Translations under genes and position numbers: made by a program
IMG/VR virus record: IMGVR_UViG_3300008050_000025
Location: 37,826-101,825 of that record
Length of the DNA: 64,000 nucleotides
Reading direction: 5' to 3' (one strand)
DNA from: a virus
Notes under the pieces: generated by a model
The model's input: the letters and a program-made list of their open reading frames with translations, nothing else
What the model was told of the DNA's origin: nothing
Databases searched by the model: none
In this document: positions 1 through 64,000 of the stretch, piece after piece
Position numbering within the stretch: the first letter of the stretch is position 1
Layout: every line of letters begins with the position of its first letter

Positions 1-84
1 TACTAAGAAGTCTTCGGAAGACTTACAGAGGTACAGAATAGCTCTTTGGATATTCTCTTCGAATGTATATGTAATCGTCGTCAT
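1..84 (-). CDS. N-terminus of a truncated gene, product uncertain
   Basis: An open frame starts with ATG at 84 and runs off the left edge of the window; 28 codons are visible, beginning MTTITYTFEE and continuing NIQRAILYLC. Its ATG overlaps the TGA stop of the dUTPase gene (ATGA), which supports it being the next gene of the same minus-strand operon. The opening resembles the helical N-terminal segment of DnaB-type phage helicases, and a replicative helicase would fit next to polymerase, RNR and dUTPase genes. That identity is only an inference from 28 residues. Confidence 0.45.
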   Translation of the reverse strand, partial: MTTITYTFEENIQRAILYLCKSSEDFLV

Positions 85-551
85 TTACCTGTTGAGCCAA
101 AGCCGCCTGTACCACGCACGTTCTCTGCGTGAACCTCAGAATCGAATTCAGACACCTTGGCCTCATACTCATCATAGTCTTCGTGGGTGAAATACGTGAC
201 CTCTTTTGGTAACTTGCACAAAATCATTTGCGCCACCCGCGCTCCCTTCTTGAGCTTAAGCCCAGCAATGGAAGTGTTGAAGAGCCGCAGCTTAATCTCC
301 CCCCGGTAATCAGAATCAATGATTCCAGGAGAGTTCGGGATGAGCATGTTCTTCCCCATAGAGCTGCGGAGTGTAATCATAAAGTAGTACCCAGGAGGGC
401 AAGCTACTTTTACACCTGTACCAACTAGTACAGTTGTCTTGGGCATGATTTCTAGGTCTTTGGTAATCCTCAGGTCAATCCCTGCGGAGCCAGGAGTCTT
501 AGGGAAGAGGTCGTCTTCACCAAACTCACTGTACATTAAAATATTATCCAT
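81..551 (-). CDS. dut: dUTPase (deoxyuridine triphosphatase)
   Basis: Trimeric-type dUTPase that hydrolyses dUTP to dUMP and pyrophosphate, keeping uracil out of phage DNA and supplying dUMP for dTMP synthesis. All five family motifs are visible in order in 156 residues: SAGIDL (22-27), RSSMG (62-66), GIIDSDYRGEI (76-86) with the catalytic Asp and the base-stacking Tyr, RVAQMI (105-110), and the P-loop-like RGTGGFGSTG (147-155), which closes the active site. The length is normal for the family. It overlaps the preceding Cys-rich gene by 8 bases and the following truncated gene by 4, so it is translated as part of the RNR operon. Identification is secure. Confidence 0.96.
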   Translation of the reverse strand: MDNILMYSEFGEDDLFPKTPGSAGIDLRITKDLEIMPKTTVLVGTGVKVACPPGYYFMITLRSSMGKNMLIPNSPGIIDSDYRGEIKLRLFNTSIAGLKLKKGARVAQMILCKLPKEVTYFTHEDYDEYEAKVSEFDSEVHAENVRGTGGFGSTGK

Positions 552-1068
552 TAGGTCTGTGCCCTATCTTGTTTTGTTTTTCTTCATCAGTAAAGTCATC
601 TGCTACAGAAGCAGCAACTTGATTAGCTCTCTCTTTTCTATCTCTGGCTTCCTTGTCGGAAACCTTCTTAACTCTGCCTTGGTCTTCCAAGACTTTAAAA
701 TCCATCTCAAACTGAGCGTAAGGAGAGATACCTTTCTTAAACTTCAAGGCCTCCTTTGTATTCTCAATCTCTTTCTCATACCACTCACGGGCGTAACCTT
801 CATCAGTGCATCGGTTATCAGACTCCCTAGTACCACCAATAGTTTTAGTGTACCCTTCACTTACCGTACCTATGAGTTTCGACTTTGAAGCACAGTGAGG
901 ACAGACACCTTCATCTTCTGGATAATCTTTCGGAGGGCTTCCGTTCTCGTCGGAGCAATCCATAATGTAATGCCCATCCTTATTAGTCTCGCTGCACCCG
1001 TACCTCTTCAAAGGGTCTTCACCAAAGCAATAGAATCTAAACTTCTTGTACTTGTCTACGTTTCTCAT
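544..1068 (-). CDS. small Cys-rich protein, possibly zinc-binding
   Basis: 174-residue protein of unknown function. The N-terminal third has five cysteines (C14, C25, C38, C56, C59) ending in a CPHC knuckle, consistent with a zinc-ribbon-like fold. The rest is highly charged and probably helical, with many Lys/Glu pairs. The ATG overlaps the TGA stop of the RNR gene (ATGA at 1065-1068) and the stop overlaps the dUTPase start, so it is translationally coupled on both sides. Its position between RNR and dUTPase suggests nucleotide metabolism or replication, but nothing in the sequence shows a catalytic site. I do not recognise the family. Confidence 0.8.
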   Translation of the reverse strand: MRNVDKYKKFRFYCFGEDPLKRYGCSETNKDGHYIMDCSDENGSPPKDYPEDEGVCPHCASKSKLIGTVSEGYTKTIGGTRESDNRCTDEGYAREWYEKEIENTKEALKFKKGISPYAQFEMDFKVLEDQGRVKKVSDKEARDRKERANQVAASVADDFTDEEKQNKIGHRPNG

Positions 1069-3926
1069 ATCTCACAAACCCCTGACTTACATGTGTCAAC
1101 AGATTCTGTCAGTATCTCCAACTTGTTCTCAGCAATAAGTACATCCAGGTCTAGTGTGGAATGGTCAATGGCTTCCAGAGGTTCGTTGCCTCTACTACCA
1201 GCCTTATAAAACGTGAGGCCCTTCATCTCTCCGATTCCTCCAAGCACCATTTCAGATAGCTCCGCAGAATACTGTGCTGTGCTAGGAAGATTACAAGTCT
1301 TAGAGATTGCAGCATCAATCTTTGACTGAATGGCTACTTGCATCTTGATATGCTCCTCTGGTGTTACATCATATGCTCCTACGATATGGCTCACATCTCT
1401 CCCCTCCAAGAACATTTTCTTGAACAACGGGTCGATAACTAAAGCCTCATTATACACATCCTCAGTTCCTGTCTTCCACCTTCGCTTATACACAGGGGAG
1501 AAGATTGGTTCGATGCCTGTGGAAACTCCCACCACCATTGCCACTGTGCCTGTTGGAGCTACTGTCAACAATGAAGCATTGCGAAGACCGTTCTTCTTAA
1601 TGTCTGACCTGATACGTGCAGGAAGAGTTTTCATAAACTGCTCATCCTTTAGCTTTCTCCAATCATATGCTTCGAAAGAGCCTTTCTCACGGGCAAGATA
1701 CATGGAAGCCTTGTACGCTTCGTTGCGGAAGGTTTCGAATAGCCTCTCTGTAAACTCAATACATGACTCGGAACCATACCTGTACCCTGCTTTGATTAGG
1801 AACGTGGCAAAGCCTAGAACTCCTAGACCAATGCGTCGGCTCCTATGACCTACCTCTCTGCACTCTTCGATAGGGAAGGTGTTTACCTCAAGGATGTCGT
1901 CCAGATATCTCACGCCCAACCTAATTGTACGAGCGATTCTTCTCCAATCAATCACACCCTCATCAGATACCATATTTGCTAGGTTGACATGTCCCAAGCA
2001 ACAGTTACCAAATGCTGGTAGAGGTTGCTCTCCACAATTCTTAACGCAAATCCCAGAAGACTTAACGTACTTCCCGTCACCATGAGAAGTAATAACGTGA
2101 TAGTTATGGTTATCGTCTACCGTAATGTTGTACACATCCTGAGTTCCAACTTCCTCCACACTCACTACTTTATGGTTGCCAATCACCAAACTTTTGAACG
2201 CCGAGAAGGAAGTGAACCTACATTTCCGATTTACAGAAATAGGGAGACCTTTCTTTATAGCGTATCTCTGCCACAACTTCTTAGTGAACTTTCCTTCATT
2301 GGCGAACACTTTTCTACCATGACCTACCAGCTCATCGTTAGAGACATCCTTCCAGCGACCATTATCCTCTCCTGTATGGGTGGCAAAAGAAACCTTCCAT
2401 TCGTCCGTCATCTTATGGTAGGGGTTATCCTTGCCTTTCATCTTTTCTGCATGAAGTTGTCTATGCTCACCATGAGGCATCGCTTGCAAATTATCCATAC
2501 TGTCGTTCAGACTATTACAATCTATATGATGGATAGCAGTTGTCTTCGGGTCAACGTTTATCCCGTTAAACTCCGCCATAACCCTGTATTGCCTACGGTT
2601 TCTCCGAGCACCTCCGGTCATTTTTGCTCCAACATTAGAAATCTGCCGATAACCATTGCTGTTAAAACTATTCCATGGGAAGACACTTTGCCCTTCATGC
2701 AAATCAGAAAGATTTACATATTCCAATTCCTTTGTAAGAATCTTATGGTTAGGGGTCGCAATTAGTACAGAGCCATCATCTAAAGTTAACTTCCATACCT
2801 TACTACCCTGCCCTGTCATACGTGGGTTTCGGCCCATCTTAATCTCTACCTGACCAGTGGTTAGATTAGTAGAATACACGGGAACGTCCTCACCTTTATC
2901 AGCAAGCTCTTTAATACTTACACCATTCCGACCATCAGCAACAGCAATAATGCTGTCTCCTGCAACACACGGGTTAGTGCTATTGAGTGTTTCAAAGTAA
3001 CTTACATTATTGAACTGGTTTGTGTAGTCTAGGTTAAAGATTCCAGGCTCACCGCACTCCACGGCGTTCCTTAGGATTCTGTCCCACAACTCCTTGGCTT
3101 TCAGGGGAACCTTCACAGCCTCAGAGAAGGTGTCTGACGGCGTTAGAAGGTGGAAGGCACTTGCCACACCTAATGCATCCTCTTCGCTCTTAGCGATGAC
3201 CTTGACGTTATCTACGCCCTGTTCTGACTCTCTTCTCACAGAGTACTGGTCATACCTTACGTGTCTACCCCCAAAAGTGAAGTACCAATCCTCGTTGTTC
3301 TCCACAGCTTCCAAGAATCTATCAGATACTCCCACTGAGATATTAAAGTTCGTAAGCTCATGCCTATCCAGCTTAGCATCTAAGAACTCCATAAAGTCTG
3401 GGTGAGATACGTTAAGGATTGCGATGAGGGCGGTTCTTCTACTCTTCCCTGCCTTTACGTGCGACCCAATCTCATTAATCATCTTCATTGTTGAGATAGA
3501 GCCGGGAGCAGAGAACGGAATGTTCTGAATGCTATCCCCTTTGGGTCGGATGTTTGAGTAATTAAACCCAATGCCCCCACCTGAGCAAGCAATCTTGTAC
3601 ATGTCCTGAATCATCTTGCCAATACTGGCTACTGAATCGTCAGGCTCAAGGACATAGCAGTTAAGCATGTTGTAGTTCGGCCTTCCTGCACCAAACAAAA
3701 TACGCCCCCCAGGAACTAGGTCGGCACTATTGATTGCATCGTAGAATTTCTTTTCCCACTTCGGCTGCTCTTTAATGTCTTCTACAACGGATGCTTGCTT
3801 TGCTGCCCTACGGGAAACCTCACTCCAGGTGCTCTCCCCAGGGAAGAAGTACTTGAGCTTAGCTATGTCTTCGTGAATTGTTCCTTCGGGAATCACGTAT
3901 CCCGGTACAGCAGGCCTATTCCCCAT
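1065..3926 (-). CDS. nrdJ: class II (adenosylcobalamin-dependent) ribonucleotide reductase with intein
   Basis: Reduces ribonucleotides to deoxyribonucleotides using a B12-generated thiyl radical; no beta-subunit gene is needed or seen in the window. Visible signatures are the first redox cysteine (NMLNC, C90), SGGGIGFNYS (115-124), the active-site motif N-P-C-G-E-Q split by an intein (residues 318-319 and 631-634), APTGTVA (790-796), STGIEPIFS (802-810), and the redox C-terminal tail with C946 and C951. NPCGEQPLP and the lack of an N-terminal ATP-cone point to class II rather than class I. The 953-residue ORF is 642 residues once the 311-residue intein is removed. Its start overlaps the co-chaperonin gene by 11 bases and its stop overlaps the next gene (ATGA). 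Confidence 0.93.
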   Translation of the reverse strand: MGNRPAVPGYVIPEGTIHEDIAKLKYFFPGESTWSEVSRRAAKQASVVEDIKEQPKWEKKFYDAINSADLVPGGRILFGAGRPNYNMLNCYVLEPDDSVASIGKMIQDMYKIACSGGGIGFNYSNIRPKGDSIQNIPFSAPGSISTMKMINEIGSHVKAGKSRRTALIAILNVSHPDFMEFLDAKLDRHELTNFNISVGVSDRFLEAVENNEDWYFTFGGRHVRYDQYSVRRESEQGVDNVKVIAKSEEDALGVASAFHLLTPSDTFSEAVKVPLKAKELWDRILRNAVECGEPGIFNLDYTNQFNNVSYFETLNSTNPCVAGDSIIAVADGRNGVSIKELADKGEDVPVYSTNLTTGQVEIKMGRNPRMTGQGSKVWKLTLDDGSVLIATPNHKILTKELEYVNLSDLHEGQSVFPWNSFNSNGYRQISNVGAKMTGGARRNRRQYRVMAEFNGINVDPKTTAIHHIDCNSLNDSMDNLQAMPHGEHRQLHAEKMKGKDNPYHKMTDEWKVSFATHTGEDNGRWKDVSNDELVGHGRKVFANEGKFTKKLWQRYAIKKGLPISVNRKCRFTSFSAFKSLVIGNHKVVSVEEVGTQDVYNITVDDNHNYHVITSHGDGKYVKSSGICVKNCGEQPLPAFGNCCLGHVNLANMVSDEGVIDWRRIARTIRLGVRYLDDILEVNTFPIEECREVGHRSRRIGLGVLGFATFLIKAGYRYGSESCIEFTERLFETFRNEAYKASMYLAREKGSFEAYDWRKLKDEQFMKTLPARIRSDIKKNGLRNASLLTVAPTGTVAMVVGVSTGIEPIFSPVYKRRWKTGTEDVYNEALVIDPLFKKMFLEGRDVSHIVGAYDVTPEEHIKMQVAIQSKIDAAISKTCNLPSTAQYSAELSEMVLGGIGEMKGLTFYKAGSRGNEPLEAIDHSTLDLDVLIAENKLEILTESVDTCKSGVCEI
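2037..2969 (-). other. intein with HNH homing endonuclease inside the RNR
   Basis: In-frame protein-splicing element covering residues 320-630 of the RNR (311 aa). The N-terminal block is CVAGDSIIAV with Cys as residue 1. The B block is LIATPNHKIL with the Thr/His pair T391 and H394, the F block is near VYNITVDDNHNYHVI, and the end is SSGICVKN followed by Cys of the extein. The insert separates TNP from CGEQPLP, so splicing regenerates the catalytic motif. An HNH nuclease core (HHIDCNSLND, then NL, H485, H488, H492) sits at about 466-492. The penultimate residue is Lys629, not the usual His, while the terminal Asn and the +1 Cys are normal. Boundaries were checked codon by codon. Confidence 0.93.
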
Positions 3927-4206
3927 CTCTAATTACAATCTGAATATCCGACTCGTACACAACAACTCTGTCATCTCCTAGCCCACTAATCTCTTGGGCG
4001 GCATGTTGCGCGTAAGCAACCATATCTCCTTCCCGAACTTCGTCAGACACCTTTTGCCCAACACTAATAATCAAACCTCTGTTCAACTTCTTTCCTGTTA
4101 ATGAATCGGGCATAACAATCCCGCTACTTGTCTCAGGGAGTTCATCCCCTACTGTGATGGGTTGGATTAAAACTCTTTCCCCTACCGCTAGTACTTCTAA
4201 TGCCAT
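3916..4206 (-). CDS. GroES-like co-chaperonin
   Basis: 96-residue Cpn10-family protein, probably the lid for the host GroEL ring during folding of phage proteins, the role T4 gp31 plays for the capsid protein. Family features are the N-terminal VLIQP strand, a mobile-loop region (ELPETSSGIVMPDS, about 23-36) ending in the IVMPDS hydrophobic contact, GLIISVG (44-50), EGDMVAY (58-64) and the C-terminal ESDIQIVI strand. The length is standard. Unlike gp31, it aligns by eye with ordinary bacterial GroES. It lies between gp46 and RNR, overlaps RNR by 11 bases, and has a 128-base leader with a promoter-like site and an inverted repeat. AAGGT lies about 11 bases before the ATG. Confidence 0.88.
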   Translation of the reverse strand: MALEVLAVGERVLIQPITVGDELPETSSGIVMPDSLTGKKLNRGLIISVGQKVSDEVREGDMVAYAQHAAQEISGLGDDRVVVYESDIQIVIRDGE

Positions 4207-4229
4207 GTGTAATATTTACCTTCTATGAT

Positions 4230-4284
4230 GTGTGGGAGGTGTCCGTTTTTGAACAATTTATCAAAATCCTACAAACTCCCACAC
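4230..4284 (-). repeat. 9-bp perfect inverted repeat in the groES leader
   Basis: GTGTGGGAG at 4230-4238 and CTCCCACAC at 4276-4284 are perfect inverted copies separated by 37 bases. In minus-strand RNA they would pair and enclose an A/U-rich loop about 20 bases before the GroES-like start codon. A start site from the promoter-like element just upstream would fall near the first arm, so the stem could form at the 5' end of the message. Its role, whether RNA stability, translational control or protein binding, is inferred. Confidence 0.5.
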
Positions 4285-4286
4285 TT

Positions 4287-4315
4287 ATAATAGGTTGCGC
4301 CCATCGAAAGTTAGA
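4287..4315 (-). promoter_or_regulatory. candidate early/middle promoter before groES-RNR-dut
   Basis: On the minus strand TCTAACTT (4315-4308) is followed after 15 bases by TATTAT (4292-4287). The same arrangement recurs before other early-type genes at 9554, 11081 and 62518. It lies in the 128-base spacer after gp46, the only spacer of this size in the replication cluster. The -35 match to a sigma-70 consensus is poor, so the call rests on recurrence and position. Confidence 0.4.
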
Positions 4316-4334
4316 GCGTAATGTTTGTAAACCT

Positions 4335-5951
4335 TTAGTTTGTAACGTGTAGTGAGGTTACACCGCCTTTCTTTACCACTGTGATTTTCTCAGACGTATC
4401 TACCAGCAGTGAAGTTAGGTACTCGTTGTGCGTAATGATGAACAACTTTTTATCAGGAGACTGTGCGCGAACCAAATCGAACAAGCACTGAACACCTTCG
4501 TCATCTAGGGAGTCTGCAATCTCATCAAAGAAGATAATGTTAGACCTTTCCTTTCCAGACAGTGCCAGCAAATCATTCAATGCTAGCATGACAGATAAGG
4601 ATACCCTCTTCTTCTCCCCTCCTGACATCGTACCATAAGAAACCTCACCTCCTTGATTAATAACAGTCTCCTCTAACACATCATTAAACTCAAGAGTAAT
4701 ATTTCCATTAGACATTGTATTCAAGTAATAGTTGACACGATTGTTAAAGAACACAAGGATGTTCCTAATGACATACTTAATCAAGCCATGCTCCGAGAAG
4801 GCATCCTCCCAGAAGCGCATAAGGCTATAATTTCTCTGAGCATTCATCACTGCGTCATTATGAATCTCCGACTGCTTCACATGAGAATTCATATCCTTTG
4901 TGTGCAATTCAATTTCCTTATCAAAGTCCTTAATAGATTGAATGCTTTGAAAGTCATCTGATGAGATTGGTATTGCAGACAGGTCAAGAGTCTCAACCAT
5001 CTTGCTAACCTCTTTCCTAACATCAGGAATTGTAAGTTGCAAGAACTTAATCTCCTTCTCAAGTTTAACGTATCTCTGCTGAACGTATGAAGACCTTTCC
5101 CCACAGTTCTCACAAGCTAAACCTTTCAACTCTTCGAATTCCCCTTTGTATTTTTTCAAAGTGGCCACAGCATTCGAAAGGTTAACTTGCTTCGACCTAA
5201 TCTCAAGGTCAAGTTCATGATTGTCTTTCTCCATCTGCTGAATGTCAGCGAGGGAATACTTCTCAATGAACTCCTTCTTCTCCTTAGTTAGAAGCGCATT
5301 GGCTTCCGCTTTGCTATCCCTAGCTTCACCTATTTTAAGGCTAGCACTATTAGTAGCTTCATACGAAACATCTGCTAACGTCTGAGCTACTTTAGTTTCT
5401 GCTTGAAACTGGGACTTGAGTGCCTTAATTGTGTGCCTGTTCTTAAAGATAGAAGATGCATTAAGGAAGCTCTGGAGAATCTGTCTCTTATCTTCTGGTG
5501 TGGCAGTCAGGAAACTCATCTCATTCTGTTGACCAAATACCATTGAAGCTAGGAACACCTTCTTATTGATGTTTAGATGCTTCTCCAACATGGCCTGGGT
5601 CTCAGCCATGGAGCCGCCAATGTGGTCAGCGCCATTAACGGAAACGTGCAGCTTGTTAGGGCCTTTAGACCTAGAGATTACCGTGTCTCCGTTCACCCAC
5701 AGCTTAACCAAACACTTTCCTTTAGTGCGAGTGTTCTTTAAGGTTTTCTCCGAAGACTTCCGCAAGGTCTTTCCAAACAGTGCGAAGTAAATAGCCTCAA
5801 TCAAAGTGCTCTTGCCAGAGCCATTGGACCCTTTCTTTAAAGTGTCCTCATTGATTCCTTTGATGGATGTAATGTTTCCAAGGGTATCAAAGTTAAGGTA
5901 AATCTTACCAGCCGACAGGAAGTTATTAATCTCAATAGAATTTAGAATCAT
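4335..5951 (-). CDS. 46: recombination nuclease ATPase subunit, gp46/Rad50/SbcC-like
   Basis: SMC-like ATPase that with gp47 resects DNA ends for recombination-dependent replication. In 538 residues: Walker A GSNGSGKST (41-49), Q-loop region near VFGQQNEMS (138-146), a coiled coil of about 170-370 interrupted by a CENC zinc hook (C280, C283) that dimerises the complex, ABC signature MSGGEKKR (442-449), Walker B NIIFFDEIADSLDD (471-484) and an H-loop His (H508). The length matches T4 gp46 (about 560). The ATG overlaps the gp47 stop by 4 bases and AAGGTCA precedes it, so the subunits are co-translated. Confident. Confidence 0.95.
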   Translation of the reverse strand: MILNSIEINNFLSAGKIYLNFDTLGNITSIKGINEDTLKKGSNGSGKSTLIEAIYFALFGKTLRKSSEKTLKNTRTKGKCLVKLWVNGDTVISRSKGPNKLHVSVNGADHIGGSMAETQAMLEKHLNINKKVFLASMVFGQQNEMSFLTATPEDKRQILQSFLNASSIFKNRHTIKALKSQFQAETKVAQTLADVSYEATNSASLKIGEARDSKAEANALLTKEKKEFIEKYSLADIQQMEKDNHELDLEIRSKQVNLSNAVATLKKYKGEFEELKGLACENCGERSSYVQQRYVKLEKEIKFLQLTIPDVRKEVSKMVETLDLSAIPISSDDFQSIQSIKDFDKEIELHTKDMNSHVKQSEIHNDAVMNAQRNYSLMRFWEDAFSEHGLIKYVIRNILVFFNNRVNYYLNTMSNGNITLEFNDVLEETVINQGGEVSYGTMSGGEKKRVSLSVMLALNDLLALSGKERSNIIFFDEIADSLDDEGVQCLFDLVRAQSPDKKLFIITHNEYLTSLLVDTSEKITVVKKGGVTSLHVTN

Positions 5952-6964
5952 TGACCTTGGATTAGTTTAAGAGCATCCATAAGCTCAGTCTTATTGAATA
6001 TTGTATCAGTGTCAGTAATGTACTGTTCAATCATTGCATCATCAAAAGCCAAGACAGAGCCTTGCATGTTCCTAGCAACACCTGCCTTTTGAAATACATC
6101 TTCAAACACTACGTCCATGTGGGCCAAGTCGTATCGCTTAGTAATGTCTTCCTTTATCTGCTTCTCAGCAAACGTGTCCAACGTGTCCACCTTAATCCTT
6201 AGGATAGTAAAGAAGTCTTTGAACTTGTGCTTCTTGTCAAGCGCAGCAATCTCATCAAGCTTTCCAACAATATGTTTAATGCCCGTATTGATTTGAGACT
6301 TCACAACCTCTACCTTTCCATCAGAGATAAGCAGTTCATGAATGTACTTAGTGGTATTGGCTTCACCAAAACTAGTGGCGTACTGTGTGCCTAGTACATA
6401 AACGTTCTCACCATACTTGTATGGTTTGTGAATGTGCCCCAAGAGCGTAAGCCTGTCTTCAAAATGATTCTTCCTTACAACAGAGTCATAAGTATAGCCT
6501 TTCCTAACAAGGCTTCCATTGAAACCAAAGTGTCCGAAGATTGGAAGTGGTGCTGTCTTTTTGATGTCTTGAATAATTCTATCCTCATCATCGTAATGAG
6601 GAATGATTGCAAACTCAACCCCACCAATAGCAACTACTTCTGTGTCAGATACAACCTTTACCCTATCTGCTTCAAACAGCGACAAAGATGTGTCAGACGC
6701 GCCATTACGGACGAGAGTGTCGTGATTACCACGGTTAATAATGATTTGCTTTGCTTTGATTCCATCCAACAACTTTTGGAACGCAAGAAGCTCTCTCCCT
6801 TTCGGGTTTCTACTGTGAAAGATGTCTCCATTGATTACAACAGTGTGAGCTAGTTTCCTATTAGCATAATACAAAAGGGTTTCCACTTGCTTGTCAAGGT
6901 ATCCGTAAAGATAGTTTGAACGCAGGTGGAGGTCAGTTAAAACTACTACTCTATGCTGCGACAT
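5948..6964 (-). CDS. 47: recombination nuclease subunit, gp47/Mre11/SbcD-like
   Basis: Metallophosphoesterase partner of the gp46-like ATPase. The metal-binding motifs appear in order in 338 residues: D-x-H in LTDLHLRS (D11, H13), NGDIFHSR (D47), RGNHDT (N80, H81, D82), then GHFGFNG and LGHIHKPY. The C-terminal third is the capping/ATPase-contact region and has no further motif visible. The start overlaps the end of the polymerase gene by 14 bases and the stop overlaps gp46, giving a compact polymerase-gp47-gp46 order. No Shine-Dalgarno is obvious at the start, so coupling to the upstream gene is likely. Confidence 0.94.
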   Translation of the reverse strand: MSQHRVVVLTDLHLRSNYLYGYLDKQVETLLYYANRKLAHTVVINGDIFHSRNPKGRELLAFQKLLDGIKAKQIIINRGNHDTLVRNGASDTSLSLFEADRVKVVSDTEVVAIGGVEFAIIPHYDDEDRIIQDIKKTAPLPIFGHFGFNGSLVRKGYTYDSVVRKNHFEDRLTLLGHIHKPYKYGENVYVLGTQYATSFGEANTTKYIHELLISDGKVEVVKSQINTGIKHIVGKLDEIAALDKKHKFKDFFTILRIKVDTLDTFAEKQIKEDITKRYDLAHMDVVFEDVFQKAGVARNMQGSVLAFDDAMIEQYITDTDTIFNKTELMDALKLIQGQ

Positions 6965-8582
6965 TTTTGTTATAGTATTCCATAATCTGTTCTTTATTTA
7001 GTACCTTGTAACTGGCATCTTGCTCAACTTCTACGCCACTTCCAAAGGAAACCCCAGCCTCCATGTCTACTTTGAAGGGTACATCAAATGTCCACCCGTA
7101 AAGACCTTTTAGATAACTAAGGTCTGCCATGCAGTAATGCATCAGACTGATTGCCTTATGGTAACTTTCCACAGGAGCTTGAATCTCTAAGGAGTCATGT
7201 ACTGTTGCTACTAGGTCCAATTCGATACCGTGCGTTTGCGACAAAGTGTGAACTCTCCAAATTGAATGAAGCATAAGGTCAGACGCAGAACTCTGAATAA
7301 CAAAGTTTACACCTTGACGTAAAGCTCTCTCTTGGAAAGCTCTCTTAGGGCTATTAACGTTAGGAAGCCTACGACGACGACCGAAGAGACTGGTGGCGTA
7401 ACCTGTTCTCTTAATCTCTGCTCTTGTAGCTTCAATCCACTTTGGAACTCCTGGGAATGCCTTGAAGTACTTACTAAAGATTTCTTTGCAGAACGTCACC
7501 GACTTCTTAATACTAGCAGCAAGCTTGGTAGGTCCACCGCCGTAAACGATAAGGAACGTCACGCTCTTAGAGATTTGTCTCTCCTGAGCAGTAATCTTAT
7601 TGATTGGCTTCTTGAAAATCAGAGAAGCTGTAAACTTGTGCAAGTCTTCCCCAGACTCAAACGCAGCGATTAGGTTCTTGTCTTGAGAGCAGTGAGCTAG
7701 TACCCTAACTTCTGCTGCACTGTAGTCTCCTGAGATGAATACCTTTCCCTTATCAGCACCCATAATACTACGCAAGTTAACGTGCATAGCTTGTGGGTCT
7801 TCATCTTCATCAGGTCTTGGAAGTGTGTGAAAAGATACACCCTTGTTGTACTTCCTGTTAACCATAGAGCCAGCCTTCTTTCCAGGCTCAAGCTTCTTAA
7901 CGTTATAAGACGAGTTAGAAAGTCTTCCTGTCTTGGTTACTGAAAAGTTGTATTGGGAATAAATCCTGCCGTCCTGGTTATACTTAAGAGCCTTAGCCAC
8001 GCCGTAAACATAATCATTCCTCTGCTTAACCCTCTTCTTCCACTCTAAGTAAGTGTCAATGAACTCAGCACCAAGAATTTCCTTAGGCGTAGACTTCGCT
8101 TTTGAATACACATCGTCCCTAATCCTTTTCAAATTCTCTTGGTTAATCTTAGGAAGCTGTGATGCAGCGTTCCACTCTTGAGGGGTTAGCCCAAAACCAG
8201 AATTACCTTTGTCGTCCTCTTCATCTGTAAACAGAATCTCAATAACCCCGTGAGGCTTGTACTCAACATTAGGTAAAGGGTTCTGCCTGTCTAAGATGCC
8301 GCGCAACCTATCAATCTCTTTTGTAAGCTGCTCCTCCAGAACCTTAACGTGGTCAGTGTTAGCCTTGATGCCACGTCGCTCCATATCTCCTACAATAAGG
8401 ATGACTTCGCTGAGAACTTTATCATATGCCTCAGTAACGCCATCGGCTGTCATACCTAATCTAATCTTCTCCTCTAGGTGCAACGTGTAGTTGCAATCCA
8501 TAGCGCAGCCCAAGGCCAGCTTCTCCATCGGGACATTGGCCCAATCAGTTTTGGAGGCATCTTCTCCTTTAATGTTTAACAT
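6951..8582 (-). CDS. polA: family A DNA polymerase, polymerase part (split gene)
   Basis: 543 residues with the complete Pol I polymerase domain: TGRLSNSS (218-225), motif A ISGDYSAAEVRV with catalytic D286, motif B R-x3-K-x3-F-x3-YG (R335, K339, F343, Y347, G348), and motif C ATVHDSLE with H462 and D463. The first 35 residues are not polymerase. They are the end of the 3'-5' exonuclease domain, including CAMDCNYT, which matches the Exo III site (D29), although the usual Tyr position is Gly. The missing front of that domain is in the next gene upstream, in another frame. The ATG lies one base after the upstream TAA (TAATATG), allowing stop-restart coupling. Confidence 0.93.
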   Translation of the reverse strand: MLNIKGEDASKTDWANVPMEKLALGCAMDCNYTLHLEEKIRLGMTADGVTEAYDKVLSEVILIVGDMERRGIKANTDHVKVLEEQLTKEIDRLRGILDRQNPLPNVEYKPHGVIEILFTDEEDDKGNSGFGLTPQEWNAASQLPKINQENLKRIRDDVYSKAKSTPKEILGAEFIDTYLEWKKRVKQRNDYVYGVAKALKYNQDGRIYSQYNFSVTKTGRLSNSSYNVKKLEPGKKAGSMVNRKYNKGVSFHTLPRPDEDEDPQAMHVNLRSIMGADKGKVFISGDYSAAEVRVLAHCSQDKNLIAAFESGEDLHKFTASLIFKKPINKITAQERQISKSVTFLIVYGGGPTKLAASIKKSVTFCKEIFSKYFKAFPGVPKWIEATRAEIKRTGYATSLFGRRRRLPNVNSPKRAFQERALRQGVNFVIQSSASDLMLHSIWRVHTLSQTHGIELDLVATVHDSLEIQAPVESYHKAISLMHYCMADLSYLKGLYGWTFDVPFKVDMEAGVSFGSGVEVEQDASYKVLNKEQIMEYYNKNVAA

Positions 8583-8583
8583 A

Positions 8584-9570
8584 TTACCAGTCTTTCAGTT
8601 GTTCAGGGAAGTATTCTTTCACTAGGCTCATTAAAGAGTGAGACCTGTTCTCATCTACCAGTGAGTGCATGAATTGAATGCAGTGTACATTTTGAAAAGG
8701 CTTTGACCCACGCTTCCTTAGAAACTTTTGGTCAAACTTAGAATTTGCATATATCTTCATTACATTTGGGTTCGCATGTAGTTCAGAGGACAGTTCATAA
8801 ATCATATCAAGCTCTTCATCTGTGAACTTGGATTCGAAGTGGTGCATGGGTATGATGAACGCGCTGTCCTCTTCGTATGAACCTCCAATACAAGTAATGA
8901 CATCCTTATTGAAGTCAAGTCCTGTAGTCTCAAGGTCCATACCAATCTTCTCAGCCAAGTTAGCCTTACGGAACTCTTCTCGTACAAGTTCCATAGTATC
9001 ACACAGTACTACACCAGCCTCTTTGAACTTGTCAACCTTGAGGATGTTCCTGCTATAAGAGTTAGTTAAGTCCTCTACAAAAACATTCCTAACCATAGGC
9101 TCTAGGTAAACTGTCTCTGGCGCAAAGGTTGGGAACACTACAATCTGTTTGCCAGTTGTCTCACTCTCAATAATGAACTCACAGCCACGCCTATTAAGAA
9201 GGCCTCTCTGCTTGAGCACTACCTTCAAAGCAATATCCCCCATGAGGATTACCAAGTCTGGTTGGATTTCTTCCAACTCTTTCATGATAATCTCTCTGTG
9301 GAACTCAAACTCAGCCAACTCCAGGTCATCAAACTCTTTGTTGTAGTCTTTGATTGCTGGAATGAACTGGTAGTTGCACATAGGACTTTCCGCAATGATA
9401 CCTTTCACTAAGTACTCAGCGTCTTCTTCCATGTCGGCAACGTGCCCACCGTTTTTAGTGAGGGAGGGGGTCACGAAGACAATCTTCTCCGTTCCAACAT
9501 CCTCCTGATAGTTGTTGTAGGTCTTAGGGTCTTTTAACTTCCCCAAAGATTCTTCTAGTTTCTTGGACAT
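8584..9570 (-). CDS. polA: family A DNA polymerase, N-terminal exonuclease part (split gene)
   Basis: 328 residues holding the front of a phage Pol I. Residues 30-165 look like the uracil-DNA-glycosylase-like domain found at the N-terminus of some phage family A polymerases (LVILMGDIAL, then RG, then VFPTFAPETVY). Residues 208-328 are the first part of the 3'-5' exonuclease: IGMDLETTGLD with D212 and E214 (Exo I) and IYANSKFDQKFL with D280 (Exo II). The ORF stops at PEQLKDW, before Exo III, which is encoded at the start of the next ORF in the +1 frame. Together the two ORFs make one full-length enzyme of about 870 residues. TAGGA directly precedes the ATG. Confidence 0.88.
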   Translation of the reverse strand: MSKKLEESLGKLKDPKTYNNYQEDVGTEKIVFVTPSLTKNGGHVADMEEDAEYLVKGIIAESPMCNYQFIPAIKDYNKEFDDLELAEFEFHREIIMKELEEIQPDLVILMGDIALKVVLKQRGLLNRRGCEFIIESETTGKQIVVFPTFAPETVYLEPMVRNVFVEDLTNSYSRNILKVDKFKEAGVVLCDTMELVREEFRKANLAEKIGMDLETTGLDFNKDVITCIGGSYEEDSAFIIPMHHFESKFTDEELDMIYELSSELHANPNVMKIYANSKFDQKFLRKRGSKPFQNVHCIQFMHSLVDENRSHSLMSLVKEYFPEQLKDW

Positions 9571-9583
9571 TCCTAACTATTAT
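9554..9583 (+). promoter_or_regulatory. candidate promoter for the gp55-like gene
   Basis: TCTAGTTT at 9554-9561 and TATTAT at 9578-9583 are separated by 16 bases and resemble the elements before the groES, 11034 and 62563 genes. Only 21 bases separate this plus-strand gene from the divergent polymerase gene. TATTATGATAAT ends three bases before the ATG at 9592, so transcription would begin at or next to the start codon, giving little or no leader. Confidence 0.4.
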
Positions 9584-9591
9584 GATAATAT

Positions 9592-9969
9592 ATGAGCACT
9601 AAAAAGAAAAAGCATTACATTGACAACAAGGAATTTGAAAAGACTATTTTCAATTACATTGAAGACAATGAGACATATGAAAAAGAGTTAGTGTCCATGT
9701 TGGAGTTGCTTATCAACAACATCCTGATGACGTTCAAATTCAATGTCGATTATGATGATGCTAGGCAAGAGTGCTTCGTGCTATGCCTAAAAGTCCTCAA
9801 GAACTTCACTAAGGAGAAAGGTTCAGCTTTCAACTACTTCACTACTGTAATCGTTAACAACTTAAGATTGATTTACACCAAGAACAAGAAGTATAATTTA
9901 AAGATTACGAAGTACAGGGAGTTGAAGGGAGATGTTTTCAATACTCCAGGGTCAACACCACAGAGCTAG
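9592..9969 (+). CDS. 55: late-transcription sigma factor, gp55-like
   Basis: 125-residue relative of T4 gp55, the sigma-like factor that directs host RNA polymerase to late promoters. It keeps the basic opening and HYIDNKEF segment, the FKFNVDYDDARQECF region and AFNYFTTVIVNNLR, which match the region 2-like core of gp55. T4 gp55 is about 185 residues and ends in a hydrophobic tail that binds the sliding clamp. This protein stops just after a TPG segment at the equivalent place, so the clamp-binding tail is not visible. It is transcribed divergently from the polymerase and its last 32 bases overlap the convergent 9938 gene. No Shine-Dalgarno is seen. Confidence 0.82.
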   Translation: MSTKKKKHYIDNKEFEKTIFNYIEDNETYEKELVSMLELLINNILMTFKFNVDYDDARQECFVLCLKVLKNFTKEKGSAFNYFTTVIVNNLRLIYTKNKKYNLKITKYRELKGDVFNTPGSTPQS

Positions 9970-10222
9970 CCTCTACATCCACTACTATAATAGACCCTTT
10001 GCCAATACTTTTGAAGTCTTCTTTGACGGCTTCCTTATGTATTTTCTTAGCGTGTCGGGTGGCCACTTCCAAAGAGCTAGATGTAACTAACTCAGCGTAG
10101 TAAATCCTACCCTTTCCTAAGGATTCCTCATAGTCATTCTTGTCAGCGACAACGAAACCTTTCGTCTTACCGACAAGAAGAAGTCCCATACCCTTTACGG
10201 AACCTTGTTTGTGGGAAACCAT
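9938..10222 (-). CDS. small protein of unknown function
   Basis: 94 residues, mixed alpha/beta in appearance: an N-terminal half with GMGLLLVGKTKGFVVAD, a central helix rich in Lys and His, and a hydrophobic C-terminal strand (GSIIVVDVEASSVVLTLEY). No family was recognised. Its stop lies inside the 3' end of the convergent gp55-like gene (32-base overlap), so transcripts of the two would be antisense to each other there. Its ATG overlaps the stop of a 24-codon ORF (TAATG), placing it last in a minus-strand mini-operon starting at 11034. Confidence 0.75.
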   Translation of the reverse strand: MVSHKQGSVKGMGLLLVGKTKGFVVADKNDYEESLGKGRIYYAELVTSSSLEVATRHAKKIHKEAVKEDFKSIGKGSIIVVDVEASSVVLTLEY

Positions 10223-10296
10223 TATTCTTTTTCAAGCTCGGCAAGTGACTGTACCGCGCAGTTAAACACATCGCGGGAAGGGGGCGTGTTACTCAT
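10222..10296 (-). CDS. possible 24-residue protein
   Basis: A short frame MSNTPPSRDV-FNCAVQSLAE-LEKE fills the otherwise empty space between two genes. Its ATG overlaps the TGA of the thioredoxin-like gene (ATGA) and its TAA overlaps the ATG of the next gene (TAATG), the same joints used by the real genes of this phage. This exact fit is the main evidence; there is no recognisable domain or strong ribosome site. It could instead be a coupling spacer. Confidence 0.45.
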   Translation of the reverse strand: MSNTPPSRDVFNCAVQSLAELEKE

Positions 10297-10601
10297 TTCG
10301 TAAAGTAATTGTAGAGAGAAGGGTACTCAACCACAACCCTCAAACCTTTACCTTCTGTAGTAAGTAGTGCTGGTGCAGATGTAATGTTAAACGTGCCAAA
10401 TGCCTCAGGCGTATTCCAACTATCAATCTTGTACATTGGAACCTCTGGGTGATTGGTGGCCCATTGCTCGGCCAACTTCTCCATCTTACCACTCCACTTG
10501 CACCAAGGGGACACGTACAAAATAGAGAACACGTCATTATGCCTACGCTTCAACACTTCATTAATGTCAGCGTGGGTCTTTAGGTGTGTAATATTACTCA
10601 T
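10293..10601 (-). CDS. thioredoxin-like protein with CxxS active site
   Basis: The start is placed at the ATG at 10601 (MSNITHLKTH), giving 102 residues with a normal thioredoxin beginning; the longer frame reads through the neighbouring gene. The fold signature is ILYVSPWCKWSGKMEKL (27-43) followed by the cis-proline segment ITSAPALLTT (P77). The motif is C34-K-W-S37, so the second cysteine of the usual CxxC pair is serine. That favours glutathionylation, mixed-disulfide or structural work rather than dithiol reduction. It could serve the RNR, whose C-terminal cysteines need reduction, but a CxxS protein would be an unusual reductant. Its start overlaps the preceding gene by 8 bases. Confidence 0.75.
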   Translation of the reverse strand: MSNITHLKTHADINEVLKRRHNDVFSILYVSPWCKWSGKMEKLAEQWATNHPEVPMYKIDSWNTPEAFGTFNITSAPALLTTEGKGLRVVVEYPSLYNYFTK

Positions 10602-11034
10602 CGTCGTCAGACTTATTGACCCTGATAAAAGCTTCTTTCTGTTCTTCCTGGTCAAGGGCTGCTTGCTCAGCTTCTTTAGCCTCGCGCTCCTTGCCCATCT
10701 CTTCCATCTTCTCAAGCTCTTCCAAGCTAGACGCAATCTTTGAGATGTAAGTTGCCACGCCAGCCATCATAATGACTGCGGCAATCTCATCATCAGACTG
10801 AATGCCAGCACCTTTAAATACAGATGCGACTTTTTCAAATTGCTCGGTCTGTTCCTGAGTAAGTTTAATGTATAGTTTCATACGTCTATCTTTTTTGATT
10901 TTAACTTTAGAACCATGCATAGTGAAGTCGGCATCTTCTAAGGCCTCAAGCATACCCGTCTTCTCCACAATCTGTTCTTGGACTGGGTTTAGCTCCACCT
11001 CTTCCGACTTACTTTCTTCCTGAATATTCTGCAT
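10594..11034 (-). CDS. acidic coiled-coil protein, unknown function
   Basis: 146 residues, strongly acidic at both ends (QNIQEESKSEEVE at the start, DDDE at the end). A basic patch (KVKIKKDRRMKLYIKL, about 43-58) precedes a helical region likely to form a coiled coil (SLEELEKMEEMGKEREAKEAEQ). A hydrophobic stretch, AAVIMMAGVATYI, lies between. No family recognised. It is the first gene of a minus-strand mini-operon with a TATAAT promoter-like box about 20 bases upstream, and its stop overlaps the thioredoxin-like start. A regulatory or assembly-adaptor role would fit the composition but is not shown. Confidence 0.75.
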   Translation of the reverse strand: MQNIQEESKSEEVELNPVQEQIVEKTGMLEALEDADFTMHGSKVKIKKDRRMKLYIKLTQEQTEQFEKVASVFKGAGIQSDDEIAAVIMMAGVATYISKIASSLEELEKMEEMGKEREAKEAEQAALDQEEQKEAFIRVNKSDDDE

Positions 11035-11053
11035 AGTATTTGCCTACGCCCCT

Positions 11054-11081
11054 ATTATAGCATTATGGGCGATAATTTAGA
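11054..11081 (-). promoter_or_regulatory. candidate promoter for the 10594-11034 gene, overlapping a divergent gene
   Basis: Minus strand TCTAAATT (11081-11074) followed after 14 bases by TATAAT (11059-11054), about 20 bases before the start at 11034. The same ten bases read on the plus strand contain TATTAT at 11053-11058, seven bases before the plus-strand start at 11065. One short A/T box may therefore serve both directions. Confidence 0.45.
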
Positions 11082-11580
11082 AGATATTCTTACCACAGGT
11101 GAATTTGGTTTAAAGAAAAAGAAACGCAAGAACAGTAAAGCGAAAGGGAGTAGGTATGAGAACGCAGTAGCTAAGAAGCTGAACGAAAGGTTTGAGACCA
11201 CAGACTTCCAACGTACTCCTGGGTCAGGAGCCTTCGCAACCACTCACAACCTGCCAGAACACCTCCAGATTGCAGGAGACCTCATCACACCTACCAACTT
11301 CAAGTTCGTTATCGAGTGCAAGGCTGGGTATGACCTCGACATTTATGACTACTTTCGCGGCTCCTCGACTATAATAAGTTTTATAAAACAAGGTGAAGAA
11401 GAAGTAAAGAACTCTAAGGATAAGAATTATCTTATTATATACAAGAAGGATTACAAACCTGAGCTAGTAATCACGGGGCGAAGCTACGGGATTACTCCTG
11501 AGCTATCGTTCAACGGAGAATACTTTATCTATACCCTCAAGGATTTTCTCCAACTTGAGAATGATGTCTTTCTTTCTTGA
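11065..11580 (+). CDS. PD-(D/E)XK nuclease, Holliday-junction-resolvase-like
   Basis: 171 residues with the layout of phage/archaeal-type resolvases: a basic N-terminus (KKKKRKNSKAKG), GSRYENAVAKKL with the first acidic residue (E32), RTPGSGAF (50-57), AGDLI (D72) and VIECKAG (E84, K86). These form a PD-(D/E)XK metal site. T4 uses the unrelated gp49 for branch resolution, so this protein may replace it before packaging; that function is inferred. The last 78 bases overlap the convergent 866-residue gene. No Shine-Dalgarno is visible and a TATTAT box lies seven bases before the ATG, so the message may lack a leader. Confidence 0.75.
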   Translation: MGDNLEDILTTGEFGLKKKKRKNSKAKGSRYENAVAKKLNERFETTDFQRTPGSGAFATTHNLPEHLQIAGDLITPTNFKFVIECKAGYDLDIYDYFRGSSTIISFIKQGEEEVKNSKDKNYLIIYKKDYKPELVITGRSYGITPELSFNGEYFIYTLKDFLQLENDVFLS

Positions 11581-14103
11581 CTCGGAGATAACTCCTTCAT
11601 CGGAACCTGATAGAACTTTACCTACCGACTGGAACAACTTGTTGTAAGCTCTCCCATCGAAGATGGCAGCATCATCTTGTGGACGAATCAGGGTGGCATA
11701 CATCGTTCTTGGCCTGCCGTCTTTACCAGTGTATTCCCATTTGATATTCCCACTGTCTAACAGCTTAGGTTCACACTTGTTAATCAAGAATGCAACCGCT
11801 TGATGCCTACCTGAGAACCCAACCTTACCCGCATGTGATTGGATAAGGGCTTCATCATGTGAGGTAAACATAGTAGACACAAGGTCGTTTACAGCCATAC
11901 CTTTAAGCATAGACTTATCACGCCCAATAACTCTTCTGATTGCCCTGATTGCTTTAGCTGTAGTGTTTCCCTTATCCAGCTTGGTTGAAGCTGTTGATTT
12001 AATACTACTTATAATTTTCTGCGCATCCTCTGTTGAAATTCCAGAGTCAGGGTCGTAGAGCAAGTCTTCCATGTTCCTAATGATGCCATCAGGAGTGTGT
12101 CCTTTGGCAACAGTGTTCTGTGAGAAGATGGATGCTATTCCTGTAGAGAATGTGGACATCACCTTGGCAGCATCGGAAAGCTCCTTTGTCAGTTTTGACT
12201 TTTGACCCTTAGACATATCAACCATTAGTGGTGAATCCTTAACGAAGTCGTTGAACACTTGATGAGTTTCACCTATCTCGTCCAGCGTATCACTAGGAGA
12301 ACTTCCTTTCAAGCTAGACATATAAGACTTAGCTGAAATGTTAACGTTAGTTCTACCAACTGATACCTGCCCATTGTCATTGAAGTAAGCTTTCAATGAG
12401 ATTGGAAGAGACTTGTCAACCTGTAGATTGATTCCGTAAGTGTCTTGTAGGTGTGCGTTCAGCTTTGTGTAATCCTCAGGGCTAGAAAGCTCAACAGTGA
12501 AGTCTTCTCGTTTACCCATCTTGGTAACGTCCCTTACTCCGCCAACAGAAACAACCTTCACTCCTGCATCTGCAAGAACTGTGGAGATGATGTTAGCTTC
12601 CATCATTGACTGCCTGATAATCTCCTTGGCAGCTTCTCCGATATCAGTAATGCCAGCCCTCTCAATCATACTCTCTAAAGCAGATTCGGGTTCCTCACCG
12701 TTAACCAAACCTGCTCCAACAGGAACACCATTGGCCATCATGTCTGCGAACTCAGATATCTTTTGAACTGAGTCTACGAATTCTCCAATAGAATTAATGT
12801 CTTCGCCACCCTCATCAGAGAAAGGAAGACCTACTGCGTTGGAGATAAACCCTGCGATTACCCCTTCCTTGGCAGTGCTGACCATACGTGAGGCGTGAGA
12901 CCCCTCTGTGTTCCTCAGTACTGGCCGAACTAGGGGTCGTTCCGTGCCATCAGACTTGCGGAGCATAACGCCTCTCAAAGCCTTCCCAAGGCCCTCTGTA
13001 CCTGCCCCTATCGTTAGGCCTAGGTTGGGGTCTGTCCCTGTAGACAAGTGAATACTATCCAACATGTCGTATGTTTGTGGAAGATTTTTCCTTCCACCTG
13101 CCGAATCGTCCCTTCCGACGTATAACTTTCTATTACTCACTGCGAATGAATCCAGAACCTCAAGAGACTTTTTAGTTACCAAGGATTCATCAATATACCT
13201 AACGCCGTCATCTTCACGAATCATGGAAGTGATTTGTATAGCATCTTTGAATGCCGAATATAGTTCTTGCTGAGACTCTTCTGATACGGTTGGGTCATAC
13301 CCTCCACGCATCTCCCTCTTGAATGAGAGCAATTCACCGACTCCGAATCCGGCAGGGTGGTCTGTGATTGTTCTGAATATACTACGAAGAGTTACACCTT
13401 CTACAAGGTCTTGTGTTCTACGTGATTCATCATAAATCTCATCCATATCCTCAGGGACCCAAGGGAACCAAGGGTTTTCAATGATATCCCCCCTCTCATT
13501 CGTCCATGTACCATCCTCATTTCTAGACAGTTTGAACGTTGACTCCCCCGCAAAAGGACTTTGCCCTTTTACATCTGCTGCCCCACCTGGAACCCCTTCT
13601 TCCTCTGCAATGTGGGATGCTAGCCATTCACGGAATGTAATATAGTTTACACCTTGGCCTAATTCTCCATCGACAGCTAGGCCTGTAGTCATAGGACCCT
13701 CTGGTGTCATCCAATGCACCTTGCCTACCTTAAGTTTCCCTGGAGGTGTGGGTGCTGCTGGCTCCCCTGCCTCTCCTGGTTTGACATCTAGCTGTGGCTG
13801 TACAACGTGTGGCACGAAATCTCCTGCCATCTGGTCTATACTGTTCACAACCTTTAGTCCACCAGGATTTGGTGGAAGGTTATTGTATAGCTGCTTCTTC
13901 AAGGCTGGGTCACTTTTCGTACCCTTTAGTACTTTGTTAAAGTTGGAGTTGTGGCCCTCCCCTACTTTTCCCTGCGCGTGAAGGGCATCAAACTTGCTAC
14001 TTGCGGCCCTGAAAGCGTCGGCTTTCTGACCTACCTCTACTGGTTTGTGCGCCTCCTCAAGAGCGTATAACTGTAGGAGTTTCTTGTAATATTTGTTCGC
14101 CAT
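11503..14103 (-). CDS. large virion-associated protein, unknown function
   Basis: 866 residues with no recognised family. The N-terminus (to about 130) is helical and then Pro/Gly-rich (PGEAGEPAAPTPPGK), followed by a long mixed region with many Ser/Thr/Asp residues and no transmembrane segment or catalytic motif. Its position directly after the tail tube gene, in the structural block, suggests a virion or assembly protein. It begins two bases after the U-run of a strong hairpin, so its own ribosome-binding region is inside the hairpin. It ends by overlapping the resolvase-like gene by 78 bases, tail to tail. Confidence 0.75.
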   Translation of the reverse strand: MANKYYKKLLQLYALEEAHKPVEVGQKADAFRAASSKFDALHAQGKVGEGHNSNFNKVLKGTKSDPALKKQLYNNLPPNPGGLKVVNSIDQMAGDFVPHVVQPQLDVKPGEAGEPAAPTPPGKLKVGKVHWMTPEGPMTTGLAVDGELGQGVNYITFREWLASHIAEEEGVPGGAADVKGQSPFAGESTFKLSRNEDGTWTNERGDIIENPWFPWVPEDMDEIYDESRRTQDLVEGVTLRSIFRTITDHPAGFGVGELLSFKREMRGGYDPTVSEESQQELYSAFKDAIQITSMIREDDGVRYIDESLVTKKSLEVLDSFAVSNRKLYVGRDDSAGGRKNLPQTYDMLDSIHLSTGTDPNLGLTIGAGTEGLGKALRGVMLRKSDGTERPLVRPVLRNTEGSHASRMVSTAKEGVIAGFISNAVGLPFSDEGGEDINSIGEFVDSVQKISEFADMMANGVPVGAGLVNGEEPESALESMIERAGITDIGEAAKEIIRQSMMEANIISTVLADAGVKVVSVGGVRDVTKMGKREDFTVELSSPEDYTKLNAHLQDTYGINLQVDKSLPISLKAYFNDNGQVSVGRTNVNISAKSYMSSLKGSSPSDTLDEIGETHQVFNDFVKDSPLMVDMSKGQKSKLTKELSDAAKVMSTFSTGIASIFSQNTVAKGHTPDGIIRNMEDLLYDPDSGISTEDAQKIISSIKSTASTKLDKGNTTAKAIRAIRRVIGRDKSMLKGMAVNDLVSTMFTSHDEALIQSHAGKVGFSGRHQAVAFLINKCEPKLLDSGNIKWEYTGKDGRPRTMYATLIRPQDDAAIFDGRAYNKLFQSVGKVLSGSDEGVISESRKKDIILKLEKILEGIDKVFSVER

Positions 14104-14104
14104 A

Positions 14105-14143
14105 GGAAAAAGAAGTGCCCTTCTAAGTAGTTAGGCACTTCTT
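14105..14143 (-). terminator. rho-independent terminator after the tail tube gene
   Basis: On the minus strand a 10-bp perfect stem (arms 14143-14134 and 14119-14110; AAGAAGTGCC paired with GGCACTTCTT) with a 14-base loop is followed by a T-rich run TTTCC. It lies between the tail tube stop and the start codon at 14103. Termination here would cap the sheath/tube message, with read-through needed for the 866-residue gene. Confidence 0.8.
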
Positions 14144-14163
14144 CATGTATTGATAAGCAAGTA

Positions 14164-14814
14164 TTAAGTAATAACGTCGAATAACGTATCGAAAACATTA
14201 TCCTCTACCCTGTACTGAGCGATGAAATCGTACTGTACAGCTACTTCAATAGTGTGGAACTCGTTTGTAGAGTAGTTATACTCTGCAAGCTTCCAAGATT
14301 TCGGCCATGCGCCATAGAGCTTTACTACAAGCTTAGGTTGCCTGTTGTGGTCAAGTTGGACAAGCTCAAGAGTTCTCTTAAACTGGTCCCCAGGAATCAC
14401 AGGAGCCGAGTGCGTACCAAAGATTGGGTCATACGTTGTCCTCATCCAAGAGAATAGAAGCTTCGCAGCATCTCCTCTAATCATGTCGTCAAACGTTAGA
14501 ATAGTTTCTTCAACGGAAACCTTACCTGGGTAGTAGAACTTATCGTTCACCCTATCCACTGTAATAGCTTCTGATGTGTACCCAAGTTGTCCTACAGACT
14601 TAACTGCCATGGCCAAGGTGTCAGATGCATCAGTAAGGTTGAAGTAATTATCAACTGTACCAAGGATACCTGCAATGCTTGGAATCCTCAAAATCCAACT
14701 GTATGCTCTGTACGAGTCATACTGGTGTGTGAGCCTATGGCCATCGGTAATCCCGATGTCTAGTGCCCTTCCTTGTTGGTTCAGGAATTCGTTTACGGTG
14801 TCATTTGTTGCCAA
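14164..14814 (-). CDS. 19: tail tube protein, gp19-like
   Basis: 216 residues resembling T4 gp19, the subunit that stacks as hexameric rings to make the inner tube for DNA passage. Tube-family features include the early YSWILRIPSI strand, GYTSEAITVDRVNDKFYYPGKV, then SWMRTTYDPIFG, KLYGAWPKSWKLAEYNYSTNEF and a closing VAVQYDFI strand, the fold shared with Hcp-type tubes. It follows the sheath gene after 19 bases. The start is TTG with GGAGAT eight bases upstream. A terminator follows. Abundant synthesis from the late promoter at 17351-17363 is expected. Confidence 0.9.
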   Translation of the reverse strand: MATNDTVNEFLNQQGRALDIGITDGHRLTHQYDSYRAYSWILRIPSIAGILGTVDNYFNLTDASDTLAMAVKSVGQLGYTSEAITVDRVNDKFYYPGKVSVEETILTFDDMIRGDAAKLLFSWMRTTYDPIFGTHSAPVIPGDQFKRTLELVQLDHNRQPKLVVKLYGAWPKSWKLAEYNYSTNEFHTIEVAVQYDFIAQYRVEDNVFDTLFDVIT

Positions 14815-14833
14815 GTGTTATCTCCTATATTAT

Positions 14834-17101
14834 TTAGGCAGCGATAGAAATACTACCAGTTTGGTTAGTCACGTCCAGTTCGAACACAACGATTTCCCCA
14901 GCTTTGACTGGAGTGATTTGAACCCTTACCCAAATCTCGCCCCTTTCTTGACGAGCAGTAGTGTTCACTGTTGCATCAGAAACAACCGAGAAGGATTTGA
15001 TTCCTCTGTTATCTTTGATGTCTTGCAGATAAGGCGTAACCGCCCCAACTATTTGACTCCATGTGATAGGGTCACTTGGTTCGAATGAGTATTGGCGAGT
15101 GCTTGCAAGGATATCTTTCCTGATTTGAATCAGCATATCCATCACGTTCTCTCGGTCCAATGAGGTCTCTTCCCTCTGCGAAGTGCGCTGCCCCCACATC
15201 ACGATTCCCTCTTGTGGGAATTTGACAATTGGGTTAATGGCGTTTCCGCCACCGTACATCAAGTCACGTCCACCTTGTAGAACAACAGCTTCAACTTCTG
15301 ACCTTCCGGTAAGTTTTCCTCGTACCAATCCAGCAGCAGCATCCCAAGGTTTGTTGGTAGACACTAGAAGTTTAATCTTATCAATGGCTGGGTCGAACCA
15401 ATCATTAGCTCCTGCGAACACATCAAATTGTTGTGTCCAAGGCCATTGAATGGATGTGTACTTATCATTGATTTCAATAGTTCGACCGTCACCAAGACCG
15501 TTGTGCCAGTTAACCGCACGTTGCTCCGAAGGCAACCCTTCTGGAGGGCTGGTAATGTATCGGAACCTTTCTTCACCTGCTGCAAGGGCAATCGCAGCAT
15601 CCTGTACTGATTGTACATGGATACCAAAGAGTCCCAAGAAGGAGATGTTTACTGACTCATCTAGGAAAGACTGCATACCTGTTCGGGATGCTTTGCTTCC
15701 AATCAATGCTGTAGTAATGTCCGCATCAGTAAGGCTTCCACCCTCATCAGCAACGTCACCATTGACACCGTTTGCGAATTGCAGTTCAGCGTCAATAAGT
15801 TTTTGGAAAATCACAGTTGCTGTTCCCGCTGCAAAAGTACCATCCTCTTCAACATCAACACCAGCAACAGTTCCTCCATAAGTAGCTGGCGCGTCCTTAG
15901 TAACTGCTCCAACGTACCTAGATTCTGCTCCACCAACGTAACCATGCTTTGCAACGTAGAACCGAGAGGTAGGTGAGTCTGTGCCTTCTTTAATGTTCAG
16001 ATTGTCTAGAATCCAGTTCGTTGAGTTATCAGCAGTGTTTACAAAGTCAACTAGATAACTTTCTTCAATTGCACCGTCCATAGCGAAGGAAACAACTGAA
16101 TCCTTTCCTTGTCGGGAAGCTACGCTTGCTAGCAAGCCGTAAGTCTTGAGACCATTAACGGTGCTGCTTGTAGCGTAGTTGTACCCAGCGCCAGGGTAAA
16201 GAGATTCAAGTGCAATCGCTCCACCTGCTGCGCTAGTCTTAGCCAAAGTATTTCCAAGAGCAGTCACTGCGCTACCTTGGTATGCAGTATATGAACCAGA
16301 ACCAGCAAGCCAAGCCTCAATGCCTGTCATGCTTGTGTAATGGACCCCTGGGGTTGCGAATAGTTTATGAGCGGTATTAACTGGCCACGTACCTGCTTCT
16401 ACTGAGATGGCTGATTGTGCTGGCTGAGAAATAACCCCATCTGGGCCTTCAAGTGGAGCGCCTCCACCACCTGCTGCTCGACCTGTATCCCCAAGAGCGG
16501 AGAAAGAAGCCCCTGCTGTATCCATTAGATATGCAGTTACAGAAAGTGTTGCGCTAGCACCAGCAAAGTTGCCAACGAAGTATCCCAGCGACGAAGACTC
16601 CATATGGAACGATAGGTCTGCGGTATCAGGCATGTACGCAGCCATTGTATCGTTGATGTCCTGAATGACATCAGTACCAGAAGGGACACCTACAACATAG
16701 CTTTCCCCATTTGCAGCAACTCCAGCACCATCTACAACATCAATGAAGAACGCATAGCCGTAACCTTGTTCAAGACCTGACACAGCTACGTGTGGTTGAG
16801 TACCAATTTTAATGTTGCCAACCGATGTCAGCTTAGAAGGTGCAGCGGCTCTTGTGTACCATACACTATTAGTCTTTGACAGAATATCGTATGCGCCAAG
16901 AAGACCTTGACCTCCTGATGAGCGGTTAGGTGCTCCGAATGTTTTTACCAACGATTCTTGGTTTGTAAGCAGCGTAGGGGTATCAACTGGCCCCATTGAA
17001 GCAAACCCCACAACACCTACTGCTGTAGAGTTGAGTGCTGTAATGTAATTACTGAAATCGTTAAGTAGAACGTAGTTGCCTGGGCTTGAAAAAAGTGCCA
17101 T
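14834..17101 (-). CDS. 18: contractile tail sheath protein, gp18-like
   Basis: 755-residue sheath subunit that contracts to drive the tube through the host envelope. The N-terminus shows the sheath opening (STAVGVVGFASMGPVDTPTL) and FGAPN segment. The C-terminal 300 residues match the conserved core: DWFDPAIDKIK, GRSEVEAVVLQ, INPIVKFPQEGIVMWGQRT, RENVMDMLIQIRKDI and a final GEIVVFELDV strand. The middle (about 150-430) is Ala/Gly/Ser/Thr-rich and probably forms the surface protrusions. It is slightly longer than T4 gp18 (659). It sits between the 77-residue gene and the tail tube. Confidence 0.93.
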   Translation of the reverse strand: MALFSSPGNYVLLNDFSNYITALNSTAVGVVGFASMGPVDTPTLLTNQESLVKTFGAPNRSSGGQGLLGAYDILSKTNSVWYTRAAAPSKLTSVGNIKIGTQPHVAVSGLEQGYGYAFFIDVVDGAGVAANGESYVVGVPSGTDVIQDINDTMAAYMPDTADLSFHMESSSLGYFVGNFAGASATLSVTAYLMDTAGASFSALGDTGRAAGGGGAPLEGPDGVISQPAQSAISVEAGTWPVNTAHKLFATPGVHYTSMTGIEAWLAGSGSYTAYQGSAVTALGNTLAKTSAAGGAIALESLYPGAGYNYATSSTVNGLKTYGLLASVASRQGKDSVVSFAMDGAIEESYLVDFVNTADNSTNWILDNLNIKEGTDSPTSRFYVAKHGYVGGAESRYVGAVTKDAPATYGGTVAGVDVEEDGTFAAGTATVIFQKLIDAELQFANGVNGDVADEGGSLTDADITTALIGSKASRTGMQSFLDESVNISFLGLFGIHVQSVQDAAIALAAGEERFRYITSPPEGLPSEQRAVNWHNGLGDGRTIEINDKYTSIQWPWTQQFDVFAGANDWFDPAIDKIKLLVSTNKPWDAAAGLVRGKLTGRSEVEAVVLQGGRDLMYGGGNAINPIVKFPQEGIVMWGQRTSQREETSLDRENVMDMLIQIRKDILASTRQYSFEPSDPITWSQIVGAVTPYLQDIKDNRGIKSFSVVSDATVNTTARQERGEIWVRVQITPVKAGEIVVFELDVTNQTGSISIAA

Positions 17102-17103
17102 AG

Positions 17104-17337
17104 TTATTTCTGTATCTCTTTGAAGTCGATTAGTTTCCTTCTCTTCATTTCAGCCATGCTGGAAGAGATGGTGTACGGTTTTGGGACAGTAGCAACCTCT
17201 CGACCTTTTAGCCAAAGATGCTTCCAAGCGCCATTGCTAAAAACAATCACCTGCTTTCCTGTGTAAGTCAGGTTCGCAATCTCCAATACAGAAGTACGAA
17301 CCATTCGTTGGGCGGGTTTCTTGTTCCGTTGTGCCAC
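17104..17337 (-). CDS. small basic protein preceding the sheath gene
   Basis: 77 residues, basic, starting at a GTG with GAGGA 11 bases upstream. It has a central segment KQVIVFSNGAWKHLWLKGREV flanked by Lys/Arg-rich ends and no recognised domain. It is the first gene behind a late promoter-like site and is separated from the sheath gene by two bases, so it is a structural-module gene, perhaps a tail assembly or decorating factor. That role is inferred from position only. Confidence 0.7.
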   Translation of the reverse strand: MAQRNKKPAQRMVRTSVLEIANLTYTGKQVIVFSNGAWKHLWLKGREVATVPKPYTISSSMAEMKRRKLIDFKEIQK

Positions 17338-17350
17338 GCATGGATTCCTC

Positions 17351-17363
17351 TGTAGTATTTATC
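17351..17363 (-). promoter_or_regulatory. late promoter, T4-type
   Basis: Minus-strand GATAAATACTACA lies in the 43-base spacer before the 77-residue gene, sheath and tube. Ten contiguous bases (ATAAATACTA) agree with the T4 late consensus TATAAATACTATT. T4 late promoters need only this -10-like box with gp55, and a gp55 relative is encoded at 9592. Confidence 0.75.
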
Positions 17364-17380
17364 ACATATAAATGGGGCGA

Positions 17381-18118
17381 CTAGGAAATAATCTCATCTG
17401 TAACGAGAGACCTAATTTTCCCTGTGCTAGTCATTAAGTACTTCTTGGTAGGCAGATAGGCTTCCATCGCAATGATACATGACTTTTGCAGTACTCTATT
17501 CTCCTTATCCCCTGCCACAGCGATAGATTGGTCTGCCCAGTCTACGATATATCCCATGGTAGAGTTGCCGTGCTTGGTTTTAATCGTACCGTGAGGGTGG
17601 AACATCAATTCTACCTGCTCCATCATCTGATTAATGTTTTCAATGTACCTATCGTAAATGCTCACCCTGTACTGTAAGGTGACAGCTTTTGGGGCTAGAG
17701 ATACGATTCTCTGTGCCCTACGCTTCTCAGGGTCGTACAGTTTTTCAACCACAATATTAAAGTCAGGTCTACGACGTGCCATATCCAACTCCATGTCAAT
17801 CACAGATATTGAAACGATTGGCAACCTCAGGTTACGCTCCTTCTTAAGCTTAGCAATGGCTCTTTCAACAGTTCCGTGCATCACTTCAATGTCATCGTGA
17901 ACCTTATCATCTGCCCCCATTACTTCCAAGCCTCTCATCATTTCCATCAAGGCAGATGTGTATTCTCTTTGAAAATCAATGGTATCATGATTAGCCTTCT
18001 CATGCTTCTCAATAAGGTTCCTCACATACACATTAAGGTAAGCGTTTGCGTGAAGGTTAGGGTCTACCGCATCCATAGAGGAAGGGTTGCCCACTGAGTT
18101 ATTGATGTAGTTTGCCAT
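17381..18118 (-). CDS. 15: tail sheath stabiliser / tail completion protein, gp15-like
   Basis: The start is placed at the ATG at 18118, which overlaps the upstream TAA (TAATG), giving 245 residues. The central region LPIVSISVIDMELDMARRRPDF, then VTLQYRVSIYDRYIENINQMMEQVELMF and HPHGTIK, follows the same order of segments as T4 gp15 (LPRINLHLVDF, then IYELSIFTRYEDDMFQIVEQILPYFQPH). gp15 caps the finished tail and joins it to the head neck. The N-terminal 100 residues are helical and differ from T4. It lies in the gp13-gp15-sheath-tube order expected of a neck/tail module, interrupted by a homing endonuclease gene. Confidence 0.8.
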   Translation of the reverse strand: MANYINNSVGNPSSMDAVDPNLHANAYLNVYVRNLIEKHEKANHDTIDFQREYTSALMEMMRGLEVMGADDKVHDDIEVMHGTVERAIAKLKKERNLRLPIVSISVIDMELDMARRRPDFNIVVEKLYDPEKRRAQRIVSLAPKAVTLQYRVSIYDRYIENINQMMEQVELMFHPHGTIKTKHGNSTMGYIVDWADQSIAVAGDKENRVLQKSCIIAMEAYLPTKKYLMTSTGKIRSLVTDEIIS

Positions 18119-18663
18119 TATTTCTCTATTCTCCAACCATAATGTGACTTTCTTGCGCCCGTTATAACATTTGATATATTCTTACCAAGGCCGTACTTAT
18201 TCTGCAAGTAATATTGTGTACAGAAATGAACCCTTCCATCCTTGTGAATGAAGTGGTGCATTTTGTCGCTATAGAAATGGTTGTCAGCACCCGTATTTAT
18301 ACTTACGCCGTACATTGGGTTTTTGCGGCCACTTTGCGCCTTTGACATTTTCTTTTTAGATTCCTCTGAATGTGTCCTTCCCCGCATTGGGGATGTTGCG
18401 TACCTAGAAAGGTTCATACACAGAGGTTCCCCATAATCTTCGTCTAGAAATTCTTGCTCTATTTCTAAAATGTTCTCACAAGAATACACCACTAAGTCCA
18501 TAGAAAAATCAAGGTACTTATCATACGCCCTTTGCATGTGAATATTGGGATGCCTTCCGTTTTTAAGTTGCCAAAAATGTTCTCTTTTCCTTGACTCAAA
18601 TCTAGAGGAACTCCCCCAATACCACTTAGGTCCAATCTCTATTCGATATATGCCTGAATCCAT
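18118..18663 (-). CDS. GIY-YIG homing endonuclease
   Basis: Free-standing homing endonuclease of 181 residues from the ATG at 18663 (MDSGIYRIEIG); AAGGGA lies about ten bases upstream. The GIY-YIG catalytic domain is N-terminal: GIYRI (4-8), then WYWGSS in place of the YIG strand, then the conserved R and H of SRKREHFW and a Glu near ENILEIEQEF. A NUMOD3-type DNA-binding repeat follows (RTHSEESKKKMSKAQSG), then a NUMOD1/IENR-like C-terminal helix-turn-helix (YYLQNKYGLGKNISNVI). It interrupts the neck genes, abutting gp13-like (13-base gap) and gp15-like (TAATG). It is a selfish element rather than a virion gene. Confidence 0.9.
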   Translation of the reverse strand: MDSGIYRIEIGPKWYWGSSSRFESRKREHFWQLKNGRHPNIHMQRAYDKYLDFSMDLVVYSCENILEIEQEFLDEDYGEPLCMNLSRYATSPMRGRTHSEESKKKMSKAQSGRKNPMYGVSINTGADNHFYSDKMHHFIHKDGRVHFCTQYYLQNKYGLGKNISNVITGARKSHYGWRIEK

Positions 18664-18676
18664 ATATGTATATCCC

Positions 18677-19558
18677 TTAAAACAGCGTCCAGGTCGGAGG
18701 CTCTTCAATCTCGTTGAGAAGGTCTTCAACCAACATTGTCATCTCGGCAGAAGACTGCGCAATCAATGCATCCCCATTAAGCTGTGCTCCACCATCTGGA
18801 GAGGGTAGAACTTTATACTTACCTCGTTCTTGCCCTAGAACCCCTTTAGCGATGGCCAGAGAATACTTTTGAAGCCACGACAGGTAGTAGTGATGTAAAG
18901 TCTCAGCGTTGAGACATTTATATTCTACTGCAACCTCTTCTATATCACCCTCTCTAGGGGTTGGTGAAATGTACAGATACTCTCCGTTCAATACTTGGAA
19001 CGAGCCGTCACGCCCAAGAATCTTTCTAATCTGCTCCAAGTTCATCTGCATGATTAGGAAGTCACTTGCCTGAAAGTCATCGAACAGGAAGTTCTGGTTG
19101 AAGTAGTTTAGGAAGAAGTCGAACTCAAGCGTACCACTTTGCTGAGCAACAGAGAGCAATGTCTTCTTGTATGCAGCATATCGGAAGTTGTTCAGAACGA
19201 ACTTGGGAAGCTTGTACATGCTGATATTGGGTTCCGTGATGAAGGTCATCATCTGGGTAGTCCAATCGGGGGCATGATAATCCATTTTGGATATCGCCTC
19301 ATCCACACATGTTCCCATTTGGAAGTCAGTTAGCTCTACCCTTACGATAGGGTATCCTAACCTTGCTTTGATGAAATCAAAGATACTTTGGTAGAAATCA
19401 TTGAAGGCAGCTTCATCGCCAAACCTTCTCCTGTTAAGGCTGTCGTAGTCAATACCACCACTTACCTCAGTCGCACTTGCGAACATCTCAGGGTTAGTTC
19501 CTTGGGTGGACCCATGTGTGAATCCAAACGAAGTCTTAGGTACTGTCCAGTTTGCCAT
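18677..19558 (-). CDS. 13: neck protein, gp13-like
   Basis: 293 residues from the ATG at 19558 (MANWTVPKTS); an earlier TTG would lie inside a hairpin and is less likely. The conserved gp13 features are at both ends: FIKARLGYPIVRVELTDFQMGTCVDEAI corresponds to the T4 segment ILRRLGAPIINVELTPDQI, and the C-terminus WLQKYSLAIAKGVLGQERGK, then PDGGAQLNGDALI and LNEIEEPP, corresponds to WVKEYATALTKEL, PGGVTVDGERII and LLLLDEPPP. gp13 and gp14 seal the DNA-filled head and form the collar for tail joining. It lies between the capsid gene and the gp15-like gene. Confidence 0.85.
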   Translation of the reverse strand: MANWTVPKTSFGFTHGSTQGTNPEMFASATEVSGGIDYDSLNRRRFGDEAAFNDFYQSIFDFIKARLGYPIVRVELTDFQMGTCVDEAISKMDYHAPDWTTQMMTFITEPNISMYKLPKFVLNNFRYAAYKKTLLSVAQQSGTLEFDFFLNYFNQNFLFDDFQASDFLIMQMNLEQIRKILGRDGSFQVLNGEYLYISPTPREGDIEEVAVEYKCLNAETLHHYYLSWLQKYSLAIAKGVLGQERGKYKVLPSPDGGAQLNGDALIAQSSAEMTMLVEDLLNEIEEPPTWTLF

Positions 19559-19575
19559 CTCATTGTATATAGCGA

Positions 19576-19609
19576 AAGACCCATGACACAATTAAGCATC
19601 ATGGGTCTT
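19576..19609 (-). terminator. hairpin after the major capsid gene, probable terminator
   Basis: A perfect 11-bp inverted repeat (AAGACCCATGA at 19576-19586 and TCATGGGTCTT at 19599-19609) with a 12-base loop lies 23 bases beyond the capsid stop codon and 18 bases before the gp13-like start. The U-run after the stem is short on the minus strand (CTTTCGC), so termination may be partial or the stem may act as a 3' stabiliser for the capsid message. Confidence 0.6.
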
Positions 19610-19631
19610 GTTATTTAGCTTACGCTAATCC

Positions 19632-21146
19632 TTAGGCGCGTTCAGCTTTACCGAATGGCTGGATTAGGTAGTTAGAGTTAGCACCGATGATTCGGATAAC
19701 CCTGTAGAATCGTGATTCAGGAGACACAGCAACCTTACCGTAACGGGTAATCAAACCTTTCCTTGGTTGGAAGGTTTCAGGGTCTGTGATTGTAGGCAAC
19801 ATTTGTAGTGGTACATATGGTGCGTAGATAAATCCTGAGTCCATTGCGCTAGAGCCTTTGTATCCCATCAGAATTTCATCTTCTGGATATAGAGGGTCTA
19901 CGTATACGTCAAACTGTCCCATCCACTTGCCTTTGTAGGTAATGTTGTTACCTAGCTGGCCAGCAGCTTCCTTAGGAGCACCACCTTCAAGCTTAGCGGC
20001 AGACCACAGCATAGCTGCGATGAATGGAGAAGTAACCATGAAGTTACCTGCACCACGCCATGTAGTCTTGTAGATGTCCTGAGAGGCGAATTGAATCACA
20101 GCAATCAGGTTAGCGTACACTTCGCCCAAGTGTCGAGGAGCAAGTCCAAGCGCACTAGTTGAGAAGTCTACCAGGAATACGTTCTCGTCAGTACGGGCAG
20201 GGTTTGTACCCAACCTAGTAGCAGACGAATCGTTAGCATCCAATTGGTAGCTGTACGAGCCAGGAACATTTCCAAATCCGTCAGATGCGAAGTTGTTAGA
20301 GTTACCTAGGTCCATTGCTGCACGGTTAAATCCACCGCTATCGTGACGGTCGTAAGCGATGTTACGGACATCCTCGATAAGTTCACGGTCGATTTCAAGA
20401 CGTACTTCGTTACCAAGCAAGCCAGTCAGTTCTTTCTCTAGAGAGATGTTGTGATAAGCCTTAAGGTCTTGAGCAGCTTCGATTGTCCATAGAGCACGGA
20501 ACTTTCTTGTTCGTGCCAAGACAGCTTGTTGTTCGATGTGGAAGTTGATTTCCGGGATACCAGTACCTGCCAGGATTTCACCAGCAGATGTACTCCAAGG
20601 AGCATTGTATCCAGCAGCAGTACCCGAAGGCCATGCAGCAATCGAACCACCAACAGTAGCTGAGCCATCAATGAAGTCGGAGCCAGAAGCTACGCTTGAA
20701 AGAGACTTAGCACCTGCACCAGCAGTATCAGTAGAAACATCCAGTGCTCCAACGTTACCGTTTCCTACGGCAACTTTGTTAGCGTAGGTCAGGTTGTACT
20801 TGCTGTATACGGTTTCAACATCACTACCGTATTGACGGTCGTGACCCAAGTAGAATACTTGAGAAACTGGGGCGCTCATTGGTTGAACACCGCAAATCTT
20901 GTTTGCAATCAGTTCAGGGAAAATCCTGCGAATTAGAGGAAATGCGAATTTCTGGAATGTGCCAAGTTGACCAACATTCGTGCTCTCAGAAAGCATTTGA
21001 CCTGTCTCCTTCACTTGCTCGTTAACAATCATTGCTGCTTGGTTTTCCAAGAGTACAGCAGTTGTTTCACGAATAGAAGGGTCATCAATATCTTTCAGGA
21101 TTTTGCCCCATTTCTCTACTAAAAGGTCGTTAGTTGTTTTAGTCAT
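19632..21146 (-). CDS. 23: major capsid protein, gp23-like
   Basis: 504-residue HK97-fold capsid precursor. It follows T4 gp23 closely at the N-terminus (LLVEKWGKILKDID, ENQAAMI) and at LIRRIFPELIANKICGVQPMSAPVSQVFYL, which matches the T4 segment IPNLIAFDICGVQPMNSPTGQVF. Further conserved stretches are RALWTIEAAQDLKAYHN, EVRLEIDRELI and MGQFDVYVDP. A prohead protease site is likely at MLSE-STNVG (after E54), at the same place as the T4 cut in FLTE-AEIGG. Order protease-scaffold-capsid is as in T4. A hairpin follows the stop. Confidence 0.95.
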   Translation of the reverse strand: MTKTTNDLLVEKWGKILKDIDDPSIRETTAVLLENQAAMIVNEQVKETGQMLSESTNVGQLGTFQKFAFPLIRRIFPELIANKICGVQPMSAPVSQVFYLGHDRQYGSDVETVYSKYNLTYANKVAVGNGNVGALDVSTDTAGAGAKSLSSVASGSDFIDGSATVGGSIAAWPSGTAAGYNAPWSTSAGEILAGTGIPEINFHIEQQAVLARTRKFRALWTIEAAQDLKAYHNISLEKELTGLLGNEVRLEIDRELIEDVRNIAYDRHDSGGFNRAAMDLGNSNNFASDGFGNVPGSYSYQLDANDSSATRLGTNPARTDENVFLVDFSTSALGLAPRHLGEVYANLIAVIQFASQDIYKTTWRGAGNFMVTSPFIAAMLWSAAKLEGGAPKEAAGQLGNNITYKGKWMGQFDVYVDPLYPEDEILMGYKGSSAMDSGFIYAPYVPLQMLPTITDPETFQPRKGLITRYGKVAVSPESRFYRVIRIIGANSNYLIQPFGKAERA

Positions 21147-21159
21147 GTTAAATTACTTA

Positions 21160-21768
21160 TTAGCCGTTAAGAGAATCACTGAGAGCGATTACTTCCTCGG
21201 TTAGGTGTGGATTGAAAGTGTCGTCCAAAGCATCTGCTCCATCCAACTCCCCATCCGAATTCTCGTTGATAATGTGTGCCTTGTCTGACAGTTCCATATC
21301 CCCAAAAGATTCCTCTAGCTCCTCATTCTGTTCCTTGAGGCCAGAGATAATTTCGACAGACTCACTCAGTTGAGTTTCAAGGTCTGCCTTTTCATTGTAA
21401 GAATTATCTAGAAGCTCGTTGCTTTTCGCAACTGACTCTTCAAGTTTTGAAATCTTTTCTTCGAAGTCTTCACGAAGAGATTTGATTTCTTCGTTGTCCG
21501 ATACCGTTGCAACAATGTTTTTAATCTTGTTGAATGCATCTGCATCCTTAGCTTCGTTGACCTCTTGCGCAAGTTCTTCCCGCGCAACTTCTTTAAGGTC
21601 AGTCAGTTTGGTAGAAAGGAAAGAAGCTACTTTCGATTCTAACAACCTTTGGTTAGCAGTCACTTCGTCGTTAATCACTTCCTCTACAATGCTACAAATC
21701 TCCTCGATACCTGTCTGTGACAAGCCTTCGGGAAGGAGTTTGACGATTTGTTCAAGTTGCTTTCTCAT
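21160..21768 (-). CDS. 22: prohead scaffold/core protein, gp22-like
   Basis: 202 residues, acidic, almost entirely helical, with a long heptad-rich coiled coil (about 90-160; ISKLEESVAKSNELLDNSYN and ISGLKEQNEELEES) and an acidic unstructured tail. This is the typical make-up of the T4 gp22 scaffold, around which capsid protein assembles and which the prohead protease then degrades. Sites with L-x-E followed by a small residue (QLSE-S) could be protease targets. It lies between the protease and capsid genes as in T4. A late promoter-like box lies directly upstream. Confidence 0.85.
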   Translation of the reverse strand: MRKQLEQIVKLLPEGLSQTGIEEICSIVEEVINDEVTANQRLLESKVASFLSTKLTDLKEVAREELAQEVNEAKDADAFNKIKNIVATVSDNEEIKSLREDFEEKISKLEESVAKSNELLDNSYNEKADLETQLSESVEIISGLKEQNEELEESFGDMELSDKAHIINENSDGELDGADALDDTFNPHLTEEVIALSDSLNG

Positions 21769-21779
21769 AAGTCTTTCTA

Positions 21780-21792
21780 CAATATTTATTAA
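21780..21792 (-). promoter_or_regulatory. late promoter, T4-type, before scaffold and capsid
   Basis: Minus-strand TTAATAAATATTG lies about 12 bases before the scaffold start at 21768. It keeps ATAAATA of the T4 late consensus and resembles the site at 17351. The 43-base spacer after the protease gene is unusually long for this genome, as expected if it holds a promoter for the two most abundant head proteins. Confidence 0.65.
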
Positions 21793-21811
21793 TGTCCCAC
21801 TAAAGGGCTTT

Positions 21812-22420
21812 CTATTTTTTAATTCCTTCTAGAGCTTCACGTAAGAACTGGATGTACAGCATCTCTTCGTGGTACTTGCTGTACTTATTCCCGTACTCTA
21901 CGCTCTCTAAAATACATGCGCCTTCCATCAATGTAGGGTTGGCTCCGACGCACGAAGGGTCGGCTACGATATCCCAGCACATGATTGTGAGGTTCTCGCC
22001 AACTCTAAACTTCCCTTCTTCAATCGGAATCAACGAACCTGTGGCTCTGGAAGACATTCCGATACGAACACCATCACGTACTAAGTCTTGAGCGACCTTT
22101 CCAGCAGGAGTGTTTAGCAATTCGACATTGCCCATAACCTTGTTACCTTCCATGTATAACTCTGTAATGAGACATGCGGCATTCTTAAGGTTGACTGTAG
22201 GTGAGGAGGGATGGTCAAGCTCCCCGACGAACTTTCTCTCTTGGATAAGGTTTTGCAGCCTACCAACTTCTCTCTCTAGGATATCCTTAGAGTACTTTCG
22301 GTTGTTCCTATTGAAGACTTCTGCTTCTGCAAGAAGACCTGTCAACACCATGTTGCCCGACTTAGAAGACTCTTCCAAGACAGACAAACCGCCAAATGAA
22401 CATACATCGGTTATTAACAT
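21812..22420 (-). CDS. 21: prohead core protease, gp21-like
   Basis: 202-residue serine protease that digests the scaffold and trims capsid proteins during maturation. Family segments match T4 gp21: LLAEAEVFNRNNRKYSKDILEREV, FVGELDHPSSPTVN with the catalytic His (H in GELDHP), and GVRIGMSSRATGSLI with the catalytic Ser (IGMSSR). The length is close to T4 (212). The start overlaps the stop of the Lys-rich gene (TAATG). The recognised T4 cleavage rule, (L/I)-x-E before a small residue, is used below to interpret other proteins of the window. Confidence 0.93.
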   Translation of the reverse strand: MLITDVCSFGGLSVLEESSKSGNMVLTGLLAEAEVFNRNNRKYSKDILEREVGRLQNLIQERKFVGELDHPSSPTVNLKNAACLITELYMEGNKVMGNVELLNTPAGKVAQDLVRDGVRIGMSSRATGSLIPIEEGKFRVGENLTIMCWDIVADPSCVGANPTLMEGACILESVEYGNKYSKYHEEMLYIQFLREALEGIKK

Positions 22421-22872
22421 TATCCTACTCTTTTAAGGAACTCCTCAATGCGTCCCTTTGAAATGGCCTTTTTCTTTTTCTTCTTAGGAGCGGCCTTCTT
22501 CTTTTTAGGCTCCATACTTTGTGCTGTACCAACTCCGATAGCACCACATGCAGTCATCTCTTGGAGATTCCTTAAGGTCTTGAGACCTTCTTCAAGCACC
22601 TTGATTGCAGCGTCAATGATTGGAGCAGCGTCAGCGGTATCATCGCTGGCCTTGCTTTCATTAAGCACTACTGGGTCTGGGGTGAAATGCTCATCACCTG
22701 TGGCATGAGCAATAAGCTTGTCACGGTCAGCGGAGGAAATCTCAGGAAGAGCGTCCTCTTGTATCGGCGTAAGGTTAGAAGTGTTATCCCCGACTGGCGG
22801 TATTGCTACCGTAGGCGGGGAGTTTTTCATAATCTCCAGAGCAATGTCGCCTAGAGTTTGTTCTCCTTCCAT
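22420..22872 (-). CDS. Lys-rich prohead core-like protein
   Basis: 150 residues: an acidic, Pro/Asn-rich N-terminal half, an Ala-rich helix (DAAIKVLEEGLKTLRN), then an oligo-lysine block (EPKKKKAAPKKKKKKAISK, about 121-139) and a short helical end (RIEEFLKRVG). No enzyme motif. It is placed immediately before the protease gene where T4 has the small core proteins gp67 and gp68, so an internal core or DNA-contacting head protein is the best guess. VVLNE-SK could be a protease site. The poly-Lys tract is coded by a run of AAG/AAA triplets, which is prone to slippage. Confidence 0.7.
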   Translation of the reverse strand: MEGEQTLGDIALEIMKNSPPTVAIPPVGDNTSNLTPIQEDALPEISSADRDKLIAHATGDEHFTPDPVVLNESKASDDTADAAPIIDAAIKVLEEGLKTLRNLQEMTACGAIGVGTAQSMEPKKKKAAPKKKKKKAISKGRIEEFLKRVG

Positions 22873-22875
22873 GGA

Positions 22876-23400
22876 TTACTCCTCCGACAAGTATGCGATA
22901 AACTCTGCGTCCTCTTCCGAGTCTACGATTTCGTACCCATCTTCACACTCTACAAGGTATGCGTAGGATGTAGCGTCTTCTTCGTTCTCTACAATGTTGT
23001 ACGTGGTCTCGTTAACAGTTAGAGTTAAGTCTTCGTCAGACTCTGCATCCACTTCTTCTGCTTCCTCTTGCAGAACAGCCATTACCATTGCCTCACCTTC
23101 TACCTCAAAAACATCCTCAGTAACAACGTAAGTATCCTCGTCCAACTTGACCTCTACGATAGGGTCAATGCTGTCTTGGATGCTTTCAAATACGTTATCC
23201 TCAAGGTTGCTAATAGGGATATAGATGTCGCCATCATACTCTACAAACTCCTCAGAGAGTTGGAATACATTGTCGCCAATAGCGCATACGAGAACATTTG
23301 CGTCAGAAGTTTCATCGCTGAAATCAATTCCTGCATGTTCCATTAGCATACGGGCAGTATCTTTAGGAACGCCCCCTTCTTTTCTATTTAGATAATCCAT
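22876..23400 (-). CDS. acidic protein with short repeats, unknown function
   Basis: 174 residues from the ATG at 23400 (MDYLNRKEGG), preceded by AAAGAA and overlapping the upstream gene by 17 bases. Very acidic, pI clearly low. A segment of the form Y-x-(I/V)-(V)-x(n)-E-D-A-x-x-(Y/F)-x-A-Y-L recurs: YNIVENEEDATSYAYL and YEIVDSEEDAEFIAYL near the C-terminus are an obvious tandem pair, and YVVTEDVFEVE is a looser earlier copy. The N-terminus has a DTARMLMEHAGIDF helix. It sits among head genes, three bases before the Lys-rich core gene, so the acidic and the Lys-rich protein may interact; that is speculation. Confidence 0.7.
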   Translation of the reverse strand: MDYLNRKEGGVPKDTARMLMEHAGIDFSDETSDANVLVCAIGDNVFQLSEEFVEYDGDIYIPISNLEDNVFESIQDSIDPIVEVKLDEDTYVVTEDVFEVEGEAMVMAVLQEEAEEVDAESDEDLTLTVNETTYNIVENEEDATSYAYLVECEDGYEIVDSEEDAEFIAYLSEE

Positions 23401-23866
23401 TTTCTTTAGATTTGTTTGAATCCCTATCTTCAAGATGAAGGGCTTCCTCTATCATATTTAGTCGCTCATAGTTTTCTACTGCCCATTTTTTAGGAGCACT
23501 ATTTCCTGACAATGAACGAATAAGCTTTCCTGCCTTCTTCCTACCACCTCTAAACAATAGGATAGTGATAATTGTTGCCACGATAGCACCATAAATCAAA
23601 GTCTCCCCTAGCTCTCTCAACTCATAAAGAAGCCTCGCAAGGCCTCCTTCTGGCGGTGGAGCAATTTGCGTATGCTCTTCTAAGGAATCCATATACGCCT
23701 CTGTCGAGAACGCGACTACGGCAGTGGAGGCCCCAATAACAACTGGCGTAAGTCCAAGCCCTGCGCCTAGCATAGCTGTACCGCCAGCAGCGGCTCCAAC
23801 AATTAGAGCGGCGCAGCTAGTGAACATGAACATTACAAATGCTATAAACGTGTGCCTAAACTTCAC
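23384..23866 (-). CDS. probable lipoprotein with a C-terminal membrane segment
   Basis: Starting at the GTG at 23866 gives 160 residues opening with a lipoprotein-type signal: basic MKFRHT, hydrophobic FIAFVMFMF, then FTSC with the candidate lipidated Cys18. A Gly/Ala-rich hydrophobic stretch follows, then a Pro-rich linker, a second hydrophobic helix (TLIYGAIVATIITILLF, about 90-106) and a very basic stretch (RGGRKKAGK). Membrane lipoproteins in T4-like phages can act in superinfection exclusion or lysis; position among head genes does not decide. An upstream start would overlap the previous gene more deeply. A late promoter-like box lies just before the start. Confidence 0.6.
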   Translation of the reverse strand: MKFRHTFIAFVMFMFTSCAALIVGAAAGGTAMLGAGLGLTPVVIGASTAVVAFSTEAYMDSLEEHTQIAPPPEGGLARLLYELRELGETLIYGAIVATIITILLFRGGRKKAGKLIRSLSGNSAPKKWAVENYERLNMIEEALHLEDRDSNKSKENGLSK

Positions 23867-23878
23867 ACAGTATTTAGA
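23867..23878 (-). promoter_or_regulatory. possible late promoter overlapping a stop codon
   Basis: Minus-strand TCTAAATACTGT contains TAAATACT of the T4 late consensus and overlaps the TAA stop of the preceding gene, immediately upstream of the lipoprotein and head-core genes. The match is weaker at the first base of the box than at 17351 or 50520. Confidence 0.4.
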
Positions 23879-25499
23879 CCTTTCGAATATATCCGTACAC
23901 ATCAATACCCCAGCGGCCACCTGCCGAGGAGTTTAGACCTGATGCCACAAACGTCATAGACGTAGGACCTTCACCTGCCTCTTTGATGTAAGGAATGGTT
24001 GTACTGGCTACGTCCACATAATTATTAGGTCTGCCGTCATACAAATCGTTCCTGACTCTGCCAATAGTTAAATACATAGATTGCCCATCATTATCAGTGT
24101 ATCTCAAAGTTGACTCAGAAGTTTGGTCCCCTCCACCGATACGGTATTTGGCCCTGACTAGAAGAGCCACAATGTCGTCACCCTCAGGAGCTACCGTGGC
24201 AGTTGGAATAACTGTATGTGTGCCGTTGCTTTGGTTAGGCATCAAAGTGACATCTGAATTAAACAAAACAAGTTCTTGTGTTCCGAGGCTCTCAAGTCTA
24301 TCCTCTAGAGAGACCAACCTCCCTTCGTGGTTTCCTGGGGAGTCTGAGCCAACACCTTTAACAATGTCATCTCTTAATGTTCTGTAATCAGGGTCTCTTC
24401 TTGTCATAACCCTGTTGGTAAATGATGGTCTGAATGCTGCGACCATCCCCTGTCTTTCGTCTAAAGTAAGCTCTGCTGTCCTAAAGAAAGGCCTAATATC
24501 TACGACGTTACTGCTAGGAATAAAGGAGCCTTCTAAATGCCCAAAAGGTGTAAGGACATAGCATAAAGGCAAGCAGAAAGTTCCTCGTTCAGTTAACTGT
24601 CCATCAGCCCAATCTGACAGTGCATCTGCTGTTGGGATATCCGACCACTGTTCTCCAAACAATGGAGTGCGTACACAGTCATCAGGCCTGAACGTAAAGT
24701 TCTTTAAGTCTTCTACCAAAGGAGTTGTTGTGTACTTGTGACCTTCAAATCCTCCGTTTGCTCCACCCTTCTTCTCATCAATAACATTGCCAAGATTAAT
24801 CTCAGTCGTCTTTTGCAGAGAGGTCCTTCCTTCAAGCTCTGCGTCATCGGCAAACCTACTCCCTTCTTTCCTATTGAGGTTTACAGTTTCAGGACTTTCC
24901 ATAAACCAACCGCCCTGCATAACTCCTAGCTTAGGCTTTAAGTTGTCCTGGTCTTCTGCTGGGTACGCTTCAATAAAAACAATATCCATTCGATATGCTG
25001 GAGCCGAGTTGCTTCCCTCTACAACATCTGGATAGTCATCAGTTGTGAATGCTGGGATTACTACACTGGGATTTGCACCATTAGTTTCAAGCAAGCGAAC
25101 AAGAGCGGTTCTACCCATGCCCCAACCTTTAACCCCATCAATGCCATACGAGCTATCCTCTGGCTGTGCCTTGACAATCTTGTCATTCTCGGCCAGCATC
25201 CCAGGTGCTCTCCTTTCCTGCAACCCGTCAGCCCTATCAGGAGCACTGTTCACCCGCGCAATAAAGCTTCCAGGGTTCGCAAAGATATACCCAGGCGCAG
25301 ACTCATCTACGTAAGGCTTAAGGTCTCCGAAAGTTGAGCGTCCTGTTAACTGTCCAATCTCAGCACGAAGTTGGTCAACTTGTACTTGCAAGATTTCATC
25401 ATTCGAAAGCAAATCTTTCAAAGGAAGGTTATCAACCTCGGACGTGTAAGGGTCATTCGGTTGATAGAATCTGATGTTTCTCTTAATAGTGTTAGCCAT
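23874..25499 (-). CDS. virion protein, probable fibre or adsorption protein
   Basis: 541 residues, mostly beta and loop in appearance, without membrane segments. The N-terminal motif YTSEVDNLPLKDLLSNDEIL (about 18-37) resembles YNYEQDNIPIDRLLRRTDLL near the N-terminus of the next upstream gene (25499-29170), suggesting that both proteins dock onto the same partner. A helix (LVSLEDRLESLG) near 385-396 precedes a C-terminal jelly-roll-like region ending GRWGIDVYGYI. It overlaps the upstream gene by one base. It may be a short fibre or a fibre-associated protein, but the family is not recognised. Confidence 0.65.
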   Translation of the reverse strand: MANTIKRNIRFYQPNDPYTSEVDNLPLKDLLSNDEILQVQVDQLRAEIGQLTGRSTFGDLKPYVDESAPGYIFANPGSFIARVNSAPDRADGLQERRAPGMLAENDKIVKAQPEDSSYGIDGVKGWGMGRTALVRLLETNGANPSVVIPAFTTDDYPDVVEGSNSAPAYRMDIVFIEAYPAEDQDNLKPKLGVMQGGWFMESPETVNLNRKEGSRFADDAELEGRTSLQKTTEINLGNVIDEKKGGANGGFEGHKYTTTPLVEDLKNFTFRPDDCVRTPLFGEQWSDIPTADALSDWADGQLTERGTFCLPLCYVLTPFGHLEGSFIPSSNVVDIRPFFRTAELTLDERQGMVAAFRPSFTNRVMTRRDPDYRTLRDDIVKGVGSDSPGNHEGRLVSLEDRLESLGTQELVLFNSDVTLMPNQSNGTHTVIPTATVAPEGDDIVALLVRAKYRIGGGDQTSESTLRYTDNDGQSMYLTIGRVRNDLYDGRPNNYVDVASTTIPYIKEAGEGPTSMTFVASGLNSSAGGRWGIDVYGYIRKV

Positions 25500-28400
25500 T
25501 ATAGTAATTTATTTAGGTCAAACAAGTTGAGAGAACGAACTCCCACGCCGAAGGTATCTGTATCCGTCGCACCATCTCGGCCTTCTCCACCAGCACCATT
25601 TGTTGAACGGTAGATTGACACACCATTAACCTTCTTGAAGGATAGGTGTTTGGCATTGTTGAACAAGTTAGAGGCAGAGTCATCAAGGAAGTTTCTCATA
25701 TACCCTAATGAATCCATATGCAATGGTGACGGTAAAACAGACGGGGTAGACGACACTAGTACACTACCACTGGTAGCCATGTCCCTAGTGTATATTGACG
25801 TTTGCGATGGAGGGAGAAGAGCGGGTGTTCCAATTCCTGGTGAAGGAATACCCCAACCATGAATGTCTTCGTATCCACTCAAGGATTTACCTGTAATCTC
25901 CAAGCCCCCTTCTAGTCCAATAACTCTTCGTGGGTCTGAGCCTGGGACTGCCGAAGCATCCATAGTAATGTTCATAAACCCTTGCGAGTTGATTTGGTCA
26001 ATAGGATAGCCTCCTGTATCTCTACCGATAGTTACAATGCCCAGACCTGCTTGGTCGGCACTAGCTGCATACATGGTTTTAAGGTCGCCCCTGTGACCAA
26101 ACATAAGTCTAAACACTCCATAGTTTCGGAAAGCGTTATCGCCGTTGTAGGTTGTAGCTGCTCCATACTTTCCAAAGTAGTCAAGTGCAACACCGTTAGG
26201 CCACTTGCCCAAAGGTCCATGAAAACTGCTGGCATCACTAATGCCGCTTGGGTTTCCTTCATTAAGTCTAACGTTGGCCGCATGAATTCTAGAGTCGTCA
26301 GCAATGTTGAAAATCTGAACCCTAGTACCCATTGAGCTTGGGTCATAATATCCAGAGCAAGGGTCAACGTATCCCTCATAAGCATAGCTATCGAATGCAG
26401 ATACAGAACTAAAGATTGTGGTGTACCCTTCCGAGCCACCTGAATCAAACAAAGGCTCTCCTGTGTATGGGTCTGTCCCTTGAGGAATGTTCGCAATAGT
26501 AGTATAGCCTTTATCAGAAGCTGTAACAGTTGGACCCCATTCAATGTTTCCCGAACCTTCAATTCCAAGGCCGTCAACGTTTGAAATCACTCCAGATACA
26601 GAGGATGCTGGCATTGAGAAGTTAAAGTTAACAGCATCAATGTCTACATAGCTTCCCTGCACAGCCCTTACAGCCATACCGCCACCACACATAGGTCCTT
26701 CCGAACCTGATGCTATAAGTCTGGTGGTCGCTGTAAACGCATCGGAACCAACTGCCTCATGGAAACCTTCCCCAATAATGTCAGTAGTGAAAGGGTTAGG
26801 GTAGAACTGCACATATGCGTACTGTTGTACACCGCTCCAAGCGTCACTTAGGTCAGTGTCGGCCCACGCCCCGCTATTGAATTTCAAATCAACTGTGTCT
26901 GCTTTGGTTTCAGCGTCGCCACCAATGTTTCGCATATTCAAACCCGAACTCTTATTAACAACAATGCAAGACCTAGTGGAGTGTATCTCAATCTTGGTCT
27001 GGTTCCCGGTAGCACTCAATTCGTACTTCTCAGATTCTGGGACAGTTCCTCCATCTGCTGTAGGAGTTTGAAGAGTTGCAACAGAGTTATCCTCTGCCAT
27101 TACAGCAATACCAAACCTACTAATCTTTGTAGGCCCTGTGATTTCAATCTCTGAGTTCTTCTCCGCGCAGAATGCAGCGGTCTGGAAGGAGTCATTGATT
27201 CCCGCCAAAGTAAAGTTACCGCCACTGTCAGGAACGAGCGAAGCAATTAAACTTGCGACGGCGGAGCCACGCATAGATGCCTTAGAGTTTCCGAGTACGT
27301 GAACGCACTTACCTCTAACAGGTGCGTCTGCATCTGCCTTAAAGCTTGCGTTGATAATCTCAATAGTTGAGTTGTCCGATACAATAATTCCAGGCTCATC
27401 GTGTAGCACCCCTGTCTTTGAACCATGATTAGACATAGCACCTTTGAAGTTTGCACCACCATTGTTGCCCGTCCACCTGCCAAGATAAGAAGGCAAAGAC
27501 CTTAGGCCTGTATAGTGGGGCCTTACAATAGAGTTATGGGAAGCCCTTAGATTGACACCATTGTTGGAAACGTGATACGCACCTTTGTTCTTGTCCCACG
27601 TCGTATCGCCGTCAAGCCTGTCGGCAGATGCAAGTTCGTCTACACGGTATGCGTATTCGAATAAGGAGTTGACCATGCAAATACCATCCAGTTGATTATC
27701 ATCAACCGTAAGCTGTGGAAGATTCATCGTAGAATCTTTTAGGCTAACACCTGTAAGGTTGTTATATGAATCTAGCCTACCCAAGAAGGACATGTCAGAG
27801 CCTTTCAACCTAAACCCATCTTTAGTATTTTGATAAGCTTGAAGGACCGAGGTTGTGAGGTCAGTGCCCCCAGCATTACCTTTACCAGAAGTGACACGAA
27901 CACCACCTGTGACCTTAGAGTTATCCAAAATCATACCAACTTCATTACGGCTAAGAGCCATCGTGAACCTGTTAAAGTCTGCATCTGAATCTGTGCCAAG
28001 AGCAGTGTTGGTAAAAACAAGCGTTGAGTTTACTGCGTGAACACCTGCACTATCTGTAGTAAGTGCTCTTGTCTTATCAGAATCCCTTTCATAGTTACGG
28101 TATCCGATTAAACTTCCGAGAATACACAACTCAGAGTTACGACACATAATTCCAGCTAGTCTCGCACGAATGGCTGCGGTGTGCTCCAGTATAATCTCGG
28201 AAGAATTAATGTTCATTCCGTAGTTCTCATTGTAAACGAGAGGAGAAGCTGTATTGTCTGCACCACTTGCAGTATCAACACAAACCCCTGTAAGCTTAAT
28301 GCTTCCATGGCAATCCCTAATGTTTACGGCTTGGAAATAGTTTCCATACAAATTCATTGCCGCGCCATCGGACACAGCAAGGACATCCCTTGAAGTTTCT

Positions 28401-29170
28401 AAGCTTTGACCTTGGCCATTTGTACCAATAGCCTCTAGGTCATAGGAGCCAATAGTTTCGTCAACAGCAGATACGTAAGGAGTACCACTCAGTACGTCAC
28501 TGGAACCTACTGCACCTTCAATACTAATCTCTTCATAGAAATGCAGCCTCCCGCATTCATCTTCGGTGTCAATGTTCTTAGTTACGAACATACGCCCACC
28601 GCCGCCAACTAACTGAGAGTTGTCGAAAATAGAAGCCCCTGTCCTTGTTGAGGATGCCCCTTCAATATAGTCCCTAGCAGTAGTTGTAGTAATCCTGTAT
28701 GGAGCGTCCTGTGTGGCACTTGCTGGGGAGATAGCTCTGGATGCAACAGCGGTAACTGTACAGTCTGCATCATAAGTGTGTAGCTTGTTGTCAATATGAA
28801 GCTGCCCTTCCCCTACCGTTGTGATTCCAAATAGGTCAAGAGTGCCCAAGTTTCCGAAGTCACAAATTTCAATGTACAACGGGAACGTTAGTCGCTGGGG
28901 AATCCTATTAACAATATCATCGAAGTTATCATACACACCGATGCTGTGGTCGGCTGTAGCTGATAGCGTCATCGTTACTTCTTTCCCTTGAACGCCGGGG
29001 AACCCGTGGAACTGGTGCAGCAGGTCGGTTCTCCTAAGAAGCCTGTCAATAGGAATGTTGTCCTGTTCATAGTTGTAGAATGAACTGGCATCATATAGGT
29101 AACTCTCCGCGTAAGGGAGAGAAAGTACATCTGTTCCAGATGTTAGATTAAAGTCGTTAATGTTACCCAT
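25499..29170 (-). CDS. tail fibre/spike with parallel beta-helix
   Basis: 1223 residues. The N-terminal 60 residues carry the docking-like motif YEQDNIPIDRLLR. From about 100 to 900 the sequence has the short repeating hydrophobic strands and turns of right-handed beta-helix phage spikes, with many segments such as NSTLVFTN, NSKVTGGVRV, NSLFEYAY and NSTIEIIN, each starting with Asn-Ser before a strand. Such folds bind or cut surface polysaccharide, so host recognition is the likely role; no catalytic residues can be assigned by eye. It is encoded one base into the 541-residue gene, just after the adhesin-type proteins. Confidence 0.75.
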   Translation of the reverse strand: MGNINDFNLTSGTDVLSLPYAESYLYDASSFYNYEQDNIPIDRLLRRTDLLHQFHGFPGVQGKEVTMTLSATADHSIGVYDNFDDIVNRIPQRLTFPLYIEICDFGNLGTLDLFGITTVGEGQLHIDNKLHTYDADCTVTAVASRAISPASATQDAPYRITTTTARDYIEGASSTRTGASIFDNSQLVGGGGRMFVTKNIDTEDECGRLHFYEEISIEGAVGSSDVLSGTPYVSAVDETIGSYDLEAIGTNGQGQSLETSRDVLAVSDGAAMNLYGNYFQAVNIRDCHGSIKLTGVCVDTASGADNTASPLVYNENYGMNINSSEIILEHTAAIRARLAGIMCRNSELCILGSLIGYRNYERDSDKTRALTTDSAGVHAVNSTLVFTNTALGTDSDADFNRFTMALSRNEVGMILDNSKVTGGVRVTSGKGNAGGTDLTTSVLQAYQNTKDGFRLKGSDMSFLGRLDSYNNLTGVSLKDSTMNLPQLTVDDNQLDGICMVNSLFEYAYRVDELASADRLDGDTTWDKNKGAYHVSNNGVNLRASHNSIVRPHYTGLRSLPSYLGRWTGNNGGANFKGAMSNHGSKTGVLHDEPGIIVSDNSTIEIINASFKADADAPVRGKCVHVLGNSKASMRGSAVASLIASLVPDSGGNFTLAGINDSFQTAAFCAEKNSEIEITGPTKISRFGIAVMAEDNSVATLQTPTADGGTVPESEKYELSATGNQTKIEIHSTRSCIVVNKSSGLNMRNIGGDAETKADTVDLKFNSGAWADTDLSDAWSGVQQYAYVQFYPNPFTTDIIGEGFHEAVGSDAFTATTRLIASGSEGPMCGGGMAVRAVQGSYVDIDAVNFNFSMPASSVSGVISNVDGLGIEGSGNIEWGPTVTASDKGYTTIANIPQGTDPYTGEPLFDSGGSEGYTTIFSSVSAFDSYAYEGYVDPCSGYYDPSSMGTRVQIFNIADDSRIHAANVRLNEGNPSGISDASSFHGPLGKWPNGVALDYFGKYGAATTYNGDNAFRNYGVFRLMFGHRGDLKTMYAASADQAGLGIVTIGRDTGGYPIDQINSQGFMNITMDASAVPGSDPRRVIGLEGGLEITGKSLSGYEDIHGWGIPSPGIGTPALLPPSQTSIYTRDMATSGSVLVSSTPSVLPSPLHMDSLGYMRNFLDDSASNLFNNAKHLSFKKVNGVSIYRSTNGAGGEGRDGATDTDTFGVGVRSLNLFDLNKLL

Positions 29171-29172
29171 GC

Positions 29173-29751
29173 TTAAAAGTCAATTGTCCATCTAATGTCT
29201 AGTGAGAACTCGTCTGTCTTAGCTAAGTCAGAGAAAGTTCGATACGCGCACAAGTACGCGGTTGCCGTTGGTGTGGTTTGAGAAGGGTTCTTACTGAACA
29301 AACCAATCTCATTTAGAGTCAGACCATTGCCTACGTTCCTATCTACAAGAAGTCTCCATCTAACTTTTGTCTCTGCAACCTTGTCAACAAAAGATGCTGG
29401 AATCTCTCCGAAGGCTTCCGATGCGTACAGAGTTCCGCTTGCCATAAGGTCTTGGGTTACTACAGTAAGTGAGCCAGTTCCGTACTCTGAGGAATCTAAA
29501 GCGTTACCCAGCCTACCATTTGAACTAACCTGCAAAGAGTCAGAGCCATCAGTACCTAGTTGGAACCTGGAGATTTGGAATTCTGTGATAGGGTCGTCTA
29601 GGTCTGCTGCAAATGCTTCTGCCAAAGTGACACCCATACCGCTACACACGACGTTATTGTCTGAATAGAAAAGAGTGCGTCCTCCATCTGGGTACACCTT
29701 GTAAATCTCAAGATGCCCTTTAGGGCTGATATAGTTTTCGTCGAACTTCAT
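29173..29751 (-). CDS. baseplate/fibre-network protein, 192-aa domain
   Basis: 192 residues forming what looks like one domain: GHLEIYKVYPDGGRTLFYSD at the start and TDEFSLDIRWTIDF at the end, with LTLNEIGLF between. The same two end segments occur at the two ends of the 1503-residue protein encoded next (GLVEIYAHTPYGKEKVFSEE and DFITVTWVIDF), so the two genes share a common domain. No enzyme motif. In T4-like phages proteins that follow gp7 connect the wedges to fibres, which is a plausible role. Spacing to its neighbours is one to two bases. Confidence 0.7.
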   Translation of the reverse strand: MKFDENYISPKGHLEIYKVYPDGGRTLFYSDNNVVCSGMGVTLAEAFAADLDDPITEFQISRFQLGTDGSDSLQVSSNGRLGNALDSSEYGTGSLTVVTQDLMASGTLYASEAFGEIPASFVDKVAETKVRWRLLVDRNVGNGLTLNEIGLFSKNPSQTTPTATAYLCAYRTFSDLAKTDEFSLDIRWTIDF

Positions 29752-32700
29752 TAGAAATCAATTACCCAAGTTACGGTAATAAAGTCTGAGCTTGGGTCAA
29801 TCTGCAAACCTCCTGGGAAGAATACCTTCTTTGAGAACAGTCTGAACTCAGGTTCCTTCTCCACCAGTACGCTAGAATTATATAGACTAGTGGCGTAGAA
29901 ATCTCCATCCCACCCAATATACAAAGGTTCAATACTGTTTGGAGATAAGTATTTCGTGGAGAAGGCATTAAGTTGTTGTTGGTCAGAGAAGTCAAAGGAC
30001 TTGACAGTGACCGAAGAGGTGTCGTTTGTCAGCACCGCACTCCCCACAAGAACCTTAGGGTTCTGTATATCAATTGGGTCAGAGGACTTACGTAACAAGA
30101 TTCCTATCTTGTTGTGTCCATCTGCCGAGGCCGTGAACGATACCGTTTCACGATGCCACACACCGTCGCTAGTAAGATTAACATCGGAGAAGTTATCGCT
30201 CTTGAGTTTAATATTGTCTCCTATAGATTTGTACTCAAGAACCAGAGTGTATGTGTCGCCTGACACACACCACCCATTAGGATTAACTCGACCTCTAGGT
30301 GAGCCAGCCCCTGTGTGGAAAAGTGAAAGTTCATCATTGGCTGTTGCCTGAGCTACCAGTACAGCGCCGTTTAAGTATTCAGGACCTGCGCCTGCGTCAT
30401 TTCGCGTAGATGATGCGCCTCCCCCTCCAACCGTAGCTAGTGCGGTTGGGCTTCCTGATGCCAAAAACGGAGGGCCACCAAGACCTTCGTGGGAGCCAAA
30501 CTTAATTGAAGTCTTTGTATAGTCAATTGTCCAAAGACCTAAAGCCCCAAGTCCTCCGTAATACGTGTTCAGCATTTCCCATTCATCCCTTGTCAGAGTG
30601 ATGGAATAAGCTACCTGCTTAGTAGATGACACTGGAGAAACAGCAGAAACTACCATACCCGCGCTGGAGTCTAGCAATACCTGAGAAGCTCTCTCTTCAA
30701 CCTTCTGCTCTAAAATGAACCCGTTAGGAGTAATAACCCCGTACTCATTTAGGTTTCCGTAGGACTGGGAAAACGAACCTGCCGAGAAGATTGTCGTACC
30801 GCTAGTCTCAGGATAGCAACCGTCATCAACACCTTCTTCGTAGTTGGCAATCCCTTCAACACCTCTTCCCGCGAACTCCATCTTATTGAGGAAGTGCCCA
30901 AGTTCCCCAGGCCCATCAGTGACAGGCTGGACAGTTGTATCATTAGGGTTTGGGAAATCAGGGAAGACCGAGGATGCGTCAACAGGGTCTACAAGACTGT
31001 AGTACCTAAAATCTGTCAAGGCTGATTGTGCCCCAGCACCAAGCCACGACAACCTAAAGAAGGTTGTAATCATATCACCAGGACGAGATTCCTTTACAGT
31101 TGATATTGGCGCTGAGATGTAGTTCTCATACTTGTCAGCGTTTGCTCCTGCGTAAGGGAAAACTGTAATGTCCTCCAGCCCATCAATATGTGTTGAGGCT
31201 ACAACACCATTATGGTATCTCTTCCACCTCAGGTCAGTGAAGTCCCACACAAGTTCCGTCCCATCTTCCTTCTTGTAAAGAATACCATACTTCAAAGTCA
31301 TAGTAGTTCCTGGGCTTTCAACGTGGTCAATACTTACTTTGAATTGGTCAGACAGGAATCCAACGCTAGATGCCATTACTGTATGAGCAATGATTGCGTT
31401 TCTTGGGTTAGCACTATCTTTTACAAATCTAATTGCGTCATGTCCATAAATCAAGTCTTGCTCAATGCGGGGATATGTTCCATCATTCTCAGACTGTGGC
31501 TGCACATGCCAACCACCTTCAATGAATGGAATAGTTCCCCATTTGTACTCGGAAGTCTTTAGGTCAAGGTTTCTAATATCTTCTACGCCATGATATTGAT
31601 TCAGGCAGTAATCAGATAGACCAACAGATTTAACATGAACACCTTGCCCTGACAGAGGGAAGATGAATACATCAAATGTACTCTCAAGGTTTGCTCCTAG
31701 GTCAACCGTTCCAATGTAGTTATCATTTAAGTCCCCAAGAAGCTCTTGCCCCCAAATTGTGATAGTGTTGGTAGAGCTTGCATCAATGTCAAGTTCAATA
31801 ACAGAACCTGCTGGTACGGAGGTATCTGAATACCTAGGGCGACTCAAAGATGTATCAGGTGTCCATGAACCAGAGCCATCGTAGTAAAGTGCCCTTACTG
31901 AATTACCACCGTTGAAGAACTCTGTACCTGATAGATTTGATACGTAAGATTCAATACGGATGTCTTTAATGTGGAACCCGCTGGCAAGCGAAGTGGTAAT
32001 GTCTGCGCCGTTAACAGAGGAACGGAACTCCAAGCACATAGGATATTTTCCTTGGCTAGCATAAGAGTTCAGTTCCGACTTAACATACACATCCAACTCA
32101 CTTGAAAGGTCTTCAAGAGATATATTGTAATTTATGTTGTTAACCATAGCGGTAGACGCACGGTTAAATGTATCCCACTCGCTGGTAGCAAAGTTATAGT
32201 GCAGGTCTTTCAGTGCCGACCCTTCCTTTCTAATCCTCAAACCAACATAGTATTGTTCAACAGTAGATGATGTTTCCGAATCAATCTGTATTGTTATCGC
32301 TGGGTCGATTGGTACAAAAATCCTTTGGTCGTCATCTTGGAAGGAGGCATCAAACAGTACGGCCCTATTACTGTTCTTATAGTTCTCATCATCTACCTCT
32401 GTTCCACTAGGGTCAGTCACTGCCGAAGGTGAGGTGAACGGGCTAAGGTAATATGCGTACCCAGAGTTCAGGGTCTTAGCGCCAGTAGTTTTTGTCAGGT
32501 CTAACATTCCTGCGCTCTTCGCTACGTCAAACCTATTACGGTCAGATACATTAGAGAAGTCTCTGTGTGCAATAGCTACGCCAATCTTTCCGTACTCTCC
32601 TGATAGTGACTCTGCATCGACAACAAGGTTATATGCCTTCTCAGGATACAGACCTGTAAACTTCTGACCAACAAAGGTCAACCCTGAGTAGTCTTCTCCT

Positions 32701-34262
32701 TCTACTGTGGTTTGAGTAGAAGACATGATGATTCCTGGCCCCTCTTCGTGGTCAGCTAGGCTAAGTCCTTCGTTGCCAAAGCGCCAACCTTCGACTTGTC
32801 CAAACCTAAGGTTTCGGACAGTGTACTCTGCCATGCCACTGTCTGTTCCATCACCAATGATAGAGATTTCAAATACTGACTGCTCTCTTCCATCGGTAGG
32901 GATTACTGTGGAGTATGTTCTCCATTCTCCAATAGAAACATTTCCAACAACCATAGGCTCGTTGTATCCCCAAGAACCAATACCGCCATCAAGAGCGAAT
33001 GTATACCACTCCCCTGTAGTGGTGTCTTTTAATTGGATAGACAGGCCATTTGCACCTGCTGTTTCTGAATATAAATCAAACGCTAAAGTGGCAAACCCTT
33101 TGTAAGGGGAGCCTGCTGGTTCTGATAGGAACGTGTCGTATGTACTATGGTGCTGTTTAAACCTCTGGGAGATACGTGCAGCACCGATACCTGTGGTCGA
33201 GCTTGCTTGGAAATGAACTCCATCCCATAACAATTCCTTACCAACGTAACCTACATCACCGATATTGTAACCCGCAACATAATTACTAAGGACTTCCCAA
33301 GATTGGAAATCTACGATACCATATTCGTTAAGGATATCTTTGGGAACACCAGAGAGTTCAGTGTAGTTTGTGAAGTCAGCGTTAACCAGCCAATTGATAG
33401 TCTTGTCGAAGTTTGGATTCGCAAGAATATAATTGTCCGCATAGAAGGTCTCTACAGATTCAATCAGTGCCTTTCCTTTAGTTTCCCAATCGTTCTTAGG
33501 AAGCTCTAACCGCAGAAAGTAATTAACCGTATCGTAGAAGCTGTCATTGATAGAATAATCAGGCTTTGAAGTGAACTCCAAGTAGCCTCGGCTATTGAAA
33601 GACATTTCCTCTGCGTACCTGCCAATCTGATACTTCCCGGTAGTGTTGTTTAAGTACTGTAAAGTGCCATTGTGTACTTGAAGCGATATCAAGGAGACAG
33701 CGACGGGGACCGTGGAGTTTCCTGTGATTTTATATGTGAAAGACTTAGGCAACCACCCAGGAACTGGCACGTCAACCACGACAACATCAGAACCATGTTC
33801 TGCATTTACATAGATTGTTTCTCCGTGGATAACCTCAGGGTCTCCCCAAGTTTCAATCTTGGCCTTGGACAAGTCAGCAGCAGCAATAGCATCATCGTAC
33901 CTAGGCTGATATCTGATTCCATCCGTCAGCAATCTGTTCGGCAGGTCTTTGTGAAGGACATGAATTCCAGAGCCTGTACCAGTTACGTGCAGATACTCAG
34001 TGGTGGCTCCATGGCTCTTTGTTACAGCGTGTCGAGAGTCGTGCTTCTTGAAGTTAATGGAAGGGCTTCCCATGGTCATTGCGTGGATACCAAAGGAAGA
34101 CACGGACATTAAGGAAGTGCTACTTACGGCAGAAGGTGGGGGCGTGAATGAAAGCATGTCTACGACTGCCATCTTTGCACCCTCTACAATCATGTTCTCC
34201 TCCGAAAACACTTTCTCCTTACCGTAAGGAGTGTGCGCGTAAATCTCTACTAACCCTTTCAT
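29751..34262 (-). CDS. giant baseplate-associated protein with inserted adhesin-like modules
   Basis: 1503 residues. The first 45 residues and last 20 match the two ends of the 192-residue neighbour, with about 1300 residues of insert between them. The insert is built of beta-sandwich-like modules with features of carbohydrate-binding modules: NPNFDKTINWLV, KGFATLAFDLYSE, DYSGLTFVGQKFTG, and repeated strand pairs ending in short Ser/Thr/Gly turns. Similar segments occur in the 1439-residue gp7-like protein upstream (LVFNQYFEDGLTDW). Likely on the baseplate rim and involved in surface binding. Single-base overlap with both neighbours. Confidence 0.7.
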   Translation of the reverse strand: MKGLVEIYAHTPYGKEKVFSEENMIVEGAKMAVVDMLSFTPPPSAVSSTSLMSVSSFGIHAMTMGSPSINFKKHDSRHAVTKSHGATTEYLHVTGTGSGIHVLHKDLPNRLLTDGIRYQPRYDDAIAAADLSKAKIETWGDPEVIHGETIYVNAEHGSDVVVVDVPVPGWLPKSFTYKITGNSTVPVAVSLISLQVHNGTLQYLNNTTGKYQIGRYAEEMSFNSRGYLEFTSKPDYSINDSFYDTVNYFLRLELPKNDWETKGKALIESVETFYADNYILANPNFDKTINWLVNADFTNYTELSGVPKDILNEYGIVDFQSWEVLSNYVAGYNIGDVGYVGKELLWDGVHFQASSTTGIGAARISQRFKQHHSTYDTFLSEPAGSPYKGFATLAFDLYSETAGANGLSIQLKDTTTGEWYTFALDGGIGSWGYNEPMVVGNVSIGEWRTYSTVIPTDGREQSVFEISIIGDGTDSGMAEYTVRNLRFGQVEGWRFGNEGLSLADHEEGPGIIMSSTQTTVEGEDYSGLTFVGQKFTGLYPEKAYNLVVDAESLSGEYGKIGVAIAHRDFSNVSDRNRFDVAKSAGMLDLTKTTGAKTLNSGYAYYLSPFTSPSAVTDPSGTEVDDENYKNSNRAVLFDASFQDDDQRIFVPIDPAITIQIDSETSSTVEQYYVGLRIRKEGSALKDLHYNFATSEWDTFNRASTAMVNNINYNISLEDLSSELDVYVKSELNSYASQGKYPMCLEFRSSVNGADITTSLASGFHIKDIRIESYVSNLSGTEFFNGGNSVRALYYDGSGSWTPDTSLSRPRYSDTSVPAGSVIELDIDASSTNTITIWGQELLGDLNDNYIGTVDLGANLESTFDVFIFPLSGQGVHVKSVGLSDYCLNQYHGVEDIRNLDLKTSEYKWGTIPFIEGGWHVQPQSENDGTYPRIEQDLIYGHDAIRFVKDSANPRNAIIAHTVMASSVGFLSDQFKVSIDHVESPGTTMTLKYGILYKKEDGTELVWDFTDLRWKRYHNGVVASTHIDGLEDITVFPYAGANADKYENYISAPISTVKESRPGDMITTFFRLSWLGAGAQSALTDFRYYSLVDPVDASSVFPDFPNPNDTTVQPVTDGPGELGHFLNKMEFAGRGVEGIANYEEGVDDGCYPETSGTTIFSAGSFSQSYGNLNEYGVITPNGFILEQKVEERASQVLLDSSAGMVVSAVSPVSSTKQVAYSITLTRDEWEMLNTYYGGLGALGLWTIDYTKTSIKFGSHEGLGGPPFLASGSPTALATVGGGGASSTRNDAGAGPEYLNGAVLVAQATANDELSLFHTGAGSPRGRVNPNGWCVSGDTYTLVLEYKSIGDNIKLKSDNFSDVNLTSDGVWHRETVSFTASADGHNKIGILLRKSSDPIDIQNPKVLVGSAVLTNDTSSVTVKSFDFSDQQQLNAFSTKYLSPNSIEPLYIGWDGDFYATSLYNSSVLVEKEPEFRLFSKKVFFPGGLQIDPSSDFITVTWVIDF

Positions 34263-37200
34263 TATATCGTGTAGTATGTGACACCTGCTGTATCACCTTC
34301 TGCAAATGTTCCTCCATATCGCTCAAGATACACATGCCTTGAACCTCCGTCAGAACCAAGACCAAGCAAAGCAGTAATAGTGGAATCCCTAGAATGCAAT
34401 GTTGATACTAGTGTATCTAGGAACAATAGGATAGATTTAACTTCTTCCCTGGTGTACTCTTCCGGTACATCCCCGTAACCAGTATTGGTCAAGGAAACAC
34501 TATCAACCCTGACACTAGGTTTGTTTAGGTCAGAAGGGTGGGTATGCGGACGCATCACAGGGGTAATTTCGATATAGTAATAAGTGTCGTCATCGTGGAC
34601 AGACTCATACCTGCCTGTGTAAAGGCTTCTTGTATAAGGGTTTAGAGGCCCTTTAAGATTATCGGTATGGAATGGGATGCTTACAGAGGTTGCACCATCA
34701 GGTAGTTCCACCTCATAAGAATCAGACAGCGCCTCTCCTTCTAGCTGCCACCTGTTACGTGTAAAGTCGTACACAAACATGTCTGACATATCCGTACGCC
34801 CTTGGTATCTCTTATTTCCGGTAACGATTCGAACAGCTACCTTGTTACTTTCCCCATGCCCTGAACTGTCAAACGTCAAGTCCAAGTTATAGTTCTCGTC
34901 TGGGAAGAGGGTATTACTTAATGTGCGGAACATGTTTGGGTTACGTAGGTTAACCTCTTCCGCTGCCCCTCCTGTACTAGCTGAGTCTAATCCAAACGTC
35001 AACCAGTATGCGTCATCCACATTGAACTCTTCGTCCATCACGACAGAATCAGAGATTGTTCTCCAATCAGAGTCAGCCTGGAACGCTGGGGTATTAACTG
35101 TAACCGTGTCCTCCCATGTAAGGGTCTGGGAGTCGTAGTATTTCTTGGCTGTCTGGTTAAGCAACGTGTACCCGATAGAACCGTTTGTGCCCTCGGCTGA
35201 TACATCGTAGCTCAACGTGTACATGTCTCCAGCGACCAAACTAGAAACTGATTCTGTGCGGATGAACTCGTTTGCCGTGCTTGACAAGTACTGAACTCCT
35301 GAGAACTGTACTCCGTAGAAACCTCCTGACAGATTTAAATCATCTGATACTACATCGGATGTTGAACTGAATGTCAGCACGTCAGCGCCTGATGAACTCC
35401 AGTCTGTAAGCCCATCTTCAAAGTATTGGTTGAAGACTAAGTTCTTGTTCTTAATCAACGGGTATCTCATAGTAGCATTGCTACCGTGCCTTCCTTGGAA
35501 GAAAGAAACACCATGGATATCAATGAACCTTCTTTGTCCACAGCCCTTATCGACTATGTGTGGGTAGTTTACAATTGCAATCGTATCTGATTCAGGGTGG
35601 AACGAGAACTGAATCCCTGACAATTGAATATCATTTGTCAGGTTTCCGTTGTCCAACTCATGTGGGAATGTGTTCCAACCTTTGTCCCATACAAGACCTT
35701 TCTCATCGACCAACACAAGTTGGTCATCCTGAGTTCTATATGCCTTACCTTTAATCTTATCAGTACCGATAATGTAAGAGAACTCAACAGAAGACAACGG
35801 GGTGTTGGAACCATCGGTGTAGGCAAGTACCGAGGCAGTCTCGGTAGTTCCCGCAATGCCGCTAACAAGCATGGATGCGTTGTAAAGTCCCTCACCGAAT
35901 ACATGGTCTAGGATATAAAAACCAGAACCATCCAAGTTCATATCGAAGTCTCTTCGATAGTCTGTCCACACATCATGGATGCCTGAGCCAAGCTCCACAC
36001 CTTGCATATTCTCATGTGAGAAATCCAACAACGTGCTATCCTTAGAACCTAATCTTAGAATCCTGTTTAGCAAGGCTTTGAAGATAGTGCCGTCACTAAT
36101 ATGCCGTGTAGGGACTATGGAATCACACCCAAGGTCTTCTACGCCTCGGAGGTTCATAGTTGAGCTTACAGGAACTCCAATAACGTTTCCGCTTGGGGCA
36201 CTGTATACAATCTCATTGTCATCTACAACAGGAGAGTTAGACGCATCGTACACCGAACTATATGTGATAGACTCAGGAGACATGAAGTGCTGACCTGAGA
36301 AGTTATAGCCTTTGTAGATTACTTCTTTAGTTGTCTCTAACCCACTTGTAGAACTTCCGTAGAAGTAGGTAGATTTAGGCTGACTCCTTCCTGTACGTGC
36401 ATATCCTTCGGTTGGGATTTCATACTTGAAGTCTCTCCTTCTGCTGGTATCCCTATCAAGCCCTCCACCAAACACAGTCCAAAAAGAATCAGAAGGTGCA
36501 GGCAGAACCCTTCCCAACTTGAGAAGGTCTGCATCTAGAGAACTAAAGTAATCTCCTGCTCCACTAGTTCCAAGCCACCCTGACACACTATGGGAATCAA
36601 GGACAGTTGTGTTTGCATCGTCGGCGTGATACACCATTGACAAGCAAACCGAGTCTACCATATCAGTCATCGGGTCGCTAACATCAATACTAATAAACAT
36701 TCTAGGAGTTACATGGAACGGAGTGAACTCATGTAATGTTCTGGAGATGTTGGTGATGACGGTAGGAGTCATCGCATCCTGACCGTTGCTCTCGTCAATA
36801 TCGCCAACGTCAACCGCTACAAAGATATGCGACGACTTAGAGTTCCAGTAATCAAGGGCTTCCACTTGCTCAGGCACACCTCCCTCTATAACGCTATCCA
36901 TGTTGGCGGCGATTTCAAGAGATGACGTGAAGAACTTTACTCCAGTGTTGTTACCGAAGTAAAAGGTTTCTGCTGTATTCCCAATACCTGTACTTGTTTC
37001 AATGAATGAGATGAGGTCGTCAAGGAACTCATCAGAGATTCCATAGCGGGAACCTTCGTTACACTCAGATAGGATTTCTCTCAGCCTATCAAGCATACTC
37101 TTTGTGATTTGGGATGTGGCGTAAAACCTGTCTCTCTCCCAAGGTGGAACAGCAACGGTGTAATCTCCCCTGTGCTTGTATCCATCCCCGTTAGGAAGAG

Positions 37201-38581
37201 TTTGATAATGCTCCCCATTAATCATAATGAACTTGAACTCTCTGTCAAGCTCTTCTAGGATAGCATCAACACAGAACCTAATGTTCTTGTCATGGTCTGT
37301 GGGTGAAAGGTTGAATGTTAGGGAAGTGTTCTCTCTGCTCTCAGAGATGAACGCTGCCAAAGTATTAAAGTCCTGGCATACAGGAGCCTCTGTTTTAAGG
37401 GCGTAGTACAGCAGGAAAGGAAGATATGATTCATACGCTTCGTGGATATCCGAAGATGCTTCGAAGGTTGTAATCTCCCGTGGGAACACGTACTGGATAG
37501 CGTCGAATAGACTTTGCCTTGTCCCCTTGGCTTTATAGATGTATACCGCTTGCCTAAGCTGTGCTCTCCATGAGTTAACGTCACCGCCAACAAACTTCCA
37601 TCCGATAAGTCCTGCTAGGTAATCCAGGAACTCAGGGGGGCATTCGTTAATGTTCATTAGGTCGCCAATCTCTTCAATCAAAGTATCCATGTCATAGAAT
37701 GAATACGAGATAGCTTTCAAGAACGTCATAAGAGGCCCAGCCGAATCGCTCTTGGTAGGAAGCAACCCAGACACATCAATCATATCATGGGAATCTTTAA
37801 TGAAAGATGACTGCCTCTCTTTGGCGTTATACCAAACGTCAATAAGAGTTTTTAGGTTGTCAAGGTTTTGTGTTCCTGACAAATACTTGTCTGTGCTGTT
37901 TACGCTGCTTGTTGTTTGGAACTCGTAAGGGAGGTATCGGTTAAGAGAGGTTGCCTCCTCACGTCCTGTCCAAGTGTAATCGAACAAGCATTGCATAGCA
38001 GTGCTCTCCGTGAACGGCTTACCATAATATACACTGCTGACAATGTAGGGTGTCAGAGTAGATGATAGGGATGTGCTTGTTCCTGCAACTCCGGATGAGT
38101 TAAGGAAGTACATCATTCCAAGAGATGCCACTAGGTCATCGTGTACTTCTCCCGCATCGGATACAGTTGTGTACGGAGTATTTGTGGCAGAGGTTACAAA
38201 GGATGCAGCAGGTGTGTTACAAGCAATATCGGGCTGCACAGTCTCAGTTAGGAACAACGAGAACTCGCTAGGGGATTTGAAGTCGGAGAACGTCTTCCCA
38301 TACCTGTCCAACACATGCTCCTTGAAAACCTGAGGAGTTACGTTTGTGTTCTTGTTTGAGGGAATGGTATATGTCTTAACCTCTGCTTCTGTCAAACCAC
38401 TGACATCAAAGATAAAAGAGTTTTCGTGAGCGAATAGGAGAGTCTTCCCTAGGACCTTGTAGGTGATATCCTCTACAGTGCCATTTTTATAATCCTCATC
38501 CACGTAGATTGCAGGAACCAAGTCCTTAATCTTTTCTACGTAGTTGTACTTATATGAATTCCTATTTCCCTTGTATACCAT
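34262..38581 (-). CDS. 7: baseplate wedge protein, tail protein I/gp7-like
   Basis: 1439 residues. The N-terminal part has the P2 gpI family signature around 330-370: FLDYLAGLIGWKFVGGDVN, then WRAQLRQAVYIYKAKGTRQSLFDAIQYVF, which in contractile tails contacts the gp6/baseplate J protein. It follows directly after the gp6-like gene (one-base gap), as gp7 follows gp6 in T4. The C-terminal two thirds are beta-rich adhesin-like modules (for example LVFNQYFEDGLTDWSSSGADV) and Asp/Ser-rich loops, far longer than a minimal gpI and of the same kind as in the next gene. No transmembrane segment. Confidence 0.8.
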   Translation of the reverse strand: MVYKGNRNSYKYNYVEKIKDLVPAIYVDEDYKNGTVEDITYKVLGKTLLFAHENSFIFDVSGLTEAEVKTYTIPSNKNTNVTPQVFKEHVLDRYGKTFSDFKSPSEFSLFLTETVQPDIACNTPAASFVTSATNTPYTTVSDAGEVHDDLVASLGMMYFLNSSGVAGTSTSLSSTLTPYIVSSVYYGKPFTESTAMQCLFDYTWTGREEATSLNRYLPYEFQTTSSVNSTDKYLSGTQNLDNLKTLIDVWYNAKERQSSFIKDSHDMIDVSGLLPTKSDSAGPLMTFLKAISYSFYDMDTLIEEIGDLMNINECPPEFLDYLAGLIGWKFVGGDVNSWRAQLRQAVYIYKAKGTRQSLFDAIQYVFPREITTFEASSDIHEAYESYLPFLLYYALKTEAPVCQDFNTLAAFISESRENTSLTFNLSPTDHDKNIRFCVDAILEELDREFKFIMINGEHYQTLPNGDGYKHRGDYTVAVPPWERDRFYATSQITKSMLDRLREILSECNEGSRYGISDEFLDDLISFIETSTGIGNTAETFYFGNNTGVKFFTSSLEIAANMDSVIEGGVPEQVEALDYWNSKSSHIFVAVDVGDIDESNGQDAMTPTVITNISRTLHEFTPFHVTPRMFISIDVSDPMTDMVDSVCLSMVYHADDANTTVLDSHSVSGWLGTSGAGDYFSSLDADLLKLGRVLPAPSDSFWTVFGGGLDRDTSRRRDFKYEIPTEGYARTGRSQPKSTYFYGSSTSGLETTKEVIYKGYNFSGQHFMSPESITYSSVYDASNSPVVDDNEIVYSAPSGNVIGVPVSSTMNLRGVEDLGCDSIVPTRHISDGTIFKALLNRILRLGSKDSTLLDFSHENMQGVELGSGIHDVWTDYRRDFDMNLDGSGFYILDHVFGEGLYNASMLVSGIAGTTETASVLAYTDGSNTPLSSVEFSYIIGTDKIKGKAYRTQDDQLVLVDEKGLVWDKGWNTFPHELDNGNLTNDIQLSGIQFSFHPESDTIAIVNYPHIVDKGCGQRRFIDIHGVSFFQGRHGSNATMRYPLIKNKNLVFNQYFEDGLTDWSSSGADVLTFSSTSDVVSDDLNLSGGFYGVQFSGVQYLSSTANEFIRTESVSSLVAGDMYTLSYDVSAEGTNGSIGYTLLNQTAKKYYDSQTLTWEDTVTVNTPAFQADSDWRTISDSVVMDEEFNVDDAYWLTFGLDSASTGGAAEEVNLRNPNMFRTLSNTLFPDENYNLDLTFDSSGHGESNKVAVRIVTGNKRYQGRTDMSDMFVYDFTRNRWQLEGEALSDSYEVELPDGATSVSIPFHTDNLKGPLNPYTRSLYTGRYESVHDDDTYYYIEITPVMRPHTHPSDLNKPSVRVDSVSLTNTGYGDVPEEYTREEVKSILLFLDTLVSTLHSRDSTITALLGLGSDGGSRHVYLERYGGTFAEGDTAGVTYYTI

Positions 38582-38582
38582 A

Positions 38583-40208
38583 TTACACCAACTCTACATT
38601 GATTTCAAAGTTGTTTAATTGGATGAGTTCATTGAAGCTAACGAACACATCGCTAGAGATGTTATCTACTGAGAAGAACCTAACTTCTGCTGTTTTCAGA
38701 ATGTGATTAGTTAACTCTGAGATGTTGAAGCTTTCTCCAAACTCCCTGTTGTCGATGTGGAAGAACTCAAGCATCTTATCAGCAGACTTTGTTTTGATGT
38801 CTTCGATGTATGGCTCACGGGCTTTGTCTACATAGATTGTGCAAACCAAATCAAGTGTTCTGGCCACTCCGTCTACGATAGTAACCTCATCAGACCACAT
38901 CCTATACTGATTGAGGTACGTAAGAAGCTCTCCTTTGAATGCAAGGCTTGCCCTCTCGACTTGCAAGTCAGAGGCCTTTGCCAGAACATAGATGTCAATC
39001 ATGTTTCCACCTGCCCCACTCTGTCTGAGTGCTGGCATAGCTTTAGCAGTTTGCCCAGCGACGCTAACAAAAGTGTTGGCGAAGGTGTTGTAATCTTCCC
39101 CCGTCACAGCCCTGTATTGTGTACGGAAGAAGTACGGAGCGTACCTCTTTGCGTGTTCTACAGTTTCAGCATTAGACCCTCCGGTAGCTTGAGTAGAGTT
39201 AGTCATTGCTACTGTGAACTCATCAGTACCGTTCTTAGTTATTGGCAAGGCAGAACTAATCTTGCCTGTCACCAAGTCCCCCCTATCTCCGCCACCTGTC
39301 CTATAGAAAACGGAGTAAGTGATGTTAGCCTGTGGGCTTGCTCCTCTGATTCCATCGCCAAAGTAAAGTGTCGTTGAGTAGTCTGAATTGTACCTCTTCT
39401 CAAACACCCTCTCCGTTCCACTCTTGGCCAAGGCCATGTTATGGATTTCGGAGTAGATGTGCCCGTCACTAGCAGAGACAAACAAGCTCCCTTCAATCAC
39501 AGAAGGGGTAGAAATATCAATCGACTTCTGCGTCTGCCTAGGTGAGAAGGTTCCGGTCAGTGTGTGGTAAACTCCCTCCAGTAACACTAGGCCTTCAAAG
39601 ATGTCAGCAACCTCATCGTAGTAGGTAACGTCTAACGATAGGTCCTCAATGTTTCCAGCAGAAGATTGGTCGATAAGCCCTGTGGCCAAGTCAGTCTTGT
39701 ACAGGGTATATGACAAAGGCTTACCATCTCTTTGTGATGCCAAGGTGATAGTCCTATCTGCTTTAGCAATGGACATTGTATCAGCGCCAGTGAAAGAAAA
39801 ACCTTTCGGAGTCAAAGTCGCGGAACACTTACTTGCGATAGGCCCTTTCATCTGAATACCAATCAACTCAAGCATACCCATAAGGTGCTCAGTAGTTTGG
39901 ACAGTTGGGAAGAACTTCTCGTTAGCCAAGTAGTCAGCTTTCAAACTGTTGGTAGCGGCAGCGTATGCGATAAGGTCAATCCAGAACATACCAAAGTCTG
40001 ACTCAACGAAGTTGTTATACTGGTCGAGGCTGACAGCCTTTAGGTAAGTAATGAACGCTGCTTTGTACTCATCGAAATCAGCGACAGAGTAATCAATAAG
40101 GTCCTTCTTATCACTCTCTTGAATAGCTCCGAGAGCCATGAAGTCTGACTCAATAGTGCCGTCAAACGCAGAGGCATTGTAAGTTGTGTTGAAAGGAAAA
40201 GTTCCCAT
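38583..40208 (-). CDS. 6: baseplate wedge protein, baseplate J/gp6-like
   Basis: 541 residues with the conserved baseplate-J arrangement: an N-terminal arm, SDFGMFWIDLIAYAAATNSLKADYLANEKF (about 100-130), FEKRYNSDYSTTLYFGDGIRGASP, VFYRTGGGDRGDL, and the helical AKRYAPYFFRTQYRAVTGEDYNTF segment before a ferredoxin-like end. This protein forms the hexameric iris of contractile baseplates. It overlaps the gp25-like gene by one base, and the order gp25-gp6-gp7 is the T4 order. Length 541 versus 660 in T4. Confidence 0.88.
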   Translation of the reverse strand: MGTFPFNTTYNASAFDGTIESDFMALGAIQESDKKDLIDYSVADFDEYKAAFITYLKAVSLDQYNNFVESDFGMFWIDLIAYAAATNSLKADYLANEKFFPTVQTTEHLMGMLELIGIQMKGPIASKCSATLTPKGFSFTGADTMSIAKADRTITLASQRDGKPLSYTLYKTDLATGLIDQSSAGNIEDLSLDVTYYDEVADIFEGLVLLEGVYHTLTGTFSPRQTQKSIDISTPSVIEGSLFVSASDGHIYSEIHNMALAKSGTERVFEKRYNSDYSTTLYFGDGIRGASPQANITYSVFYRTGGGDRGDLVTGKISSALPITKNGTDEFTVAMTNSTQATGGSNAETVEHAKRYAPYFFRTQYRAVTGEDYNTFANTFVSVAGQTAKAMPALRQSGAGGNMIDIYVLAKASDLQVERASLAFKGELLTYLNQYRMWSDEVTIVDGVARTLDLVCTIYVDKAREPYIEDIKTKSADKMLEFFHIDNREFGESFNISELTNHILKTAEVRFFSVDNISSDVFVSFNELIQLNNFEINVELV

Positions 40209-40636
40209 TATTTCATTATCAGGTTTAGGTCTTCTTCTACTCCAGGCTGATTCCTAAAGTAGACGGTTGTTTGAATAAGGATGCTGTTGCTATCGCTCTC
40301 GTTTCCTTGGGCTAATTGGCCAATCCTTACAGGTCCAATTCTTAAGCGTGGGAAGTACCGCGACACCAAGGCCTCTATTTCTATTTGAATGTCTCGTAGA
40401 ACTGAGTCAGTGAATTGGTCAAAGAGCCTTCTTCGGATAGTAGTTCCGAAGTCAGGGTACATTACTCGCTCACCCTTCTGAGTCTTTATCCCTTGAACCA
40501 ACCCATCTATAATGGTTTGATTGTCCGTGGATAGGGCAAAGTATCCTCCCTCGGAGTCTCCCATGGGAAACTTCATACCTCTAACGACTGACCTTCGTGA
40601 TGTCGTTACATAATCAAGTGTGTATCCATATGCCAT
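40208..40636 (-). CDS. 25: baseplate wedge protein, gp25-like
   Basis: 142 residues with the gp25/gpW wedge signature GERVMYPDFGTTIRRRLFDQ and the following helix LRDIQIEIEALVSRYFPRLRI, ending in a beta strand NSILIQTTVYF. gp25 is the most conserved inner-baseplate protein of contractile injection systems and nucleates the sheath. Length matches T4 (132). It is placed upstream of gp6 and downstream of the 972-residue protein with one-base overlaps. Confidence 0.92.
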   Translation of the reverse strand: MAYGYTLDYVTTSRRSVVRGMKFPMGDSEGGYFALSTDNQTIIDGLVQGIKTQKGERVMYPDFGTTIRRRLFDQFTDSVLRDIQIEIEALVSRYFPRLRIGPVRIGQLAQGNESDSNSILIQTTVYFRNQPGVEEDLNLIMK

Positions 40637-43554
40637 TATACTCGGATGTTCTTAAAGAATCCTTCCTGCGCTTCATAGTTTTGAAGCACTTCTTTAGTAT
40701 TTAGAGGCTTACCATACATCTTGAAACTACCCACGAATCCATCTAGCCCACTTCTAGGGATGTCTCTTTCCACTCCGCTGTACAAGGCTCCGCCGATGGA
40801 AGGGTCATGCTGACCGTAGACAGCACCGCTGGCATCCAGGGTACTCTCAAAGTAGGAATCATTGGTGTTGGACCCTAGGAAGCCCAGGGGTGTTGTCGCC
40901 GCTCCCACGTAGCTCTCAAGGGACGCAGAGCGTCCTACCGAGTCTGTGAACCCACCTCCAACAATCCAAGGAGTGAATATTGGAATACCTACGGGAGGAG
41001 CCAGGGAACCTTCATGCAAACTTTCCACAAATCTGCTTGACTCTACCCCATGACTTATATTGTCAACCGAGTTAGCTGCCGATGGAACCTGCAAAGGCGT
41101 TCCCGGTGACAGTGCAAACAAGGTTGAGATACTTCCTGAGGATACCAACTTGGAGTCAATGTAAACGGAAACAAGGTCTGCACGATAGTCAAAAGTGACG
41201 GCACAGTGCGTAAAGATACCGGAACAATCAAGGACTGTTTTGTTGTCTTCTGTAGTCTCATCAAATGATACGTACAGACCTAATTTTGATTTGTTAGAAG
41301 TGCGAGGGTCAAGACCACTCAACGACTCAGCGATAGCCACGCTGGGACCCCATCTTCCGTGTTGGTGGTTCTGAGATACAGTTGGGAAGATTCCAAACTC
41401 TACCGATGATGCATCGGGGGTTCCTGAAACATAATCATCGGCTAACCTGTAGCCAATTGACAGCCCGTGAACCTTATCGTAGTCTCTGCCGGAACTATTG
41501 TTCGGGGAGGCTGTAACGATTTCCTGGTTAGCTCCACCAGTGTTCTCGCATGATACAAGAATTCTATACTGGTGAGACTCATTCATATTTGATACTAAGT
41601 CAGGGATGTGTACCCAAGACTCAATAGAGAAACCCTTACTGTTATACGTTAGGTCATCAAGCTTGGCCGAGCCTCTGTTGAGAGCGCCATCTTTAATATT
41701 GTTTGGCATTCTAACATATGACCCTTTCGGTACTGCGGCGTACCAAGGCTCAGGGTTCTCAGAAAGCTCAGCGTCATACAGTGTCCCCCTCAGGAACGGA
41801 ATACCGACCCCAGAAGTAAACACGCTAGATACATCCGAAGCAACCATCTTACCATTCAGGGCAGGAGAACTGTTAGCTTCGTTATCGAGATTATAAGCTG
41901 TACTCGACGGAGAGGTCACTACGCCCTTCAAAAAGTTATAGCATACGACCAATTTATCCATGACAATGTTATCTGTCAGAGATTTGACGAAAGGCTCTAC
42001 ACCGGAAACATCACCATCTCCACTAACATGAACGAAATCACCAACTCCAGGAGGAGCTACGGTAAAGTCTTTCAAGAAGATAGTTTGCCTCTTATCGGAT
42101 ACAGTGTAGGCTACTTTGTAAGGCCTAATAATGTCTGCCACATCTGCTGACTGCATGAAGCCTCGCTTCTGTACATCAATGGTTGGTTGGATACCTGTAC
42201 CATTCAAGAAGGAGAAATCATTGACAGGTATTCGTGGAAGGATATCGTAGACAGCAATACCTACGCCTCTAAAGATGGCAATGGTGTCTCCAACCAATGT
42301 CCACCCTGGAGAACCCTCCCCCGACATATATGGAGTGGCCCTGCCATCTCTAATTTTCTGCAAGATGTAGCCTGCTCCCACTGGGAAATCATTCGTAGTG
42401 ATAACGAAGTCTCCGAACAGCCCTGCTAGCTGTAGTTGTTTCTTTCTTTTCTTCTTCTCTTCCTCGTAACTGTTTGAGATTGCTGCCAAGCTTCTCTTGT
42501 AGTTCATAACAAGGGCAGCGGTGTCCGAATATCCTGAGAGAGTCAGGTCAGTGATTTGAGCGGATACAGTTGTGACCTGTGAGATACGGTCGTCTTCAAT
42601 CCCTTGCAGAATATCGTCGGTATCATACAAGCTCATAACCGCTTCGTTGACATCAGTGAACTCAGGGGAGAACACGGTATTAGAGTACTCTAACAAATCA
42701 AACGCATCGTAACCAATACCCTTACCTCCTTGGTTGGGGGCAGAGTTTAGCTTCCAGGAGTCGTACAGAATCTCAGCGACATCGTTCTCTGGAATGCCTC
42801 CACTTCTTGAGTCATAGTAAAGGCCATCCTCCGACAAAATGTATTTGCCTTGGATGCTGACGGGAGGGCCGTAGATGAGGTCGTAAGGGGACTCCTCCTC
42901 TTCGTCATCTCCTGCAATCTGCAATAGTAGAGCTTGCACAACTGCCTTACTGTTCTTGAAAGGAGTCACAATCTTAGTGTTGACAAACTCCTTATGTTCT
43001 GCAATCTTATCAATTTCCTCCTGGGAAAGCGCAGCGCCTCCAGCAGATGCTTCAATACCTGAGTAGTTTAGGACAGGTTCCTGCGAAGTCCCGTCAACCC
43101 TTTCCGATAGGATTTCAACAATCTTATCCAGGTCAGCATTGAGGTATTGCAAAGTAGTACTTAGTGTTCCCCGTTCATTTTGCAAGGACAACAAGCTTGC
43201 GGTTGGGGAAACAAGTACTGCCTCATCTCCAACGGTGTCTGAAATAGAATCAATTACATCGGGCAAAGAAGCGGTCGAGCCTCCTTGAGCAAAGATGTCA
43301 TCATTTCCCATACCCGCGCTAACAGCTACGGATAGTGCAGCAAGCTCTACGTGTACAGGGCCTACCGTCTTGTTTCCTCCAGTTGCGAGGTTCTGACTGT
43401 CCTGAGCAATTGAAATCTTCTTGTCAAGCACGGTAACTTTGGACTTCAAAGATACTGCCCTTTCGGTAAGCAAGTTCGAAAGCCCTGTCAGTGCAATCGT
43501 TGAAAGAGAGGCAAGTGCCTCTTTCGTGATGGGTGTGTGCGTAACATTAGCCAT
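40636..43554 (-). CDS. baseplate protein with concanavalin/laminin-G-like lectin domain
   Basis: 972 residues. The N-terminal half is helical (Asp/Ala/Val-rich) and looks structural. The C-terminal half, about 630-900, has laminin-G/concanavalin-type jelly-roll strands: GFSIESWVHIPDLV, GIFTHCAVTFDYRADLVSVYIDSKLVSSGSI, with the usual LamG pattern of W-V near one strand and V-x-V-Y-I-D-x-K-L-V near another. FVGSFKMYGKPLNTKEVLQNYEAQ at the end is the typical closing segment of such domains. A carbohydrate-contact role is likely. It lies between the spike and gp25-like genes. Confidence 0.75.
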   Translation of the reverse strand: MANVTHTPITKEALASLSTIALTGLSNLLTERAVSLKSKVTVLDKKISIAQDSQNLATGGNKTVGPVHVELAALSVAVSAGMGNDDIFAQGGSTASLPDVIDSISDTVGDEAVLVSPTASLLSLQNERGTLSTTLQYLNADLDKIVEILSERVDGTSQEPVLNYSGIEASAGGAALSQEEIDKIAEHKEFVNTKIVTPFKNSKAVVQALLLQIAGDDEEEESPYDLIYGPPVSIQGKYILSEDGLYYDSRSGGIPENDVAEILYDSWKLNSAPNQGGKGIGYDAFDLLEYSNTVFSPEFTDVNEAVMSLYDTDDILQGIEDDRISQVTTVSAQITDLTLSGYSDTAALVMNYKRSLAAISNSYEEEKKKRKKQLQLAGLFGDFVITTNDFPVGAGYILQKIRDGRATPYMSGEGSPGWTLVGDTIAIFRGVGIAVYDILPRIPVNDFSFLNGTGIQPTIDVQKRGFMQSADVADIIRPYKVAYTVSDKRQTIFLKDFTVAPPGVGDFVHVSGDGDVSGVEPFVKSLTDNIVMDKLVVCYNFLKGVVTSPSSTAYNLDNEANSSPALNGKMVASDVSSVFTSGVGIPFLRGTLYDAELSENPEPWYAAVPKGSYVRMPNNIKDGALNRGSAKLDDLTYNSKGFSIESWVHIPDLVSNMNESHQYRILVSCENTGGANQEIVTASPNNSSGRDYDKVHGLSIGYRLADDYVSGTPDASSVEFGIFPTVSQNHQHGRWGPSVAIAESLSGLDPRTSNKSKLGLYVSFDETTEDNKTVLDCSGIFTHCAVTFDYRADLVSVYIDSKLVSSGSISTLFALSPGTPLQVPSAANSVDNISHGVESSRFVESLHEGSLAPPVGIPIFTPWIVGGGFTDSVGRSASLESYVGAATTPLGFLGSNTNDSYFESTLDASGAVYGQHDPSIGGALYSGVERDIPRSGLDGFVGSFKMYGKPLNTKEVLQNYEAQEGFFKNIRV

Positions 43555-44485
43555 AGGTCAATACAGGAGAACCATTTACAATCACTCCCCAGTTAATACT
43601 CATCGGATGCCCATCTACCTCAATTGGTACAGGCGGGAAGTCCGACACAATATCTATCACACCATGGCTAGAAATGTTAATACCACCTTGGCCATTGTTG
43701 GTTATGTCTATATCTCCTACGGACATAGGGTTTTCTACAGATATGCTGGCGAAGTCCTTGGCCCTAACATTGGCCCCACCATAGCTCACTACTTCCACGG
43801 TCTTGTTGGCCGTGTCAATGTGGAGCCTGTTTCCATCCTCGTCTGATATGATGAGCCTAGCGCCCTTGCTGTATTCCTCTTTAGATGGGTTCGAAAGGGA
43901 AGGGAAGCTTTGAGGTGTTTCCCCATTAGCAGCGTCATAAGGGGAATCATCCATTAGGATAACCTTTCCAGCCGCACTTCTAACAGTGATACCAGAGCGC
44001 ACCCTATCTCCTGTCTTCTTTTGCGACATTGAGAAAGAGTGCCCTCCTTTGGATTTCCATGTTTCAACATCAGGAATTCCATTATCTGCGTAGGTATCAA
44101 TAGGGTCAGGGTTCCCATGAGAAAGGAAAGGGGAAGTATCTTCTGAGTCTCTGTCCCCAAGGCCTGTCTGAGCAGACCTATCTGTGTGGGCTGCATCCTT
44201 TGAGTAAGGAGAGCCATCTTTGTCGGGAGTGTTGTGGGCAGGTAAGAACACTACAGAAAGCCATACCCACTTGTAGTCAACATCTGAAATGTTTACTTTC
44301 GTAATGAGAACGTTGGCCCATTTGCCTGGAACTCCGAAGATACCAGCGCCGCCTCCCCCAGTTGGAGATGTTGCGTAACATGAAAAAGGCAAACCACCAT
44401 TCACATGAGGGTTTACAACTTTAACCATACCTCCTGCATACGGGTCGTTTACCGAAACTACTTGTGCGACATATATCTTACTCAT
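43547..44485 (-). CDS. baseplate spike protein, gp5/gpV-like OB fold
   Basis: 312 residues. An N-terminal OB fold (YVAQVVSVNDPYAGGMVKVVNPHVN through VWLSVVF, about 4-78) is followed by a linker and a Gly/Ile/Val-rich repeat end (VGDIDITNNGQGGINISSHGVIDIVS) characteristic of trimeric spike beta-prisms in gp5, gpV and VgrG proteins. The polar middle has DDSPYDAANG, GSPY and other Asp-rich turns. No lysozyme domain is visible, unlike T4 gp5. It overlaps the hub gene by 4 bases and the lectin-domain gene by 8. Confidence 0.8.
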   Translation of the reverse strand: MSKIYVAQVVSVNDPYAGGMVKVVNPHVNGGLPFSCYATSPTGGGGAGIFGVPGKWANVLITKVNISDVDYKWVWLSVVFLPAHNTPDKDGSPYSKDAAHTDRSAQTGLGDRDSEDTSPFLSHGNPDPIDTYADNGIPDVETWKSKGGHSFSMSQKKTGDRVRSGITVRSAAGKVILMDDSPYDAANGETPQSFPSLSNPSKEEYSKGARLIISDEDGNRLHIDTANKTVEVVSYGGANVRAKDFASISVENPMSVGDIDITNNGQGGINISSHGVIDIVSDFPPVPIEVDGHPMSINWGVIVNGSPVLTYG

Positions 44486-47043
44486 TTAAAATCCCCATCC
44501 CTTGTGGCGACAGGGTTTCTAACCAAATTAAACTCAGTCAACAGCCCTGTCTCCTTTGTGTATGTATGAGTGTATCCTACAAGTTCATAAAACCCAGACA
44601 ACCAGTGCTGTGCCTCTCCTGGCTTCCTAATCTCCGCAACCTTCAATCGTACCTTTCTACTCCCCCTTGTTCCAATATCTGCCAAGGGATTACTTATCTC
44701 CGGGATGCCCAACGTCTTCACTGTGATTTGGAACGAAGCGTTAGACACAAGGTAATCATGCATAAGGGTTCTCTCTAGGTTAGCAACCTCTTCGTCACCG
44801 TGATTTGAAAGGTAACTGAACAAGGTATCGTTCAGGGCTATAGACTTGAAGTTGTTGTGTGTTTCGACACGCATCCTCCCGTCCTCGTATTCATACGTAT
44901 AAGTCTTCTCAACGCCATCTTTAAAGATTCTGAACATGTCTTCGTCATCCGCTAGTGCTGCAAAAGCTGTAGCATACTTTGAATCCGATACCACCTGCCT
45001 TTCATAGGAGGTAGTTTCTCCACGGCTAGAACGAGTAGCCCAATCTTTGTAGAAGTTAAGGAACGAAGTTCCTCCCTCTTTTCTAGCTTGGTCAAACTTA
45101 TTGATGAGCTTAAGGTAAACTAGCCCAACCCCTTCTTCAGTAGCTATGTCAGATATGTCTCTGAACAGAACTTCCACAATATCCCACACGCCATCTACCT
45201 TATAGGCAGATGCGATGTCTTTGAAAATACTAAATGATTTCATAGAGGTTGGGTACATCGGGAGGATTGACTCATGGAAATCAATATCCACAACAATAGA
45301 ATCTTTGTAACCCTGTGCCAATTCTAAAGTGTTCCCAACTTGTAGCCCTGGGAATGAATCAAGCGCCAGAGCATCGAGGTCAGCCTTCGTGTCTTTATGA
45401 AGCTTAGAACGAATGCTCTGCTTGCTGGAGATAAGCATTATTGCCTCGTCATCAGAGATGCCTGGAGGAACAATACTTGCGAGAAGGCTTTGTTCCTCTG
45501 CTGACAAGGTTGCCCATGACACTTGCATCAATGTAAGCGCACCACCATCGCTTCCAATCAGAGGTAGCAACGCTTTGTTTATCTTCTCGACTATGCTAAG
45601 GATTTTACTCCTTGAATTGTCGGATGTTGATTTGGTGAGAAATGCCTTACCATAGCTATTACCTAGGTTAAGGGTTTCACGCGAAGGCGACCACTTGACC
45701 ACTTTGTTTATATCAGAAGTACTATCAATCTCTAGGCTTGTGCGAACAGTATTGCATTCATTTGATAACGAGTTTATGAAGGAGAAGCTGTAACGCACTT
45801 CCCATACATCTGAGTCGGGATGTGTTCTGTGTGTATACCTTCCCGATGCTCTTGGCGCATTTGGATTAAGAGTGCTTACCATTGAAGCAACTGACAAGCT
45901 CATAGGCTGTCCACCTACTCTGGCCATGAAGTCATTCTTGCCTGTGGAGGGATTAGGTTTGATAGACGTAGCAGGAAATGCAAGACCAGAAAGGTCAGGG
46001 TTGTCAAGTACTTCCCGAACAGTACCGACCCACTCTGTACCTGAGTATATTGAATCATTGTCAGGTACTTTAAGGTCAAGTCCTACGATAACACTGTCTG
46101 AGATACTAGCTGTAGCAGCGGCTGTTTGCTCACTCGCACCTCCTGGCAAGGAGTTTCTTGAGTCAGAAACTTCTTCCACTTCTCTTTCCTCACGACCGAA
46201 AGATGTCTCAATTCCAAACTCTTCCAGTAATATCTGGAACGCCATCAGTCTATGCAATTCAGTAGGAACACCTACCTTCACTGATACCCAGTTCAAAGCC
46301 TCCGCCAACAAGTCACCTACAACAGTATTTGTACTGACCACCTCCTGTCCTAGACCGCCGTAGGCAACATTGCCGTTCAAGGATTCCCCTGAGAGTTTGT
46401 CTACGAGAATCTCGTAGTAGTCTTCGATAGCTTTCCCAACACCGTTATCTCCTTGAAGGAACACAACGGGAACAACGCCATTGAATGTTGACATGAACTT
46501 ACCTAAAAGCTCACTAACAACTTCACTTGGTTTCCGCAAGGAGTCATCTTTAATGCAATCAACTTCTGTTTGTACCACAGTTTTAGAGGATACGTGTGCT
46601 GGGTCTTTCCTACTAGCCGCTGTAAACTGGTCAACTAGAGTAAGGACAATGACACGCTCATCTGTAGAGGAGTTCCTGTAGTTTATATCAACCAGCGTAC
46701 ATGGAACAATGCGCGAGATACCATCTTCCTTTGTGTCACCATATCCCCACCTCAAGTAGAACACTAGAGATTTGAAATCAAGCTCAGCAATAGAAGTGTC
46801 ATCTCGACCTTTCAGGAAATACATCCTGTACAGTTGGAGGATATTATCTTCGAAGGCCAAGGAAGGATTTATGATTGTGATGGTCATGTTGAGAGTACCG
46901 ACACCTTTACCATTGAACGTGTATGTGAAATCCTTCAACGACTCCTTAAACCCCATAGGGTCGGAGTAGTTTGCTAGGTTATCCAAATCCTCTTTGAAAG
47001 GACTCATGTAAAACCTAGAAGTCTTGTCTGTGTACGCTACCAT
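44482..47043 (-). CDS. baseplate hub protein
   Basis: 853 residues, mostly beta with charged loops, encoded directly upstream of the spike gene, where T4 has gp27 and Mu-type phages have gpD-like hub proteins. The N-terminal portion (FTYTFNGKGVGTLNMTITIINP, then LVFYLRWGYGD) resembles the tube-like hub domain that adapts the trimeric spike to the hexameric tube. The C-terminal SNASFQITVKTLGIPEI, then YELVGYTHTYTKETGLLTEFNLV ends like the gpD family. The length is about twice that of T4 gp27. A gp53-like gene precedes it with a one-base overlap. Confidence 0.7.
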   Translation of the reverse strand: MVAYTDKTSRFYMSPFKEDLDNLANYSDPMGFKESLKDFTYTFNGKGVGTLNMTITIINPSLAFEDNILQLYRMYFLKGRDDTSIAELDFKSLVFYLRWGYGDTKEDGISRIVPCTLVDINYRNSSTDERVIVLTLVDQFTAASRKDPAHVSSKTVVQTEVDCIKDDSLRKPSEVVSELLGKFMSTFNGVVPVVFLQGDNGVGKAIEDYYEILVDKLSGESLNGNVAYGGLGQEVVSTNTVVGDLLAEALNWVSVKVGVPTELHRLMAFQILLEEFGIETSFGREEREVEEVSDSRNSLPGGASEQTAAATASISDSVIVGLDLKVPDNDSIYSGTEWVGTVREVLDNPDLSGLAFPATSIKPNPSTGKNDFMARVGGQPMSLSVASMVSTLNPNAPRASGRYTHRTHPDSDVWEVRYSFSFINSLSNECNTVRTSLEIDSTSDINKVVKWSPSRETLNLGNSYGKAFLTKSTSDNSRSKILSIVEKINKALLPLIGSDGGALTLMQVSWATLSAEEQSLLASIVPPGISDDEAIMLISSKQSIRSKLHKDTKADLDALALDSFPGLQVGNTLELAQGYKDSIVVDIDFHESILPMYPTSMKSFSIFKDIASAYKVDGVWDIVEVLFRDISDIATEEGVGLVYLKLINKFDQARKEGGTSFLNFYKDWATRSSRGETTSYERQVVSDSKYATAFAALADDEDMFRIFKDGVEKTYTYEYEDGRMRVETHNNFKSIALNDTLFSYLSNHGDEEVANLERTLMHDYLVSNASFQITVKTLGIPEISNPLADIGTRGSRKVRLKVAEIRKPGEAQHWLSGFYELVGYTHTYTKETGLLTEFNLVRNPVATRDGDFK

Positions 47044-47342
47044 TACAACACAGGGATTTTTATCTCTGCACCAACATATAGGTCTTCTTTGATGTCGTTT
47101 ACTGAATTAGCTAAAACAATCACCCACCAATAGCCGGGAGTTCCATATGCAGCCTGTGAGATAAGGTCAGGCCTTCCTGCCATAGCTGGAGACAGGACGG
47201 CAATCTTGTAATCCTTCTTACCGATTGATACATAGAACTCGTTATACTTCTCGGAAGAAGTAATGTCTTTTATGGCCTTGCCCCTGTGATTTACAATCTT
47301 GGGCGTGAAAACTTTATACCTCGACTTGTCATCATAATCCAT
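47043..47342 (-). CDS. 53: baseplate protein, gp53/LysM-like
   Basis: 99 residues. The segment MAGRPDLISQAAYGTPGYWWVIVLANSVND corresponds to the T4 gp53 segment RPEELANAIYGNPQLYWVLLMCND, and the end LYVGAEIKIPVL has the Gly-x-x-(L/I)-x-(I/L)-P close of LysM-like baseplate proteins such as P2 gpX. Such proteins bridge wedge and hub. One-base overlaps with both neighbours. Whether it is closer to gp53 or gpX cannot be decided by eye. Confidence 0.8.
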   Translation of the reverse strand: MDYDDKSRYKVFTPKIVNHRGKAIKDITSSEKYNEFYVSIGKKDYKIAVLSPAMAGRPDLISQAAYGTPGYWWVIVLANSVNDIKEDLYVGAEIKIPVL

Positions 47343-48328
47343 TACCTTGAACTCCTAGGCTCCTTGCCTTCATTGAAAATAGTATCCCAGCCCCAAGGAA
47401 AGTCAGTAGTGTCTCCGTGAAGGATACCGTGTGATTGACGGAACTCTTCCAGAGAAAGCTTGAGTCTAATGACTCTAGGGTAAAGCGATACGTGGTCTGT
47501 GCCTGAATCAGGACGGTACTCAATTCGGTAATCTTTCACGATACATGGAACGTGGTCATACACAGCGCCATACTTCAACAGAGCAATAGGGGGTCCATAC
47601 ATTGGAGAAGAGCCACTGCCCAACGAAGACCTAACAGACGAGATAACAATATTCACCAAATGACAAATGTACGCATACATGTCTGACTGCTTATATGATT
47701 CGGGGTCTGCTGCAAATGTGTACAGAGCTTGGTTTAAAGTATCCTCGGCAGGAATCTCAATGCTTTCTGATGTAGGATATCTTGGCCCTGCGTCCTTGTC
47801 TGAATCAATGACAACAACTCCAGCCGTCTGACCGCTGGATGTTCTGATTGAAGTGTTTATGGTGCTGTCAGAAATCTTAAAGTCATCTCTAACAATGTCC
47901 ACCATACGCGCTCTTGTCTTCTCCACATCTCTTTGCACATCCTTGGCAAAGGTCCCAAGCCTGTTTCCTAGAATGTACAAGATGTGAGGAAGCGTTAGCA
48001 GGAGTTCAAGGCTGAACTTTCTAGGCTCTGCTCCGGTAAACATCCTAACTGATTCGTTTCTCATAAGGATGTGGTTCTCTGCGTAACGTGCTTCGCCATG
48101 CTCCTTAATAGCAGGGTCCTCAAAGAAAGGAAGTCTGCGAGAAGTAATTGGGTTCTGCTGCTCACCTGCGTACAAACCTTCACTAGCAGGAGCGCCATAC
48201 CTAAATTCTAGGTATCCACGTTCCTCCAAGGCTTTGTTCATCCTTGTGGTGAAAAGTACATCTTCTCTGCTAGGAGTTAGGAACCCCGTAACAAAGTCGA
48301 TACCCTGATTGTAGATTGGATTTGGCAT
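47342..48328 (-). CDS. baseplate tube-cap/adaptor protein, gp48/gp54 position
   Basis: 328 residues. The C-terminal third, SPMYGPPIALLKYGAVYDHVPCIVKDYRIEY, then HVSLYPRVIRLKLSLEEFRQ, has the pattern GPP-x4-(K/F)-YG of tail-tube initiator or LysM-type baseplate proteins. A helical N-terminus (FTTRMNKALEERGYLEF) precedes. It lies between the tape measure and the gp53-like gene, the place of the tube initiators gp48/gp54 in T4-like tails, although sequence similarity to either is weak. The start is 22 bases after the tape-measure stop, with a small CAGGT/ACCTG inverted repeat in the spacer. Confidence 0.6.
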   Translation of the reverse strand: MPNPIYNQGIDFVTGFLTPSREDVLFTTRMNKALEERGYLEFRYGAPASEGLYAGEQQNPITSRRLPFFEDPAIKEHGEARYAENHILMRNESVRMFTGAEPRKFSLELLLTLPHILYILGNRLGTFAKDVQRDVEKTRARMVDIVRDDFKISDSTINTSIRTSSGQTAGVVVIDSDKDAGPRYPTSESIEIPAEDTLNQALYTFAADPESYKQSDMYAYICHLVNIVISSVRSSLGSGSSPMYGPPIALLKYGAVYDHVPCIVKDYRIEYRPDSGTDHVSLYPRVIRLKLSLEEFRQSHGILHGDTTDFPWGWDTIFNEGKEPRSSR

Positions 48329-48349
48329 TGTTTGAGTGTCTCAGGTATT

Positions 48350-50038
48350 TTAGAAACCTGTCCTTCGGGGGTAAGCAATCATTGTTCCGTTGTCATCATA
48401 ACCAATCCCCGCAGCCCTATTTAGTGCTGCGCGATATACGGACAATTGTTCTTGGCTAGTTTTGGCAATCTTTTCTAAAGCAAGAAGTATGGCCCTTTGG
48501 TCATCTCCTGCCTTAGCGAGCGCCTGAGCATCGGCAACAGTATCAATAGCCCCAGCCCTGCTAAGATAATCCATCATGCGTTGATTTTGTGTCCCTATCT
48601 GGTCGGTTCCAAACAAAGAATCCGTAGCTCTCCCAATGCCTAACGTTTCACTTAGTTGTCCTGAACGGGCTAATGTGTCCGCGTCCCACCCCCCGATTGC
48701 TTGCCAAGTAGAAATGTCGCCCTTGGCAAGGTCCATTATTCCCCTCCAGTTTTCGGGGGCAAAGATATCCTCCATACGTCCAGCCGCTGATTTCAACGCG
48801 TCGGCAGCAGGTTGCACATGGTCCATAGCTACGGATTTAAAGGATAAGTACGCATCATTAGCAATATCAAATGATTCAGGCATCTTCTCAATAAGGATAC
48901 CTGTCATCTTATTATAAAAATCACTGATGCCTGTGAAGAATTTCTCAGCCATATCTGACAAGGAGGTGTCGGTAATGTTAAAAGATTTCTTAAAGTTATC
49001 AATTCCTTCCTTGACGAAGTTGGAAGAATCTCTTGTAATACTTGTAATAAATGTTACGTACTCAATACCAAGTCCAATGAACTCAGCTTGAATCGTAGCA
49101 ATCATCGTGTTCCACGCACGAACAAAGTCAAGACGTTGTTGTGTTGAAACGATGGAATCAAACCCATTACCACCAAGATTAGAGTCAAACAGATTATTTT
49201 CTCTGTTCCTCTTAGCCAAAGCTAACAGTTGCTGGGAGATACCGTAGTGGTTAGCCGCGACATCGGCCATAAAGGAAATATCTCCGCCACCTAATACTTT
49301 ATCAAATCTGTCGGCAATGTTATCCAACAGACGGCTTGCTGCATCTCGGTATCCGATAGCTCCACGGTCGCCCAAACCACCTGTGCCCCCTAATTTAATA
49401 GCAGTAGTAAACTCTTTAGCTGTGGAACCAGCAACCAACCCCATAAGTTCCTGAACAGCGCCTTGGAACTGAACGCCACCTGCGGCTGTCATGTATGCAA
49501 GAGCAGACTGGAAACCTTTCGACGCTCCTGCGCCGTATTGGTTAGAAATCTTATTGCTGGTCTCGGCGGAACTCTTTACGGCTTGAGCTATAAAGTTGGA
49601 ATCAATGTGAAACCTACTACCAAGAGTCACCATCTCTCTAACAAGTCTGTCAGAGGCATTAAGGTTCATCCCTAGGATTTCAGTGTTGAACGCAAGGCTC
49701 TCAGCGAACAACTTCTCGCTCAAACCAAGCTTGGTAATCCCGGTGAGCGTGTTCTTGGCTCCTGCTTTGTAGTCCCTAAAGCCTACTTTAATAGCAGTGC
49801 CGACCTGGGCAAATGATTCCCCAAGCGTGAGACCTGATTGCCTCATTTGACGGGCTAGGCTTTCCCCGCCCTTATCTAATAGGAGCTGTTGCTTTCCAAC
49901 ACGAACCATCTCTGTCCATGTTGAAAGTAGGTTGTCGGAACCTTTATCCCACCTGTCACCGAAGTTACGAGCTTCACCCGTAGCCTTTCGGATAGCCGCA
50001 GTTAATGCTCCTATGTCTTCCCTAATATCATCAGCCAT
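48350..50038 (-). CDS. tail tape measure protein
   Basis: 562 residues, largely helical, with a coiled N-terminal region (about 1-130), alternating Ala/Gly-rich helices (VAGSTAKEFTTAIKLGGTGGLG), and a C-terminal helix (ALLALEKIAKTSQEQLSVY). There is a glycine-rich hydrophobic middle part. Length is close to T4 gp29 (590), whose length sets the tail length, implying a tail of about T4 size. No peptidase domain is visible. It lies at the expected place downstream of the gp26-like/chaperone genes and upstream of baseplate hub genes. One-base overlap with the 50038-50496 gene. Confidence 0.78.
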   Translation of the reverse strand: MADDIREDIGALTAAIRKATGEARNFGDRWDKGSDNLLSTWTEMVRVGKQQLLLDKGGESLARQMRQSGLTLGESFAQVGTAIKVGFRDYKAGAKNTLTGITKLGLSEKLFAESLAFNTEILGMNLNASDRLVREMVTLGSRFHIDSNFIAQAVKSSAETSNKISNQYGAGASKGFQSALAYMTAAGGVQFQGAVQELMGLVAGSTAKEFTTAIKLGGTGGLGDRGAIGYRDAASRLLDNIADRFDKVLGGGDISFMADVAANHYGISQQLLALAKRNRENNLFDSNLGGNGFDSIVSTQQRLDFVRAWNTMIATIQAEFIGLGIEYVTFITSITRDSSNFVKEGIDNFKKSFNITDTSLSDMAEKFFTGISDFYNKMTGILIEKMPESFDIANDAYLSFKSVAMDHVQPAADALKSAAGRMEDIFAPENWRGIMDLAKGDISTWQAIGGWDADTLARSGQLSETLGIGRATDSLFGTDQIGTQNQRMMDYLSRAGAIDTVADAQALAKAGDDQRAILLALEKIAKTSQEQLSVYRAALNRAAGIGYDDNGTMIAYPRRTGF

Positions 50039-50496
50039 TATAATTGCTCAAGGTACTTCTGTACGCTCACAGGCTGTAGACCCCGAAGTTTTCTAGTATC
50101 GTACACCCTGTACATGATATTTAGGAACGCTAACTTCTTTGCTTCGCCTGTAGGTATGTAGGGTTGACCTCCAAATCTCATCAAGAGGTACTTCCTTGTG
50201 CTGGGAGTGACTAGTCCCAAGTTTATAGCTGCGAGGTACGTGTCTCCTTTTGCTCTTGAAGTGTCAGAGGGAGGATATCGAAAATAGGGACCGCCTCTAG
50301 CCCTTCCTACAAGCATGACCAGCGGATATACATCTGTGGCTGTCTTGCTCCTGTAGTGGAACGTGTATACCGAGGTTCCCTTGATTCTACTTATGTGACG
50401 TGCTCTAAAGGACTTACCTTTGAACGCCAACGATTCTTCGACTAGGCTCTGCTCTCGCTCAGAAGTTAAGTAGTCTTTTTGGGTAATATTGTCCAT
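50038..50496 (-). CDS. conserved T4-like assembly protein of unknown role
   Basis: 152 residues, first gene of a long minus-strand block and the one just before the tape measure. It has a strand-rich core, VYTFHYRSKT, then VYPLVMLVGR and TYLAAINLGLVTPSTRKYLLMRF, a pattern (Tyr strand, Pro-Leu-Val strand, then I-N-L-x-x-(L/V) and an Arg/Leu helix) shared by an uncharacterised protein family of T4-like phages. This resemblance is from memory and not verified. It lies behind a T4-type late promoter with 24 bases between the box and the start. Confidence 0.65.
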   Translation of the reverse strand: MDNITQKDYLTSEREQSLVEESLAFKGKSFRARHISRIKGTSVYTFHYRSKTATDVYPLVMLVGRARGGPYFRYPPSDTSRAKGDTYLAAINLGLVTPSTRKYLLMRFGGQPYIPTGEAKKLAFLNIMYRVYDTRKLRGLQPVSVQKYLEQL

Positions 50497-50519
50497 TATC
50501 TCTACAGTTCTACTGTAAT

Positions 50520-50532
50520 AATAGTATTTACT
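50520..50532 (-). promoter_or_regulatory. late promoter, T4-type, before the tape-measure/baseplate block
   Basis: Minus-strand AGTAAATACTATT: eleven contiguous bases (TAAATACTATT) match the T4 late consensus TATAAATACTATT. It stands 24 bases upstream of the start at 50496 and directly after a terminator-like hairpin, so it opens a new long transcription unit of at least 25 kb. CTACAG/CTGTAG inverted copies (50502-50507 and 50531-50536) flank the box. Confidence 0.78.
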
Positions 50533-50540
50533 GTAGAAGT

Positions 50541-50577
50541 TAAAGAAAAGACTCTGGAGGCGGAGCCAAAAGAGTCT
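50541..50577 (-). terminator. terminator-like hairpin downstream of the Cas4-like gene
   Basis: On the minus strand AGACTCT (50577-50571) and AGAGTCT (50555-50549) form a 7-bp stem around a G/C-rich apical part (GGC-TCC-GCC), followed by TTTTCTTT. It lies upstream of the late promoter at 50520 and would stop minus-strand transcripts running through the convergent 90-residue gene. Confidence 0.65.
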
Positions 50578-50604
50578 AAGTGAGAATAGATAAGATAGAA
50601 AAAA

Positions 50605-50877
50605 ATGAACGACCTATCCTCAGAAACCAAAGAACTGTTTGAGCAGATTGCGTATGGTCTATCCCTTGAATTCAGGGAAAAGTGGAAGCACAGATACGGA
50701 ACCCATCTAATCCTGATTTTCCAGGAGAGGATACTGAACTGTCTGGAGACACAAAAACCAATCGCTAAAGAGACCCTCCTCCAGACCATGTGCAGGAAGC
50801 ACAAATACAACCAGAGTATTATTGAAGATTTCTTTAGCGAAATAGATATTGGACTCTACAAGCCCTTGATTAAGTAG
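50605..50877 (+). CDS. small helical protein, unknown function
   Basis: 90 residues, charged and helical throughout, with no recognised domain. Segments LFEQIAYGLSLEFREKWKHRYG and FQERILNCLETQKP are likely amphipathic helices; C48 and C63 are the only cysteines. It is one of few plus-strand genes in the structural region and its last 8 bases overlap the convergent Cas4-like gene. No Shine-Dalgarno is evident; a run of seven A precedes the ATG. The real-gene status rests on its compact fit and length. Confidence 0.6.
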   Translation: MNDLSSETKELFEQIAYGLSLEFREKWKHRYGTHLILIFQERILNCLETQKPIAKETLLQTMCRKHKYNQSIIEDFFSEIDIGLYKPLIK

Positions 50878-51718
50878 ACTTCTTTTTAGCGTCCTGCTCA
50901 GCGTAGTAGGCCTTTCGCGCTTCTTTAGCTTCCTCAATCATTTGGGCTTTGCACTCAAACTCCTTGTCGATTGCAGCTTGGCTATTATGAGCAGGACATA
51001 TCCCACGCATGTCACACCAGTCGCAGAACTTATTAATCCTAGGCTTGAACTCATCAGTCTTCAACTTACGAATCGACCAGACTTCGTTCTTGAGTTTACG
51101 TTGAACGTATTGTTCTACCTTAGCTCCAGGAATCCTTACGGACACTAGCTTGTTCTGGACAGGATACCAGTGAGCCATCGTAATCTTATTGTACGGAATA
51201 TTGTACATGTGGTGTACAGCGAATGTGTACATGAGCATTTGTGGGTCTGAGTAAAGCTCTGTAGGAGTTTTCATCCTCTTGCTTGTTTTATAGTCGATGA
51301 CCAAATATCCGCCATCTTCACCTATTATAACACGGTCGATGATACCGTTGATGCTGAACGAGTCAGCCTCTACCTTGAAGCTATCCTCGGCTCCTACGGT
51401 CTTACTTAAGGCCTTGTTGAACGTGAAGAAGTTACTGATGCAGTTGGCAATCTTCTTCTTTCCATATCCTTTAGGACCCGATGTAGCAAACTCATACTTC
51501 GGTTTAATCTCTTCTGCAATCTCAAACAACTCCTCAACAGTTTCGCACTCAAAACCTAGTTCAAAGATTCTGTGAATGTACGAACCAAACTGTAGCGCAT
51601 CCGTGCTCTGTTTGTCGTTGAAGACTCCTGGTAGTTTTCTCACGTATTTGCAGTGATACTTGAAAGGGCACTCGTTAAAAGTGTTGATTTTTGTTGGGCT
51701 TACGGTTTTTATATACAT
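50870..51718 (-). CDS. Cas4-like PD-(D/E)XK nuclease with predicted Fe-S cluster
   Basis: The start is placed at the ATG at 51718 because AGGAGG lies seven bases upstream; this gives 282 residues and a normal family N-terminus, VSPTKINTFNECPFKYHCKY. The residues of RecB/Cas4 nucleases are visible: G-S-Y-I-H49, GIIDRV (D128) and IDYKTSK (D142, K144), then a QLxxY-type helix (PQMLMYTF). Four cysteines, C17 and the C-terminal C232, C235 and C241, match the Cas4/AddB-type 4Fe-4S pattern. Phage Cas4-like proteins act as 5'-3' exonucleases; the job here is probably DNA-end processing in replication/recombination. It is divergent from primase with a two-base overlap of the starts. Confidence 0.88.
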   Translation of the reverse strand: MYIKTVSPTKINTFNECPFKYHCKYVRKLPGVFNDKQSTDALQFGSYIHRIFELGFECETVEELFEIAEEIKPKYEFATSGPKGYGKKKIANCISNFFTFNKALSKTVGAEDSFKVEADSFSINGIIDRVIIGEDGGYLVIDYKTSKRMKTPTELYSDPQMLMYTFAVHHMYNIPYNKITMAHWYPVQNKLVSVRIPGAKVEQYVQRKLKNEVWSIRKLKTDEFKPRINKFCDWCDMRGICPAHNSQAAIDKEFECKAQMIEEAKEARKAYYAEQDAKKKST

Positions 51719-52700
51719 GTATGTACCTCCTACAGTTATTATAGAGTATCTGCACTCTAAATTCTCTGACTTCTCTGAGACCAGCAGTGAGTTCGTCATT
51801 AACTCCATCTTTGAGCCTGACGACCGGAAGAAGATGAGCATCAACCTGGAGACTGGTCTATGGCAGGATTTTAAGTCTGGGGAGAAGGGCAACTTCTTCC
51901 ACCTAGTCAGCTTCGTAGAACATATTTCGTACAAGGCTGCGACGCTGTTCGTGGCCAAGAAGCTTCTCAACACTCCCGACCTTTTATTCTTTAGGTCTGA
52001 CGTTGAGCAGCGAGGGGTGAACCTTTCTAAGAAGACCGCTTCCCTAGACCATTACAAGGATACGTTTGTCCCAGTGTTTGGAACTGCTCCAGGATACACC
52101 GAGCATTTCCCTGAGAAGCTAGCATACGAGTTCGTTAAGGAGAGGGGTTTAGAGAAGTTCAAGTTCTACGTTGGAGTAGAGGGGGCCTTTGTAAATCGCA
52201 TCATCATCCCTTATGAAGATGAGAGTGGTCTGTTCTTCTTTCAGGGTCGTGCCCTCTTTAATAGCAAGATGAAGTATAAGAATCCTCACAAAGAGGAAAG
52301 TACTTTAAAAGCGTCAACTGTTCTGCTACCTTTCTCCAAAGAGGCTGACTACGTGTTTGTAACCGAGGGGCCTATTGACGCTCTTAGTTTGAAGGCACAC
52401 GGCATTAATGCTACGTGCGCTAACGGAAGTATTATCTCCTACGAGCAAGCAAAGATGCTTAAAGGTAAAACGGTAGTTATGTCTTTTGACAATGACGACG
52501 CAGGCAAGAAGGGGACGAAAACTTCCGTTAAGATTCTTCGTAACGTAGGAGTAGAAACAATCTGGTACTGCAACCCCCCAAAGCCTTATAAGGATTGGAA
52601 TGAGATGCACGTCGAGGCTCCTGCTGAATTACAGGCCCACGTTAGGGGCAGCATTCGCAAGTCTACCGTTCTCTATAGGATTACCTCAGAACTACTATAA
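51717..52700 (+). CDS. DNA primase, gp61/DnaG-like with Toprim
   Basis: From the ATG at 51717, 327 residues. Primase region: an N-terminal part laid out like the CHC2 zinc-binding domain (SINLETGLWQDFKSGEKGNFFHLV, 41-64) but with none of the metal-binding cysteines. The RNA-polymerase/Toprim core has FVTEGPIDALSL (E217, D221) and MSFDNDDAGKKG (D258, D260), followed by YKDWNE. It should lay RNA primers for lagging strands with the helicase. The start is unusual: no Shine-Dalgarno, and the ATG shares the CATG palindrome with the divergent Cas4-like start. A longer version starting at TTG 51660 would overlap that gene and is unlikely. It ends by overlapping the convergent 331-residue gene by 20 bases. 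Confidence 0.88.
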   Translation: MYVPPTVIIEYLHSKFSDFSETSSEFVINSIFEPDDRKKMSINLETGLWQDFKSGEKGNFFHLVSFVEHISYKAATLFVAKKLLNTPDLLFFRSDVEQRGVNLSKKTASLDHYKDTFVPVFGTAPGYTEHFPEKLAYEFVKERGLEKFKFYVGVEGAFVNRIIIPYEDESGLFFFQGRALFNSKMKYKNPHKEESTLKASTVLLPFSKEADYVFVTEGPIDALSLKAHGINATCANGSIISYEQAKMLKGKTVVMSFDNDDAGKKGTKTSVKILRNVGVETIWYCNPPKPYKDWNEMHVEAPAELQAHVRGSIRKSTVLYRITSELL

Positions 52701-53676
52701 ACCTTTGGCTTAGGATAGTTTCTGTTAGCAAGGTGAACTTAAGCTGAATCTCATACTTGCCTGACACAAGGCCGTAGCCTTCCGTAGCGTTTGCAATAGC
52801 TGTAAGTGCTGCGGTGTCCCACAGGAACATAACATCATCATGGGACGTTACTCTTGTCGATGCAGCGGTGTCTGCAAAGCCTGACACTTCGTATCTTGAA
52901 TCAAGGTTAGACTCTTCATTCAGCTTTACGATACGTACCTGGGCATCACGAATAACTGAGTCTCGGAAGATGTTCTTCTCCGCCAAGGACATGTTCTTGT
53001 TGGCTAGGCCAAGGTTCACGCCAAAGACTAAGTTCTCCTCGGAACCTATTTGGACATATCGGTTTCTCATCTTGACTGATGGGACGATATCGAGAGGCTC
53101 AGTAAACGTCACTACTGAGTCTTGGGACAGGCTAAACGTATGGACATATGTTACGAGGCTCCCGGTTTCCGTATTACGTAAAGTCCAAATATCGAAATAG
53201 TTTCCTACCTGTAAACCACTTGCAGCAATTGTCTTAGATGACCCGTCTTCCTCAGTGCCAGAGATTCCAGGTCGAAGGACAACAGAGAACACACCTTCAT
53301 CATAATTGTCAGCCCTGTAGACCCCGCTAGCAGCGGAAGCGTCCAGGGAATACCCAGAGTTGTCATAGCTTGTGCTGGTTACCAAAGTGTCCGGTGCTGC
53401 AAACCTAAAGATGGAATCATCGTACATTGACGACGCTACCAATCCGTACCTGACAGATGAGCCTTGGAGGTCCAAGAGGTTCTCAGGAAGGCCATTGGTA
53501 ATGTAAGGGAACTCAGTACTTGAAGAGGTTGTATCTTTGAAGATATGAACGGAAGATACTTCATACGGGTCGGAATACCCTCCTCCCACAACGTAGTGCA
53601 TCTGTAGCTCTACTCTCTCTTCCGTGGCTGGCCTATTATGCCTAGGGACTACAGTGATTGAATTTAGTTGTGACAT
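52681..53676 (-). CDS. virion structural protein, unknown function
   Basis: 331 residues, Ser/Thr/Asp/Tyr-rich, mostly beta in appearance, without membrane segments. Features: SSTEFPYITNGLPENLLD, then a middle of short strands (GNYFDIWTLRNTETGSLVTYVHTFSLS) and a C-terminal strand IQLKFTLLTETILSQRFIVVL. No enzyme motif. It follows the gp26-like frameshift region (stop of the -1 frame ends 10 bases before its ATG, with AAGGAG in between) and is in the tail assembly position, so a tail-completion or connector role is possible. Family not recognised. Confidence 0.7.
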   Translation of the reverse strand: MSQLNSITVVPRHNRPATEERVELQMHYVVGGGYSDPYEVSSVHIFKDTTSSSTEFPYITNGLPENLLDLQGSSVRYGLVASSMYDDSIFRFAAPDTLVTSTSYDNSGYSLDASAASGVYRADNYDEGVFSVVLRPGISGTEEDGSSKTIAASGLQVGNYFDIWTLRNTETGSLVTYVHTFSLSQDSVVTFTEPLDIVPSVKMRNRYVQIGSEENLVFGVNLGLANKNMSLAEKNIFRDSVIRDAQVRIVKLNEESNLDSRYEVSGFADTAASTRVTSHDDVMFLWDTAALTAIANATEGYGLVSGKYEIQLKFTLLTETILSQRFIVVLR

Positions 53677-53686
53677 ACTGTATTAT

Positions 53687-53914
53687 TTACTCCTTTGGAC
53701 GAACCTCCTCAAGGAGTTCTTTATACACCTTTAACAGGACCTCCCTGTCCCGAAAGGTCAAGGAGGAATACAGACTATGGCTGATTCCCTGATACTCAAA
53801 CAAACTAGCCTCCCTCAGGAGGTTTTCGGCTGTCAGCCGTGCGACTAGTTCGGAGTAAAAAAATCCTTGCTCAATCCTAGAGCAATTTGATTGTCTTGGT
53901 GACAAGCGTTGCAC
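53687..53914 (-). CDS. -1 frame extension of the gp26-like protein (likely frameshift product)
   Basis: This frame overlaps the end of the gp26-like gene and has no ATG; its first possible start is GTG 53914, without a ribosome site. The part beyond the overlap (56 residues from YSELVARLTAEN to EVRPKE) is helical and acidic/basic with no domain. It begins exactly at the seven-U run where the gp26-like frame could slip back one base, giving a 338-residue fusion. This layout (small product, -1 frame extension, close upstream of the tape measure) is the hallmark of tail assembly chaperone pairs such as lambda gpG/gpGT. An independent 75-residue protein remains possible. Confidence 0.65.
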   Translation of the reverse strand: MQRLSPRQSNCSRIEQGFFYSELVARLTAENLLREASLFEYQGISHSLYSSLTFRDREVLLKVYKELLEEVRPKE

Positions 53915-54702
53915 TGGAAGATTACCATCTTCTCCATCCCATAATCGCTGCCATACACAGAGTTGTGAACTGTATCAACATCTCTCAAAGTGGTTCCTTG
54001 CAAGAACGCAAAGATGATTTTGCTGTCAGTTACTTCATCAACAGATAGGATGAATCGGTGAAGATTCATATACATGTCGTTAATGCTTCCTGTGTGCATT
54101 TCGTCCTTTACTGCGGGATGCCTTGCGACAACAGTAGTTTCAGAGTCTGGGAGCTTTAGAGTGATGGTGTTGAGATTTTCCTGGGCGTACTTCACAGGCA
54201 GGGTCTCAAGGTCAATTTGGAGCTTGTTAATCTTTCCACACTCCTTATTGGTGCAGGTGCTTTCCATTGGATAGATGTTACCCCAGGTAAGTTCTCGCAG
54301 TTTAAACAGGAGGTAGTCTCGGTCAGGAAGGGTTAAATACTCCCCAGGAACTCCTTCAACGCAGCGGCTAATAACCTGAGAGATTCCTGCTGTAACGTCG
54401 CCTTGGAGGTTCTTTAGGTCAAGCTCGTCTTGGAAATTGAATGGTCTGATTTTGACCGTAGCCACTCCATTGTATGCGTGTCCCCCGGATGGGAGGTTTA
54501 CGCTGACCCATTCTTTCTTACCCTGTACCTTTGCTAAGAGATTGGTTAAAATGTCACTATCCACATTGGTCTGTGGCGCATCAATAGTTTCGGAAGCTTT
54601 CACAGACTCTAGCATCTTTTCCTTATTCAAGACAGGGGGCGCATCCATAGGTTTAAAGTCGCCTGATTGGGCCATATCCATAATACTTTGGTCTTTTTCC
54701 AT
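53845..54702 (-). CDS. 26: baseplate/tail assembly protein, T4 gp26-like
   Basis: From the ATG at 54702 (MEKDQSIMDM) 285 residues. It resembles the T4 baseplate assembly family (gp26/gp51): WVSVNLPSGGHAYNG, VKIRPFNFQDELDLKNL, VISRCVEGVPGEYLTLPDRDYLLFKLRELTWGNIYP. A probable zinc site is formed by CTNKEC and CNAC (four Cys with a CH near 266-270). T4 gp26 helps assemble the hub. It ends with the U-run FF-TPN where frameshifting may add 56 residues. Divergent from the UvsW-like gene; the start region shows no clear ribosome site but CATAATAG lies about 10 bases upstream. Confidence 0.8.
   Translation of the reverse strand: MEKDQSIMDMAQSGDFKPMDAPPVLNKEKMLESVKASETIDAPQTNVDSDILTNLLAKVQGKKEWVSVNLPSGGHAYNGVATVKIRPFNFQDELDLKNLQGDVTAGISQVISRCVEGVPGEYLTLPDRDYLLFKLRELTWGNIYPMESTCTNKECGKINKLQIDLETLPVKYAQENLNTITLKLPDSETTVVARHPAVKDEMHTGSINDMYMNLHRFILSVDEVTDSKIIFAFLQGTTLRDVDTVHNSVYGSDYGMEKMVIFQCNACHQDNQIALGLSKDFFTPN
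53857..53863 (-). other. candidate -1 ribosomal frameshift heptamer U UUU UUU
   Basis: In the zero frame of the gp26-like gene the codons are GAT TTT TTT ACT, so the run of seven U is placed as U UUU UUU, a perfect X XXY YYZ slip site. Three codons later the zero frame ends (AAC TAG). Two downstream hairpins, CGGCTG/CAGCCG at 53839-53827 and CCTCC/GGAGG at 53822-53809, could stimulate slipping, though the spacer of 17 bases to the first is longer than usual. Confidence 0.65.
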
Positions 54703-54743
54703 CGAGATATCTATTATGTTTGTGGGAGAATGTACATATTTAG

Positions 54744-56096
54744 GTGCGATTTGTAATAACCAACACACGAACACAGCTTATAACCAAGAACCAGCATCTA
54801 TTTGGAATCTTGTTAAAGAAGTATACAAGGAAGGTTCAAGGGTATTTCCACTCCAAGCTGTATAAGCAAGGGAAGTGGGACGGTGGGAAGAAGTTCTTTT
54901 CACTGACAGGCAGGTTTGACACAGGACTATTGCCTTTTATACAAGCAGACCTAGACAGGGCTGGGCTACCTTATGAAGTGGAGGATAAGCGGGAATTCTT
55001 TGAGATGGGAAGTCCTGACGTGGAAGGTCTTACTTTGAGAGATTACCAAGAAGAGTTTGTAGAGTCAGCTTTGAAGCAAAGGCGTTGCATTATTAAAGCT
55101 CCAACAGCGGCTGGAAAAACTGCAATCATGATATCCATCCTCAAGGCAATCGGAGATAGGAAAGGGATTCTCTTCTTTTCCAAGAAATCCATCTTGGAGC
55201 AGACGTATAACGACCTTGTGAAGTTTGGCTTTGACCCTGGCGTTTGTTTCGGTGAAGGTTACATCCTGAAAGATATGATGCTTTGCACTATTCAGTCGGT
55301 AGAGAAGATTATGGCCTCCCACTTGAAGACTGCGGAATACATCATGTTTGATGAGATTCAAGAGTTCTCAAATGGTAAGCTAGGGGTCGCCTGTATGACA
55401 TCCTTTCCAAAGGCATCTGTTAGGATTGGCCTAACAGCGACCGTGCCAACCGATGACATCCCAAAGATGAATGCTATTGGAGGTTTGGGTCCTGTGCTGG
55501 AGAAGGTGTCGGTTACAGAATTGATTGAGGACAAGTGGCTAACTCCTCCAGTAATCACAATGATTAACAGAGAGAATGCTATGGAGGAAGATGATACCAA
55601 GATTTCCTACGTAGACAGTTACAACAAGTTCATCGTAAACAATGATTTGCGCAACTCAATGATTAGGTTGCTGACAGAACAGTTTGCGCAGGGGGAGCAC
55701 AGCAAGACACTAATTCTTGTGAAGAGTCTTGAACATGCAAAGGTGCTACATGAACTGTTGCCTGACTCAATCATGTGTCAAGGCTCCGACCCTTTATCAG
55801 TTAGGAACAAGGCCATCAAAGAATTCAAGAGTCGTACTCATGGAATTCTCATTGGAACAGTTATCTTCCAAACAGGTGTAAACATTCCAGAGATTACACA
55901 TTACATCAACGCCCGTGGGTTGAAGTCAGAGATTGCAACCATTCAAGCACTAGGCAGAGCCTTGAGATTGCATGAAACAAAGAAGGAAGTTTACATATAT
56001 GATTTCCTAGATAAAGAGAGATATCTTGGCAAACACGCCAAGGCTAGAAGAACGTCATACAAGAAACTGGGACTAGAGGTAAAGATACATGGATAA
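54744..56096 (+). CDS. uvsW: UvsW-like superfamily 2 DNA helicase
   Basis: 450 residues with a GTG start (54744), directly after an in-frame TAG. Helicase motifs: KAPTAAGKTAIM (motif I), ILFFSKKSILEQ (Ia), MLCTIQSVEKI, YIMFDEIQEFSNGK (DEIQ, motif II), RIGLTATVPT (III), and in the second domain TLILVKSLEHAKVL, GTVIFQTGVNIPEI (V), IQALGRALRLH (VI). The N-terminal 90 residues contain GKWDGGKKFFSLTGRFDTGLL, the substrate-recognition arm of UvsW. It unwinds branched structures and moves junctions, and in T4 shuts off origin replication. A tiny upstream ORF (54730-54756, MYIFRCDL) with GGGAG overlaps the start. Confidence 0.9.
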   Translation: MRFVITNTRTQLITKNQHLFGILLKKYTRKVQGYFHSKLYKQGKWDGGKKFFSLTGRFDTGLLPFIQADLDRAGLPYEVEDKREFFEMGSPDVEGLTLRDYQEEFVESALKQRRCIIKAPTAAGKTAIMISILKAIGDRKGILFFSKKSILEQTYNDLVKFGFDPGVCFGEGYILKDMMLCTIQSVEKIMASHLKTAEYIMFDEIQEFSNGKLGVACMTSFPKASVRIGLTATVPTDDIPKMNAIGGLGPVLEKVSVTELIEDKWLTPPVITMINRENAMEEDDTKISYVDSYNKFIVNNDLRNSMIRLLTEQFAQGEHSKTLILVKSLEHAKVLHELLPDSIMCQGSDPLSVRNKAIKEFKSRTHGILIGTVIFQTGVNIPEITHYINARGLKSEIATIQALGRALRLHETKKEVYIYDFLDKERYLGKHAKARRTSYKKLGLEVKIHG

Positions 56097-56319
56097 GGAA
56101 ACGGAAAGAGTAAAGAGGGCGAATACGCTAAGCATGGATGACGTGGAAAGTATGAAACACTTGCTTGAGTCCCTGTTGCGTGATTTCAAGGAAGGAAGTG
56201 AAATTAATGAGGACAGCATTGCATCCATGGATAATGCTATCCTTGAGTTGCTACAAATGCGAAAGAGACATGTAGCATTCTACATGTCTCTTTTGAAGCA
56301 AGGCTACCTTGAAGGTTAG
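56089..56319 (+). CDS. small helical protein following uvsW
   Basis: 76 residues, charged, two helices (SMDDVESMKHLLESLLRDFKEG and ILELLQMRKRHVAFYMSLLKQGY). Its ATG overlaps the end of the helicase gene by 8 bases, so it is co-translated with UvsW, as the small uvsW.1 protein is in T4, though similarity to it is not established. Its last 4 bases overlap the convergent 602-residue gene. Could be a helicase partner; role not shown. Confidence 0.65.
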   Translation: MDKETERVKRANTLSMDDVESMKHLLESLLRDFKEGSEINEDSIASMDNAILELLQMRKRHVAFYMSLLKQGYLEG

Positions 56320-58124
56320 TCTTCTAGGTCGTCTTCCCCTTCCGTACTTTCAGGGTCAGCATCCGATGCTGATACCTTTAGTTGTGAGATAATGTCTTCC
56401 ATGTCGCTTGCGACTTGCATGGCTTCTTCCTCTGACAGGTTGACATCAGGTTCCCCTGCGTCTTCTTCCTGTTCCCCTTCATCAGGGTTTGGAACGCCAC
56501 CTGCGGCAAGCTCTTCGTCGGACATCCCTACTTCTTCCCTAGAGCCTTCTTCGTCGGCCCCCTCTTTAATATCTTTCTCCTTGGCCTTGAAGTCTTTTAC
56601 GTCGTCGGCCTCCTCCTTATCTTCCTTAGCCTTTTTCTCTTTCCCTTTTTTCTTGGCTTTCTTCTTGTTGTCGTCCTCTTCTTCCATCTCCTCCTCATCT
56701 TCCATCTCCTCCTCATCTTCCTTAGCCTTTTTCTCTTTCCCTTCTTTCTTGGCTTTCTTCTTGGCTTTCTTCTTGTTGTCGTCCTCTTCTTCCATCTCCT
56801 CTTGGCCGTCGTGGTCATCGTCGCCGTAGTATCCACCTTCTTCAATGGCGGTAGCAGCTTTAGCTCCTGCGGCTTCCATATTGAAAGCTTCATTAAGTGT
56901 TGAAACATCGTGACCGCATACTTCTTGCATCGACTCCACGAACACTTCCTTGATGTAATCGCTCAAGTCAAGAACTTCTACTCCGCAGTGACCGTTAACC
57001 ATTGTAGCTGCCTCGGTGAATAGCTCCTTCAAGACTTCTGACTCAGTGTTTTCACTAAGAGCCTTGAACAGATACCCTTGAACTTTAGCCAAGTCTGAGA
57101 AAGTAGGAATGTATTTCAGGCTGTTGATGTTGATTCCGTAGTTCTCACTAAGCGATGAGATAATCTCTTTCTTAGCTGGCTTCTTCATCTCAAAGATGGT
57201 GGAAGTAAACTCCCTAATCATCTTCTTGGTTGTGCTGTTAGTAAAGTTAAATGTACAAATCCTAGTAAACGCTTCGTTCAACTCGCTCTTCGATGCCAGC
57301 GCGAAGTAAGGAACATCCTTTACTAGAGAAGCAAGAGGTTTCTCGACCGCTTCCTCTGTAAACATACAAGATACCAATTCCTTAACCTTGGTGTTTGCAA
57401 TCCACATGTTAGAGAAGTTGCGCTTGGACTCGTAAATCTCCCTGGCAACCAATTCTCTTCGGCACACCAATGAGTATAGCTCGGAGTCTTCGTTATTGTC
57501 AAGAGTAATTCCTTCCTTGATAAGGTCTTCGTATGAGGTCTTCTCTACATCAAACGCTTTGGACAGCGCGTTGTTTATACGAATAGAGTTCCTGATATCA
57601 GGAACTTCACTTAGGGTTTTGGCGTTTTCGGTTATGGTTTGCTTTACAGTATCTTTAAGCTCGGACAGCTTCGAATACTCCTTCGTTGTTACGACTGAGG
57701 TATTCTCATTAAGCTTGGCCAGTTTATTAGTAAGCTCGGCCCTTGTCGCCATAATACTGTGTCGATTCTTAAACGTTTCAAGAATGGAACCAAAGCTATC
57801 GTTTGCCTTATCGTACCGACTATCGCTCAGCCCAGCTACCATGGCAGAGATTTTCTCCGCTACGAAAGCATCAACTGCTGAATCGGACATAATCTCATCG
57901 GCTGGTCGGACTTTGAAGCCATCCAGTTTGACATTATCTTCGTTGACAACATACTCGCAGTGAAGCAAGTGTTGGCTTTCCGAAAGCAAAGTAAGCCTAT
58001 TACTTGTACTATCAATGTCAAATATGACCACATTCTCCCTCAATGCACGACCAAGATAATCAACAGCGTTGGTTAGTCGTGCGTAGGAAGCGTCCCTAAT
58101 CTTAAAAATGTCTCCGAAATCCAT
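56316..58124 (-). CDS. head/portal-region protein with acidic-basic repeat tail
   Basis: 602 residues. Residues 1-410 are helical (FGDIFKIRDAS, LYSLVCRRELVAREI, FNFTNSTTKKM) and not recognised. From about 420 on the chain is low-complexity: EEEDDNKKKAKKK and KEGKEKKAKEDEEE alternate twice as an imperfect tandem repeat, then an acidic tail (DEGEQEEDAGEPDV). Lies between portal and the plus-strand uvsW genes, where T4 has prohead core genes behind gene 20, so an internal core or scaffold-like protein is plausible. Candidate prohead-protease sites are TLNE-AF and AIEE-GG near residues 400-420. No catalytic motif. Confidence 0.7.
   Translation of the reverse strand: MDFGDIFKIRDASYARLTNAVDYLGRALRENVVIFDIDSTSNRLTLLSESQHLLHCEYVVNEDNVKLDGFKVRPADEIMSDSAVDAFVAEKISAMVAGLSDSRYDKANDSFGSILETFKNRHSIMATRAELTNKLAKLNENTSVVTTKEYSKLSELKDTVKQTITENAKTLSEVPDIRNSIRINNALSKAFDVEKTSYEDLIKEGITLDNNEDSELYSLVCRRELVAREIYESKRNFSNMWIANTKVKELVSCMFTEEAVEKPLASLVKDVPYFALASKSELNEAFTRICTFNFTNSTTKKMIREFTSTIFEMKKPAKKEIISSLSENYGININSLKYIPTFSDLAKVQGYLFKALSENTESEVLKELFTEAATMVNGHCGVEVLDLSDYIKEVFVESMQEVCGHDVSTLNEAFNMEAAGAKAATAIEEGGYYGDDDHDGQEEMEEEDDNKKKAKKKAKKEGKEKKAKEDEEEMEDEEEMEEEDDNKKKAKKKGKEKKAKEDKEEADDVKDFKAKEKDIKEGADEEGSREEVGMSDEELAAGGVPNPDEGEQEEDAGEPDVNLSEEEAMQVASDMEDIISQLKVSASDADPESTEGEDDLED
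56620..56803 (-). repeat. imperfect tandem repeat coding for acidic-basic blocks
   Basis: Two long units (56620-56698 and 56715-56803), each with cttccttagcctttttctct, an oligo(tttc) stretch and cttcttgttgtcgtcctcttc on the plus strand, encode the EEE-DD-KKKAKK-KEKKAKED repeats. The units differ by a 12-base insertion/deletion (an extra tcttggctttct). The repeats are a likely place for length changes between isolates. Confidence 0.8.
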
Positions 58125-58178
58125 AACAGCCTGTATTGTATATACAGCCTATAAATTGATTTCTACTTCAATATTTTG

Positions 58179-59834
58179 CTACTGAGCGCCTGTAGGTTCC
58201 GCCCCGGCTTCGGCATCAGCCCCATCACCTGGAATTGCTTCCCCTCCCCCTCCTCCCATAGCAGCCTCTTGTTGTGCTGCTTGTTCGGCGGCTTCTTGCT
58301 CTGCCTTCTTCTTCATACGTGCAACCATTTCGTTGATTTCTGAGTCAGACATTCCAAAGTATTCTTTGTAAATGTACTCATCATCAAACAGTTGCAGACC
58401 TTGAATTTGAGATACAACCATAAGTTTAGCTTGGTCAAGCTCTAGCCTACGTTTCTCATGCATATCGGAAGGCGGCTGTAGTCGGATACTTACGCTCCTG
58501 ATTACAGTCATAGGGTAACCTTTCAGCTTCAAGTGTCGTCTGAACATCTCTTCGATGCCAACCTCAACGTCACGTTGAAGTCGGGATACGGCTTTAGAGA
58601 ATTTTAAATCTAGCTGACTTAGGTTCGCCTTTCGTTCTGGGGACTTATCCTTTTCAACGATAAAGTCCTTGGGTACTTTCATAGCTGCAAGTACCTTATC
58701 TCTCCAATACTTAACGTCATCAATATCACCAAGGTTCTGTCCTCCTGGCAATACGTCAATGTCAGTACCTTTTCCATTTCGTGTCAGGACGAAGAAGTCT
58801 TCATCAACCGACGCTGGGTTATACCTTTCGTTAACTGTTCCGGTTCCGGTATCCCAGTACTTCTCTTTCTTGAACTTAGCTTTTACCCTTTCTAGGTAAG
58901 CCTCGCCTTTAGACTGTGGCATAGTTCCGATGTCAATCTTGAACACCCTTCTTTCAGGTGCGCGTTGCAGCCTGTAAATCAACATCGCATCCTCCATCAA
59001 CCTAAGGGAACGCCATGTCCTAATAGCTGATGCAGCAATACTCTTCCCATAAGGATAGAAGTTAGAGTCAGACGTTAGCCGCCTGAAATGGATAAGTTGG
59101 TGTTTGTCCAACTTAATAGTGTTCTTCTCATCCAAAGGTAGGGAGCCAGGGTTTGAATCCATTGTCTGCCCACTCTTAGGAATCTCTTGATAGTAGTTTT
59201 GCAAGTATCCGTAGTTGTCCTCAATACGGAAGATGTACTTAGGGTCAAGAACCTTGAGCCTAACAATACCCATCTTAGGGTTCTTTAGGTTAGTAACGTT
59301 CTCAATGAAACAGTCACCATACTTTCCTACGTTCCTTACAATGTCCCAGATGTATTTGTCCAAGCGAGTTGTTCTAATGAACTTCTCTGCCTCTCTACGC
59401 ATGATTTCAGTTTCAGAGTCAATCTTAAAGATTTGACCTGAACTATCTTCTTGAGTAGCGTCATCCGCATAGATGTCAAACGCAGAACAAATCTCTGGGT
59501 AGTCATCCATCTTCTCGACATCCCTATACCTGCCACGCCTTGTAGTCTCAATTTGAGGGAGATTGATTTGACCACGGCTAACCGCGATTCCACCCATCCC
59601 TCCTGTCCCATCCATGTCATTAGGGATGAGAGGGGAAGAAGTATCTCCACCTCTAGGCTCAGGTTTGCGAGGGCGACCAGCAGGAGGTTTAGTTTCCTTA
59701 GAGAAAACGGTTCTCCACCATGCTGCAAAAGGCCCTAGGTTTTGTCCACCCATACCATGCATTCGCTGGTAAGGGAATGAGGTGTACTCCTCTTCAATTA
59801 TTTCGTTTCCAAATTCGTCTAACTCAGTACCCAT
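58179..59834 (-). CDS. 20: portal protein, gp20-like
   Basis: 551 residues matching the T4 portal: RGRYRDVEKMDDYPEICSAFDIYADDATQEDSSG (about 100-133), GKYGDCFIENV, LKVLDPKYIFRIEDN, the core helices (RAPERRVFKIDIGTMPQSKGEAYLERVKAKF, which is the conserved gp20 stretch), MKVPKDFIVEKDKSPERKANLSQLD, and a C-terminal Ala/Gly-rich tail (GGGGEAIPGDGADAEAGAEP). Twelve copies form the channel for packaging and neck attachment. It overlaps the terminase gene by 16 bases, order gp17-gp20 on one strand. Confidence 0.95.
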   Translation of the reverse strand: MGTELDEFGNEIIEEEYTSFPYQRMHGMGGQNLGPFAAWWRTVFSKETKPPAGRPRKPEPRGGDTSSPLIPNDMDGTGGMGGIAVSRGQINLPQIETTRRGRYRDVEKMDDYPEICSAFDIYADDATQEDSSGQIFKIDSETEIMRREAEKFIRTTRLDKYIWDIVRNVGKYGDCFIENVTNLKNPKMGIVRLKVLDPKYIFRIEDNYGYLQNYYQEIPKSGQTMDSNPGSLPLDEKNTIKLDKHQLIHFRRLTSDSNFYPYGKSIAASAIRTWRSLRLMEDAMLIYRLQRAPERRVFKIDIGTMPQSKGEAYLERVKAKFKKEKYWDTGTGTVNERYNPASVDEDFFVLTRNGKGTDIDVLPGGQNLGDIDDVKYWRDKVLAAMKVPKDFIVEKDKSPERKANLSQLDLKFSKAVSRLQRDVEVGIEEMFRRHLKLKGYPMTVIRSVSIRLQPPSDMHEKRRLELDQAKLMVVSQIQGLQLFDDEYIYKEYFGMSDSEINEMVARMKKKAEQEAAEQAAQQEAAMGGGGGEAIPGDGADAEAGAEPTGAQ

Positions 59835-61297
59835 GCTCTATATTCCTCAAAATGTTCGTCGATACCATCGACTGCTTTCATAGACACCAAACTGTCGCCC
59901 TTTACTGCCTCCATAGGTTTGTCGCCATCCAACAATGGCATTTCCCCTGCAAGCTCAAGTTTAGACATTACGTGTGCAGCTAAAGCAAGACTGGTTACAA
60001 GGTCGTCATGATAACCTTTATCAGCCTGAACTTTTCCTGACTCGGTGGTAATAAAGCAGACTAACTCCTCTGAGGTTCTCTTGGAATTAATCTTCACCCT
60101 ATTTAGGTACAAGCAGTCCTGTAATGACTCAAGAACTGCATCCCTTCCTGTCTTAGACAAAAGTACACCGCACTCCCCTTTTTCGTCGAACCACATGTTC
60201 TCGTACTCTAACTCTTCAAAAAGGTCCTCAATGAGAATAATTCCTAAAGAGTTTCTTTCACACGCGATACGTGCGAAGTTGTACTGCAATGCGACCTCAT
60301 ATACGTCTTGCGCTAGGTCTCGCATCTTAGTGTTGGCAGAATAATACTCTGCTACCTGTTCACCTGTGTTCAGACAAATTACATGGAAAGCTGCGAAATC
60401 CCTACCAACCCCATAAGATGGGTCTACGGCGATTAGGTATTCGAAACCAGGACGAGCTTCTTTCCACACCCTGAACTTGTTGTACTTGTAGCTCTTATAA
60501 TTGTCGTTAATCGTTTCCATGATTCGACTAAGAGTATCTCTATCAATAAAGGTATCACCCGTTCCTAAGAACTGACATAGTACTTCTTGCAGCCACGCTC
60601 GTTCACCAAGCGTAGGTCGCATAGTTTTGGCCCAAGCATCAGTATATTCTGGGTGCTCTCTCCAGTGAATGTCAATAACGTTAAACTCAGTCTTCCCAGC
60701 GACTGAATCTCGGTACAACTCGTAATACACGTTTGACATACCGTTAACAGTAGACAGGAGCACAGCTTCACCACCAGTTGAAATCGTAGGGAAGATAGCC
60801 TTCCAAAACTCTCTCATGTTATCAATGAACGCGGCTTCGTCAACAATCAGCAGGGAAACCGCTTCGGAACGACCAGCACCAGCAGGTTGTGATTTGATTC
60901 GACTTCCTGTAGCCAATCTTAAGTTGTGAACGTTCTTCTTCGTAATTTCAGGTCGTAGCCATGCAGGAAGTTCTTCATACATCCCGAACACTCTTTCTAG
61001 GAACGCAGATGATTCACGTTCACCAATCGACACAACCATGATGTTCTTGTCTTCTTGGAAGATAATGTACCACAGCGCATACGCGCACATGATAGTTGTA
61101 ACACCCGCCTGACGAAACTTCCTAATAATGTTGAATCGGTGCTCACCTATCTCACTGACAATCCTTTTCTGGAATCTATACAGGTCAAACGGAATCGTAC
61201 CCTTTTTTGGGTGGACAATATAAATGTAGTTAAGAATGAAGTACTCACAGCTTTCTGCACATTTAAGGTACTCTTCCTCCATTTCTTCCGGTGTCAT
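59819..61297 (-). CDS. 17: terminase large subunit, gp17-like
   Basis: 492 residues. ATPase half: RKFRQAGVTT (59-68) is the Walker A region but lacks the usual GK(S/T) lysine (Val at that place), so it is a deviant type with basic residues just upstream; then ATGSRIKSQPAGAGRSE, Walker B LLIVDEAAFI and C-motif LLSTVNG. Nuclease half: LIAVDPSYGVGRDFAAF (catalytic Asp), ACERNSLG (Glu) and GYHDDLVTSLALA (Asp). It cuts and pumps DNA into the prohead. Shorter than T4 gp17 (610). Its ATG is 36 bases from the divergent glycosyltransferase gene. Confidence 0.93.
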   Translation of the reverse strand: MTPEEMEEEYLKCAESCEYFILNYIYIVHPKKGTIPFDLYRFQKRIVSEIGEHRFNIIRKFRQAGVTTIMCAYALWYIIFQEDKNIMVVSIGERESSAFLERVFGMYEELPAWLRPEITKKNVHNLRLATGSRIKSQPAGAGRSEAVSLLIVDEAAFIDNMREFWKAIFPTISTGGEAVLLSTVNGMSNVYYELYRDSVAGKTEFNVIDIHWREHPEYTDAWAKTMRPTLGERAWLQEVLCQFLGTGDTFIDRDTLSRIMETINDNYKSYKYNKFRVWKEARPGFEYLIAVDPSYGVGRDFAAFHVICLNTGEQVAEYYSANTKMRDLAQDVYEVALQYNFARIACERNSLGIILIEDLFEELEYENMWFDEKGECGVLLSKTGRDAVLESLQDCLYLNRVKINSKRTSEELVCFITTESGKVQADKGYHDDLVTSLALAAHVMSKLELAGEMPLLDGDKPMEAVKGDSLVSMKAVDGIDEHFEEYRAWVLS

Positions 61298-61312
61298 ACT
61301 ATGATATCTAGA

Positions 61313-61326
61313 GAGGGTTCCCTCTA
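61313..61326. promoter_or_regulatory. palindromic site between divergent terminase and glycosyltransferase genes
   Basis: AGAGGG at 61313-61318 and CCCTCT at 61321-61326 form a perfect 6-bp inverted repeat with only two bases between, too tight for an RNA hairpin, so protein binding is more likely. It lies in the 36-base spacer. TATGAT (61301-61306) may be the -10 box of the plus-strand gene, putting the palindrome at its start of transcription. Confidence 0.4.
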
Positions 61327-61332
61327 TACGTT

Positions 61333-62055
61333 ATGATTATCCCAGAGCCTGAAATACACGTACTTCTCCCTACTAGGGACGAAAACACAGCAAAAGCATC
61401 GACTAGCGACAAGTTCTTTCAAGAGATAGGGCATACCCAGTATGAGTATGGAATCGGGCACGACTCCATTTTTGATGCTGTAACCTCTCAAGTTCACCAC
61501 GGGCCTGTGTACCATAGCGACAGAGATATCCTAATAGTCATGCACGATGATGTGGATATTCTGTCCAACAAAGCAGTCTTCAAGTATTGCCTAGAACCTT
61601 TAAAGGATGAAACGACAGGCTTCGTAGGCGTAGCAGGAACACAGTTCCTCCGCCAATCTGCTATCTGGTGGGAAGGTATGCAACAACCTTCTGCTATTAC
61701 AGCACTCGCTGGGACTGTGGGACACGGTAGCAATCTATCGGAAATGCATAGAACTGTGTATGGCCCTGGCAATAAGAGACAGGTTGTAGTTATAGACGGC
61801 CTCTTTCTAGCCGCAACGTATCGAACCTGGAGAGCTGTCAGAACAGCCATGCCAGAAGGTTTTGTTGGTGGATGGGACTTCTATGACCTGTATTACACCT
61901 TCCAGGCACATATGAAAGGGTTGAAGAATTACGTAATGCCTCTCGACGTTTTGCACAAATCTCCAGGTGAGATTGATGGAAAGGAAGGTTGGCACAAGAA
62001 CCGAGAGGTCTTCCTAAGGAAGTATGGCAAACATCTCCCCCAGACAATCGCCTAA
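61333..62055 (+). CDS. family 2-type glycosyltransferase
   Basis: 240 residues, GT-A fold. Features: EIHVLLPTRDENTAKAS (first strand and nucleotide-binding turn), RDILIVMHDDVDILS (the DxD-like HDDVD, metal and sugar-nucleotide site), VAGTQFLRQ, QVVVIDGLFLAATYRTW (acceptor loop), and FVGGWDFYDLYYTFQAHMKGL with a catalytic Asp candidate (GGWDFYD), then the distal His (DVLHKSPGE). The pattern resembles the StrF-like group of glycosyltransferases. Transferred sugar and acceptor are unknown; DNA, capsid, or host surface are possible. Divergent from terminase, convergent 4-base overlap with the next gene. Confidence 0.82.
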   Translation: MIIPEPEIHVLLPTRDENTAKASTSDKFFQEIGHTQYEYGIGHDSIFDAVTSQVHHGPVYHSDRDILIVMHDDVDILSNKAVFKYCLEPLKDETTGFVGVAGTQFLRQSAIWWEGMQQPSAITALAGTVGHGSNLSEMHRTVYGPGNKRQVVVIDGLFLAATYRTWRAVRTAMPEGFVGGWDFYDLYYTFQAHMKGLKNYVMPLDVLHKSPGEIDGKEGWHKNREVFLRKYGKHLPQTIA

Positions 62056-62528
62056 GCTTTGCAGCTTATAATGACATGCATATCAGGTCCTGAGCGGTCA
62101 ATGTCATCCATAATGGATGCAAGTCCATCTTTGGGTTCCCCACTGTGTAACGAGAGAAATAGGTTGCAAGTGGTCATTAAGTACTCTGATGCTTCTTTGT
62201 AGTCTTTATCAAAGTCTAATGGGGAGTACATGTCTGTAGACAGGTACGTTACGCCCTCCGCCTCTCTTGTGCATCTTCTGAGGAAAGTCTTATCACTCTT
62301 GCAGAAGTTCTTTTCCCAACCCTTTTTAGGAAGCACAATGATAAAAGGGATTCTCATAGCTGCCAATATAGCAAAAGTCTTTAAAACAACCCCTGGGACA
62401 GGAATTACGTAAGCTACGTTTGGGTCTAAGGCATTCAGACACATTTGGATACGGGAATACTTAATTGTGTTGCATTCCCCAAAAAAGGTGTCATCTCCCA
62501 TAACAGCTATTCTTTTCTCTAATTTCAT
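62052..62528 (-). CDS. unknown protein with Rossmann-like pattern
   Basis: Start taken at ATG 62528 (MKLEKRIAVMGDD), preceded by GTAGGT, 158 residues; an upstream ATG at 62561 is possible but leaves no spacer. The pattern IAVMGDDTFFGECN, AYVIPVPGVVLKTFAILAAMRIPFIIVLPKKGW, GVTYLST, ATTCNLFLSLHSGEPKDG has the beta-alpha-beta order of Rossmann-like nucleotide-binding or SLOG/TIR-like proteins, with glycines and a conserved-looking IPVPG turn. No certain family. It converges on the glycosyltransferase gene and shares the promoter region with the divergent basic protein. Confidence 0.6.
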   Translation of the reverse strand: MKLEKRIAVMGDDTFFGECNTIKYSRIQMCLNALDPNVAYVIPVPGVVLKTFAILAAMRIPFIIVLPKKGWEKNFCKSDKTFLRRCTREAEGVTYLSTDMYSPLDFDKDYKEASEYLMTTCNLFLSLHSGEPKDGLASIMDDIDRSGPDMHVIISCKA

Positions 62529-62546
62529 AGACCTACGATATATAAT
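62518..62546 (+). promoter_or_regulatory. candidate promoter for the basic head protein gene
   Basis: TCTAATTT (62518-62525), 15 bases, TATAAT (62541-62546); the ATG is 17 bases further on at 62563. It is the same layout as at 4315, 9554 and 11081. The upstream element overlaps the start of the divergent 62052-62528 gene, so transcription of the two genes may interfere. Confidence 0.45.
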
Positions 62547-62562
62547 CTTAGAGCTTGCCATT

Positions 62563-63366
62563 ATGAACTACAAACAAGGTGAAATTACAGAAGTTGTCGG
62601 CCCTGCACTACTAGCCGTAGGAGCAGTTGCGAAGAATGCAGCGGTCGCCGTTAAGAAGAAACTTGTTGGGGACAAGAAAAGCGAAAAGCAAAAGGTCAAG
62701 CCTATTGGGACAGATACTGTCGAAGATAACATGAAATACACACAAGGTACTATTGAAGAGGGGCCTCTGGGCAACATTATCGCAACCGCTAAAGGCAAGC
62801 TTAAAACCAGGAAGGCAGTGGGCAAAGGGCAAGCTGGAGCCATTGAAAGACTTCACTCAGCCGAGGCAAAGGAGAAAGGGACCGACGCTTACCAGGATAA
62901 GAAGCTTGCGACTAAGCTGAAATCTAAGGCCGATAAGATTGCCAAGCGGGATAAGAAAGAGGCTGCATCAGGTAAGAGGCCCGGAGTACTTAAAAGGCTT
63001 GTTAGGAAGGTTACAGGTCAAAGTACGCAAGCTGGGGAACGTGCGCGTAACTTGCACAGGGTAAGCCAAAGTGCTGCACATAAAAGTGGTCGCAAGGAAG
63101 GTTATGAGAAAGACAGAACACCTTCCCAAAGGAAGCCGGGGTTACAGGCAGATAACATGAATTACGATAAAGCAACATACATTTCAGAAGCAGGAGTGCA
63201 GAGCGCACAACGGAAACTCAAAGGGGCTGTTAAGGCTTACAAGAATGGGAACCTAGACGCGAAAGGAGTTATGACGGCGGTGACACGGGTTAATAACAAG
63301 AGGGCATCAAGCAAGGATAGGCTTGCTAGACGAGATGCTGCTAAAGCTGCTAAGGACGACTCTTAA
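62563..63366 (+). CDS. very basic internal head protein candidate with three targeting/cleavage repeats
   Basis: From the ATG at 62563, 267 residues, exceptionally rich in Lys, Arg and Ala. No enzyme domain. Three segments share the pattern M-(N/K)-Y-x(4-5)-I-x-E: MNYKQGEITE at 1-10, MKYTQGTIEE at 57-66 and MNYDKATYISE at 199-209. These resemble the N-terminal capsid-targeting sequence of the T4 internal proteins IPI and IPIII (MKTYQEFIAE, cut after the Glu by gp21). Each is followed by a basic, Ala-rich stretch, so the product may be cut into several DNA-binding peptides inside the head. It is convergent with the gp14-like gene across a terminator. Confidence 0.75.
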   Translation: MNYKQGEITEVVGPALLAVGAVAKNAAVAVKKKLVGDKKSEKQKVKPIGTDTVEDNMKYTQGTIEEGPLGNIIATAKGKLKTRKAVGKGQAGAIERLHSAEAKEKGTDAYQDKKLATKLKSKADKIAKRDKKEAASGKRPGVLKRLVRKVTGQSTQAGERARNLHRVSQSAAHKSGRKEGYEKDRTPSQRKPGLQADNMNYDKATYISEAGVQSAQRKLKGAVKAYKNGNLDAKGVMTAVTRVNNKRASSKDRLARRDAAKAAKDDS

Positions 63367-63401
63367 ATGAGGGAAGTGCTGGCCTTAAACGTCTAGGGCG
63401 C

Positions 63402-63437
63402 AAAGCCCCGTAGGATTTTAGTCCTACGGGGCTTTTC
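63402..63437. terminator. strong rho-independent terminator between convergent genes
   Basis: Fourteen-base perfect stem (63402-63415 and 63422-63435, core GCCCCGTAGGA) with a six-base loop, followed on the plus strand by TTTTC. It is placed 36 bases after the basic protein stop and 12 bases beyond the gp14-like stop, so it can end transcription from both sides, with the better U-run on the plus strand. Confidence 0.9.
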
Positions 63438-63446
63438 TCATTTAGA

Positions 63447-63977
63447 TTAACCTATAGTATCTGTGATGAGACTCTCTAAGTCCCTTCTCACACTTGCGGT
63501 TACTGCGTAATGGTATACGCCGTACCCTGCAAAACCTTGTTCCTGTACCTCATGTACTTCGAATACAATGTTTTGGAACCTTGGTTGAATTACATCACCT
63601 GCCTCCAAAGGTCTGTGCAATTGAGTATCTAAGTAGCTCTTGTTAAACGTAAAGGTTTGGTCGTTGGTAAGCTTAATACCGAACTCTGATAGTTCCTCAC
63701 CAATTGGGATAGGTGTGTAGTGTCCTCGGACAAGTACTTTCGTGGCGTACTTCTTAAGCCTATCCTCTTCGTACAGTTCGTCGTAGTTGCTATCTGTTTC
63801 TACTTTGTAAATATAGAACTCAGAACCTCCGAGGGCAATTTGCTCCTCGTCGATAATATTGAAGAACCCGATGTCTGGGTTTTCCTCGCTGAACATATCA
63901 AGGCGAACATCCTCAGGTACTTCAACCTCCGGTAGGGAGCCATGTCCATGCTTGTTGAAGTGCTTTCTTAGGTTCAT
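63447..63977 (-). CDS. 14: neck protein, gp14-like
   Basis: 176 residues. Family pattern of T4 neck protein gp14: FYIYKVETDSNYDELYEEDRLKKYATKVLVRGHY, then LSEFGIKLTNDQTFTFNKSYL, RPLEAGDVIQPRFQNIVFEVHEV and a Tyr-rich strand, corresponding to the order of these segments in gp14 (LYNED, FGLEI-x-TFTV, RPMEGDLIYFP, FEIKFV). It is shorter than T4 gp14 (256) and lacks the C-terminal extension. With gp13 and gp15 relatives at 17-19 kb, this completes the neck, but it lies apart from them on this map. Its ATG follows the upstream stop directly (TAA ATG). Confidence 0.7.
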   Translation of the reverse strand: MNLRKHFNKHGHGSLPEVEVPEDVRLDMFSEENPDIGFFNIIDEEQIALGGSEFYIYKVETDSNYDELYEEDRLKKYATKVLVRGHYTPIPIGEELSEFGIKLTNDQTFTFNKSYLDTQLHRPLEAGDVIQPRFQNIVFEVHEVQEQGFAGYGVYHYAVTASVRRDLESLITDTIG

Positions 63978-64000
63978 TTACTTACTCTCTTTCTTCTTAA
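63978..64000 (-). CDS. C-terminus of a truncated upstream gene
   Basis: The last codons of a frame entering from the right edge read KKKESK then TAA at 63980-63978, immediately before the ATG of the gp14-like gene. Six lysine-rich residues say nothing about function; the tight TAA-ATG joint is the reason to call it a gene end. Confidence 0.4.

Follow-up and report, generated by a model that had tools for sequence, protein, structure and literature searches.

A gp26-like gene of a divergent T4-type phage lineage probably encodes short and long tail assembly chaperones through a -1 ribosomal frameshift

One gene of this phage probably yields both a short and a long tail assembly chaperone, the long form by -1 ribosomal slippage on a run of U; on the comparative sequence evidence given below we put the probability of this reading at about 0.88. 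The gene lies in the window, a 64 kb stretch of a 101,825-base virus record, and all features of the chaperone locus are on the minus strand. T4-type head and tail genes in the window include a portal (phrog_213), a terminase, a T4-type major head protein, a protease, gp25 and a gp6-like wedge protein. The parts of the locus that matter most are as follows.

53845 to 54702, minus strand: gp26-like gene, proposed short tail assembly chaperone (TAC-N), from PF12322, phrog_150 and an AlphaFold2 model
53857 to 53863, minus strand: slip heptamer T TTT TTT in the register of the zero frame, in register in relatives too
53687 to 53856, minus strand: -1 extension, proposed gp51-like C-terminal domain, 56 codons and a stop, from homology to the relative L122 and codon-position bias

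The majority of ribosomes would translate the gp26-like frame as far as its stop, releasing a 285-residue short chaperone. A minority would move one base back on U UUU UUU at 53857-53863, with re-pairing of tRNA-Phe, and read 56 further codons, making a long form of 338 residues. If the pair works like lambda gpG/gpGT and T4 gp26/gp51, the short form would coat the tape measure protein, the C-terminal domain of the long form would recruit tail-tube subunits, and neither form would stay in the virion. The sequences show the two frames, their conservation and the lack of another way into the extension in relatives; that ribosomes slip, how often they do so and that the products act as chaperones is what we infer here.

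The gp26-like open reading frame runs from an ATG at 54702 to a TAG at 53845 and encodes 285 aa. In a profile search, the protein matches PF12322 (the T4_baseplate/gp26 family) with E=5e-19, scoring 69 bits against a curated cut-off of 24.5 and covering profile positions 6-218 of 219, which places it in the gp26 family. It also matches phrog_150, "baseplate hub" (E=4e-19). An AlphaFold2 model (mean pLDDT 74) resembles viral gp26-family models, and its best fold match is the SP-15 baseplate hub subunit (E=4e-18). A Foldseek search of the model against the PDB and a profile search of PDB sequences both returned no match; consequently, no solved tail chaperone structure can be linked to the protein. 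The tail assembly chaperone role named in the original prediction fits the gene, with gp26 as the short form and gp26 plus a gp51-like C-terminal domain as the long form.

The sequence of the window bears out the predicted frame arrangement. The heptamer at 53857-53863 is in slip register and is followed directly by ACT CCG AAC TAG, placing it three codons ahead of the gp26 stop. From there the -1 frame (YSELVARL...EVRPKE) continues for 56 codons and ends at 53687, so that the predicted fusion has 282+56 = 338 aa; a recount of the frames returns both product sizes, 285 and 338 residues, as originally given. The GGAG of the next gene (ATG at 53676) sits within the end of the extension, which fills the intergenic gap exactly. 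Phe-Phe codon pairs occur 19 times in 24 large genes of the window; 18 of the 19 are TTC-first, and the single TTT-first pair is the slip site. Phe codon use by the phage is TTC 407 and TTT 249. A 56-codon frame stays open by chance in 3% of dinucleotide shuffles of the window sequence.

The second frame could instead be a separate short gene, like the annotated cyanophage gp51, with a start of its own or entered by termination-reinitiation, an explanation that we regard as unlikely. The original prediction held that the -1 frame has neither an ATG nor a ribosome site; there is indeed no ATG, but a TTG 44 nt past the gp26 stop has a good ribosome site, AGGGAGG, 5 nt upstream, and this TTG counts against frameshifting as the only entry in the window. 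A GTG/TTG pair also lies in the overlap of the two frames. Neither this pair nor the TTG downstream is conserved in the relative L122, and the 18 extension residues ahead of the TTG are among the best conserved.

L122 (IMG/VR 3300002231_000844) was found by a scan with the window portal, to which its own portal is 63% identical, and is an unusually clean natural test, with a second frame lacking any other entry. Its gene order is that of the window: portal, next head gene, gp26, extension, a 331-aa gene, an ORF in the place of the nuclease, a 152-aa gene and a tape-measure-like gene. Between the two phages the -1 extension is better conserved (60% identity over 57 aa) than the gp26 part (44%). 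The heptamer of L122 is G TTT TTT, followed by A, and a TGA closes the -1 frame immediately upstream, so that this frame opens just 16 nt before the gp26 stop, at the slip run. The position of the candidate TTG of the window is ATC in L122, where the first ATG, GTG or TTG of the second frame lies 74 nt past the gp26 stop. Protein conservation of the extension between window and L122 begins at the slip point. Because the -1 frame is closed upstream, has no start until +74 and is conserved from the slip point onward, a shift on the run or right beside it must give access to the L122 extension, and frameshifting is its only plausible entry. One feature of L122 counts against -1 slippage: after a slip on G TTT TTT, re-pairing is perfect in the A-site only.

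The extension itself is, judging from codon positions, under protein-level selection. Differences between window and L122 number 19, 13 and 34 at the first, second and third codon positions, with pS 0.93 versus pN 0.28. For L122, the 56-codon frame is open in 0.15% of dinucleotide shuffles.

The slip run and the -1 frame are kept well beyond this pair of phages. Relatives were drawn from phage records and IMG/VR and gave 85 dereplicated -1-type loci. The C-terminal Phe-Phe is TTT-first in 85/85, and the heptamer is T TTT TTY, with the codon before it ending in T, in 84/85, the remaining one being the G TTT TTT of L122. A scripted count returned 83 T TTT TTY and one G TTT TTT (L122), and scored one locus, L003, as TTTCTTC owing to its three Phe codons; read by eye, L003 has GGT TTT TTC TTC, that is T TTT TTC, giving the total of 84. 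Within the gp26 gene bodies of these relatives, 57 of 77 Phe-Phe pairs are TTC-first. The -1 frame is open for at least 45 codons, or up to the contig end, in 85/85. These 85 loci do not represent 85 independent events, many being marine cyanophage-like and related, and the taxonomic spread of the run, which takes in Kyanoviridae, phages of Vibrio, Aeromonas, Sinorhizobium, Caulobacter and Stenotrophomonas and the window lineage, is the stronger point. The alignment of relatives proposed with the original prediction thus supports the -1 frameshift reading through the conservation of both run and frame, and several relatives are without a usable second-frame start. Scans of GTDB genomes gave zero relatives, and no PF12322 match came from Immutovirus or Microcystis phage Mel-JY01, whose portals are similar.

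The same comparison bears further on the separate-gene explanation. An ATG stands 5 or 14 nt past the gp26 stop in most cyanophages, a stop-start overlap in phiN3, Cr30, CZ01 and YB07 would permit re-initiation, and GenBank annotates gp51 as its own gene. However, the slip run is retained even where an ATG exists, and the annotated gp51 of C48C1 and P-HM2 starts about 75 and 90 nt, respectively, past the gp26 stop, inside the conserved domain. In five of the 85 relatives (L004, L010, L015, L019 and L122), the second frame has no ATG, GTG or TTG until at least 40 nt past the stop. L003 (LR756511, a 595 kb phage; 6834-7106) has its T TTT TTC 69 nt upstream of the gp26 stop; after a slip both frames continue for about 20 codons, and a TAATG start is present too.

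Transcriptional slippage, in which RNA polymerase adds or drops a U on the T run, would give the same product and the same pattern of conservation, and the window run of 7 T suits it. The runs of the relatives have only 6 T (TTTTTTC, or GTTTTTT in L122), shorter than those usually needed for transcriptional slippage in bacteria, and the run is preserved in ribosomal slip register; this explanation is very unlikely. In a single genome, a one-base homopolymer indel, whether a sequencing error or the decay of a once continuous gene, would look like the arrangement seen here. Another IMG/VR record of the window phage, L122 and 84 further relatives all share this frame relation, and there is protein-level selection on either side of the junction. 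Conservation therefore refutes a remnant or error, to which we attach almost no probability.

One RNA structure is predicted 3′ of the slip site in the window.

53793 to 53857, minus strand: predicted RNA three-way junction, possible local stimulator, from RNA folding

The original prediction described two strong downstream hairpins. These are present, as the two arms of a single predicted three-way junction closed by an outer helix and starting exactly where the slip site ends (-32.7 kcal/mol, z -2.16, with 6 of 200 shuffles equally stable). The same region of L122 folds without comparable stability (z -0.4). A conserved stimulatory structure was consequently rejected, the window folding well 3′ of the slip site and L122 not.

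In two sister groups, the extension is in the +1 frame instead of the -1 frame. In a freshwater-type IMG/VR clade (L033-L041; for example L038, gp26 at 2408-3187), gp26 ends in an invariant TGG TTT TAA and a conserved extension follows in the +1 frame, as if tRNA-Phe had left UUU for the UUU that overlaps it at the stop. UUU UAA is thus a candidate +1 frameshift site, with the stop codon as stall signal. In SP-15, LIS04 and GXN1 (L005, L006 and L007), a gp51-like extension is in the +1 frame, and the common NCC CGA TTY before the gp26 stop is a candidate +1 site. The +1 extension in SP-15 implies that the short ORF annotated after SP-15 gp26 is a fragment. We lean slightly towards the view that, within one chaperone family, one route to the long form has repeatedly replaced another, the fusion being kept and the direction of recoding changed. 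The routes may include -1 slippage on a U run (the window, cyanophages and many T4-like phages), +1 shifting at UUU UAA (L033-L041), +1 shifting around NCC CGA (SP-15, LIS04 and GXN1) and two separate genes (T4).

Downstream of the extension, the window contains the following genes.

52681 to 53676, minus strand: next gene, 331 aa, with its ribosome site inside the end of the extension and a 60% identical gene in L122
51660 to 52700, plus strand: primase/toprim-like gene (from a reading of its sequence), separating the chaperone pair from the probable tape measure
50870 to 51973, minus strand: exonuclease gene, in the same interval
48350 to 50038, minus strand: probable tape measure gene, 562 aa, from a helical model and the match of its L122 homologue

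The 331-aa protein directly follows the extension in both phages and is better conserved than gp26 (60% versus 44%). L122 has the same ORF arrangement as the primase/toprim-like and exonuclease pair. The model of the probable tape measure is all-helical but too poor to use (pLDDT 37), and its 573-aa homologue in L122 weakly matches the tape measure family phrog_24709 (E=0.007). The chaperone pair had been placed upstream of the tape measure, as is usual for such genes; a probable, weakly identified tape measure gene does lie downstream on the strand of the pair, but it is separated from the pair by about 3.6 kb and other genes and is not adjacent. The tape measure or a large tail gene comes straight after the pair in cyanophages and SP-15-type phages, and in SP-15, LIS04 and Cr30 the tape measure is adjacent to the pair or nearly so.

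T4 itself offers a precedent for the two forms. In T4 gp51 (249 aa), a single ORF joins a gp26-like (PF12322/phrog_150) domain to a phrog_634 C-terminal domain; the short form is gp26. T4 gp26 is homologous to the zero frame of the window gene, and gp51 has the layout of the fusion. Unlike the window, T4 has no frameshift, and its two forms come from separate, diverged genes that lie on opposite strands. In T4, then, the fusion is a normal protein, which argues that the frameshift product is functional. According to a review of the T4 tail, gp26 and gp51 are hub assembly chaperones and gp51 is absent from the particle (PMC3004832). In Cronus, the long form is likewise a separate gene 51 with the same two domains, and the gp26 Phe-Phe is coded TTC TTT, without a slip run, a natural control.

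The gp51 C-terminal profile phrog_634 is matched by the cyanophage, Vibrio and Aeromonas extensions but not by those of the window and L122, although the latter agree in length and position. Comparison of the window extension with gp51 C-termini by hhalign gave a non-significant probability of 0.2%, a point against the proposed reading.

The layout of a short and a frameshift-extended long chaperone encoded ahead of the tape measure is that of lambda gpG/gpGT (PMC5009743), and the window probably shares it with lambda and with the cases of -1 frameshifting in tail genes that Xu, Hendrix & Duda 2004 surveyed. The lambda short form belongs to a different family from window gp26, as far as tested. 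The slip sequence of lambda is GGGAAAG. The view that a frameshift falls outside the standard account of the gp26 family has been overtaken: Vladimirov, Gautam & Davidson 2022 (Virology 566:9-15), a study cited in PMC12846349 and PMC10885494, identified the tail assembly chaperones of T4-like phages. Compared with these, the window phage is divergent, with gp26 about 20-28% identical, an extension without a detectable gp51 match, and genes between the pair and the probable tape measure.

As described by Sullivan et al. 2010 (PMC3037559), cyanophage gp51 is without the first ~200 residues, at only about 20% of the normal length. In public annotations of cyanophages and T4-like phages, gp51 begins at an arbitrary codon inside the gene or is left out (L004, 6747-6851; L009, 2789-2881; L015, after 2705), most likely because the true entry is a frameshift. 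A frameshift would thus account for the oddly short cyanophage gp51, whose annotated starts are most likely artefacts of a frameshifted gene. The window would add a divergent phage lineage to those with a frameshifted gp26/gp51 chaperone, a kind of gene already described for T4-like phages.
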